IMG/VR virus record: IMGVR_UViG_3300030106_006449
Location: 1 to 39,239 of that record
Direction: 5' to 3' (one strand)
DNA length: 39,239 bases
Source: a virus
Part shown: piece by piece, positions 1-39,239 of the stretch
How the letters are laid out: each line of letters begins with the position of its first letter
How positions within the stretch are numbered: the stretch's first letter is position 1
The notes under the pieces: generated by a model
What the model was told of the DNA's origin: nothing
The model's database searches: none
Seen by the model: only the letters and a program-made list of their open reading frames with translations
Made by a program: the position numbers and the translations under genes

Positions 1-292
1 GCTCGGAGGCCAAGGCGGTCGCTTAAAGAGTGGGCAGGGCCTTGGCTATGACGATTCTCAGCAGGCCGTGCAGGGCGTGGGCAACGTCGTGCTGGGATCT
101 GTTGCAGCCGGCCAAACCATGAAGCAGCAAGCTGGCCAAGACCGGTACCGAACTGCCTTGGCAACAATGCTTAGGCCCGGCAATGAAGCAGCCTTGCAAG
201 CGTATCGAGACATGCCAGCTGGAATGGCTCGCAAGTTTGAGGCTGGCGACATCGATGTCTTCAACTCGTGGTTTAGCAGTTACGGAGTATAG
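1..292 (+). CDS. Gly/Ala-rich virion-associated protein, 3' part
   Basis: This is the 3' part of a gene cut by the window ends. It reads in the frame starting at base 2 and stops with TAG at 290-292. Joined to 38944-39239 it gives a 162-residue protein: a charged, Ala-rich N-terminus, a Gly/Ala/Leu hydrophobic stretch (about residues 40-65) that may meet a membrane, then a polar C-terminus. It lies between the capsid gene with its small membrane protein and the portal gene, and the portal start follows after 2 bases. A minor head or ejection protein fits this place, but no family was recognised. The first ATG inside this fragment (68) is not the start, because the frame is open to the window edge. 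Confidence 0.8.
   Translation, partial: LGGQGGRLKSGQGLGYDDSQQAVQGVGNVVLGSVAAGQTMKQQAGQDRYRTALATMLRPGNEAALQAYRDMPAGMARKFEAGDIDVFNSWFSSYGV
2..99. repeat. Terminal overlap, copy 1 (circular closure)
   Basis: Bases 2-99 are identical to 39142-39239, and the reading frame of one gene runs through the join. This is the signature of a circular assembly, or of a circularly permuted, terminally redundant genome. Base 1 (g) differs from its counterpart 39141 (a), a synonymous GAG/GAA change. The overlap is close to a common assembler k-mer length, so it is more likely an assembly overlap than a biological direct terminal repeat. Confidence 0.93.
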
Positions 293-294
293 TC

Positions 295-2214
295 TTGAAG
301 TTTCCAGCATCTATGAAGAAGCTTCTCGACGAATCGCTTGAGGACAAGCGCATCGACCAGAGAATCTGGGATGCGTCTTTGATGTTTCTGGAGGGCAGGC
401 AGTGGCTGAACTACGACAAGCGAGCGGACCAATACGTAGCTGCAAACGTGAGCGCTTCCGTCGGCTACAAGGTAACGGTCAACCTGCTACTCAACGTGTA
501 CAGAAATGTTCTGGCACGCCTGGGCCTCGCGTACCCTTCAGTCGTAGTTTTGCCGGCCTCGCCAAACTACGACGACATCATCAAGGCGCAGAGCTCCGAG
601 CTCGCTCTCAAGTACTTTTGGCAGAGCCAGCGCGTAAAGCAGTCTCTCATTCAGGGAATCGAGTGGCTGCTAACGACCGGCACAATCGCTCTCCATACCT
701 ACTACGATCCTGGCGACAAGAACTGCAAACTGCAGGTGTTCGGCGCTTACGATATCTTTTTTGAGAAAGGCGTGCGCAACCCAGAAGAGTCGCAATGGAT
801 TGCGATGCGCACGTTTCACACCAAGAAAGACCTCAAAAAGGCGTATCCCGATAAAGAAGAGATTATCGAGAATCTTGTGCCCGTTAGCGCGTCAGAGCCT
901 AACCAAGGCACCACGCCCATTGACCACCCTGGGTCTGTCGCCGACCGGGTAGCGTTGTACGAGATTTACTGGCGAGACGGTCGACACGCGATCAGCACGG
1001 GCAATGACTACCTCTACGCAGAGGAGTTCCCGTGCCAATGCTTCCCAGTGCAGATTATCCGCTACACGACCATTCCTCGGCGGTGCTGGGGCCTGAGCCT
1101 GCTGGCCCCGCTGCTCGATCTGCAGTTGCTCTACAACAAGGCACGCAGCCAGCTCAGCCACAACATCGACCTGATGGGCTCGCCCAAGTGGCTAGTGCCC
1201 AAGACCGCAGGCATCTCTACCGGCTCAATCACGAACCGGCCCGGCGAGAAGGTGTACTACAACCCTGCTGGTGGTCGCCCTGAGCAGATTGCTCCTGCTC
1301 CAATCCCGTCATACGTCATCGACAACATGGCGCGCATTCAGTCTGAGATGGGCGACGTTGCCGGTCTTCACTCCGTATCGCTTGGTAAGCGCGCTGTGGG
1401 CGTCACAAGCGGTAAAGCGATGGAGACGCTTAGCGCTTACGACACCAGCCAGCTGCAAGGCACCCAGACAGCCATCGAGGCCGCAGTGTCGGAGATGGCT
1501 AAGTGCGTGTTGATCATCATGCAGAAGTACTACACCGAAGAGAAGATGGTGCGGATGCTTGATGATTACGGCAAGGTCACGTTCCATGCGCTCAAGGGAA
1601 CGGACCTCACTGCTAATCCTGAGGTGTTCCTTGAGGCCGGCTCGCTGTTCCGCGACGAGGCCCAGGACCGCGACGCTAAGATTGTCGAGCTCCTCCAGCT
1701 TGGCCTCATTCCTCCCGATCGTGCTCTGGAGGAGCTCTCTTTCCGTACCGGCAACGCGTTTGTTAGCGAAAAGGTGCGCGGCTTGGCTCACGCAAGAGAC
1801 ATGCTCGAGGCAGCAAAGCGTGGTGGGGAAATCGAGCTGTTCAGGAGCGACGACCTCGAAGCGTTCAAGGAAGTGTTCAACGAATACATCCAGGGCTCCG
1901 AGTTCTACGAGCTGCCTGAGGAGGACCAAGAGTACATTCGCGATGTGCTAGTGGCCATCAACGCAGCCAACATGCCCGACGACCAGTACGTCCAGATGCT
2001 GCAAACCCAGCAGGTGTTCCCGCGCCCAGTCCCGCCACAGCAAGACGCCGAAGGCCTCTTGAACATGGTAGGCGCAATGAACACAGGCGCTGGCCAAGAG
2101 CAGCAGATGGAGGCCATGGCCGCAAAACAGCAGCAGGTAGGCACCGTTGGTGCAGCTGAGCGAATGCTGACCAACCGGGCTGAGGCCTTGTTGGCTAATC
2201 GCGGGGGTCTGTAA
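295..2214 (+). CDS. Portal protein
   Basis: This 639-residue protein is read as the head-to-tail portal of a podovirus. The dodecameric portal sits at one capsid vertex, binds terminase during packaging and passes DNA to the tail. The N-terminal half has the aromatic-rich pattern of podoviral portals (FLEGRQWLNYD near residue 30, repeated Tyr/Trp motifs through residue 270). The C-terminal 90 residues are Gln/Met/Ala-rich, as in the barrel region of such portals. The start is TTG at 295, preceded by GGAG at 284-287; no ATG lies close by in frame. The stop overlaps the next gene as TAATG. Its position after the capsid gene, instead of before it, is unusual. The call rests on length, composition and the neighbouring adaptor and nozzle genes. 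Confidence 0.82.
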   Translation: MKFPASMKKLLDESLEDKRIDQRIWDASLMFLEGRQWLNYDKRADQYVAANVSASVGYKVTVNLLLNVYRNVLARLGLAYPSVVVLPASPNYDDIIKAQSSELALKYFWQSQRVKQSLIQGIEWLLTTGTIALHTYYDPGDKNCKLQVFGAYDIFFEKGVRNPEESQWIAMRTFHTKKDLKKAYPDKEEIIENLVPVSASEPNQGTTPIDHPGSVADRVALYEIYWRDGRHAISTGNDYLYAEEFPCQCFPVQIIRYTTIPRRCWGLSLLAPLLDLQLLYNKARSQLSHNIDLMGSPKWLVPKTAGISTGSITNRPGEKVYYNPAGGRPEQIAPAPIPSYVIDNMARIQSEMGDVAGLHSVSLGKRAVGVTSGKAMETLSAYDTSQLQGTQTAIEAAVSEMAKCVLIIMQKYYTEEKMVRMLDDYGKVTFHALKGTDLTANPEVFLEAGSLFRDEAQDRDAKIVELLQLGLIPPDRALEELSFRTGNAFVSEKVRGLAHARDMLEAAKRGGEIELFRSDDLEAFKEVFNEYIQGSEFYELPEEDQEYIRDVLVAINAANMPDDQYVQMLQTQQVFPRPVPPQQDAEGLLNMVGAMNTGAGQEQQMEAMAAKQQQVGTVGAAERMLTNRAEALLANRGGL

Positions 2215-2924
2215 TGCTTGTCAGCGAAGTGCAGTCGCTCTTTCGGCAATACATCGACGAGCCCGACCAGTCGTTTGTCACCGATGCCATGGTAGCCACG
2301 ATGCTGCAGGCGGCGTATCAGGAGTTCCAATGGGCAGTGATGCAGGTCGACGACGGTATTTACACTACCCTGATCGAGATTACGTTTACGACACAGTCAG
2401 CCTACGACCTCGCCGACCCTGCGAATGCGGTGAGGGTGTTCGGTGCAGATGCGAACCTGACGCACCCGAGGCTGATGAAACTCGATGCGTTATATCGGAC
2501 ATCTGACTCTGTCGTCCTTACGCCTTTAGAGCCAGTGGCAACTCCACAGGCGCTGTCGCAGATGACCGGCGCGTACATGCTCGACGGGACGATCTTGCGC
2601 TTTAGCGAGCGAAGAAGCGGCACGCTTACCATGCGGTATTTTCCGCAGTACGTGCAGGCTGGCGCGGCTGCTGCAACCTCTGGATACATTGACTGGTCTG
2701 TCGGCGGGGCCGGAACGTTTATCGACAATCTGTCCATGTTTCATGACGTCATCGCCTTGCTCGCAGCGAAGCAGTACTTCATTTTGGACAACGCCGTAAA
2801 CGACATGCTAATGGCCCAGCTCAGCATGCGAATGGACGCGCTCAACGCGTACCTAACGTCACGCGCCTACGATGGCTCTCAGTACGTGTCGCAGGTTCAC
2901 ACAGGTTACGAGTTCGGCGCTTAA
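2214..2924 (+). CDS. Head-tail adaptor (connector) protein
   Basis: A 236-residue protein directly after the portal, its ATG overlapping the portal stop (TAATG). It opens with a helical segment (MLVSEVQSLFRQYIDEPDQS), continues with a mixed beta region and ends with another helical stretch (residues 175-215). This resembles podoviral adaptors of the T7 gp11 or P22 gp4 kind, which form the ring between portal and tail nozzle. The position between portal and a large nozzle-like protein supports this strongly. It may also belong to the broader phage adaptor group without close T7 kinship. It has no catalytic motif or membrane segment. Confidence 0.68.
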   Translation: MLVSEVQSLFRQYIDEPDQSFVTDAMVATMLQAAYQEFQWAVMQVDDGIYTTLIEITFTTQSAYDLADPANAVRVFGADANLTHPRLMKLDALYRTSDSVVLTPLEPVATPQALSQMTGAYMLDGTILRFSERRSGTLTMRYFPQYVQAGAAAATSGYIDWSVGGAGTFIDNLSMFHDVIALLAAKQYFILDNAVNDMLMAQLSMRMDALNAYLTSRAYDGSQYVSQVHTGYEFGA

Positions 2925-2933
2925 GGGGGGCCT

Positions 2934-5840
2934 GTGGCTATCGGTGGTCAAGAGGTCGAACTCCTGGGAGTGGGCACGGAGGACGTAGCTCCGACCAACG
3001 GCGCGTTTGCGCTCAACATGGTCTTTAGCAACGACGCGTGGCGCGTGCGCAAGGGGTTCGGCACGGTCAACGAGCTCGACACAACGCTGTCTATGAACAT
3101 TGGCGCGCGCGAGTTCGGATACCGCAAGCACCTTGGGTCGCGCTTGGTCACGACTACGTTTGGCCACGAGCAAATCGTAAGCATCTTCTTCTCCCAGGTG
3201 AACACGGCCAACAGCGCAAACAACACGCGCATCATCAATCTGTACATCGTCAGCATCTACGATTTGACGACCGACACTCGGTGGGAAGAGCCGCTGTACA
3301 GGCACACTGGCGAGCTGGACCCCAATACCCAAACGCTAGACTTTCAGTACGGCCACTACGACACAGACAATGAGGTAGATCACCAGCGGTGGGTCAACGC
3401 TGTTGACGACGACTACTTCTACTTTGCTGAGTCCAGCCTCAACGCCGACACCGATGTCTTGTTCTTTGGCTCTGAGCTTGCCGGGCTGTGGTGCTACATG
3501 CCAGCAGCCATACGCAAGCCCAATCACAAGTTTGTCGACGCAGTAAACAACCACGCATGGTCTAGCCCCAGGGCAGAGTCATCGATGGTAATGCCTGTGG
3601 TCCTAGTCGTTCCGCAGACTCAGCTGGGCCAGTCATACCAATACTTCCGGCATGACGAGGTCACTGGCGTTAAGGTTGTCGCTCGCTTTGGCCAGCGCCT
3701 GGTTTACGCCACAGACCGCACCGTGTTGTTCAGCGACATGGGAGCTCCAGCTCGCATCGTTACAGACAACTTTGTCACGATTCCGAGTGAGTATTCGATC
3801 ACCGCTTTAGCCGATGTGGCTGGGCAGCTGCTCATTTTTACTGAGCACGAGACGTTTGTATATCAACCGTCTACTGGTGATATCGCGGCGAACGGTCGAT
3901 TGATTCCGGTATCAGACAACGTGGGCTGCGTCGGCCCAAACGCAATGGCCGAAGCAGACGGCATGCTGTTCTTTGTCGATAAGGAAGGCGTGTACGCCTA
4001 CACCGGCAATCTCGAGGTCAACCTGGCTAGCGGTGACATCGATGGCTACTTTGCGAATTCGCTGAGCAACCCGCTCACGTCGTACTTTGCGTACAGCGGC
4101 TACACGCCGATGCAAACAGAGCAGCCACACACGTCTATGTACTTCAAAGAGGCCGGCGTCAGCGCGGTGTACTCGGCTAGTCTCCGAGCTCTCTTGATTA
4201 CAGTGCCTGAGCAGAACATGACGCTGTGCTTAGCCAATAGCCGATGGTCTGCGTGGTCGTACACGTCTAGCGTTTACTACGCTGCAGTCACTGGCTCTGG
4301 AGGCGGCACGACTACAACGTCGTATCCCGGGATTATGAGCAGCACCGACAACCCTAACGGCTATGTAACGGAGCCGTGGCTTGTTGTGTCGCAAGACGAT
4401 CTGTACCTCGTCGGAAGCGTAAGCACGCAGAGTTTTACTGACACGTTGCAGAGCACGCAGTCAGGCAGCGCCACCGACGTTGATGACGACGTGAAGGCGT
4501 GCAGCTACTACATCCTGCGCTATGGGCGCGGTGGCGGTATTGACCGCTCTGTGCGTGACGAGGACAGCCGAACCGTTGCAGGCAAGTATCTTACGAAGAT
4601 CTTCCCCAACGTGCCGGTCACCGCGTTCTATGTAGACAAATGGATACCGGTGCCGAAGGGCTACACCTTCCCCAACGGGTACGTTGTCCCTGCGTACAAT
4701 TACGTTTGGCTGCTGCCTATTAGCTTGGTGCCCAGCTCTGGCCTAACCAGCGGCAACTACGAGGTCGAGCAGTATAGACTGCGTCTGCGCTTTGACAACA
4801 CGAAGTGGCAACCTGTTTGTGAGGGTGCAAACCAAGCATCTCCAGCCAATGCGTTTGTCGACTTTCTATTGCCTAGCGAGCGCATTTCGTCGGCAGCGGG
4901 TTACTGGGATAGCGGCGCAATCGGAACGACAATGGCCGACGGCGAGCAAGTCCAAGTGTACAACGCGGCGGGCGCTGCCGCTTATGACGGGTACGAAATC
5001 CGAATCGAATGGAACGGCGCAGGCAAAACGGGCTGGACTCACCAGTCGTCGCTTAACCTGAATCCATTGGTAAGAAACAAGATGATCTACATTCCGATGC
5101 GGATTGAAGCGTCTGCCAATGAGGTAAGCGGAATGGCCCTGTGGGCCCCCACCACGTCGGCTTCCGGCAATGATAGCGCAAGCCACAACTGCCCGTTTGT
5201 GTTGGCGCACGACACCCCAGGCACTGCATACACCACGGCGTCAGCTGGCGTGCTGGCTTGGGAGCAGTGGCAGACGGGATCCCGCCACAAAGAGGACGAC
5301 GTGGCCCAGGCCGTCGACTGGGCATACAAGTCAGCTCGCATTGGCGATGGAACGCAGGGACAGAAGGCGCGCGGGCTGTTTACCCGCATTCTGTCTCACG
5401 GGAAGGGCACCGTCGCGGATTGGCTTGTGCCCAACTGGCTCTACGGAATCTTCAACATCGCTGTGGCCAGTGAAGAGAAGGGCTGGTTGACGCAGGTAAT
5501 GGACGTAGACGCCACAAACCACACGGTAGCCTACGAAGAGTATCGTTCTAAGACCACGCTGCGCACGCACGTAAAAGACAGCGGCACGCTGTACACCAAA
5601 ACGTTCGGAGCTGACGGCAACAAGTGGGGCGACAACAACCTTACGCACCACACTCGTGGAACGACCTTGGTCGACGACGAGGCCGTAGAGACGATGTCTA
5701 CGTCTTTGTCCGTAAAAGGGCGGTCGTTTACGTACCTCTTGTTTGGCTTCATTCAAAACAGAGCGCAGACTATTGCCATCGAATCGTCCAAGGCGCTTGT
5801 TCGATTGACTGGTGGTGGTCGCCGCAGAAGGGGTCGCTGA
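2934..5840 (+). CDS. Tail nozzle-like (tail tubular B-type) structural protein
   Basis: A 968-residue protein rich in beta-strand patterns, Tyr, Thr, Gly and Ser. The start is GTG at 2934, a few bases after a strong AAGGGGGG ribosome binding site. The N-terminal part (MAIGGQEVELLGVGTEDVAP, then long alternating strands) recalls nozzle proteins such as T7 gp12, which follow the adaptor gene and form the tail tube tip as a propeller. It is longer than T7 gp12 (about 790 aa), so residues 450-900 may carry extra domains. Residues 390-430 and the Thr/Gly stretch near 455-465 look like linkers. The C-terminus is very basic (RLTGGGRRRRGR). The call rests mainly on gene order and composition. Confidence 0.6.
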   Translation: MAIGGQEVELLGVGTEDVAPTNGAFALNMVFSNDAWRVRKGFGTVNELDTTLSMNIGAREFGYRKHLGSRLVTTTFGHEQIVSIFFSQVNTANSANNTRIINLYIVSIYDLTTDTRWEEPLYRHTGELDPNTQTLDFQYGHYDTDNEVDHQRWVNAVDDDYFYFAESSLNADTDVLFFGSELAGLWCYMPAAIRKPNHKFVDAVNNHAWSSPRAESSMVMPVVLVVPQTQLGQSYQYFRHDEVTGVKVVARFGQRLVYATDRTVLFSDMGAPARIVTDNFVTIPSEYSITALADVAGQLLIFTEHETFVYQPSTGDIAANGRLIPVSDNVGCVGPNAMAEADGMLFFVDKEGVYAYTGNLEVNLASGDIDGYFANSLSNPLTSYFAYSGYTPMQTEQPHTSMYFKEAGVSAVYSASLRALLITVPEQNMTLCLANSRWSAWSYTSSVYYAAVTGSGGGTTTTSYPGIMSSTDNPNGYVTEPWLVVSQDDLYLVGSVSTQSFTDTLQSTQSGSATDVDDDVKACSYYILRYGRGGGIDRSVRDEDSRTVAGKYLTKIFPNVPVTAFYVDKWIPVPKGYTFPNGYVVPAYNYVWLLPISLVPSSGLTSGNYEVEQYRLRLRFDNTKWQPVCEGANQASPANAFVDFLLPSERISSAAGYWDSGAIGTTMADGEQVQVYNAAGAAAYDGYEIRIEWNGAGKTGWTHQSSLNLNPLVRNKMIYIPMRIEASANEVSGMALWAPTTSASGNDSASHNCPFVLAHDTPGTAYTTASAGVLAWEQWQTGSRHKEDDVAQAVDWAYKSARIGDGTQGQKARGLFTRILSHGKGTVADWLVPNWLYGIFNIAVASEEKGWLTQVMDVDATNHTVAYEEYRSKTTLRTHVKDSGTLYTKTFGADGNKWGDNNLTHHTRGTTLVDDEAVETMSTSLSVKGRSFTYLLFGFIQNRAQTIAIESSKALVRLTGGGRRRRGR

Positions 5841-6466
5841 TGCCGCACATCTACGAATTGCAGAGCCGGCGCCCCAAACTAGACGGCGAAAAAGACTCCG
5901 AGCTGCAGCTTCGTCTGCACAACATGGACAAGGTGATTCAGTTCAACGACCAGCTGCGCTCTGAGAATAGCGCCATATTGGCTACGTTGAACATTTCGTC
6001 GCCGCCGGCCTCTCTCGAAGAGACGACGCTTACGAACAACTCAATTACCCTGACCTCTGGCGAGCACGGAGGCGTAACGCTGGACGTCGCTGACACTCAG
6101 ATTAAAGGAATGCCAGCAGGCGTGTTCATGACGCGGCAGGTCACCTTTGAGGCTGACGCTACTGTCGACGGAGTGCACTTCATCACGTCAGAGCAAAACC
6201 TGGGCGAGCTCGCGGTAGTCGGCAGCTCAGCCGTTGTCGTGTTTAGGAATTGCACGTTTGAAAAGTCTGACACTTCGACCTCAACTTTTGTCACGGTGCA
6301 AACCGACGGCAAGGCTATCTTTGTCGGCTGCGTGTTTAAGGGTTCGCCACCTAGCGGAGATGTGATCAGCAACGGCGTGGCCGGCAACGTGCAAGTCGTC
6401 GCTTCGTACAACAAGACTGGCAATGCTCTGGGCACCGTCACCTCTGCAAGCTTGGGTAACCTGTAA
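5840..6466 (+). CDS. Probable tail-associated structural protein, 208 aa
   Basis: The ATG at 5840 overlaps the stop of the nozzle gene (TGATG), so the protein has 208 residues; a longer upstream frame would overlap the nozzle gene by over 200 bases and is rejected. Residues 18-45 are charged and probably helical. From residue 55 the chain alternates short beta strands with Gly/Asp turns (phrases such as VTLDVADTQIKGMP and VVVFRNCTFEKS), as in a right-handed beta-helix or pectate-lyase-like stem. A small fibre, appendage or tail-tip protein fits. No enzyme motif was seen. The stop overlaps the next ATG (TAATG), so its translation is coupled to both sides. Confidence 0.6.
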   Translation: MPHIYELQSRRPKLDGEKDSELQLRLHNMDKVIQFNDQLRSENSAILATLNISSPPASLEETTLTNNSITLTSGEHGGVTLDVADTQIKGMPAGVFMTRQVTFEADATVDGVHFITSEQNLGELAVVGSSAVVVFRNCTFEKSDTSTSTFVTVQTDGKAIFVGCVFKGSPPSGDVISNGVAGNVQVVASYNKTGNALGTVTSASLGNL

Positions 6467-7587
6467 TGGCTTGGAAAAAGCACACCAGGCTCATGACAGA
6501 TGAGCAGTTCTCTGACGGCACGACTATTGACGGCAATCGCATCGACAAGGCTATGGAGGACACGGTCGATAGGTTTAACAACCTAGAGCTCCGAGACATG
6601 GCCAACCGGTTCTTCCCGTGCCATTACGTCAGCGGCTTTACCCCGCAGTCTCCTATCAATACGGCTACGTTTGTTGCTGTGATCACAACGGCTGGCACCG
6701 GATACAGCACCGCTACAGGCGTAGCGACAACTGGAGGCGGGGGTACCGGTCTGACCGTAGACATTGTTTCAGTGTCTGGTGGTGGCGTCACAGGCATCCA
6801 AATCGCTTCTCAGGGCACCGGGGCATACGCGGTCGGAGACGTGCTAGTCGTCACTGGCGGTGGCGGCGACGCACGCATTACGCTAAAGAGCTCGACGATG
6901 CACCACTGGCCGTGGCTGCGCACCTTCAATTATAGCGTTGCGTCAGGCACTGCGGCTCCAGCATCCTATCTCAATCCGTTGCGGGTTAAGTCAACTCAAG
7001 TTCCCGCGATCGTAAACAAGACCGAGGGCTCATGGCCCATGGGCGCGCAATACGCGTGGACAAGCGAGTGGTTCTTTGGACAGCCTGCCATTCTTGATAG
7101 CTTGCAACTGGTCATGGCTTTGGACAACACGAGCGTGTCGGATGCGGCGTACAAGCCGTTTGCGAGTTCAACCCCATTTATTTGGCCGGGCCGGTACCTT
7201 CCCGCCAACAAAGAGGCGAACGACGACCACGACGACATGCAGCTGGTGGTCCAGGTGGCTGACCCGTTTGAGGGGCGGCAACGTCATCGCGACGCGGTCG
7301 AGGTAGGCAAGCACACGTTTCCTATCAACCACAACGCTGTGTCGCACATTAACCTCGCCGCGCCCGGCAGTGACATGACGCCGGCCTATCCCACAAACAA
7401 CTCGATGGCCGGTGCTGCAGTTCAGCTAAAAGACCTCAACATTCCGATTCATCAGAACGCAATTGTTCGGGTCAGCATTGTCATTCCTCAGTACAGCTCT
7501 ACCGCTGCCTATGGGTTTTGGGGCACGGAGCCATGGAATAAGATGATCCCCACGCTGCTGATGACGACGCTCGAGGAGATCGAGTAA
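6466..7587 (+). CDS. Putative tail fibre/appendage protein with Gly-rich strand repeats
   Basis: A 373-residue protein in the tail cluster. Residues 1-60 are polar and partly helical (MTDEQFSDGTTIDGNRIDKA). Residues about 67-142 hold two tandem units of the type GTGYSTATGVATTGGGGTGL and GTGAYAVGDVLVVTGGGGDA, a Gly/Thr/Val strand repeat known from phage fibre and baseplate proteins, where it forms a small beta domain. The rest is beta-rich with many Trp and Pro residues and may be a receptor-binding or virion-surface domain. It is coupled to both neighbours by TAATG overlaps. A fibre role is inferred from the repeat and the position. Confidence 0.6.
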   Translation: MAWKKHTRLMTDEQFSDGTTIDGNRIDKAMEDTVDRFNNLELRDMANRFFPCHYVSGFTPQSPINTATFVAVITTAGTGYSTATGVATTGGGGTGLTVDIVSVSGGGVTGIQIASQGTGAYAVGDVLVVTGGGGDARITLKSSTMHHWPWLRTFNYSVASGTAAPASYLNPLRVKSTQVPAIVNKTEGSWPMGAQYAWTSEWFFGQPAILDSLQLVMALDNTSVSDAAYKPFASSTPFIWPGRYLPANKEANDDHDDMQLVVQVADPFEGRQRHRDAVEVGKHTFPINHNAVSHINLAAPGSDMTPAYPTNNSMAGAAVQLKDLNIPIHQNAIVRVSIVIPQYSSTAAYGFWGTEPWNKMIPTLLMTTLEEIE

Positions 7588-9353
7588 TGGCGAAGGTCAC
7601 CAGGAAGAGGCTCGCTCGAGGCACGAAGCTCGTAACGGAGCACGTGTTTACTCCAATAGACGATGGCAGCTCGCCGTCTATTGCACACCAAATCAACAAC
7701 GCTGGCCTGGACAACGACAACCTGTCGCACAGGTCAGTGCCGTTCAGGGTCAACCTAAACATTCCATTTGTCGACAGCAGGTTTGGCTCCTCAGAAAGCC
7801 CTACGTTTTCGGTGCCGTTTACGCTGCCTCCACTGCAAGACACCTTTGGCTATACGACCAACGGCGTTATTAAGACGCCCACGGTATCTTCTGCCAACTC
7901 TCCTGTGCCGGTCATACTGGACGAGCTTAGTCTGGGGTTTGACCAACGCGCGGAGTCTGCGGCAATTGAGGACAACTGGAGCGGAAGCACTGTCGGGTTT
8001 GGCTACGAGGCGGGCAAGCTAAACTACGACGAGCAGTCTAAGCTAAGCCTTAAGGTGTCGATTCTTCAGAAGCCGTCTAAGTTTTTTAACCCCATGACAG
8101 GCGAGTGGCCTAACGAGCTGATAAGCTTTGACGTGCCCTACAGCGTGTGGGTTGCCAACGGCCCGTTTGCGGTCAAAGACCTAAACAAAGCCATCGACCC
8201 TTACAAAACGTATGCGCTTGGTATTGAGTTTCCAGACTTGCCAGGCCAAGGGATTGCCTTTGTAAACATATGCGCCAGCATGAAGTTTAGGCATGACTTG
8301 GTCGCGAGGGACCAGGGCGACACGATTCAGAACATCCCCACAAAGTCTCGGTCTCCCTCCAGCAGGGTGGCGGCAGGCCAAGCCGTAACCATTACTGTGC
8401 CAAACGCTGACACCAAGATTGAGGCCGATACCGCTGACGGCGTCAGCCACAACCTAGGCGTCATTGACGAGGCGTTAGCAGAGCGATTCCGCGGAGGCAT
8501 TGACGCCAACGGCGAGACGGCCCCGTACCAAGAAATGGAGCTCGACGCAGGCTATGAAGTAATCGCGGTGCCCCTTATGGGCAACAGGCGCAGGGGCGGG
8601 ATTAGTCCGTATGACTCAGATCTCGAGCCCTACATGAAAGCGGCCACTGCCTCAGCTGCTTTGTACGACAGGCGAATCATACCCCTGACACATCCAGTGT
8701 GCGTTCACCACGTCTTTCTTGCCTACAACTGGCAGCGATGGAACAACGTCACTGCAGGCGGGGCGTCAGCGCCAACTACCTATGTGCCCCAAAGCGCTAA
8801 CTTTACTGTAGACGTGGGCGTTGGTATCGGCACTGGGCTCAAAGGCGACAATTTTACCTACGACCAGGTGGCTTCAGCTTCTTTGGCCAACCCGGCGGCA
8901 ATTGGCGGAACGTCGGGAAATCCGACAGCCAGCTCAACGTGGCTCGCAAACACGATTGACTGGGTTAAGACAGCAGAGGTCAGCGGCATCAGAAACTACT
9001 CGTTAATCTCTTCGATTAACGCGACTCATGACGCGCTCTCCTTTTGGGACTGGGACATGATCTCAATACCGCTTGTTGGCAGCGGAGGAACTGGGTACAC
9101 GACGCAAGGCAAGCCCGTGTACGCAGGCCGTTCGTGGACCCCAACAGCGGTCACCTCGGCCTACGCTAACGACAGAGAGGACATTGCGGGAAGCGCACCA
9201 AACTGCAAAGGCTCCGAGCAATTTTTAGAAGTGCGCATGAAAATTAGCGACAGCGGTGGCCTATACATTGGTGGCGCTCTTGCTACTGGAAATTACATCT
9301 CTGGCTATGGGGGCCACTGGGTGTATCTTATCTGCAAGAAGATGATGACGTAG
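7587..9353 (+). CDS. Virion structural protein, 588 aa, probable tail appendage
   Basis: A large beta-rich protein following the 373-residue appendage protein with a TAATG overlap. The first 15 residues are very basic (MAKVTRKRLARGTKLVTEHV); the remainder alternates strands and turns, with no transmembrane helix or enzyme motif. A short stretch near residue 110 (VILDELSLGFDQ) resembles AILDSLQLVMALDN of the preceding protein, so distant relationship is possible but not shown. Placement between tail and internal virion genes suggests a tail fibre or surface decoration protein. No family was recognised. Confidence 0.55.
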   Translation: MAKVTRKRLARGTKLVTEHVFTPIDDGSSPSIAHQINNAGLDNDNLSHRSVPFRVNLNIPFVDSRFGSSESPTFSVPFTLPPLQDTFGYTTNGVIKTPTVSSANSPVPVILDELSLGFDQRAESAAIEDNWSGSTVGFGYEAGKLNYDEQSKLSLKVSILQKPSKFFNPMTGEWPNELISFDVPYSVWVANGPFAVKDLNKAIDPYKTYALGIEFPDLPGQGIAFVNICASMKFRHDLVARDQGDTIQNIPTKSRSPSSRVAAGQAVTITVPNADTKIEADTADGVSHNLGVIDEALAERFRGGIDANGETAPYQEMELDAGYEVIAVPLMGNRRRGGISPYDSDLEPYMKAATASAALYDRRIIPLTHPVCVHHVFLAYNWQRWNNVTAGGASAPTTYVPQSANFTVDVGVGIGTGLKGDNFTYDQVASASLANPAAIGGTSGNPTASSTWLANTIDWVKTAEVSGIRNYSLISSINATHDALSFWDWDMISIPLVGSGGTGYTTQGKPVYAGRSWTPTAVTSAYANDREDIAGSAPNCKGSEQFLEVRMKISDSGGLYIGGALATGNYISGYGGHWVYLICKKMMT

Positions 9354-9362
9354 GAGTTTGGG

Positions 9363-9956
9363 ATGGCAATCGACAAGGTAGACGAGCTTAAGGCTCCTCG
9401 CACTTTTGAGGTAATGCAGCGGCAAGACTTTGATGCTGCTTCACAGCGTCTCTTGCAGGGCTTCGATGAAGCGGAGGCGGTGACCCGGTCGCTGGCTGCA
9501 GAAGGAATGATCGATGCAACGCGCGGCATGGAGTCTGGCGCTGGCACGCGTCTTGGCGCGCACAGGCGTGCGTCAAAGGAGTTGCTCGACCAGTTTGCGC
9601 AGCAGAACCTGGCGAAGGGCCAGACTGAGCTCGGCCTTATTGCTCAGCGCGGAGAGATGGGTGACCTTAGCAGCGACCGCATGCTCAAGATTGAGACATA
9701 CGACGACCTTATTAAAAAGATGTACGACAACGGCTTTGACGATGTCAAAATTGGGCGTCGCATTAACCGCTACATCCAAAACGAGAAAGACCAGTTCATG
9801 GTCGATCATCTTATGGAGAGAGGCGCAAATTACCTGGAGGCCTACAACAAAAGCCTTGGCGCGCAGCCAAAGCCAGGAAGCCTTTCTTTTGGTGAAAAAG
9901 TTGAGCGCGGCCTAGAGAGCGCTTTTAGCTTTATCCCAGGCATTGGGGACGACTGA
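9363..9956 (+). CDS. Putative small internal virion protein, 197 aa
   Basis: A highly charged, mostly helical protein (197 residues) with ATG at 9363 and a GGAG-containing site just upstream. Residues 15-110 are Glu/Ala/Gln/Arg-rich and could form a coiled coil. The C-terminus has a hydrophobic patch (FSFIPGIGDD). It is the first of three consecutive genes for helical proteins of increasing size (197, 575, about 1948 aa). This mirrors the set of internal core or ejection proteins (gp14, gp15, gp16) in T7-like phages. Function is inferred from this arrangement alone. Confidence 0.55.
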   Translation: MAIDKVDELKAPRTFEVMQRQDFDAASQRLLQGFDEAEAVTRSLAAEGMIDATRGMESGAGTRLGAHRRASKELLDQFAQQNLAKGQTELGLIAQRGEMGDLSSDRMLKIETYDDLIKKMYDNGFDDVKIGRRINRYIQNEKDQFMVDHLMERGANYLEAYNKSLGAQPKPGSLSFGEKVERGLESAFSFIPGIGDD

Positions 9957-9957
9957 T

Positions 9958-11685
9958 ATGGCACGGATTAAACCGGGTAGCCTCGCCGGCTCCGCAGTCC
10001 CTCTGTGGACTCAGATGGACGTTCGCGTGCCGCGCACGTCGCGGCGCAAACGCAAAGAACGTATTCAGCCGCAGGAGATTTTGGCTTGGTTTAACCTGGC
10101 CCAGACCCTCGCAAAGGATGAGTCGATCCTCGGCGGTATCGTAAACGCCATTGCTCGCAAAAGCCGCGAGGGCGACATCGCCGAGCAGCGCAAACAGGAT
10201 GCAACGCAGCTACGCCAGCAGGAGCTCGACGCCATGGACAGGCAGCAGCAAATGCGCGGAGTAGACCCGCGCGTTGCGCAGCAAGTCACGCAAACGATGA
10301 CCGGAGTTCCCCCTGCTTCCTCAGCCTTTGCAGACTTGCGAGAGCCCGGCCAGGTGCCAATGCAACCCCAAGCGGTTACGCCTGAAATGCTTCAGCAGGT
10401 TGCCGCTGCGCAAGGGCCGCAGCAACAGCTCGCGGTCGCGCAGCCGCCACCGCAGATGGCACAGCCCGTGGTTACCCCAGCACAAATGCCGGGCCGTATC
10501 GCTGCACAAACGCCACAGCGCGAGGCACGTGAGCCAGCGAGCTTTGAAGAGGCCGCTCAGATACTGCAGCAGCAAGACGCGGCGAGGGCTAAGCAGCGCG
10601 CAGCTGCGTTTGCTAAGCAGAAGGCCTACACCTACGCAGACCTGCTGGCTATGGCCGCAGGGGCAGAGGACGGTGAGCAGCTACGCCATGTGATGTCCAT
10701 GGTTCCGCAGGTCATGTCGCAAGACCCATCGTTTGCTCCGCGCTCTTTGTCTGACCTGCTGTTTGGCGGCGGCGGTGCTGCTGAGGCAGACGTAAGCCGA
10801 AGCCTGGTCGAGGCATTCCTCAAGCGTCAGGGCAAGCTGCGAAGCCCCGAAGAAAGGGTAGAGCGCGCAGCCAGAGCTCGAAAAACCTTGGGCGCAGCAC
10901 AGGCAAAAGAGGCAACTACGCCTGGTAAGATCGAGGAAACGGCGGCTAGTACAGCCTTGAAGTGGAGCCAGGTTGATCTAAACAAGGCCAAGAAAGACCT
11001 GACTAGCGCGCGCGAGGCTAAGGTTGATGCTGAGCGAAAGCGCTTGGAGGGATACCGCCGCAGGACAGGTAGAGGCTTCTTGGGCAAAAGCGGGAACGAT
11101 GCCGTTGCAGAATACGGCGTGTATCTTGGCGCGCTGAAGGCGGCCAAGGGCAACGTCGGCGCTATCTTTAATGACGAAAACAAGGTCGCGCTTATCCCTG
11201 AGCGATTCCAAGTTAAAGACGACCAAGGCAACGTGGTCGGGATTATGGACATCGACGAAGCCCATGGCGCCGCCATGACAGCCGTGGGCCGCAAGGGCCG
11301 AGCTCAGGTCAAAGACCAGCGCAAGTTCTACGTTGATCAAATGAAGCCGCCCAAGGCCCCTGGTGAGACTGCGGCTTTCAATCGAAGAAAGAGCGTGCGA
11401 TCAACTGTTGAGAAGGCGCTCATAGCGTTTAACGACAATGCAGCAATAGCCAAACAGAAAACAACTTCTCAAACATACGGCAAGACGGACATTGAGCAGG
11501 CGCGGCTAAAAGTTGACAGCTTAAAAAGAAGGCTGGAGCGAGCCGTGGCTCAAGCTGCAGAGGAGGGTTTAGTCTTTGAGATTGCGCCCGGTGCTCAAGA
11601 GGGCCAGCTGGACGTAAAGCTTAAGAAAACGACACCGGCTAACATCGTGGAAGTTGGCGGCGAAAAGTTTACGGTTAAGGATTGA
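9958..11685 (+). CDS. Putative internal virion (ejection) protein, 575 aa
   Basis: The ATG at 9958 is preferred over a TTG at 9943, because the GGGGA at 9945-9949 is correctly spaced for the ATG and the TTG version overlaps the previous gene. The protein is basic at the N-terminus, Gln/Ala/Pro-rich at residues 80-210 (low-complexity, with many Gln runs), then Lys/Arg/Ala-rich helical to the end. Such Gln-rich helical proteins are typical of internal virion proteins ejected with the DNA. It is followed immediately by the giant internal virion protein, so the two probably act in one ejection complex. No catalytic domain is visible. Confidence 0.55.
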   Translation: MARIKPGSLAGSAVPLWTQMDVRVPRTSRRKRKERIQPQEILAWFNLAQTLAKDESILGGIVNAIARKSREGDIAEQRKQDATQLRQQELDAMDRQQQMRGVDPRVAQQVTQTMTGVPPASSAFADLREPGQVPMQPQAVTPEMLQQVAAAQGPQQQLAVAQPPPQMAQPVVTPAQMPGRIAAQTPQREAREPASFEEAAQILQQQDAARAKQRAAAFAKQKAYTYADLLAMAAGAEDGEQLRHVMSMVPQVMSQDPSFAPRSLSDLLFGGGGAAEADVSRSLVEAFLKRQGKLRSPEERVERAARARKTLGAAQAKEATTPGKIEETAASTALKWSQVDLNKAKKDLTSAREAKVDAERKRLEGYRRRTGRGFLGKSGNDAVAEYGVYLGALKAAKGNVGAIFNDENKVALIPERFQVKDDQGNVVGIMDIDEAHGAAMTAVGRKGRAQVKDQRKFYVDQMKPPKAPGETAAFNRRKSVRSTVEKALIAFNDNAAIAKQKTTSQTYGKTDIEQARLKVDSLKRRLERAVAQAAEEGLVFEIAPGAQEGQLDVKLKKTTPANIVEVGGEKFTVKD

Positions 11686-11696
11686 GCAGGTCGGCT

Positions 11697-14600
11697 GTGG
11701 CGCAGACTGAGTACACTAAAACTGTCAACGGCCAGCCCATTACCTTGGTGCTAGGAGCGCCTGGAGCAGAGCCGCCTCCTGAGGCTTTCGTTAAGGCATA
11801 CATCGCAAAACGAGAGCGCGGAGATTTTGACGCGGTTCAGCCTGAGCCCCCAGCCGCAGCAGAACAAAGCCCGGCGGCCCAGCCCCCAGACGTAACCGAG
11901 CCGGCTAGAACGGACACATCGCAGGGATTCGTTGGGCCGCCGGCACCTACCGCAGCGGAGACACTGAAAAGTGCGCTGGTAGATCCTCTCGTTAAAGCCG
12001 GGTCTATGTTCGTGCCAGAGCCTGGAGCTCCACGACCACAGATGTCTGAGGAAGAGCAGCGCGTCATCGACCGCGCTCAATATGCAGCCACAGGCGAGTC
12101 TCCACTCCAACTTGCCCCTGCGCTTACTGGCATGCAGCCCGGCAGCGACGTTGGCGTGTACGAAAACATTGGAGAGATGGGGCGTGCGATTACGCCTGAC
12201 TTTCTTCAGCGCATGATGTCCGACGTTGCAGCTCGTCGCAATCCCATTCTTGACCGAGAGCGTGCTGCAGAGTTTGAGTCGCCTATTTTTAGGGCGCAGG
12301 CTGAAATGGCCTACGATTTGCTGCGCGACGTAGACGAAGAAGAGCAAGAGGCTAGAGACTGGGCTCGAGGAGCCAAGCAGCCCGGAGAGGGGATTGCCGG
12401 AAACCTCGCAGTCACCAATCCGCTATTGCCTAAGCAGCAACGCGCACGGCTTGGGATCGCAGTGCCGCCGCCGGAAGAGAGCATCATCGCCGACCCTGGC
12501 GTCGTAGCGGGCACGGTCGCGGGACGCGTTAAGGGCTTAGCGCAAGGAGCGGGTGAAGAGCTCGGCTCAGAGATTGAGCAGTACAAAGAGAAGCTTAGCA
12601 TCCACTACGCACGAATGGTGCGTCACGCTGCAATGGAGGCCAAGAAGCGCGGCGATGCAACAGTGCGCATGCCATTCTCGCCGTTTAGCGCTTCTGTTGA
12701 CAGGCTGTTGGCCGACCCAGAGTTCAGCGAGGAGAAGGCGGCGCTGGACTACGCCCGCCTTAACACCATGCGCAGCTCGATTGAGGAGGCCAGCAGTCGA
12801 TTGCGCCAGCGCCTTAACGACAAGCTCGCGGAGTCGCCAGGACTTATCAGCTGGTACACCGTTAAAAACTGGCGAGAGGCTGTGGGCGAGATGGCTAGCG
12901 GCGTAGGCGGCGTTCTTCTGTACTTAGGAGGAATGACAGAACTGCCCGAAACCGTAGAGCTTGACGAGCGCGGTAGGTACAAGACCAAGGTTGAGGACGC
13001 AGCCGACGCCTTTTTGGCTGCTGATGCTGCGGCGCAAGTGATGGGTGGAGAGCTATCGACAGAGGCCATCGCGGGTTTTGCGACTAACGTGCACCTAGAC
13101 ACCATGATGAGCGCATTAGAGGTCGACGGCCCGGCTGCGCTGTTAGATATCCTTCCTTACTTGGCCTACGCCAAAGCAGCGGTCGCGGCTGGCAAGATCA
13201 AGCTGCCCGCATCAGTGGCTCGAAAGCTAGACTACGTGCTTGAAGTCGCTGAGCCCATGCGCGACTACATCGCCCAGGCTGGTGGAGACAAGCTGAAGCG
13301 ACTTGTTGGAGAGGCTGGTGCTAACCGGGAGCGACTAGCCACTGAGTTTTACGACGAGATCACCCGCACAACCAGGGAGGAGCAGGCCGCCGTTGACAGC
13401 GCTCTCAAGCAAGTGGCCTCGATGGTTGATGAGGGGTACGAGCTCGGCTTGGCTAGAGCGGACGATGTGGCTGAGCGCGTAGAGGCTCCGACCGGCGACC
13501 CTCTGGAGATCATGTCGGCAGAGAAGAGAGGGTTCGACGACCGAGTGGAGCAGCTGACTCGTGAGCGTGTTGAGGAGGCCGGGGGTCTCGTCGTGCCAGA
13601 CATCGTTCCTGATGAGGTCAGGCAGCGCGCAAACGCACGCGTGTTTGACGAAAACGCAGTCACCGACAGTGTTCGCGGTAACGAGATCCTTCTTGAGGAG
13701 CTCGAGAAGTACGAGGCTGAGTTCGGTCGACCAACGCGAGAGGTCGATGTTCCCGGCACTAAGCGGGTGAAGGGGCAGCCTGGCGAAAAGGCGCAGCTCA
13801 ACGAGCAGCAGTCTGCTGTGTGGGATAAGGTCAACGACAAGTACGACGAGCTTGTTGATAAGGTTAGAAGCAAGGCCAAGGGCATTGACCGCCGGTTTAC
13901 GAACAAGGCTAGGGCGGCGACAGCCAAGCAGGATCTGAGCAAGGAAATTGCACGGCTTGAGGCACAACGCAAAGCCGAGCTTAACGAGGTTATTGAGGGA
14001 TTCCACGATGACCTGCAGCAGCGCTTTGAAGCCCGTCGTGACAGGACTGAGCGCATCAGGCAAGAGGCCAGGCTGCAAGCGGCACAAGAAGTCGTAGAGC
14101 GCCGTTCTCCGTGGGGCATGAAGGTGCGCCGGGACGTCCCTGAGTTAACGCCAATTGGCTCTAATGTGTGGACGGCTCAGGCTGATGTGTACCCGAAGGA
14201 AGGAACTGTAAGCCTGCGCGTGCCTACCTCGGCCCAGGTTGAGCAGTACAGCCGCATGGTCGATCAGATGGACATTCCTGCGGCAGAGAAGACGAACCTT
14301 AAGAACCAATACCAAGGCCACGGCATCTATCGCGGAGAGGAGTTCAAGGGGCCGGGCAAGCCTAAGGTGACTCCGCGCATTGTGGCCGCTCCCGAGATCA
14401 TGTCTGTCGTGCGCCGCATTGTTGAGTCTGTCGGCAAGACTGACGCAGACAGGTACAGGCTCCTTGGAGAGATTGAGGCAAACATTGCCCGCAGCATTGA
14501 CCAGCAGCTGCCCGAGTTCCTTCGCAGCAAGACGGCGCGCGAGCGTTTATCGCAAGAGCTTGTGGGCGTCATTCAAAAACGCATCTCTAAGCAAGGCCCG

Positions 14601-17543
14601 CTGGACAAGGCGACTCGCAATGCGCTGGTCACGAGCATTTATCGCACGCTTGAAGAGGTCGGAGCCGGCAAGACGCCTGAGTCTGGCCAGCCAGGGTCAG
14701 CGCTGCCGTTAAACATCGACTTCTTTGTAAAGCACCCCAACGGAAAGGTGTCGAAGATCAACATGCTTGATGAGGTTGCGAACTTGGTCTTCAAAGACAA
14801 GCGGCAGGCTCAGACCATCATGACGGAGTCGTTGGTGCAGACGGCCCGGCGTCAATCCATTCGACGTTCGCAGCAGACAATGCAGACCGAATACGTTGAG
14901 ATGATTGATCCCATCTACGATTACGCACGTAACGTAAGTGGACAGACAGGCAAGCCGACCGATGCCCCTACTGCGAAGAGCGAAGTGTATCGTGGTGTCG
15001 CCAGCCAGCTGACGGAGAAGTCCTTGCCCGCGTCGTTTGCTGCGCGTGGGACTGATATGAAGGGCATGGTCGACAGCCTGCTCGAGAACGCTGACTCGCT
15101 TGAAGAGCTGCGCAAGTTCTTGGCGAAGGACAAAGACAAGGGTGGTGTCGGGCGCGAGTTCACCGCAGACGAGCTCACTCGAGCTTTAAAGCGAGTGCGC
15201 CGAAGGGCAGACACCTACGTCGATATCTCCACTAAGGAGTACGACAGCGTGCGCACACTGCTGCGCGTAGGCGACGACTTGTATGACGCAACCAGGGCTC
15301 AAGACGTGGGTCGTGATGTGACCGCTCGCAAGGCAGCTGCGCGCCGCACCGTAGACATTCAGGCTAAGCCGCTTATGGGCCTGTCGAAGACTGACAAGCT
15401 AAGCGATGGCTCGTTTGCTAAACGGCCTGGCGGCTTGTTTATGCAGAAGAACTTGGCCAATGCGTTGTCGAACTACGGCAAGACCGTCGAGTCTGCGAAG
15501 AGCGCAGACAAGTTCATGAAGGCCAGCGTGTTTGTGAAGTCGAACCTCACGGCTCGGCAGCTTACAACCCTGAAGAACAACGTCATGTCCAATGTCATCT
15601 TGCAGACTGTGCGTCGGGGTGATCCGCTTCTGCTTCCTCGGCTGGTCACAGACTTTGTTAAGTACAAGATGTATGAGCGCGGCGGCAAGGGCCTGTCAGA
15701 TGCAGACATTGAGATGTATCAGGCCCTGACCGACAGCGGTAAGATTAACACGTCGTTTGTGGACGCAGAGATCGCAGCGATGAACCAAGGCGGCTGGCTC
15801 GGAGACATGGTGCGCCAGGGCGAGGTGGCGCCAAAGTACAAGACGTTCGTCGACAAGCTTCAGTATCCGCTCAAGCAAATCGAGAACGTGTACAAGTTCT
15901 CTGATGAGATGTTCAAGATTGAAGAGGGCGTCCGGTCGTACAAGCAAATCAAGCGGTGGATGAACACCCTGGATGAGGGCGACTACATGACGCTGCGCCT
16001 AGGGCCGGTGAAGCGGGTAAAGCTGAGAAAGGTTACTGATGCGGCACAGTGGGAGAAACGCGCAGACGACCCAGATTTTGCGGAAATTTCTCCTACGCCG
16101 TTTGAGCGCTGGCATGAGTTCGCTGATAAGCGTGAAGCCAAAAGGCGTGCAAAGTTCAGCGACAATGTTTTTGAGGTAGACGGGAAGGTAGTAGACGGAG
16201 CTCAGCTCAACGCTATTCTTGGGAAGGCCGCTATGCAGGTGGGCGAAGACCTGTTCTTCAACTACTTTGATGTTGGCGATCTGGCTCGCGTGTACCGCAA
16301 CTCCTCAATGTTCGCGCTGGCCTCTCCGTTCTACACGTGGTTCTCAAAAGCTATCGACATCCCGCTAGTTAAGCGTGGGTTGTTGTCGGAGATTTACCGG
16401 GGAGCTCCCTGGGTCAAAACCAACAACGCAAAGATTTTGCTTGAGCTCGCAGCGAACCAGTCCCGCATTGGCGCGACAATGGACCTTGCTGCTGCGTATG
16501 CGCGCCAGTCACCTTACGATGAGGAGACAATGAAGATGCTGCGTAAGTCGCTAGGCTGGGGCCGTGGCACGCAGATGGGCGTCTTCAATGCAGAGGCCTA
16601 CACAGACCTGGTGGGCGGCTACGTCAGCCTGAACCAAGCAAACCCGTGGGGGCCAACCGACTTGATCTTCAGAGCCATCGAGAACGGAATTGGGTTTGCT
16701 GAGAACATTGAGCGCAACGAAGGCGGCATACCGCTGCCCGCAGTCGGCTTTCTTGGTGACGACGCTCAGGACTTTATCAAGCTGTACGAGAGAGACGGGG
16801 CTCTGGACTTTGACCTCAAAGACATGGACCCAAAAGAGCGCAAGAAAGTGATGGACCGCAGGCGGTTCATGCTTAGCCGAGCGACAGGCGAGACGGGCAT
16901 TGGTCTAGGCGACGGACTTGATCTCGTTGGACTGGCCGGCCACCCCATTCTCGAAATGTGGCACCTGAAAGCGGAGAGCCAGAAGCGCGATAAAGATGTC
17001 AGCTGGGCCAGCTTTGCAATGCGCGTCGCCAACATGATGATGGGCGGCACTTACGCCAAGGCCGCTGACGGGGTGCTAGGGGCTGTAGACCCGGACAATC
17101 CGTTTACTACGCGGTACAAGTTTGAAGACGCCATTGCGGGCGAAGAAGAGGCATGGCTGCGCGGTGCAATACGGAAGGTGACAGGCATTGGATGGAAGCC
17201 TGCGAATGTGCAAAAACGCGGAGAGAAATACTTCGATAGGCTAGAGCAAAAGTGGGACGACGCTTTGGTTGCTCGGATTACAGCTGACATTAAAAAGCTT
17301 GAGCAGCAGGCGGCAAGCAAGTTCATTAGCCGCGACCGCGAACTTGAGCTGGAAAAAGAAATCGAAAACGCCAAAACCTTGAAGGGACGCATGCGAGAGA
17401 TTCTCAAGAGAGAGGTCGACGACATGCGCAAAAAGCACCAGGAGCTCTACATAAAGATGCGGGAAACCAAGACGCGTCAGCCGGTAGAGGTTCCGTACAA
17501 GCCACGGACCGGAACACTCAACGTTATTCAAGGAGCTCGCTAA
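11697..17543 (+). CDS. Giant internal virion / DNA ejection protein, about 1948 aa
   Basis: The largest gene of the genome. GTG at 11697 is favoured because a CAGGT site lies 6 bases upstream; a TTG at 11682 would overlap the previous stop and lacks a spaced site. The protein is overwhelmingly helical and charged. Residues 40-90 are Pro/Ala-rich, 400-520 contain hydrophobic helices, and 520-800 look coiled-coil. A segment near residues 1520-1560 (DLARVYRNSSMFALASPFYT) resembles the C-terminal region found in large phage polyvalent or ejection proteins. It is the counterpart of T7 gp16 by size and position, forming part of the trans-envelope channel. Unlike gp16, no transglycosylase motif was seen in it; that activity is encoded separately at 33175. 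Confidence 0.68.
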   Translation: MAQTEYTKTVNGQPITLVLGAPGAEPPPEAFVKAYIAKRERGDFDAVQPEPPAAAEQSPAAQPPDVTEPARTDTSQGFVGPPAPTAAETLKSALVDPLVKAGSMFVPEPGAPRPQMSEEEQRVIDRAQYAATGESPLQLAPALTGMQPGSDVGVYENIGEMGRAITPDFLQRMMSDVAARRNPILDRERAAEFESPIFRAQAEMAYDLLRDVDEEEQEARDWARGAKQPGEGIAGNLAVTNPLLPKQQRARLGIAVPPPEESIIADPGVVAGTVAGRVKGLAQGAGEELGSEIEQYKEKLSIHYARMVRHAAMEAKKRGDATVRMPFSPFSASVDRLLADPEFSEEKAALDYARLNTMRSSIEEASSRLRQRLNDKLAESPGLISWYTVKNWREAVGEMASGVGGVLLYLGGMTELPETVELDERGRYKTKVEDAADAFLAADAAAQVMGGELSTEAIAGFATNVHLDTMMSALEVDGPAALLDILPYLAYAKAAVAAGKIKLPASVARKLDYVLEVAEPMRDYIAQAGGDKLKRLVGEAGANRERLATEFYDEITRTTREEQAAVDSALKQVASMVDEGYELGLARADDVAERVEAPTGDPLEIMSAEKRGFDDRVEQLTRERVEEAGGLVVPDIVPDEVRQRANARVFDENAVTDSVRGNEILLEELEKYEAEFGRPTREVDVPGTKRVKGQPGEKAQLNEQQSAVWDKVNDKYDELVDKVRSKAKGIDRRFTNKARAATAKQDLSKEIARLEAQRKAELNEVIEGFHDDLQQRFEARRDRTERIRQEARLQAAQEVVERRSPWGMKVRRDVPELTPIGSNVWTAQADVYPKEGTVSLRVPTSAQVEQYSRMVDQMDIPAAEKTNLKNQYQGHGIYRGEEFKGPGKPKVTPRIVAAPEIMSVVRRIVESVGKTDADRYRLLGEIEANIARSIDQQLPEFLRSKTARERLSQELVGVIQKRISKQGPLDKATRNALVTSIYRTLEEVGAGKTPESGQPGSALPLNIDFFVKHPNGKVSKINMLDEVANLVFKDKRQAQTIMTESLVQTARRQSIRRSQQTMQTEYVEMIDPIYDYARNVSGQTGKPTDAPTAKSEVYRGVASQLTEKSLPASFAARGTDMKGMVDSLLENADSLEELRKFLAKDKDKGGVGREFTADELTRALKRVRRRADTYVDISTKEYDSVRTLLRVGDDLYDATRAQDVGRDVTARKAAARRTVDIQAKPLMGLSKTDKLSDGSFAKRPGGLFMQKNLANALSNYGKTVESAKSADKFMKASVFVKSNLTARQLTTLKNNVMSNVILQTVRRGDPLLLPRLVTDFVKYKMYERGGKGLSDADIEMYQALTDSGKINTSFVDAEIAAMNQGGWLGDMVRQGEVAPKYKTFVDKLQYPLKQIENVYKFSDEMFKIEEGVRSYKQIKRWMNTLDEGDYMTLRLGPVKRVKLRKVTDAAQWEKRADDPDFAEISPTPFERWHEFADKREAKRRAKFSDNVFEVDGKVVDGAQLNAILGKAAMQVGEDLFFNYFDVGDLARVYRNSSMFALASPFYTWFSKAIDIPLVKRGLLSEIYRGAPWVKTNNAKILLELAANQSRIGATMDLAAAYARQSPYDEETMKMLRKSLGWGRGTQMGVFNAEAYTDLVGGYVSLNQANPWGPTDLIFRAIENGIGFAENIERNEGGIPLPAVGFLGDDAQDFIKLYERDGALDFDLKDMDPKERKKVMDRRRFMLSRATGETGIGLGDGLDLVGLAGHPILEMWHLKAESQKRDKDVSWASFAMRVANMMMGGTYAKAADGVLGAVDPDNPFTTRYKFEDAIAGEEEAWLRGAIRKVTGIGWKPANVQKRGEKYFDRLEQKWDDALVARITADIKKLEQQAASKFISRDRELELEKEIENAKTLKGRMREILKREVDDMRKKHQELYIKMRETKTRQPVEVPYKPRTGTLNVIQGAR

Positions 17544-17926
17544 TGCAGGTTACGGCCCACTTCAAGCTGTCAGAGTTCAAGTGCAAAGACGGCACCGAGG
17601 TGCCGGACAAGTACCTCGGCAACGTCATGGCCCTGTGTCTTTCGCTCGAGCACCTGCGGTCTAAGACCCAGGCGCCCATTACCATCATCAGCGGCTACCG
17701 GACGCAGAGCTACAACCGAACGTGCGGTGGCGCTACCAACAGCCAGCACCTGACCGGAAGGGCAGCGGACGTGCGCGTTAAGGGCGTTGAGCCTGCCGAA
17801 GTTGCCGAGATTCTTGAGCAGCTCATTGCAGACGGAGTTATCCCCCAGGGAGGTATCGGAGTTTATCCGAGTCAGAACTTCGTGCACTACGACGTGCGTG
17901 GTAAGAAGGCGCGGTGGAAGGGATAA
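17543..17926 (+). CDS. Endolysin-type M15 peptidase (D-Ala-D-Ala carboxypeptidase family)
   Basis: A 127-residue protein of the M15 zinc peptidase family that cuts peptide bonds in murein cross-links. The signature is clear: SGYRT at residues 50-54, SQHLTGRAAD at 67-76 with zinc ligands H69 and D76, and FVHYDVRG at 113-120 with H115 and the following D117. The length is that of a single catalytic domain, with no wall-binding domain and no signal peptide, so it would need a holin to reach the murein. Its ATG overlaps the stop of the giant internal protein (TAATG), and small membrane proteins follow at once, which suggests a lysis cassette. A virion-borne role is possible given the gene before it. 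Confidence 0.9.
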   Translation: MQVTAHFKLSEFKCKDGTEVPDKYLGNVMALCLSLEHLRSKTQAPITIISGYRTQSYNRTCGGATNSQHLTGRAADVRVKGVEPAEVAEILEQLIADGVIPQGGIGVYPSQNFVHYDVRGKKARWKG

Positions 17927-18231
17927 TGGAAACCGAGCTCGCCAACACTCTTATAGAACAGGGCATCCTTGGTCTTTGGTGCCTGTTCATGATCTTCTTG
18001 TACCACCAGGGTAACAAGAGGGCCGAGCGTGTTGAGCGACAGCGTGAGCAGGACCGTAAGGAAGCGGACGAGAGGCTCGACGAGCTGATCAGCAAGGTCG
18101 ACACCATCATTGTTCGGCTTGAAGGATTCACTGCGCGCTTCGATGAGAAGGTGCAAGAGGATAAGATGCAACGCATGATACGCGAAGCAAGTCGGAGCCG
18201 AGCAAAAACAGAAGTGAAGCCGAGGGATTAA
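17926..18231 (+). CDS. Small membrane protein with coiled coil, possible holin or spanin component
   Basis: The ATG at 17926 overlaps the peptidase stop (TAATG), giving 101 residues. Residues 8-27 form one transmembrane helix (IEQGILGLWCLFMIFLYHQG), followed by a long, charged heptad-like helix (residues 30-85). One membrane span plus a cytoplasmic or periplasmic coiled coil next to a lysis enzyme matches XhlA-like or spanin-like proteins. There is no lipobox. The topology does not settle whether it is a holin, an inner-membrane spanin or a regulator. Confidence 0.6.
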   Translation: METELANTLIEQGILGLWCLFMIFLYHQGNKRAERVERQREQDRKEADERLDELISKVDTIIVRLEGFTARFDEKVQEDKMQRMIREASRSRAKTEVKPRD

Positions 18232-18497
18232 TGAAGGCTCGCAAAAAAGCAGCAAAGTCACTGCTACAGAAACACGGAGTCAAGGCGTCGGGGGTTCCTG
18301 TGCGCACGCCTAGCCATCCCAAAAAAAGCCACAAAGTAGTCCACGCAGGCAAGTTGATCAGGTTCGGAGAACAGGGCGCAAAGACCAACCAAAGCGCAAA
18401 GCAACGCAAGGCCTTTAAGTCTAGGCACAGAAAGAACATTGCGCGTGGGCCGAGCTCTCCGGCCTACTGGGCAAACAAGACTAAGTGGAAGGGATAA
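18231..18497 (+). CDS. Small basic conserved phage protein, 88 aa
   Basis: An extremely Lys/Arg-rich 88-residue protein, TAATG-coupled to the gene before it. The C-terminal half reads RFGEQGAK..., then KAFKSRHRKNIARG..., and ends with PAYWANKTKW. This pattern (RFG followed by FK-RH and YWANK-KW) is one I associate with small uncharacterised phage proteins; the usual Cys residues of that pattern are replaced here. It may bind nucleic acid. It has no membrane helix. Its place in the lysis region may only reflect co-transcription. Confidence 0.6.
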   Translation: MKARKKAAKSLLQKHGVKASGVPVRTPSHPKKSHKVVHAGKLIRFGEQGAKTNQSAKQRKAFKSRHRKNIARGPSSPAYWANKTKWKG

Positions 18498-18498
18498 C

Positions 18499-18828
18499 AT
18501 GGATTGGTTGCAACTAGAGACTGTCAGCTGGGAGCGCGGCGCACTGCTCATGTGCGTTTGTAGCCTGGCCTCGAGCTCTATCACTGAGGCGCTTCGCCAA
18601 ACGCTGAACGGGTACCTGACCCACCGGGGCCTGGAGCGTAAGCAGTGGTGGAAGCCGGGCCTGCTCCGCGTGTGCGCCGTTACGTGCGCCGCGCTCGCCG
18701 GCTACTTTCTTGGAGGCAACGGGCTCGGCGCTGTGATCGGAGTCGCTGCTGGCGGCCTGACCACATCTATCGTTGCGGCGGTCAAGGGCGCTATCAAGCA
18801 GCGCGCGAAGGACGCAGCGGACTTCTAA
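18499..18828 (+). CDS. Putative holin, 109 aa membrane protein
   Basis: The ATG at 18499 gives 109 residues; an upstream frame overlapping the previous gene is not needed. Hydrophobic segments lie at about residues 14-28, 55-72 and 76-95, with a basic loop between the first two (residues 40-53, HRGLERKQWWKPG) and a basic C-terminus (IKQRAKDAADF). Two to three short helices, small size and a position near an M15 peptidase fit a holin that opens the inner membrane for the endolysin. There is no sequence motif for holins, so the call depends on topology and context. Confidence 0.55.
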   Translation: MDWLQLETVSWERGALLMCVCSLASSSITEALRQTLNGYLTHRGLERKQWWKPGLLRVCAVTCAALAGYFLGGNGLGAVIGVAAGGLTTSIVAAVKGAIKQRAKDAADF

Positions 18829-19154
18829 TGAACGAGTGGGTCGCCATCATTCTCTCCATCTTTGGCATCGCGTCAGCCGGGCTGTTTGCCGTGGCTAGGT
18901 CTGAGAAGTCGAAGCGGACAATGGCAGAGAAGCGCGCCGACGTGTTTGAGCACCAAGCTGTTGTGGCTCGCGAGACGGCCAAGGTCATGCACCAAGTAGC
19001 CCTCGAGCGAGACGACCAGCTCAAGGCCGTAGAAGAAAACGCTGAAGAGTTGCGGCGCCAGGTTGAGGAGGCCGCAAAAGAAATCAGAGCCGCTGCTGAA
19101 GACACGGAAAAGATAGCCGGCTTGTGGAACAAAACGTTCGAGGGAGAGAAGTAA
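18828..19154 (+). CDS. Putative inner-membrane spanin-like protein, 108 aa
   Basis: The ATG at 18828 overlaps the stop of the putative holin (TAATG), giving 108 residues. One N-terminal membrane helix (residues 4-23, WVAIILSIFGIASAGLFAVA) is followed by a long Glu/Ala/Lys coiled coil (residues 28-98). This is the plan of Rz-type inner-membrane spanins. No embedded or adjacent lipoprotein partner was found, which weakens that reading. A second similar protein lies at 17926-18231, so one may be a spanin and the other something else. Confidence 0.5.
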   Translation: MNEWVAIILSIFGIASAGLFAVARSEKSKRTMAEKRADVFEHQAVVARETAKVMHQVALERDDQLKAVEENAEELRRQVEEAAKEIRAAAEDTEKIAGLWNKTFEGEK

Positions 19155-19321
19155 TGCCTTTAGTGATCAATCCTAAGACCAAGGAAACCAAGCACCTTAG
19201 CTATTCCGCGAAAGGAAAGGAGGCGGCCAGGAGGGCCGCAGCTAAGGGGATGATCGTCAAGAACATGAAGAAGGGCTCTAAGGCTTCGAACCGGAAGAAG
19301 GCCGCGAAGGAGATGTACTAA
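19154..19321 (+). CDS. Small basic protein, 55 aa
   Basis: A 55-residue Lys/Ala-rich protein (about one third Lys or Arg), with ATG at 19154 overlapping the stop of the previous gene and its own stop overlapping the next ATG at 19321. Both couplings argue that it is a real gene. The sequence (SAKGKEAARRAAAKGMIVKN) would form an amphipathic basic helix that could bind DNA, RNA or membrane phosphates. No family was recognised. Confidence 0.55.
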   Translation: MPLVINPKTKETKHLSYSAKGKEAARRAAAKGMIVKNMKKGSKASNRKKAAKEMY

Positions 19322-20898
19322 TGGGGGTGATCTACCCTGGGCGCGGCATGTCACGCACGCGGCTCGGCAAAGACGTTACCCGCAGGCCGACAGGCGGTGG
19401 CGATGGCCCAACCGGGAAGTCATACGACTTTGACGGTGTGGATGACTATGTGCTGGCCAACGGCGCAGCCTCGGCGATTGACTTTGGCAACGCGGCCCAC
19501 ACCGTGTCCGTCTGGGCCAAAGTACCTCCAACGTCTGCGTCCTTGTCGGCTCTGTGGTCGTTCACCAACTCCGGCGTTGCAACCACAAGGTACTGGTTGG
19601 CTATCACAGCGAGTGGCGTCATTAGCCTGTATGGATGGGGCAACGGTTCTGGCTCTTATCCAATTGGAACTGGTGGCAACCCGGTTCAGGTTGGAACGGG
19701 ACTAGACGACGGGGCGTGGCACCACATTGTGGTCACCTATAACGGCTCTAACGCCATCAAGGTCTACATCGACGGCGGCACTCCATCAACGATTGCCGTA
19801 TCGGCTGGCGCCCTGACTGCAGACACGATGGCGTTTGGCGCTCGACGGCTGGGAGGATCGACCAGCTACGCAGCAGACTGCAGCATCCACCAAGCCAGCG
19901 TGTACACAGCAGAGCTTACTGCCGCACAGGTCGGCGCTGTGTACAACAACAACCGGCCCGTGGATGAGACGCAGCTGACGCCAGCACCGACGAACTACTA
20001 CCGATTCGGCAATGGCGACACGCTGTTCCCAACCCTCAAAGACTACGGCTCTGCAGGCTCAAACGGCACAGCATACAACATGGCCGGGTCGTCTATTGTA
20101 GACGGCTACCCGCAGGGCATGTCCTATCTGTTCGACGGAGTCGACGCTTACGTCCAGGCAGACGGCGTGGTGCACGGAAGAACCAGCTTCGACTGGCAGG
20201 ACGAGCCGCAGACCGTCTCTGTCTGGTTCAAGACGACCCGCACCACAAAACAAACGCTCTGGTCTTTTGGACACTCGAGCTCCAGGGTCAAGTACTACAA
20301 GCTGGAGGTAGAGGGCGCCTCTGGAGGCGACGCCGCTTACTTCAAGGTGGTTGGCAGCGCCACGACGAGCGCTGGGTTGTTTGGGCAGACGAACTCTGAC
20401 ACCAGTCCGAACGGGGCCGTTAAAGAGGTCTGGGTTAACTCGACCGACACAAACGGCATCGATCCTTCTGACGGGCAGTGGCACCACATCGTGGTTACGT
20501 TTAGAGGCGCGGCCAGCACAGCCGAGGCCGTAAAACTGTACGTTGATGGAAACTATGTTGGCTACTCCAAGTCCAGAAGCAGCGACATTAACGTGGCCGA
20601 CTTCACTATCGGCGCGTTCCGCTATGACGGTGCTGACATCGTCTCTGATTACTTTGCCGGCAACATTGCACAGGTCAGCATGTGGACTAGCGAGCTGAGC
20701 GCATCGGACGTCACCGCGCTGTATGGGTTGGGCAAGATGCCCGACCCCCGAATGATGTCCACTCCACCACAACACCTGTATCGTTTCGGTGCAGGCAGCG
20801 GAGGGTTCCCGACCCTGCTGGACAACGGCTCGGTTGGCAACGACGGCACCGCTGAAAACATGGCATCAACCGACGTCAAAGAGGACTCACCGACATGA
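19321..20898 (+). CDS. Virion adhesin with two tandem LamG (concanavalin-like) domains
   Basis: A 525-residue protein with two copies of a LamG/concanavalin A-like lectin unit. Copy one starts at residue 34 (SYDFDGVDDYV) and copy two at 268 (SYLFDGVDAYV). Each has a central TVSVW strand, a GxWHHIVVTY/F strand followed by the KVYIDG or KLYVDG hairpin, and ends with YRFGxG...FPTL and a Gly/Asn tail. Such domains bind sugars, and in phages they occur in fibres that recognise surface glycans. The N-terminal 33 residues are basic and Gly-rich and may anchor it to the virion. It probably arose by internal duplication. No signal peptide is present. Confidence 0.78.
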   Translation: MGVIYPGRGMSRTRLGKDVTRRPTGGGDGPTGKSYDFDGVDDYVLANGAASAIDFGNAAHTVSVWAKVPPTSASLSALWSFTNSGVATTRYWLAITASGVISLYGWGNGSGSYPIGTGGNPVQVGTGLDDGAWHHIVVTYNGSNAIKVYIDGGTPSTIAVSAGALTADTMAFGARRLGGSTSYAADCSIHQASVYTAELTAAQVGAVYNNNRPVDETQLTPAPTNYYRFGNGDTLFPTLKDYGSAGSNGTAYNMAGSSIVDGYPQGMSYLFDGVDAYVQADGVVHGRTSFDWQDEPQTVSVWFKTTRTTKQTLWSFGHSSSRVKYYKLEVEGASGGDAAYFKVVGSATTSAGLFGQTNSDTSPNGAVKEVWVNSTDTNGIDPSDGQWHHIVVTFRGAASTAEAVKLYVDGNYVGYSKSRSSDINVADFTIGAFRYDGADIVSDYFAGNIAQVSMWTSELSASDVTALYGLGKMPDPRMMSTPPQHLYRFGAGSGGFPTLLDNGSVGNDGTAENMASTDVKEDSPT

Positions 20899-21098
20899 CC
20901 TTGCACTACCGCGTATACCCTGCTGACGAGGTGGAGTCTCGAATGGAGAGCCCCACCTGCGTCACGACAAGCCCCCGTTACACACTGGATGGCACGCAGG
21001 CCATCCTTAAGTTTACTGAGCCAGTCGATGGCTCCATTGACCACGCCGCTGCATTCGCACTCGTACAAACCGCCCCATGGCAAGAGGAGCCATCATGA
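20895..21098 (+). CDS. Small unknown protein, 67 aa
   Basis: A 67-residue protein starting at ATG 20895 inside an ATGA overlap with the LamG gene and ending in an ATGA overlap with the next gene. It is of mixed composition (MTLHYRVYPADEVESRMESP) with no membrane helix or recognised motif. Double coupling and the tight position support coding. As a follower of an adhesin gene it may be a chaperone or small structural partner, but nothing in the sequence shows this. Confidence 0.55.
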   Translation: MTLHYRVYPADEVESRMESPTCVTTSPRYTLDGTQAILKFTEPVDGSIDHAAAFALVQTAPWQEEPS

Positions 21099-21442
21099 GC
21101 ACACCGTTTACTATCGCACAGAAGAACAACCTACCCGTCATTAACGAAGACACGTTGATCGTGGAGATCGGGCACGGTGGAACCCCGGCGAGCCTAACTG
21201 CTGCGCTGGTTACGGCGGGGGCTTCTGCCAACATGCGGTCTTTGCTCATCAGCAACGACCATGCGTCAGAGGTGTGCTACCTGAGCACGAAGTCCAAGCG
21301 AAGCGGCGTGTCTCGAGGCATCCGTCTTGACCCCGGCGACGCCATCTTCCTCGCCGTGTCAGGGGGTTATCCCCCCGCTGCCGACGACCTGGAGTTCGGA
21401 GGGGCCGGCGCAGTCACACTGTCGGTAGCCTGCTTCTACTAA
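21095..21442 (+). CDS. Small beta-rich protein, possible virion component, 115 aa
   Basis: The ATG at 21095 (ATGA overlap, AGGAG at 21085-21089) gives 115 residues; an ATG at 21077 is also in frame but has no better site. The chain alternates strands and turns (phrases SLLISNDHASEVCYLS, GIRLDPGDAIFLAVSG) and ends in a hydrophobic strand (VTLSVACFY). This looks like a compact beta-sandwich, such as a head or fibre decoration protein. No family was recognised. Confidence 0.55.
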   Translation: MSTPFTIAQKNNLPVINEDTLIVEIGHGGTPASLTAALVTAGASANMRSLLISNDHASEVCYLSTKSKRSGVSRGIRLDPGDAIFLAVSGGYPPAADDLEFGGAGAVTLSVACFY

Positions 21443-21801
21443 TGCGCAAGGACTACAAATCAGCGACGAAGGGCGGCGTGCTGGAAGGCGCCGACTTCAT
21501 GAACATCGCCGTGGTCCCGAGCTCATACACGAAGAAAGCCAAGCCAGCTCCGAGGCCAGGGACGCGCGAGCCAGAGATGAGCGAAGACGAGCTCATCGAC
21601 ATGCTGCACCAGAAGCTTGGACCCAACTTTGGTGCAGCCATGTCGGTTCCCATGCACCAGTGGGGCGGCGAGTTCAAGAAGATGTCCAAGAAGATGAAGC
21701 AGCGCATCAAGGCTGTGCAATCCCTGTTCAATGAAATGAAAGAGCAGGGCCTGACAACAGCACAAATGGCTGACGACGACACCGAGGACATCGTCCTTTG
21801 A
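21442..21801 (+). CDS. Unknown charged protein, 119 aa
   Basis: A 119-residue protein with ATG at 21442, overlapping the previous stop (TAATG). It begins with a basic and Pro-rich segment (residues 25-45) and continues with an acidic/helical part (MSEDELIDMLHQKLGPNF) and a Lys-rich helix (KMSKKMKQRIKAVQSLFNEM), ending in an acidic tail (DDDTEDIVL). It is soluble, with no motif recognised. The charge pattern suggests a small helical protein that binds a partner. Confidence 0.55.
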   Translation: MRKDYKSATKGGVLEGADFMNIAVVPSSYTKKAKPAPRPGTREPEMSEDELIDMLHQKLGPNFGAAMSVPMHQWGGEFKKMSKKMKQRIKAVQSLFNEMKEQGLTTAQMADDDTEDIVL

Positions 21802-22184
21802 GCGTGCTTGTGTATGCCTTGGCGTTGCACATCGCAGCGCCTTGCAGTGCAGCTGCGCCGATTGAGGCTGGCGACCGGGCTGAGTGCTCAGGCCTGGTCG
21901 TCCCTCAGGCGCAGGCCGTAGAGGCTATTGAGTGCATGCGCATAACGCTTCCTGCGTGCGGCAACGAGCTCGAGACAACGAAGCGCAAAGCGGCTATCGA
22001 ACACAAGGCGTTCACTGCTCAGATCGAAGCGCTCAACACACACATACACGTGTGCGAGCGCGCGGTCATTGAGGCTGCTGCCATTGAGCAGCGTGCCTGG
22101 TGGGATTCGCCTGCCATGGGTTTCGGAGCTGGAGTGCTGGTCACAGCGGCGACCGTCGTGGCATTGTTGTTCGGACAAAAGTAA
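21798..22184 (+). CDS. Exported small protein with signal-like N-terminus and C-terminal membrane helix
   Basis: The last gene of the rightward late arm. It starts at TTG 21798 or GTG 21804, overlapping the previous stop, and has about 128 residues. The N-terminus (VLVYALALHIAAPCSAAAP) looks like a signal peptide. Residues 40-98 hold a helical, Cys-containing segment, and a C-terminal membrane helix (residues 104-126) ends in GQK. The Cys at residue 16 is not in a good lipobox, because Pro precedes it. A periplasmic coiled coil anchored at its C-terminus suggests a lysis accessory or spanin-like role. The terminator stem overlaps its stop codon. Confidence 0.55.
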   Translation: MSVLVYALALHIAAPCSAAAPIEAGDRAECSGLVVPQAQAVEAIECMRITLPACGNELETTKRKAAIEHKAFTAQIEALNTHIHVCERAVIEAAAIEQRAWWDSPAMGFGAGVLVTAATVVALLFGQK

Positions 22185-22221
22185 ACCCGCTGGCCTGTTG
22201 TTGGAGGGACCAGCGGGTTTA
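22182..22221. terminator. Bidirectional terminator between converging late and recombination operons
   Basis: A perfect 12-bp stem (TAAACCCGCTGG at 22182-22193 with CCAGCGGGTTTA at 22210-22221) encloses a 16-base loop. It begins at the stop codon of the last rightward gene. Read leftward, the stem is followed by TTTACTTTTG, a fair T-rich tail; the rightward tail is weak. The place between two converging operons fits termination in both directions. Confidence 0.8.
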
Positions 22222-22224
22222 CGT

Positions 22225-22286
22225 CAGCGGAAACGCTGTGCCGTGCTTCCTGAGCAGCCCGGCTATTTCTCACCGGCTCAGGCCGG
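22225..22286. other. Noncoding spacer with further hairpins after the exonuclease gene
   Basis: The 117 bases between the late arm and the exonuclease stop contain a CAGCG-GAAA-CGCTG stem with a GNRA loop (22225-22238), a pair CCTGAGC (22249-22255) with GCTCAGG (22276-22282), and an overlapping CCGGC-TCAG-GCCGG stem (22273-22286). They may help end or stabilise leftward transcripts. No gene was seen here. Confidence 0.45.
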
Positions 22287-22301
22287 ACCTACTAGTCTAC
22301 A

Positions 22302-23264
22302 CTAGTATCGGTACATGCGCGAGACGCTGGTACTGACGACCTCTTTGTAGACCTCCGGGTACTCCATGAACAACTTGTGGTAGTCCACGGACTTACGCTC
22401 GACGGTGTAAGAGCTGATGATCTTCTCACCATCGGACATCCCGACACCTCCCTCTCCGAGGTGGGCCTTGATGCGGACGTCGTGCTCGGCCAGTTCCTTC
22501 TTGAGCTCTTTGATCTGACGCTTGAAGTCTCGAGCCATCACGACATCGTCGAGCACCGGGTCCATGTCCACGACCTCATCCGAGTGGCCCTTAGGAAACA
22601 GGCGGGTGACGACATCGGAATCCCTGCCGCCGAGCGCCGGCTCAATGCCGTTCTCGATGTGGACCTTGTGCCAGCCAGGCAGGATGTCGAGCATGGTGTC
22701 CTGAAACGACACGTCATACGACACAGGGATAACGAAGAACTCCTTGTCGCATAGCGCGGCGAGGTAGCCCTGGCGCATGTTGCAGATCATCAACTGAAAC
22801 TGCACCTGCACCCACCACCCCTCCGTAGCGGAGTCCTCGTCAGGCTTGCCGCTGTCGGCCCAGCGCCGGAGCTCTCCCTTGAGGTAGTTGCCAGCGTGCT
22901 TGGCCTCGACGATTGCCGTCTCCCCATACACGTTGGTGGCGTACCCATCGAGGTTGCACGTCAGTCCAGGGTGGTCAGGGTGGGCCAGCACCAAGTCAGG
23001 CTTGGCGATGTCCATGCCCAGCTCCTGAGCAGCGAGCTCGAGGATCACCGGCTCCATTGTGTGGCCCAGCTGCATCTTGAAGTTCTGCTCGATGGTGCGC
23101 TGACCCGTCTTCACTTCCCAGACCTGGTATGGCGAACCGTACTTCCCCATGCTCATGACAGCAGCAGCATCGGACGAACCGATGGACTTGTGTCGGAGCT
23201 CCTGCCACTCCTCTTCACTGAGTTTGGCAGCATCGGCAATGACCTTGGCCTTTCCGATCTTCAT
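22302..23264 (-). CDS. YqaJ-type viral recombinase (lambda exonuclease family)
   Basis: A 320-residue nuclease of the YqaJ/lambda Exo family, which digests one strand from double-strand ends to expose single strands for annealing. The ATG at 23264 is chosen because AGGAGG lies 6 bases upstream; a longer frame to 23327 has no such site and crosses a hairpin. Family marks are IGSSDAAAV (residues 28-36), GHTMEP (67-72, with E71), LDGYA (D106 region), IVEAKHAG (E120 and K122 of the ExK motif) and WVQVQFQLMI with Q153, Q155 and Q157. Together with the SSB and Sak4-like genes upstream it forms a phage recombination operon. Confidence 0.88.
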   Translation of the reverse strand: MKIGKAKVIADAAKLSEEEWQELRHKSIGSSDAAAVMSMGKYGSPYQVWEVKTGQRTIEQNFKMQLGHTMEPVILELAAQELGMDIAKPDLVLAHPDHPGLTCNLDGYATNVYGETAIVEAKHAGNYLKGELRRWADSGKPDEDSATEGWWVQVQFQLMICNMRQGYLAALCDKEFFVIPVSYDVSFQDTMLDILPGWHKVHIENGIEPALGGRDSDVVTRLFPKGHSDEVVDMDPVLDDVVMARDFKRQIKELKKELAEHDVRIKAHLGEGGVGMSDGEKIISSYTVERKSVDYHKLFMEYPEVYKEVVSTSVSRMYRY

Positions 23265-23277
23265 AGTAGCCTCCTTT

Positions 23278-23328
23278 GATCCAACTGGATCGAGTGCTCG
23301 CGAGCAGAAATCTTTGCTCGCGAGCACT
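23278..23328. repeat. Perfect inverted repeats between SSB and exonuclease genes
   Basis: A 14-bp perfect stem (23293-23306 with 23315-23328, arm AGTGCTCGCGAGCA) has an 8-base loop GAAATCTT. Each arm contains the self-complementary 12-mer TGCTCGCGAGCA, so two identical palindromes stand 8 bases apart. A second palindrome, GATCCA-AC-TGGATC, lies at 23278-23291. There is no T-tract on either strand, so this is not a typical terminator. An RNA processing site, a protein binding site or a weak terminator are all possible. Confidence 0.75.
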
Positions 23329-23334
23329 AATTGC

Positions 23335-23964
23335 CTAGAACGGCAGGTCGTCGTCGTTGTACTTCTGAGCGTGCGTGCTCACCACACTGTCAACGACAGC
23401 ACCGCCGACCACCTGACCGGGCCGCATGCCGCTGCCGCCCAAAGGCTTGGCACCACGCAGCTCGTTCTCGTGCTCACCAGGACGGTTGCGCTTCTCCTTC
23501 ACGGACAGGCAAACAATGAACTGCTTGTCGTGCAGCGCGTCGACCGGCTGGCCTGCGATGAACTGCACCTGAGGTGCGCCGATCGCCGACTGAATCTCCT
23601 TGACCGCTGCTCGAGAGGCGCGCGGGGTCTTGAAGGCGTTGACGATGTTGGGACGCACGTTGACCTGACGCTGGGTGCCATCGGGCATCGTCACGTGAAT
23701 GCCCAGCCACAGGTACGTGCCAGACTTGTCGACCTTGCACCCACGGCCCCGCTCTTCAGCGGTCATGGGCACCTCCGTGCCGGTGTCATAGTTGAACACC
23801 GCACGCACGAGTGCGCCCTCCTTGTCGTAGATGACATCACGACGAGTCAGGTCGTAGCTCGAGGCCTTGATGACCGCCGGGTAATCGCCGGCTGGCACCG
23901 GCTCATTGCTGATGGTTGGACCCTCGTCCTTCGTGGCGTCGAGGGTAAGGTTACGCATATCCAT
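23335..23964 (-). CDS. ssb: Single-stranded DNA-binding protein (SSB-like)
   Basis: A 209-residue protein whose last residues are DDDLPF, the acidic tip through which bacterial and phage SSBs recruit partner proteins. The core (residues 20-150) has the beta-rich pattern of an OB-like fold with aromatic residues. Residues 150-200 are Gly/Arg/Asn-rich and probably a flexible linker. The gene starts at 23964, its ATG overlapping the stop of the Sak4-like gene. It probably coats the single strands produced by the exonuclease and during replication. The core differs from E. coli SSB, so it may belong to a phage-specific ssDNA-binding family such as DUF669-type proteins. Confidence 0.78.
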   Translation of the reverse strand: MDMRNLTLDATKDEGPTISNEPVPAGDYPAVIKASSYDLTRRDVIYDKEGALVRAVFNYDTGTEVPMTAEERGRGCKVDKSGTYLWLGIHVTMPDGTQRQVNVRPNIVNAFKTPRASRAAVKEIQSAIGAPQVQFIAGQPVDALHDKQFIVCLSVKEKRNRPGEHENELRGAKPLGGSGMRPGQVVGGAVVDSVVSTHAQKYNDDDLPF

Positions 23965-24647
23965 TACTTGGTCTCCTTAACAATGCTGTGCAGGTAGGCG
24001 AGAGAAGGCTCAATGTAGATGTCCATCGTGGACACCCGGCTCTTGGCGATGTAGCCCTCACTGGGCTGCGTCTGAAGAGCCCTGCGGACAGTGCCTTCCT
24101 CATCGGTGAAGGTCCGCAGTGGAAACAGGAAGTCGAAGTAGTGACCCACCTTCTGACTCAGCTTCTGGCCGGGACACGACGGCCCCATGAAAGCATCGCC
24201 GCTGTTGGTGTCACGCTCCATCTTTGCAGTCATGACCACGTTGAGGGGCAGGTCGCGAAACTTGCGAACAAGTTCCAGCATGCGATTCTGCATCTCGCCG
24301 TAGGCCTTGCGAGGGTCGCGGTTCTTACTCAGCTCATGAGTAAGGCAGACCTCACAAATCTCGGAGAGAGAGTCGAGGATCACCCACGTGAACGGGTAAG
24401 TCCCAGACTGCAAGTCCACCAGCACAGCTCCGAGCTCGCCGAGGGTGGACACCTCAACCGCAGTAAGGTCGAAGCCGGACAGCGTAAGCAGTCCAGCCTC
24501 GGCGCTCACCACTAAGGTGTGCTTGGCATCGGGCGTTGTCGAAGCAAGGTATGTTTTGCCTGCTCCGGCAGGGCCGTAGACCAATACTTTAAGCCGGTCG
24601 ATGCCGGCCCCGCGCGTAGAGCTCGCGCGGTCCTTGATAAAACTCAC
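23964..24647 (-). CDS. Sak4-like RecA-family ATPase (single-strand annealing/recombination)
   Basis: A 227-residue AAA/RecA-type ATPase. Walker A is GPAGAGKT at residues 25-32 and Walker B is WVILDSL at 88-94. The length and the lack of further domains match the Sak4 group of phage recombinases, which are distant RecA relatives that work with a cognate SSB. The start is GTG at 24647 with GGAG upstream, and the stop overlaps the SSB start (TAATG). The order ATPase, SSB, exonuclease in one operon strongly supports a role in recombination and recombination-dependent replication. It could be labelled only AAA_24 family by a cautious annotator. Confidence 0.82.
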   Translation of the reverse strand: MSFIKDRASSTRGAGIDRLKVLVYGPAGAGKTYLASTTPDAKHTLVVSAEAGLLTLSGFDLTAVEVSTLGELGAVLVDLQSGTYPFTWVILDSLSEICEVCLTHELSKNRDPRKAYGEMQNRMLELVRKFRDLPLNVVMTAKMERDTNSGDAFMGPSCPGQKLSQKVGHYFDFLFPLRTFTDEEGTVRRALQTQPSEGYIAKSRVSTMDIYIEPSLAYLHSIVKETK

Positions 24648-24671
24648 GGTAGATAGACTCCAGGGTGGTCG

Positions 24672-24878
24672 CTAGAAAGGGGTTGCGAGTTCGATGACGC
24701 GACCTAAGGCATCGGCACTCGTGCGGTGACTACTAATCGGCACGCCTTTAAGCAAGACCAACCATCGGTCCTCCATCTGCGCGCTGATGTTGCTGTGTAC
24801 TGTGACCTTGTCGATCTTAAAGCCCAGCTCTAGAGCCTCGGCCAGTGTGACGGGCTGTGGTGTCTTGTTCATGTTCAT
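24672..24878 (-). CDS. Small unknown protein, 68 aa
   Basis: The ATG at 24878 overlaps the stop of the zinc-ribbon gene (ATGA), so 68 residues are expected; ATG 24872 and the longer frame to 24902 are less likely. The sequence mixes helix and strand (TLAEALELGFKIDKVTVHSN), with DRWLVLLKGVPIS near residue 40, and is soluble. It sits at the head of the recombination genes and may be a small regulator or partner. No motif was recognised. Confidence 0.55.
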   Translation of the reverse strand: MNMNKTPQPVTLAEALELGFKIDKVTVHSNISAQMEDRWLVLLKGVPISSHRTSADALGRVIELATPF

Positions 24879-25087
24879 CCTCGTGCCTCGCAGGGAATGC
24901 ATCTATACCACCGCTTGCGCGCGCAGTAAGTCATTGGTTGGGCGCAATCGCCACACACGTGGTCGTGCCGCACCTTGGCATCGGCCACGTTGATAGCACC
25001 GCGCGCACGTGCGCGTTGCCACGCTAAAAAAGCCCCCTGCCACGGAGGCAGGGGGCTGGCATCGGCATTGCCGTCGATAGGCGCCAC
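24875..25087 (-). CDS. Small zinc-ribbon protein (start uncertain)
   Basis: The C-terminal 30 residues form a clear zinc ribbon: CGDC, then YC about 7 residues later, then WYRCIPCEARG. The GTG at 25087 overlaps the stop of the upstream gene (TAGTG), giving 70 residues, but this puts a strong leftward terminator (25026-25057) inside the coding part, at about residues 10-19. A GTG at 24988 would give a protein of 37 residues starting after the terminator. The ribbon, the overlap with the following ATG and the coupling argue for a real gene. It may bind DNA or RNA, or act as a small transcription regulator. Confidence 0.5.
   Translation of the reverse strand: MAPIDGNADASPLPPWQGAFLAWQRARARGAINVADAKVRHDHVCGDCAQPMTYCARKRWYRCIPCEARG
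25026..25057 (-). terminator. Strong leftward intrinsic terminator inside a reading frame
   Basis: An 11-bp perfect stem (AGCCCCCTGCC at 25031-25041 with GGCAGGGGGCT at 25047-25057) has a 5-base loop. On the leftward transcript it is followed by TTTTTT (25031-25026), the textbook form. It comes just after the stop of the 331-residue gene and within the first codons of the zinc-ribbon frame. Confidence 0.85.
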
Positions 25088-26082
25088 TAGAAGGCACCGT
25101 TGGTGAATCGCACGTTACACTCGATGGCGTAGCTGCCCTCGGCATTGGGGTGACTCACATCACCAGTCCAGAGCTCTGCCGAGGTGTGGTCAGGGTGGGC
25201 ATCGGCATAGCCCTGGTGATGGTCGCGCAGTGTGATCCAAACGGGCGTCTTCGAGAACGACGAGAAGTCATAGGGCGCGCATGTAATCTCGCCAAGCACG
25301 TCGCTCATGCGAACTACGGAACCGCAGATTATGAACATCCCGCTGACGAGAACCAACGAGCCGTGGTCTGGCATTACCTCGACCCCCTCAAGAGCCTCGG
25401 CAAATAGGTGGAGGTCGTCATGCGAACAGCCCTCCATCGCGTGGTCAAAGTTCATCGCGATGGCCAAATTGCGCCCCGGTCGCACCAGCTGCAGCCCGGG
25501 CACCACGCCGGCGGGCGTGTCGCAGCCATACCCGGCAACCGTGTACTCGTGGCCATCGCAAAGGACACACGCGCCAACAGGGAATGCGTCAAGCCAGCCC
25601 CAGGCATCGGCAGCCATGTCGTAGGCGGCGGCGAGACGCCGGTAGTCCTCAGGCTCTCCGCGCCGGTAGCAGCTGGGGCGATCATCGTCGTCCCCATCAT
25701 CACCATACCAACGGCTAGGGTCACCCCACTCCGGCACCTCGTGGTATTCGATGTGCCCGTCGTATGGTTTGCCATACAGAGCATCGGTAGGACCAGCCAG
25801 CCCCGGGCAGTCAGGCGAGCGATCGTCCTCCTCCACCAAGATGTCGTGAGCATCGTCACGCATGGTGTGCTCCTCGTGCTTATCGTCAGTCATCCACCCG
25901 ACGATAAACTCGTCTCCGTATCTGTGGGCGACGACGTAGAACTCGATGCCGTCTCGAGTAGTAAACACGGGGAAGCCCTCAGCCCTTTGGATTTCGAGCT
26001 CACTGGCCGCGTCGCGATATTCCCGCGCCTTTTGGCTGCATGCGTAGATTTGATCGGTCAGGATGATGTCATTGACTGGCAT
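25087..26082 (-). CDS. Unknown acidic early protein, 331 aa
   Basis: The ATG at 26082 is preferred: GGAG lies 5 bases upstream within the shared leader pattern GGAG-ATACCG-ATG. The longer frame to 26208 would run through a hairpin and overlap the next gene. The protein is acidic, with Asp/Glu-rich parts (WYGDDGDDDDRPSCY near residues 125-140), scattered Cys and His residues, and a region resembling a small beta-domain (FPVGACVLCDGHEYTVAGYG). No membrane helix or known catalytic motif is visible. As one of four unknown leftward early genes it may act on the host, but this is only inference from position. Confidence 0.68.
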   Translation of the reverse strand: MPVNDIILTDQIYACSQKAREYRDAASELEIQRAEGFPVFTTRDGIEFYVVAHRYGDEFIVGWMTDDKHEEHTMRDDAHDILVEEDDRSPDCPGLAGPTDALYGKPYDGHIEYHEVPEWGDPSRWYGDDGDDDDRPSCYRRGEPEDYRRLAAAYDMAADAWGWLDAFPVGACVLCDGHEYTVAGYGCDTPAGVVPGLQLVRPGRNLAIAMNFDHAMEGCSHDDLHLFAEALEGVEVMPDHGSLVLVSGMFIICGSVVRMSDVLGEITCAPYDFSSFSKTPVWITLRDHHQGYADAHPDHTSAELWTGDVSHPNAEGSYAIECNVRFTNGAF

Positions 26083-26129
26083 CGGTATCTCCGTCGGTAG
26101 AAAGGTAGGTTGGTGCAGGGACACACCGA

Positions 26130-26161
26130 CAGCCCACCCACCTCCAAGGGTGGGTGGGCTG
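26130..26161. other. Perfect hairpin without T-tract after the 197-residue gene
   Basis: A 13-bp perfect stem (CAGCCCACCCACC at 26130-26142 with its complement at 26149-26161) has a 6-base loop. It follows the stop of the leftward gene at 26174 and precedes the start at 26082. No T-run follows on either strand, so it may be a weak terminator, an RNA stability element or a processing site. Confidence 0.7.
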
Positions 26162-26173
26162 CGCGCTAAGTCC

Positions 26174-26767
26174 CTACAGGCGCTCCCGCCAGAACGCGTC
26201 AATCTCATCGTGCGTGATGAAGGGGCGCCCGGTCGGAGTCGCGGGGGTCGAGTCGAGCACGTTTTCGTTGTACTCGGCAGCGCAAGTCGCGCAGTACCTG
26301 TATTCGTGTGCGAACTTCCTGGTGGACGATGACCACTTCACAAACGCGGTGTGAGTCGCAAAAGGTCCACTGATAAGCTCACAGCCATCGTCGCCACCAC
26401 AGTCCATGCACAACGCTATCTGGTCGCCTGTGTTGGATCTTGTCTGCACCGTCTTGTGCAGCTCGAAGGCAGCAGCGGTGATGCTGATGTGATCAGGCGT
26501 GCGAGACAAGCACTCCTCTTGAAGGTCTTTGACCAACAGCGCGACAGACTCGTAGACGCGCGGCTGATCGTCGCCCGCGACCACATGAGCCAAAAAGTAG
26601 GCGTTCTTGTAGGTGTCGATGACGACGGACAAGTCGCCGCATCCGGTTACGTTGGTGCCGTGAAGGAAGAAGATGAACCCGCCATCGCCGCGAACATCAT
26701 CGCCGAAAGTTAGGTGTGGGATGGGGTTGAACCATCGAGGGTCTTCTGGCACGTAGTGATTAGGCAT
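26174..26767 (-). CDS. Unknown early protein with paired Cys motifs, 197 aa
   Basis: A 197-residue protein starting at ATG 26767 with AGGAG in the leader (AGGAG-CTACCG-ATG). Two Cys pairs, CMDCGG (about residue 118) and CATC (about 159), are spaced as in a zinc-binding knuckle with an insertion between them. The rest is mixed, with a hydrophobic strand (GGFIFFLHG near residue 30). A strong promoter lies directly upstream. The coding sequence contains no GGCC, in contrast to the structural genes. No family was recognised. Confidence 0.68.
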   Translation of the reverse strand: MPNHYVPEDPRWFNPIPHLTFGDDVRGDGGFIFFLHGTNVTGCGDLSVVIDTYKNAYFLAHVVAGDDQPRVYESVALLVKDLQEECLSRTPDHISITAAAFELHKTVQTRSNTGDQIALCMDCGGDDGCELISGPFATHTAFVKWSSSTRKFAHEYRYCATCAAEYNENVLDSTPATPTGRPFITHDEIDAFWRERL

Positions 26768-26797
26768 CGGTAGCTCCTGGTAGGTAGTGATAGGTAG

Positions 26798-26825
26798 ATG
26801 ATACGCACGCGTGACGCAGTGTCAA
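26798..26825 (-). promoter_or_regulatory. Leftward sigma70-type promoter
   Basis: The leftward strand carries TTGACA (26825-26820) and TATCAT (26803-26798) with a 16-base spacer. It lies about 30 bases upstream of the start of the 197-residue gene. The -35 region with its surroundings (16 bases, 26811-26826) recurs with one mismatch at 28704-28719. This would be read by the unmodified host RNA polymerase. Confidence 0.75.
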
Positions 26826-26844
26826 CAATAAGTCCGCGCGCTAG

Positions 26845-26902
26845 CATCGGCATCGGTCGGCATCGGTATTGGTCGGGGTCAATAAACACCGGTCAACATC
26901 GG
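26845..26902. repeat. Cluster of CATCGG repeats (iteron-like)
   Basis: CATCGG occurs at 26845, 26851, 26861 and 26897, mixed with TCGG and the related halves GGTCAATAAACACC and GGTCAACATC. The cluster lies just upstream of the leftward promoter. Iterated short repeats next to an A/T-rich patch could be a replication origin or regulator binding array, but the same heptamer is also frequent inside nearby genes. Confidence 0.5.
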
Positions 26903-26910
26903 CGAAACAC

Positions 26911-26927
26911 TGGGCCGCTGAAACCGA
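26911..26927. repeat. 17-base dispersed repeat, copy 1
   Basis: TGGGCCGCTGAAACCGA at this place matches 27970-27986 at 16 of 17 bases, and its core GGGCCGC-GAA recurs at 28972-28982. The three copies lie about 1 kb apart in gene junctions of the leftward arm. Confidence 0.7.
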
Positions 26928-27120
26928 CCAGATTCGGCACCAAGTCGCGGCTCGGTAAGTCCGAAAACCGAACGCGGCCAGTCTGGCGATTGATTTACGG
27001 AGCTCGCGCCTGGCGCTTGGCATCGGTGCTCGCGTCGGCTTCCGTTATGAGCTCAAAATCGAGCGCGTCCAGTCCGCACGAGACCGCGTGCCTCCCGAAT
27101 CGCGGTCACAACAAAGGCAC

Positions 27121-27158
27121 AAAAAAAGACGCACGCCCGGTCAAGGGCGCGCGTCTTT
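27121..27158 (-). terminator. Strong leftward intrinsic terminator
   Basis: A 14-bp stem with one mismatch (27125-27138 with 27145-27158), a 6-base loop, and a run of seven T on the leftward strand (27127-27121). It follows the stop of the gene at 27183 by about 25 bases, so it ends the transcript coming from the 28691 promoter. Confidence 0.87.
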
Positions 27159-27182
27159 CGGACGCTTTGTGATCACAGACGC

Positions 27183-27881
27183 TTAATGCGCAGGAATGAC
27201 GATGTCCTTTCGGCGGTCATTCTCGCGCGCGCCGTCGCATAGATTGCAGTCGGCACACTGAACGCGCGCGCCCGCTTCCTTAGACGCAGGACAGAGAATC
27301 TCACCCGGTAGGATGTCAGACGCGGAAGCGCTCACCCGAAAGGTGCGGTACCCACGGGCGCGCGCCTCTGCGCGTTCGGTCGCGTCGTGAACAGACGCCA
27401 TCGCGAACGAAGACAGATACGCGCCTCTCCACTGATGCGTGTAACCCGTGCCGGGGTTCTCATCGAACAGGCGCCACACGTGAGAAGGCACGGCGCCCGG
27501 GTCACCGTATGACCCACGGCGCACGCGCCGACCACCGACAAGCGCGCGCGTCCCTTCGACAGGAAACACGGGCGCGTCTCGGTTAGCCTTCCACGTGGAC
27601 AGCGGTGCTTGGAACACCTTCACGTAACACGGGCGGTCACTCACGGCGCCACGCTCGAACAGATACGGACGCAATGGGCATGACCCACACACGCTCGCAT
27701 CTTCGCCCGTCTTGACTGCCACGTGTGGCGCGACGTCCGTGCGTAGAATCCACGTTTGGAGAAGGTCACCCGTCTTCGCGTTCTTCGAAGACTTAGCCAA
27801 CCCGGTTAGCAGCAGCATGATAGGGGCGCCGTCCAACTCGCTTGGACCTTCCCACACTTTGATTGTGTTGATGCGACTCAT
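27183..27881 (-). CDS. Conserved Cys-rich phage protein (DUF7227-like), function unknown
   Basis: The ATG at 27881 follows AAAGGAATCTC, giving 232 residues; a longer frame to 28100 crosses a hairpin. The pattern CGSCPLRP (about residue 66), then CYVKVFQAPLSTWKA, then GSYGDPGAVPSHVW, GYTHQWR, a SFAMASV segment, YRTFRVS and finally CPASKEAG...CADCNLC is one I recall from a family of uncharacterised phage and plasmid proteins. Two Cys groups, at about 66-85 and 197-215, suggest a metal or Fe-S site. The C-terminus ends in a basic tail. The function is unknown in the family as far as I know. GGCC is absent from its coding sequence. Confidence 0.78.
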   Translation of the reverse strand: MSRINTIKVWEGPSELDGAPIMLLLTGLAKSSKNAKTGDLLQTWILRTDVAPHVAVKTGEDASVCGSCPLRPYLFERGAVSDRPCYVKVFQAPLSTWKANRDAPVFPVEGTRALVGGRRVRRGSYGDPGAVPSHVWRLFDENPGTGYTHQWRGAYLSSFAMASVHDATERAEARARGYRTFRVSASASDILPGEILCPASKEAGARVQCADCNLCDGARENDRRKDIVIPAH

Positions 27882-27924
27882 GAGATTCCTTTGGTAGGTA
27901 GATAGACGATGCAGACTTGCACCG

Positions 27925-27957
27925 GTCAGCACGTGAGCTGTGGGCTCACGTGCTGAC
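27925..27957. other. Perfect 14-bp hairpin without T-tract
   Basis: GTCAGCACGTGAGC (27925-27938) pairs perfectly with 27944-27957 around a 5-base loop. It lies between two leftward genes, 44 bases upstream of the next start codon. No T-run follows on either strand. It could be an RNA processing or stability element, or an operator. Confidence 0.75.
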
Positions 27958-27969
27958 GCGCTAAAAGCC

Positions 27970-27986
27970 TGGGCCGCTGAAATCGA
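27970..27986. repeat. 17-base dispersed repeat, copy 2
   Basis: TGGGCCGCTGAAATCGA, one mismatch from copy 1. It lies 3 bases beyond the leftward stop of the 217-residue gene, before the 14-bp hairpin at 27925-27957. Confidence 0.7.
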
Positions 27987-27988
27987 GT

Positions 27989-28642
27989 CTACGGAACCGC
28001 GACGCACGTAAGCGCGAGCGCGTGGTGGTAGTTCTTGAGATTGTCGCTCCACTTTGGACCACAATCGCCCGGCTGGAATTGCGCCAAGCGCAACCCGCAA
28101 CCCATGGCAACCGCGATGCTATGCGCCGCCGCGTTGATACGTGCGCCGTCGCTAATGTCCCAACGCGCGAGCGCTTGAGCAGGCGTGGCGCACACGTCGA
28201 TATCAAACCAGCAGATATCAAAGTGCACTGCGTCGAACGTGTTCACGTGCACAACACCACAGTGGTCGAACGCGATGAAGCCGCCGCCCATCTGCTCAAG
28301 GCGCGCCGCTTGATAGTCGCGGTAGTACTCCGCTTCCGCTTCCGCGTCGAACAAGTCATCCTGTGTGAGCGGGCGCGTGCTGTGGTCCTCGAGCGTTTCG
28401 CGGATGTCTGGGTGAATGTCCTCAAGCACGTCACAAAGGAGGTCACCAAGCGAGTCTCCCGTGCGGTCAATGTGGTCAGGGAGGTCAACCGCGCGCCACG
28501 CTTGGGGCGCGTCACCGACAAGCTTGTATTGAACGCGCACGTAACCAAGCTCAAGAGCGGGCGCCGTGCGAGCGTCGCGATAGGCGCCGCCCTCGAGGGT
28601 GTGAGGCGCGTCGAACTGCGTGGGGTAGTTGAGGTCACTCAT
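27989..28642 (-). CDS. Unknown first gene of the leftward arm, 217 aa
   Basis: A 217-residue acidic protein starting at ATG 28642 with GGAG 7 bases upstream. The N-terminal half is Asp/Glu-rich (GDSLGDLLCDVLEDIHPDIR). The C-terminal half is hydrophobic with many His, Cys and Asp residues (FDHCGVVHVNTFDAVHFDIC and the following WFDIDVC), which might bind a metal. It is the first gene after the leftward promoter, a position often used for host-takeover or anti-defence proteins. No family was recognised. GGCC is absent from its coding sequence. Confidence 0.7.
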   Translation of the reverse strand: MSDLNYPTQFDAPHTLEGGAYRDARTAPALELGYVRVQYKLVGDAPQAWRAVDLPDHIDRTGDSLGDLLCDVLEDIHPDIRETLEDHSTRPLTQDDLFDAEAEAEYYRDYQAARLEQMGGGFIAFDHCGVVHVNTFDAVHFDICWFDIDVCATPAQALARWDISDGARINAAAHSIAVAMGCGLRLAQFQPGDCGPKWSDNLKNYHHALALTCVAVP

Positions 28643-28690
28643 TTGGAATCTCCGTAGGTAGGTAGGTCACGGGCACATCCCGCACCTCTG

Positions 28691-28718
28691 AGACTAGTCG
28701 AAAGTGGCGCAGTGTCAA
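28691..28718 (-). promoter_or_regulatory. Leftward promoter copy, upstream of the leftward arm
   Basis: TTGACA (28718-28713) with a 16-base spacer to TAGTCT (28696-28691) on the leftward strand. The 16 bases at 28704-28719 match the region of the second leftward promoter (26811-26826) with one mismatch. The -10 is weaker than at 26798, so this promoter may need help or be repressed. Confidence 0.6.
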
Positions 28719-28971
28719 CGGATGTGCGCCCGTGATACGGGGTCAATCGGGCGGCTTCACCTTCGCGTGTGTGCGCGTGGGAGGGCTGAATTGGGCGCGG
28801 GCATCGGCGCTCCCGCCGCCCCGGCAACGCTTGCGTTGTCTGCCCCCCGTCGGCGCCAGGGGTGCAACGCGCCCCAGGTGGCGACTGCGAGGAACTTGTT
28901 CTGAGCACCGACGAGACGAAACTCAGAATGAGTTTTGGCCTCGGCGAATCTCTCCATATGACCCAAAATCC

Positions 28972-28982
28972 GGGCCGCAGAA
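28972..28982. repeat. Dispersed repeat core, copy 3
   Basis: GGGCCGCAGAA, the shortened third copy. Here it abuts the palindrome GAATTT-CA-AAATTC (28980-28993) upstream of the XRE-type regulator. Confidence 0.55.
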
Positions 28983-29003
28983 TTTCAAAATTCGGTTGGC
29001 TCC

Positions 29004-29032
29004 TTGACGGACTGTCATGACCCGTGTAGACA
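29004..29032 (+). promoter_or_regulatory. Rightward early promoter with direct repeats
   Basis: TTGACG (29004-29009) with a 17-base spacer to TAGACA (29027-29032). Direct repeats ACTGTCATG (29011) and ACTGTCACG (29034) flank the -10, one in the spacer and one after it, the arrangement of an autorepressed promoter. The -10 is poor, so the call is moderate. Confidence 0.5.
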
Positions 29033-29051
29033 CACTGTCACGGAGGTACAC

Positions 29052-29261
29052 ATGGCAAAGAAGCCGACACTTGCTCAGCGGATGGCTGAGCTCCGAAAGA
29101 GCCGGGGATTTTCCCAGGCTGAGCTTGCGCGCAGAACTGGGTTTGATCCCTCGTTCATTTCTCAGCTGGAATCTGGGAAGCGGAAAGGTTCGAGTTACGC
29201 CACACTTCAGGCACTGGCCAATGCGCTGGATGTCGAAGTAAACCAGTTGCTTGGTATGTAG
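29052..29261 (+). CDS. XRE/Cro-C1-type transcription regulator, 69 aa
   Basis: The ATG at 29052 has GGAGG upstream and gives 69 residues; a longer frame starting at 29004 would include the promoter. The sequence is a single HTH_3 domain: the helix-turn-helix lies at about residues 20-42 (FSQAELARRTGFDPSFISQL), followed by SGKRKGSSYATLQALANALD, typical of the family. It stands at the divergence point of the leftward and rightward arms and probably binds the inverted and direct repeats upstream, controlling itself, the helicase operon and possibly the leftward promoter. No peptidase or dimerisation domain is present, so it is Cro-like in build. Confidence 0.88.
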   Translation: MAKKPTLAQRMAELRKSRGFSQAELARRTGFDPSFISQLESGKRKGSSYATLQALANALDVEVNQLLGM

Positions 29262-29270
29262 CCACCAGAT

Positions 29271-29315
29271 GACCCCCCTTGGACCCCCCCTTTAGGGGGG
29301 GGGTCCTGGGGGGTC
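29271..29315. terminator. C/G-tract hairpin between regulator and helicase genes
   Basis: A long nested stem: GACCCCCC (29271-29278) with GGGGGGTC (29308-29315), and GGACCCCCCC (29281-29290) with seven of the nine G plus TCC (29297-29306). No T-tract follows, so this is a weak candidate terminator. The G-runs (9, 6, then GGG at 29317-29319) on the rightward strand could also form a G-quadruplex. A short GC hairpin (29335-29350) follows before the DnaB ribosome binding site. Confidence 0.6.
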
Positions 29316-29365
29316 TGGGTAGCAAACTAGCTAACGCGCGCACCCGCGCGCGAGGGGAGAGCGAG

Positions 29366-30682
29366 ATGCAAGGATTGCCTCACTCCGCAGATGCGGAGAG
29401 AGAGGTGCTTGGAGCAGTGTTGCTTCGAGCCGATATGGCACCCAAGTTGGTCGAGGCTGGGTTGCGTCCTCAGGACTTCCACCTCGAGCGCAACCAGCTG
29501 GTGTGTCGTGCCGTGCTTGACCTCGTTGAGCTGGGGACGCCTGTTGACCCTGCGACCGTCAGGGAGAGGTTGCTCGACCGGAAGGAGTGGAACAGGGCCG
29601 GAGAGTTTCGGACACTGAGCGAGCTGATGGACAAGGGCGCAGTGACTGGCGCGTTTGAGCATATGTGCGACGTGGTGAAGAAGTACGCGTTGCGCCGGCT
29701 GCTCGTGAGTCATGGCTGGGACGTGTCGAAGATGGGTCTGGAGTCTGATGACCCGGAGATTAGCCTTGAAAAGGCGCACACTGGGCTGAGGGAGATCGCC
29801 GAAAGCGGCAACCTGCACACAGGCGTGACGATGCGCGATGGCGTGCGCGGGTATATGGACTACATCAACCGAGTGCAGGCTGGGGAGATCACAGACACCC
29901 GGTTGCCCACAGGAATCCGAAGCCTAGACGACCACCTGGGTGGAGGGCTCCGCACCGGATGGCAGGTTGTGGTGATGAGCGCTGCTGGCCACGGCAAGAC
30001 AGCGTTCGCTGTCAACAACCTCGCTCTGTCTGCTGCTAAAGCTGGTCACCCTGTAGTGATTTGCAGCCTCGAGATGCAGCCTAAAGAGGTGATTGGCCGC
30101 ATGGTCGCCGCTGAATCAGGCGTGCCCGTGCACGTGCACGACCGCGCAGGCCTCGATCCTTACGACCTATCGAGACTTATGGGCGCAGCTGACCAAGTCT
30201 ACAACCTGCCGATACGGATAATCGGCGCGAGACACGGGAATATCGAGTCGATTACGTCCGTAGCCCGCCAAGTGAAAGCCCAATACGGCTCACTGGGCAT
30301 GGTTGTGGTGGATTATCTGCAGCTCATGAAGTCGACAGACAACGCTGAGGCCTCGAGCGAGGAAAAAATCTCGACAAACTCCGGGGCCCTAAAGCTGCTC
30401 GCAAACGAGCTCGACTGCGTGTCTGTCGTATTGAGCCAGCCTGTGCTCAGCGCCAAGCGAGACAAGAAGAGGCCGTCTATTACCCAGGCCAAAGGGTCTG
30501 GGTCTATCGAGGATGACGCCGATTTGGCGCTGATCCCGTGGTTGCCGTTCAAAGTTGATGACACCGCGCCACGAAGTAATGCTGAGATGGGCATGGACAA
30601 GTTCAGACACGGCCCTCAGCAGAACTTGAGTTGCGAGGAGATACGATGGAACGGCAAAAACATGAGGTTTGAGCAGATATGA
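29366..30682 (+). CDS. dnaB: Replicative DNA helicase, DnaB family
   Basis: A 438-residue DnaB-type hexameric helicase that unwinds the replication fork. The ATG at 29366 follows GAGGGGAG by 6 bases. The N-terminal domain (residues 3-110, starting LPHSADAEREVLGAVL) is the usual DnaB N-domain. The motor domain has Walker A SAAGHGKT at 205-212, E236 of the SLEM motif, Walker B VVVDYLQL at 313-320, VLSQ near 355, and the KGSGSIEDDAD motif at 376-386, where K replaces the common R. No loader or polymerase gene was seen, so it probably self-loads or uses host loader and polymerase. Confidence 0.93.
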   Translation: MQGLPHSADAEREVLGAVLLRADMAPKLVEAGLRPQDFHLERNQLVCRAVLDLVELGTPVDPATVRERLLDRKEWNRAGEFRTLSELMDKGAVTGAFEHMCDVVKKYALRRLLVSHGWDVSKMGLESDDPEISLEKAHTGLREIAESGNLHTGVTMRDGVRGYMDYINRVQAGEITDTRLPTGIRSLDDHLGGGLRTGWQVVVMSAAGHGKTAFAVNNLALSAAKAGHPVVICSLEMQPKEVIGRMVAAESGVPVHVHDRAGLDPYDLSRLMGAADQVYNLPIRIIGARHGNIESITSVARQVKAQYGSLGMVVVDYLQLMKSTDNAEASSEEKISTNSGALKLLANELDCVSVVLSQPVLSAKRDKKRPSITQAKGSGSIEDDADLALIPWLPFKVDDTAPRSNAEMGMDKFRHGPQQNLSCEEIRWNGKNMRFEQI

Positions 30683-30891
30683 GCGCAATCGACCAGGTAC
30701 TGGCCCTGCTTTACGAAATGGAAGATGAAATGGGCACGCGAGATGTGGCTGTCGAATTGGGCATGAGCCTGACAACCGCACAGCGCTCATTGGCGCGGCT
30801 CCGAGAAGAGGGATGGATTAGCGGCAGAAGGCAAAGGCCTGTGCCTGGGACTAACGAGAGAACGACAACTGTATGGAGGGTAGCGAGATGA
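30679..30891 (+). CDS. Small winged-helix DNA-binding protein, 70 aa
   Basis: A 70-residue protein, ATG at 30679 overlapping the helicase stop (ATGA). The pattern LLYEMEDEMGTRDVAVELGM, then TTAQRSLARLREEGWISGRR, ends with a TTTVWRVAR strand. It is that of a winged helix: helix, HTH and a basic wing. It may regulate transcription or act in replication with the helicase. The stop overlaps the next ATG (ATGA). Confidence 0.7.
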   Translation: MSAIDQVLALLYEMEDEMGTRDVAVELGMSLTTAQRSLARLREEGWISGRRQRPVPGTNERTTTVWRVAR

Positions 30892-31868
30892 ACCGCGAAG
30901 AACTCGACAAAATTCTGGATGGGCGGCGAATCGTCGTTTCTGTTTCTGGCGGCAAGGATTCTACGGCCTGCTGCTTGTATTTGATGGAAATGGGGTATGA
31001 GCCCCATGAATTCGACCGCATTTTTTTTGATACAGGCTGGGAGCACCCGCTGCTCTATGAGTATGTGCGGCAAGACCTGCCGGATATCGTGGGTCCAATC
31101 GAGAGCTTGTATGCTGAGATTGAGCTCGACGAAGAGCTGGTGCCTGTTGCCGAGCAGTTCGAGAAAGAGCTCGGTGTGCCTTACTCGTCGATGGTCAGGC
31201 TGGTTTTGCGCAAGGGCATGTTCCCCAGCCGGCAGAAGCGGTGGTGTACTGACTGGCTGAAGGTGCGCGTTTCTCAGAAATACTTCCACGAGTCCGACGT
31301 CCCAATGGTCAATGTCGTTGGTATTCGCGCTGAGGAGAGCAAGGCGCGGGCGCTGATGACTGAGTGGGAGTTTGCTCCAAAGTGGGATCTCGACGTCTGG
31401 CGACCTCTTATCGACTGGTCGACCCAGCAAGTCATCGATATTCACCAGCGCCATGGCGTTCGTCCGTGCCGCCTGTATCTCGAGCAAAACGCAGACCGAG
31501 TTGGGTGTTACCCATGCATTTACTCTCGCAAAGCCGAGATTCGGCAGATGAGCGACTACACGCCGGAGCGAATCGACTTGATCGAGAGGCTCGAGGAAGT
31601 CGTTAAGGGGCTTGCTGAGAAGCGCTACGCTGCTCAAGGCGAGACGTTTGAGTCTTTGAACATGGCTCACCCTGGGTGGTTTCAGACACCAAAGCGCACC
31701 TACAAAGACGACGGCAGCACCTCTGGCGAGTGCTGGCCTATCCGCAAGGTTGTGTCGTGGAGTCGCACAACTCGTGGTGGCCACATGGACCAGATGGAGT
31801 TGTTCACAGACCCATTGGGCCACCAGGGCTGCGTTAGGTGGGGCATGTGCGATACGGGGACGAAGTAA
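30888..31868 (+). CDS. PP-loop ATPase, PAPS reductase/DndC-like family
   Basis: A 326-residue member of the adenine nucleotide alpha-hydrolase-like superfamily. The PP-loop SGGKDS lies at residues 20-25 and activates substrates by adenylation. Further family marks are GIRAEES at 145-151, WRPLIDW at 171-177 and GCYPCIYSRKAE at 206-217. C120 and the pair C207/C210 could bind metal, an Fe-S cluster or sulfur. Relatives include PAPS reductases and the DndC protein of DNA phosphorothioation. A role in making a sulfur-containing nucleotide or tRNA or DNA modification is possible, but no partner genes of known systems are present. The next gene is a second, degenerate relative. True PAPS reduction is unlikely, because the family is broad. 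Confidence 0.82.
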   Translation: MNREELDKILDGRRIVVSVSGGKDSTACCLYLMEMGYEPHEFDRIFFDTGWEHPLLYEYVRQDLPDIVGPIESLYAEIELDEELVPVAEQFEKELGVPYSSMVRLVLRKGMFPSRQKRWCTDWLKVRVSQKYFHESDVPMVNVVGIRAEESKARALMTEWEFAPKWDLDVWRPLIDWSTQQVIDIHQRHGVRPCRLYLEQNADRVGCYPCIYSRKAEIRQMSDYTPERIDLIERLEEVVKGLAEKRYAAQGETFESLNMAHPGWFQTPKRTYKDDGSTSGECWPIRKVVSWSRTTRGGHMDQMELFTDPLGHQGCVRWGMCDTGTK

Positions 31869-32644
31869 TGAAGCGCATCGTCATGTTCTCTGGAGGGGCC
31901 GGCAGCTGGGGCGCCGCAAAGCGCATAGCTGAGTGGCACGGCACCGATGACCTTGTTCTGCTGTTTGCCGACACGCTGATGGAAGACGAAGACCTGTACC
32001 GGTTTCTCGAAGAGGCCGCGCAGGACGTTGGTGGCGAGTTGATCAAAATCGCAGAAGGGCGCGACCCGTGGCAGGTGTTTTTCGATCGCAAGTACCTTGG
32101 CAACACGCGCGTCGACCCGTGCAGCTACGTGCTCAAGCGCAAGTTCATTCGAAACTGGCTGGAGGAGAACTACGCTCCAGACGAGTGCGAGGTGTACCTG
32201 GGTATCGATATCGACGAGGAGCATCGATTCCACAGGGCCGTGAGTTACTGGGAGCCGTACACCGTCCGGGCTCCGCTAATCGAGGACGAGCCTGTGTTTC
32301 GTCATGACGTGAAGGCCATGATGAAAGAGGCGGGCATCGAGGAGCCTCGCCTGTACAAGATGGGCTTCCCCCACAACAACTGTGGGGGATTTTGCATCAA
32401 GGCTGGCATGAGCCACTTTGCAAACCTTCTGCGCCATTTGCCTGATAGGTACGCCTACCACGAGCAAAAGGAGCAGGAGCTGCGGGAATATTTGGGTAAG
32501 GACGTCGCCATATTGCGTGATAGAACGGGTGGCGAAATTAAGCCCATGACCATGCGCGACTTGCGCGAAAAAATTGAATCGCAGCCGCAGCAGATTCCTT
32601 TGTTTGACTGGGGTGGCTGCGGCTGCTTCAGCGGGGAAGAATGA
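31868..32644 (+). CDS. PP-loop-related protein with altered loop SGGAGSW
   Basis: A 258-residue protein, ATG at 31868 overlapping the previous stop (TAATG). The N-terminal loop reads SGGAGSW (residues 8-14), where the Lys-Asp of SGGKDS is replaced by Ala-Gly. Later, FADT (33-36) and the GIDIDEEHR motif (112-120) keep the fold. The NNCGGFC motif (170-176) and GGCGCF near the C-terminus (C251, C253) supply four Cys that may hold an Fe-S cluster or zinc. I recall this type of protein (SGG-x-x-SW plus HNNCGG and CGC ends) as an uncharacterised phage and mobile-element family. Pairing with an intact PP-loop protein suggests a two-protein enzyme. Confidence 0.78.
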   Translation: MKRIVMFSGGAGSWGAAKRIAEWHGTDDLVLLFADTLMEDEDLYRFLEEAAQDVGGELIKIAEGRDPWQVFFDRKYLGNTRVDPCSYVLKRKFIRNWLEENYAPDECEVYLGIDIDEEHRFHRAVSYWEPYTVRAPLIEDEPVFRHDVKAMMKEAGIEEPRLYKMGFPHNNCGGFCIKAGMSHFANLLRHLPDRYAYHEQKEQELREYLGKDVAILRDRTGGEIKPMTMRDLREKIESQPQQIPLFDWGGCGCFSGEE

Positions 32645-32820
32645 ACAAGGCGTTTTGGATCTGTTTCGAGTGCGACCATCGACAGTGGTTTGCTGGACCG
32701 TGCGAAGTGTGCGGCGGCAGTTGCGAAAAGGTAGGAGGCAGCGATGCGTCTATACATGGGCATAGACCCCGGATATTCAGGGGCCGTAGCGGTAGTTGGC
32801 GAAGACGGGTCGTTTCATGA
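32641..32820 (+). CDS. Small zinc-ribbon protein, 59 aa, overlapping the resolvase gene
   Basis: The ATG at 32641 overlaps the previous stop (ATGA) and opens a frame of 59 residues. Its N-terminus has CxxC pairs at C8/C11 and C21/C24, plus C28, which is a zinc-ribbon layout. The C-terminus is Arg/Gly/Ser-rich. The last 77 bases overlap the start of the RuvC-like gene in another frame. Coupling to the PP-loop pair and the perfect Cys spacing argue that it is real; it may be a third component of that set. Confidence 0.62.
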   Translation: MNKAFWICFECDHRQWFAGPCEVCGGSCEKVGGSDASIHGHRPRIFRGRSGSWRRRVVS

Positions 32821-33178
32821 CCTAGTGCGGCTCGGAGAAACCGAGCACGACATAGCCGGCTTCGTTGAGCGAAACGCCAAGCACGTGGAGTTCGCTGTGC
32901 TTGAGCGCGTATCTGCGATGCCGCGACAAGGCGTGTCGTCTACGTTCAAGTTCGGCACGAGCTACGGGTTCTGTCGCGGACTGCTTGTTTGCAGCAAGGT
33001 TCCCTTTGAGGCCGTGACCCCTGCGACGTGGCAGGGCGCTATGAAGTGCAGGTCAAAGGGAGACAAGAACGTGACCAAGGCTGCTGCCCAGCGTTTGTTC
33101 CCTGACCAAAAGGTGGTGCACGCCACCGCAGACGCTATGCTGATTGCAGAGTACGCGAGAAGGTGCGCCCAAAGATGA
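32744..33178 (+). CDS. RuvC-like Holliday junction resolvase
   Basis: A 144-residue protein of the RuvC/RNase H-like fold. MGIDPGYSGA at the N-terminus carries the first acidic residue (D8), LERVSAM the second (E54), and HATADAMLIAEYA the C-terminal His and Asp (H126, D130). It starts at ATG 32744 with AGGAGG upstream. It probably cuts branched DNA before packaging and completes recombination started by the Sak4/SSB/exonuclease set. Its length is typical of phage RuvC proteins. The stop overlaps the next ATG (ATGA). Confidence 0.87.
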   Translation: MRLYMGIDPGYSGAVAVVGEDGSFHDLVRLGETEHDIAGFVERNAKHVEFAVLERVSAMPRQGVSSTFKFGTSYGFCRGLLVCSKVPFEAVTPATWQGAMKCRSKGDKNVTKAAAQRLFPDQKVVHATADAMLIAEYARRCAQR

Positions 33179-33615
33179 CCTACCTACAAGTCTATCTAGC
33201 CTGTGTGACTGCTATTAGTTGGATCAGCCCGTCAGAGATTACAGCAGAGCGCTTTGGTACCTGCATTGCCATTGGCACCCAGGCCGTCGTCGAGGACGTG
33301 GACATGCACATGGCCATCGCCGTAGCCTACACCGAGTCGCGATTCAACAAAGACGCGGTCAGCTCAGCTGGGGCTCGCGGGCCGATGCAGGTCAAGCCGG
33401 TGTTTCACTGCCCTGATGGCAAGCTGAAAGGATGCGACCTGATAACCGCAGGCTTGCGGGCTTTGAAAAAGTACCGTAAAAAGTACAAGCGTTGGTCCGA
33501 GGCTTTGTGCCACTGGAACAGCGGAAACAAGTGCTACCGCAGGAGCAGGCTCTTTGCACGTATCGTTCTTAAAAGAAGACGAGCCCTTTCCCGCGCCAAA
33601 GGAGATCCGCGCTAA
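33175..33615 (+). CDS. Lytic transglycosylase (SLT family), probably exported
   Basis: A 146-residue protein starting at ATG 33175 (ATGA overlap). Residues 1-24 are hydrophobic and look like a weak signal or membrane anchor. The catalytic part follows: VAYTESRFNKDAVSSAGARG at 50-69 with the catalytic Glu at 54, then GPMQV at 69-73, the SLT hallmark. It cleaves murein glycan strands. The C-terminus is basic. Its early location, far from the M15 peptidase, suggests either a lysis enzyme expressed before packaging genes or a virion-associated entry enzyme, as T7 keeps this activity in gp16. Several Cys residues suggest function in the periplasm. Confidence 0.87.
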   Translation: MTYLQVYLACVTAISWISPSEITAERFGTCIAIGTQAVVEDVDMHMAIAVAYTESRFNKDAVSSAGARGPMQVKPVFHCPDGKLKGCDLITAGLRALKKYRKKYKRWSEALCHWNSGNKCYRRSRLFARIVLKRRRALSRAKGDPR

Positions 33616-33884
33616 TGCCCGAAAAGAAAACGACGAAGAAGGCCGCGCCGAAGAAAGCAGCGGAGAAGAAGGCAGAGGCTCCGAAGCAGGGGCGCCCGCC
33701 AAAGGTAGCTGAGGTCACCGAGCTCGACCTTGGGCCAAAGCTTGTCGCGCTGGTCAACACCGCAGCCGACGGCCTGGGCGTTGACCGGTCTGTGGTTGTT
33801 CGAGCCCTGGTCCTCAAGAGCGGCGATGAGCTGCGCCGCGTAGGCCCAATCGGCGTGCGGATGGCACTGAAGCGCTATCTGTAA
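33615..33884 (+). CDS. Lys/Ala-rich DNA-binding protein with AT-hook-like motif, 89 aa
   Basis: An 89-residue protein, ATG at 33615 overlapping the previous stop (TAATG). Residues 1-26 are almost only Lys, Ala, Glu and Pro, like histone H1 tails; residues 25-30 read GRPPK, close to an AT-hook core. Residues 35-89 form a short helical domain resembling a ribbon-helix-helix protein (LGVDRSVVVRALVLKSG). It probably binds DNA and may condense or regulate it. No known family name was assigned. Confidence 0.66.
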   Translation: MPEKKTTKKAAPKKAAEKKAEAPKQGRPPKVAEVTELDLGPKLVALVNTAADGLGVDRSVVVRALVLKSGDELRRVGPIGVRMALKRYL

Positions 33885-34381
33885 TGCCTGACCTCAAGTG
33901 GGAATCATACGATGCCGAGGACGGCACGAAGGGCCTGAAGGTTTCGACCGATCAAGACCCTACGCACACCATTGCCGAAGGCATCATTGGCGAGTGCATC
34001 GCTAACATCAAAGAGGCCCTGGGCGTTTTGTGGGAGTACGTTGAAGGCGACAATCCCAAGGCGGCGCATAAGTTTGCCGTCCCTACGTTTCACACGATTC
34101 GTGAGGAGCTGGAGACTGCGTTAGATATGCTCGAGAGCCTGCAGCGAAAAGACATCCGTCCGAAGCACAGGGATTGCAGAGCCGTGATGAAGAGCGGCTC
34201 CCGGCTGCTGGCCAAAAACTCGCCGCTTGACGACGTGTTTGTGCCAGAGGTTTTCCTGAAAGACTCCTTGGGTCTTTTGTCTACGATGCACACATGCCTG
34301 CTTGAGCAGACCAAAAAGAAAGACCGCAACCGGATTCGGCGGGAGTACGTCAATGCCGCGAAAAAGTCGATTCACGCCTGA
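33884..34381 (+). CDS. Unknown protein upstream of terminase, 165 aa
   Basis: A 165-residue soluble, mainly helical protein with ATG at 33884 (TAATG overlap). It contains several amphipathic helices (IKEALGVLWEYVEG, ETALDMLESLQRK) and a basic C-terminus (KKKDRNRIRREYVNAAKKSI). The terminase small subunit starts inside its last 29 bases. A packaging-associated role is possible from position. No motif was recognised. Confidence 0.62.
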   Translation: MPDLKWESYDAEDGTKGLKVSTDQDPTHTIAEGIIGECIANIKEALGVLWEYVEGDNPKAAHKFAVPTFHTIREELETALDMLESLQRKDIRPKHRDCRAVMKSGSRLLAKNSPLDDVFVPEVFLKDSLGLLSTMHTCLLEQTKKKDRNRIRREYVNAAKKSIHA

Positions 34382-34844
34382 GATTGCAGACGCGGTGGTC
34401 GACGGTCTGACTAAGGGCCTGACCAAGCGCAACATTTCAGAGACTTTGGGCCTGGGCAAGAACACTATTAGCGTCTGGCTCAAGGCCGGTCAGGAGGGTG
34501 ACCCTGCCTTTGTCAGCTTCGCAGACAGGTGCGCCCAAGCTGAAAAGCAGGCCCAAGGTTCTCTGATTGCTATGATCAGCGAACAAGGCCACAAAGACTG
34601 GCGAGCTGCAGCGTGGCTGCTTGAGCGCCGGTTCGACGCCTTCAAGCTTCGCTCTCGCACGAGCGCCGACGCCCAGGCAGAGCTCGACCGGCTAAATATC
34701 GAGAAGGCACAGGCCGAGCTTGTGTACACCGAGGCCAAGACCAAGGCGCTCAACCGTGGCTCGCTCACGCCTGAGCAAATCTTGGAGCTCCTCGAGCACG
34801 CCAAGGATGCGGGCAAGCAGGAGGCTGAGGAAGCCGTTCACTGA
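34353..34844 (+). CDS. terS: Terminase small subunit
   Basis: The ATG at 34353, with GGGAG 8 bases upstream, gives 163 residues; a TTG at 34302 would lengthen it and overlap the previous gene by 80 bases. Residues 15-50 contain a helix-turn-helix (TKRNISETLGLGKNTISVWL) that would bind the packaging site, followed by a helical oligomerisation region and a Glu/Ala-rich tail. It directly precedes the large subunit (TGATG overlap). The fold and position match small terminases. Confidence 0.83.
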   Translation: MPRKSRFTPEIADAVVDGLTKGLTKRNISETLGLGKNTISVWLKAGQEGDPAFVSFADRCAQAEKQAQGSLIAMISEQGHKDWRAAAWLLERRFDAFKLRSRTSADAQAELDRLNIEKAQAELVYTEAKTKALNRGSLTPEQILELLEHAKDAGKQEAEEAVH

Positions 34845-36469
34845 TGGCTACCGAAGCAGATGTATCTGAGAGGCTAAAGGAAGAAATCACGCGCTGCGCG
34901 CAGGACTTCAACTACTTTGCCCGTTACCTGCGAATCGTCGACAAGAAAGGTCGATTGATTCCTCTTGAGCCCAACGAGGTCCAGCAGCAGTTCCTTCAAG
35001 ACATTGAGGAGAACCCGTGGACGTATGTGCTCAAAGCGCGCCAGCTGGGCCTCACTACGATTATCGCGGCTCGGAATATCTGGAAGGTTCTGTTTCGGCC
35101 CAACTACAAGGTCGCAGTGCTGGCGCATCGTGGTGACTCAGCTCAGGTAATCTTTGAGATTTACAAGCGGTACTACGAAAACCTGCCTGACTTTCTGCAG
35201 TTTCCGACAAACAAGTCGAACGTGCGCGAGCTCGCCTTCTTTCATGGCGGCTTGATTCGCGTCATGACTGCGCAATCTGAAGGAGCGCGTGGCACGACCT
35301 ATCAAGGGCTGCACTGCTCAGAGTTTGCTTTTTGGGGTGACGTAGAGAAAACAGTCGCAGCTGCATTTCAGACCGCCGGCCCCAACGCCGACATCATTCT
35401 TGAGACAACCGCCAATGGTCTAAACGAAGCAAACAAGATTTGGCAGTCAGAGAACGGCTTCAAGAAAGTGTTCTACCCCTGGACCGACAACCAGCTCTAC
35501 AGAAAGAAAGGGCCGACTGGCCGGCTGCACGCGAAGCTAAAGAAGGTCGCGGAGAAGCACGGCTTAGACAAACAGCAAATCGGATGGGCGCAGGAGACGC
35601 TTGAGACCAAATGCATGAACAACTGGAACACGTTTATGCAAGAGTACCCCGTTACCGCCCAGATGGCGTTCATCACCAGCGGTGAGCGGTTCTTTGACTT
35701 GGTGTTTCCGCACGCGCAGGCTTTGGCTGGCGAGCGCGAGTACTCTCCACCCGACAAGTTTCGCGTGTACTCAATCGGCGTGGATGTCGCCTCTGGCTCT
35801 CCGTCTGGTGACTACAGCACCTATTGCGTAATCGACGTCACCGAAAAACAGCGGCCAGTCGTGGTGGCAACTCACTATGACCGAAGCCCGCCTCACGAGT
35901 TCGGCGAGCGAGTGCGCCAAGCGGCTATTAAGTACAACGCCTTGGTCGTCGTTGAGTCCAACACCTACGGCCTAAGCGTGCTCGAGTACCTTGTTGGCAA
36001 GGAGTACGCCTACATCTTCAGGCGTACTCACTATGACAAACTGGGCGGTCGATGGGTGGAGAAGCTTGGGTTTAGCACGACCAGCGCCACCAGGCCGCTG
36101 ATGCTCAGCCGGCTTCACGAGTATTGTTCTCGAGGCAAGCTTGTTATCAACGACGAGCGCATGAAGACCGAAATGAACAGCTTCGTGTACAATGATAAGG
36201 GCAAGCCTGAGGCTGCGCCCGGCAAGCACGACGACATGATTTTTGCTCATGCGTTGGCTCTGATGGGCCTAGACCAGATCGACCAAGTCAAACAAGATGT
36301 CGTGCGCCAGCGCCCAAAAACGTTGCAAGAGATGCTGAAGTACGAAATGGCAACAGGCCGTAAGTATCAAAATGGAACAGATGATTCTCATTTTGAAATG
36401 TATGGTGTACGCTCTGACCAATCCTCGCCGCTTGATGCGGCGTTGAACAGCTCGCCCACGCGGCGTTAA
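34844..36469 (+). CDS. terL: Terminase large subunit (packaging ATPase and nuclease)
   Basis: A 541-residue packaging motor. The ATPase has a Walker A-like KARQLGLTT at residues 64-72 and a Walker B region LHCSEFAFW with E160. The nuclease domain has VYSIGVDVASG with D314, VVVESNTYG with E371, and KHDDMIFAHA with D463/D464, the acidic triad that cuts the concatemer. It uses ATP to pump DNA through the portal. Length and domain order are typical. Because the assembly closes into a circle, headful packaging with permuted ends is likely, though cohesive ends cannot be excluded. Confidence 0.93.
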   Translation: MATEADVSERLKEEITRCAQDFNYFARYLRIVDKKGRLIPLEPNEVQQQFLQDIEENPWTYVLKARQLGLTTIIAARNIWKVLFRPNYKVAVLAHRGDSAQVIFEIYKRYYENLPDFLQFPTNKSNVRELAFFHGGLIRVMTAQSEGARGTTYQGLHCSEFAFWGDVEKTVAAAFQTAGPNADIILETTANGLNEANKIWQSENGFKKVFYPWTDNQLYRKKGPTGRLHAKLKKVAEKHGLDKQQIGWAQETLETKCMNNWNTFMQEYPVTAQMAFITSGERFFDLVFPHAQALAGEREYSPPDKFRVYSIGVDVASGSPSGDYSTYCVIDVTEKQRPVVVATHYDRSPPHEFGERVRQAAIKYNALVVVESNTYGLSVLEYLVGKEYAYIFRRTHYDKLGGRWVEKLGFSTTSATRPLMLSRLHEYCSRGKLVINDERMKTEMNSFVYNDKGKPEAAPGKHDDMIFAHALALMGLDQIDQVKQDVVRQRPKTLQEMLKYEMATGRKYQNGTDDSHFEMYGVRSDQSSPLDAALNSSPTRR

Positions 36470-36480
36470 GCAGGAGAACC

Positions 36481-37350
36481 ATGAGCCTACTAGACGAAGA
36501 AGCCACGAACCGATTGCGCCAAGCACTGGCCGGCGAGCCGCCGGTCCCAACTGCTGAGGCAGAGGTTCCTGTTTCCGAGCCAGAGGTCCAGGTATCGTCC
36601 GAGGCAGCGCAGGACGTAAATGAAGGCGCGAAGGTAGAGGCACCCGAAGCAGCACCCGAAGTCGACGCTAACGCGGAGATTGAGGTTGAGGTAGAGGAGG
36701 GCCACCGTGTTCCCTATGGCCGGTTCAAGCAGGTGCTTGACGCTCGTAATACCCACCGCGATGAGGTGGAGTCCTTGCGTCAGGAGCTGGAAAAGCTGAA
36801 GTCTCAGCCCCAGCAGACCTATCAGCCGCCACAGCAGCAGGTGCAGCCCAAGCCTCAAGTGCAGTCTCAAGAAGACGACTGGTGGTCAGAGTACCAAGGC
36901 ACCGAACAGCAGACGGCCCAGGCCCCTGTTGACGATGGCAAGTACAACGAGCTCCAGAATCGACTTGAGGCTCAAGAGGTCGCGTTCCAGAAGATGGTTT
37001 TGGAGCGTGAAATCAGCCAAGCCCAAGAGAAGTTCCCCTCGATTGACAGAGGCGAAATCTTAAAGGCTGTCGTTCAGAATCCGGCTATGCCGGTGATGCA
37101 GATCGCCGAGCAGTACTCTACTTGGCTTGCGGGAATCGAGGAGGCGGCAATTGCTCGCTACGTCGGTGACAACCCGGAAGCTCAGCAGAGGGCTGCAGAG
37201 CCAGCTGCACCGCCAGCAGCTCCTCGTCCTGCCCAGGCTGGCTCCGATGCCGTAGCCAACTTTGTGCAGGAGAAGAGGCCGCAGACTGTTGAAGAGGGCT
37301 CGAAGATGTTCAGAGAGTTCCTCAAGACGCACAACCCCTTCGCTCAATAA
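36481..37350 (+). CDS. Scaffold (capsid assembly) protein
   Basis: A 289-residue acidic protein just before the capsid gene. Residues 15-75 are Glu/Val/Pro-rich, residues 85-135 are Gln/Pro-rich, and residues 150-230 are helical with coiled-coil potential. Such low-complexity acidic helical proteins before the major capsid protein serve as scaffolds that are lost or cleaved during head maturation. The ATG at 36481 follows AGGAG by 5 bases. No protease motif is present. Confidence 0.8.
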   Translation: MSLLDEEATNRLRQALAGEPPVPTAEAEVPVSEPEVQVSSEAAQDVNEGAKVEAPEAAPEVDANAEIEVEVEEGHRVPYGRFKQVLDARNTHRDEVESLRQELEKLKSQPQQTYQPPQQQVQPKPQVQSQEDDWWSEYQGTEQQTAQAPVDDGKYNELQNRLEAQEVAFQKMVLEREISQAQEKFPSIDRGEILKAVVQNPAMPVMQIAEQYSTWLAGIEEAAIARYVGDNPEAQQRAAEPAAPPAAPRPAQAGSDAVANFVQEKRPQTVEEGSKMFREFLKTHNPFAQ

Positions 37351-37365
37351 AAAGGAGGCGCCAAA

Positions 37366-38751
37366 ATGGCCGCCGATATCGGTACATATACCTCATGGAC
37401 CAGCACTGGATCGCTGGGCTCCATTCTCAAAGAATTCTTTATGGGTCCCGTTGTGGAGACCCTCTCGAATGAAATCATGGCCTTGCAGCTTTTCCAGAAG
37501 GCCACGGTCGATTGGAACGGTCGCGTCTGCACGATTCCCGTGCACACCGGTCGCAACAACGCCGTTCAGTTTCTGGGAGAGGGCGATGCCTTCATGGCTG
37601 CTGGCCAGCAGCAGTACGATCACCTCAGCGTGACGGCCCACTTCCTCTACGGCCACTTCCAGATCACCGGTCCTGCGATTGCTTCCGCTAAGTCGGGCAG
37701 CTCTGGCGCGATCATCGGCTGGATGGAGTCGGAGATGAACAAGCTCATCGACGACGTGAAGCGCACTGCAGATCAAAACATGATCTCCGGCGGCTCTTGT
37801 GTCGGCTACATCACCAGCAGCAACAACCCCGGTGGTGGCGCTACGTGGGGCTTCGATGGCGACTTCGGCAAGCTTTCGGCGGCGCTGACTGCTGGCATGA
37901 CGGAGGTCTCCATTCGACGACAGGACAACCCTGGGTTTCTGTCTGATGGCGTGACTGCAGCGAACACGCGTTACCTCGCCGAGGTCGACGCTGGCGTCGT
38001 TGTCACTGGTGGTGCTGCTGGTCTGAACGAGAACGCTGGAACTATTGTTCTCGCCGCCACTCGTACCGACCAGGATGCTGGCGCTAACGCTGTCGCTGCT
38101 GGTTTTGGGTACCCTGTGTATCTGACCAATGTCGGCAACGCTCAGCTGACTGCATCGGCAAGCCAGCCGCGCGGACTGATGGCCAACCTCAGCGAGCCGA
38201 ACCCGTTCGGCATCGACAAGTCTGGCACCGCGATTGTGGCCGGTGGGCGTCCGAGCCTTCAGCCCCTTGTTCTTACCGCCAACGCCAACAACACTGGTGG
38301 CGTTAACGTGCGCGAGGACATCTCGGCAGAGCGTCTTCAGCAGGTGATCGACGAGGTTTCGGTGCTGTCCGGCAAGGAGCCTGATGTCATCCTGTGTCAT
38401 CCGACGACGCGCGCTCAGTACGTCGCCATGATGACGGGAGCCAACTCGCTTCAGACCACGACTCGTGGCGGCGCAACGAAGGGTGATGCTGGATTCCTGG
38501 ATCTCAGCTACCAGAACATTCCCCTGAAGTACGCACGTTCCGTGCCTCGTGGAATGATGATCTTCCTCAACACAAAGTCGTGGAAGGTCGCTGAGCTCCA
38601 GAGCGGCGGGTTCGCCGACCTCGATGGGTCGACGCTGTCGCGCACCGGAACCTCTGACGCCTACAATGGCTTCTACCGGTGGTACTACAACCTCGTTGCA
38701 ACGAACCCGAACTGCAACGCGGTCCTGTGCGGAATTACGCTTGTCGCTTAA
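37366..38751 (+). CDS. Major capsid protein (HK97 fold, podovirus type)
   Basis: A 461-residue protein with ATG at 37366 after a strong AAAGGAGG site. The N-terminus (MAADIGTYTSWTSTGSLGSI, then LKEFFMGPVVETLSN) and the later stretches (FLYGHFQITGPAIASAKS, PDVILCHPTTRAQYV) are typical of phage major capsid proteins of the HK97-fold class. The favourable ribosome binding site suggests high expression. The scaffold gene lies immediately upstream. Residues 190-280 may form an inserted surface domain. Confidence 0.88.
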   Translation: MAADIGTYTSWTSTGSLGSILKEFFMGPVVETLSNEIMALQLFQKATVDWNGRVCTIPVHTGRNNAVQFLGEGDAFMAAGQQQYDHLSVTAHFLYGHFQITGPAIASAKSGSSGAIIGWMESEMNKLIDDVKRTADQNMISGGSCVGYITSSNNPGGGATWGFDGDFGKLSAALTAGMTEVSIRRQDNPGFLSDGVTAANTRYLAEVDAGVVVTGGAAGLNENAGTIVLAATRTDQDAGANAVAAGFGYPVYLTNVGNAQLTASASQPRGLMANLSEPNPFGIDKSGTAIVAGGRPSLQPLVLTANANNTGGVNVREDISAERLQQVIDEVSVLSGKEPDVILCHPTTRAQYVAMMTGANSLQTTTRGGATKGDAGFLDLSYQNIPLKYARSVPRGMMIFLNTKSWKVAELQSGGFADLDGSTLSRTGTSDAYNGFYRWYYNLVATNPNCNAVLCGITLVA

Positions 38752-38756
38752 TTCCT

Positions 38757-38817
38757 AGGAGGCACTAATGAAAGAGGCGCTCATTGTCATCACCTTGATG
38801 GTGGGTGCCTCTTTCAT
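38757..38817 (+). promoter_or_regulatory. RNA structure hiding the start of the 58-residue membrane protein
   Basis: ATGAAAGAGGC (38768-38778, start codon included) is perfectly complementary to GCCTCTTTCAT (38807-38817). The ribosome binding site part GAGGCAC (38759-38765) is also complementary to GTGCCTC (38805-38811). The two pairings exclude each other, but either hides the start region. This may reduce or time translation of the small gene after the highly expressed capsid gene. Confidence 0.6.
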
Positions 38818-38944
38818 GGTGTCGTTGACGTATCTTGTAGTGCTCAAGATACAGCGCGAGAAGCGCGAGCTCGAGATGCTTAAGGCCGTTGAGGACTCGG
38901 AACCTCAGGTGCTGCACGACTTGTTTAATGCGGGGGTTGAGTAA
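38768..38944 (+). CDS. Small membrane protein, 58 aa
   Basis: The ATG at 38768 follows AGGAGG and opens a frame of 58 residues ending in a TAATG overlap with the next gene. Residues 4-27 form one transmembrane helix (EALIVITLMVGASFMVSLTY), followed by a charged helix (residues 28-50, QREKREL). It lies between capsid and a Gly/Ala-rich virion protein. A small virion membrane or ejection component fits, but no family was recognised. Confidence 0.68.
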   Translation: MKEALIVITLMVGASFMVSLTYLVVLKIQREKRELEMLKAVEDSEPQVLHDLFNAGVE

Positions 38945-39239
38945 TGGCGAGCTGGGCAAAGCAAATGGCCCCAGGGCTGATGCAAGCAGCCGCAAAGGCC
39001 CGTGCAGACAAGCTTGCCGCCGACGCAGCTGATCGGCAGCGAGATGTCGGCATGGGCCGCGCAATTGGCGGGGTCGGCGGCGCTCTTGCTACCACGCTAG
39101 CCGGCCTTGGTCCGACGCCTGGCCTAATGATTGGCCAAGAACTCGGAGGCCAAGGCGGTCGCTTAAAGAGTGGGCAGGGCCTTGGCTATGACGATTCTCA
39201 GCAGGCCGTGCAGGGCGTGGGCAACGTCGTGCTGGGATC
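38944..39239 (+). CDS. Gly/Ala-rich virion-associated protein, 5' part
   Basis: The gene starts at ATG 38944 (TAATG overlap with the small membrane protein gene) and runs off the window, continuing at bases 100-292 after the circular join. The full protein has 162 residues. This part codes for MASWAKQMAPGLMQAAAKAR, a basic helix, and a Gly/Ala/Leu hydrophobic stretch (GRAIGGVGGALATTLAGLGP). Such Gly-zipper helices can enter membranes, so an ejection or virion membrane-active role is possible. The function is unknown. Confidence 0.78.
   Translation, partial: MASWAKQMAPGLMQAAAKARADKLAADAADRQRDVGMGRAIGGVGGALATTLAGLGPTPGLMIGQELGGQGGRLKSGQGLGYDDSQQAVQGVGNVVLG
39142..39239. repeat. Terminal overlap, copy 2 (circular closure)
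   Basis: This is the second copy of the 98-base overlap, identical to bases 2-99. Joining the ends at this repeat gives a circle of about 39,140 bases and restores a complete 162-residue gene starting at 38944. Confidence 0.93.

Follow-up and report, generated by a model that had tools for sequence, protein, structure and literature searches.

Two divergent PAPS-reductase-like genes adjoin in the replication and recombination block of a phage

The window analyzed here is the whole 39,239-base viral record IMGVR_UViG_3300030106_006449 (IMG/VR). Within it, three consecutive open reading frames (ORFs), referred to as gene 1, gene 2, and the ribbon, are flanked by a DnaB-like helicase gene upstream and a RuvC-like Holliday junction resolvase gene downstream (Table 1). 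The original prediction had placed them between replication and recombination genes, and this setting was confirmed, as were the positions of the three ORFs and their motifs SGGKDS, SGGAGSW, and CFEC...CEVC, respectively. Gene 1 starts with the ATG at 30888 and its last base is 31868; its stop codon overlaps the start of gene 2 in the sequence TAATG. On the minus strand, a RecE-like exonuclease (22302-23327) and a Sak4-like annealing protein (23964-24647) form a recombination module separate from the RuvC-like resolvase. Another minus-strand gene (27183-28100) encodes a Cys-rich protein matching phrog_2554 (E 2.8e-66), to which no function is assigned.

Table 1. Genes of the analyzed block, with positions in the window and the evidence for each assignment.
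Feature	Position	Strand	Evidence or remark
DnaB-like replicative helicase	29279..30682	+	PF03796 E 1.8e-44; phrog_19 E 1.8e-72
Small winged-helix gene	30679-30891		between helicase and gene 1
Gene 1, 326-aa PAPS-reductase-like protein, intact PP-loop SGGKDS	30888..31868	+	PF01507, phrog_424
Gene 2, 258-aa PAPS-reductase-like protein, altered loop SGGxGS	31868..32644	+	phrog_424
Ribbon, possible 59-aa CxxC...CxxC zinc ribbon	32641..32820	+	sequence alone
RuvC-like Holliday junction resolvase	32744..33178	+	phrog_1770 E 7.3e-24

A Pfam profile search with gene 1 gave PF01507 at E 2.9e-20, and phrog_424 is matched by both gene 1 (E 3.1e-50) and gene 2 (E 2.1e-51); with E-values this low, a chance resemblance is excluded. 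The same PHROG contains NinC of phage lambda, orf84 of phage 186, and PptA of a Vibrio phage. AlphaFold2 models, built on environmental relatives, are confident, with a pLDDT of 88.0 (gene 1) and 92.9 (gene 2). The best solved matches of both models are PAPS/APS reductases, namely the PAPS reductase 2oq2 for gene 1 (Z 15.7, 197 aligned residues, 2.8 Å) and 7rge for gene 2 (Z 12.7, 167 aligned residues, 3.8 Å). Lower-ranked matches include sulfur-transfer enzymes, such as TtuA and LarE, as well as YcfA, which binds nucleotides. These ranks refer to a library that ends in April 2026 and does not have PDB 21fy, discussed below, among its entries. The predicted PP-loop identity holds for gene 1 and gene 2 alike, both having the PAPS-reductase fold and kinship to DndC and SspD.

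In an alignment of 54 relatives of gene 2, the loop residues S8, G10, and S13 are invariant, and the position of the canonical Asp is occupied by Gly, Ala, Cys, Ser, Thr, or Val, in not a single case by Asp (0/54). The core cysteines C172 and C176 are present in 54/54 sequences; C85 and the two cysteines of the C-terminal dyad, C251 and C253 (GCGC), are present in 53/54. Among 40 relatives of gene 1, SGGKDS is kept with the exception of one glycine. C120, C207, and C210 occur in all 40, and C315 and C321 in each of the 35 rows that reach them. The paired and abundant cysteines predicted for both proteins are thus conserved across these two sets of relatives. The loop of gene 2 had been regarded as broken. 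Since loop and cysteines are invariant across relatives, the altered loop is a fixed trait and signature of the subfamily, and a decayed pseudo-enzyme is ruled out. The three-Cys layout resembles that of cluster-bearing thiolases, and this site of gene 1 and gene 2 may bind a cluster. DndC has also been described with a three-Cys core and a further Cys dyad (PMC10853773).

In a maximum-likelihood tree, the two proteins fall into separate, old clades (support 100/99): PptA accompanies gene 2, whereas orf84 and NinC accompany gene 1. The two proteins of our phage are approximately 19% identical in a profile alignment. Together, this identity and the split of the clades rule out a recent duplication.

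We surveyed the co-occurrence of the two subfamilies from both sides. The gene 2 family comprises 494 confirmed loci in IMG/VR. A gene-1-subfamily protein was found near gene 2 in none of approximately 98 viral contigs other than this phage, at none of 80 loci in bacterial genomes, and nowhere in 25 whole gene-2 records, where the weak matches were gene 2 itself. When 50 gene-2 records were searched with PF01507, weak matches of the model to gene 2 blurred the result. Seen from the other side, gene 2 is missing within 4 kb of gene-1 relatives at all 79 loci. The upper 95% bound for co-occurrence elsewhere is about 3-4%. L036, at 79% identity the relative closest to gene 2, has neither gene 1 nor the ribbon in the neighbouring DNA examined, and its setting is preserved, with genes for replication, a terminase, and a Holliday junction resolvase around it. 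The closest relative of gene 1 (L122, 65%) has no gene 2 nearby. These surveys rule out an obligate pair. They also do not support the original prediction, which treated the three genes as coupled and the pair with the ribbon as a possible modification system: none of the pairings recurs in relatives, and the two genes occur separately, an outcome that the prediction itself had named as refuting. Because the pair is absent elsewhere and its members belong to separate clades, their adjacency is most simply a case of mosaicism in the replication/recombination block. What is unusual about the locus is that two representatives of this common but little understood phage family lie next to each other.

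A different PAPS-like gene adjoins the gene-2 relative at a few loci (L106, L022, and L064, which are viral, as well as L242/L244 and L255); none of these neighbours belongs to the subfamily of gene 1. At L255 (5913-7754) and L242 (2954-4870) the neighbour is a protein of 614-639 aa, in which an intact PAPS-reductase domain is preceded by zinc-ribbon-like Cys motifs at the N-terminus and followed by a ferredoxin-like 4Fe-4S region at the C-terminus. In Bacillus-type genomes, a second gene-2-like protein, of 508-514 aa, is encoded just upstream of the gene-2 relative (L232:3347-4870, L236:2784-4325, L260:3273-4820). The one at L232 reads as two PptA-like modules within a single chain, with the loops TGGVASS and then SGGAGSA.

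The ribbon is less well founded. Its start overlaps the end of gene 2 at ATGA, and a plausible ribosome-binding sequence is present. Its first 34 codons lie between gene 2 and the resolvase gene and its last 77 bases inside the latter, and GC3 in the overlapping part is 0.42, compared to 0.66-0.73 for the neighbouring genes. Searches against Pfam, PHROG, PADLOC, and NCBIfam gave zero matches; relatives were found only in a 99.99% identical contig of this same phage, and no ribbon was found beside gene 1 or gene 2 in their relatives. RNA structure around it does not exceed that of shuffled sequences (z -0.94). Of the predicted zinc ribbon, the ORF with its CFEC...CEVC motif stands. The full 59-residue gene is unsupported, given the lack of relatives, the resolvase overlap, and the GC3 value. 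It is uncertain whether the ribbon is a real gene, and it is not part of any conserved system.

The neighbours of gene-2 relatives are diverse, and some are nucleotide kinases. No recurrent partner gene emerged: counts for any single PHROG stayed at or below 4 of 93 neighbours on the upstream side and 3 of 99 on the downstream side. Some gene-1 relatives are adjoined by DNA methyltransferases. phrog_116 accounts for 10 of 137 neighbours of gene-1 relatives and for no more than 3 of 192 neighbours in the gene 2 set (Fisher p 0.018), a comparison in which many gene-1 loci are interrelated and the E-value limits differed between the sets. A cruder count of methyltransferase motifs gave 6 for gene 1 and 1 for gene 2, of 79, and the window contains no PF01555 gene. 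In view of these points, we consider the methyltransferase association of gene-1 relatives a lead. In the genome carrying the 65% relative of gene 1, an overlapping block (L122:2516-4987) consists of a QueC-like gene and an N4/N6 DNA methyltransferase gene, followed by the gene-1 relative, and suggests a DNA-modification neighbourhood. Both this relative (L122:4001-4984) and 186 orf84 (L119:2962-3963) align with PDLC03333, a type II methyltransferase model of PADLOC. The aligned model positions, approximately 41-224, hint that some of the methyltransferases it covers carry a fused PAPS-like domain.

Among solved structures, PptA, chain C of PDB 21fy, is the one most closely related to gene 2 (E 6e-12 with the single sequence, E 5.3e-30 with the family profile, 99.5% in hhalign). 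The entry holds two PptA chains and also lists the sequence of the E. coli cysteine desulfurase IscS. Since a search with E. coli IscS also returns 21fy, the entry contains both proteins. Over 203 aligned residues, PptA shows 100% identity with a protein encoded by Vibrio phage vB_VhaP_VH-5, the gene for which adjoins the RNA polymerase gene; neither an annotated dnd or ssp gene nor a gene 1 is found near it. No paper on PptA was found, by name or by likely system. PptA and gene 2 share their clade (100/99), phrog_424, an altered PP-loop, the core cysteines, and a C-terminal Cys pair, and the cysteine layout of PptA (CTTQLKRK, NNCVGC, and the C-terminal ECSLVC) is like that of gene 2. They differ in that the identity is approximately 27%, the loop is SCGAPS in PptA and SGGAGS in gene 2, and the core cysteines form CxxC in PptA and CxxxC in gene 2. 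The idea of sulfur transfer is well anchored, because PptA sits in a PDB entry together with a host-type IscS. Binding of IscS by gene 2 itself is extrapolated from PptA, as the identity is only about 27%. No cysteine desulfurase was found in the phage record, in a search whose control matched 14/14, which is consistent with use of the host's enzyme.

On balance, we lean towards the reading that two separate members of phrog_424 came to adjoin by mosaicism, and that each is likely a stand-alone sulfur-transfer enzyme using host parts. By analogy to PptA, the IscS of the host is probably the sulfur source of gene 2, which would supply a substrate, perhaps DNA or nucleotides. It would dock on the desulfurase and receive the persulfide sulfur on its cysteines, i.e., the C-terminal dyad C251/C253 and the core C85/C172/C176. 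From these residues, the sulfur would move on to a nucleotide or nucleic acid bound as substrate at the altered SGGxxS loop, and ATP hydrolysis of the kind performed by SGGxDS enzymes would probably not be involved. Gene 1, with SGGKDS, C120/C207/C210, and the dyad C315/C321, would activate a substrate of its own with ATP and then thiolate it in a similar way. We infer both this flow of sulfur and its target, which could be the DNA backbone, a base, a nucleotide, or tRNA. DNA or nucleotides are favoured because of the replication setting, the methyltransferases near some gene-1 relatives, and the kinship to DndC and SspD, and tRNA and anti-IscS roles are live.

Thiolation of phage tRNA or of free nucleotides, as by TtuA, NcsA, MnmA, or possibly YcfA, with a substrate other than DNA, is possible, though we hold it unlikely. 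It is in agreement with the three-Cys layout, with the nucleotide kinases adjoining some gene-2 relatives, and with fold neighbours that include the tRNA thiolases NcsA, TtuA, ThiI, and MnmA in addition to nucleotide-binding YcfA. However, the fold alone does not reveal a substrate, sulfonucleotide reductases rank first among the fold matches, the closest matches in the defence library are SspD and DndC, and an RNA-binding domain was not seen in either protein with Pfam or NCBIfam. Gene 2 might also modify nothing and act against the host or its defence, binding IscS and blocking or diverting the host's sulfur traffic, with phosphorothioate restriction, tRNA thiolation, and Fe-S assembly as conceivable targets; this too we regard as unlikely, slightly more so. 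The one hard fact about PptA, its occurrence in a common PDB entry with IscS, would suit such a protein, and so would the lack of the PP-loop Asp in every member of the gene 2 family. A phage protein antagonising a Dnd system is reported (PMC12345140). On the other hand, core cysteines, C-terminal dyad, and loop are kept across distant phages, a pattern that would argue for retained catalysis, since a pure inhibitor would have no need for conserved cysteines or a conserved loop.

Distinctly improbable in our estimate is a two-subunit enzyme in which gene 1 adenylates and gene 2 carries sulfur from IscS, such that DNA or nucleotides are modified. The overlapping stop and start codons suggest co-translation, and five of the loci described above (L106, L022, L064, L242, L255) pair a gene-2 relative with another PAPS-like gene, which at L242 and L255 has Cys-rich ribbon-like and ferredoxin-like regions. 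Nevertheless, the two subfamilies were together at none of the viral, bacterial, and gene-1 loci surveyed, the closest relatives of both genes are without the partner in the DNA examined, and PptA is alone in its phage neighbourhood. We give an equally small chance to the variant that the divergent pair became a heteromer in this phage, in which gene 2 relays sulfur from host IscS to the ATP-using gene 1. If true, a minimal system powered by the host would place sulfur on phage DNA or nucleotides and do without DndD/E or SspB/C. Least probable are assimilatory PAPS reductases (CysH), i.e., auxiliary metabolic genes that supply sulfite to the cysteine synthesis of the host. Many phage homologues are so annotated, and the fold is that of PAPS reductases. 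CysH has an ECGLH-type catalytic motif at its C-terminal end. This motif is absent from both proteins, gene 1 scores 20.8 bits against a cut-off of 165.1 with the NCBIfam cysH model, gene 2 gives no match, and the genes around both serve replication and recombination. The label of sulfate-assimilation gene is routinely given to NinC, to orf84, and to relatives found by the hundreds in environmental data; the evidence presented here points to sulfur transfer instead. The link from gene 2 via PptA to IscS, together with the conserved cysteines, makes the function of a large, long-unexplained phage family testable, while the tandem arrangement of gene 1 and gene 2 itself adds little.

DndC and SspD are PAPS-reductase-like sulfur-transfer subunits like gene 1 and gene 2. 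In PADLOC, the SspD model matches gene 1 with E 3.2e-23 and gene 2 with E 1.2e-13, in a library that has no cut-off; NinC, PptA, and orf84 match this model about as well. The PADLOC DndC model matches gene 1 weakly (E 2e-8), and with the DndC equivalog of NCBIfam gene 1 reaches 28 bits against a cut-off of 290.4 and gene 2 gives no match. DndC systems carry DndD and a desulfurase, neither of which was found in the phage record, where a host enzyme could replace the desulfurase and which may be incomplete. The search for DndD returned no match in the record, its control matching 9/14, below the cut-off; for DndE and for SspB (DUF4007) the record gave no match, and the control searches also matched nowhere. 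The prediction that no other Dnd protein is present can thus be upheld for the desulfurase and DndD, whose controls matched, and not for DndE and DUF4007/SspB, whose controls were silent. Neither gene 1 nor gene 2 qualifies as DndC, with the equivalog score far under its cut-off and DndD and the desulfurase not found.

Within the family, orf84 of phage 186, a CysH-like protein of a P2-like phage, shares the clade, the SGGKDS loop, and the cysteines of gene 1. It is approximately 33% identical to gene 1, precedes the A replication gene, and is annotated as of unknown function and not essential. Lambda NinC is homologous to both genes and belongs to the same PHROG, with hhalign values of 99.3% for gene 1 (E 6.5e-21) and 97.8% for gene 2. 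It is nonessential after correction for polarity on Q (PMC10695390). NinC has the loop SGGRTS, and the tree places it with gene 1, not gene 2. In the lambda stretch examined it is the only annotated member of the family, in contrast to two in our phage; its site between the replication genes and a junction-specific nuclease is of the same kind as here.
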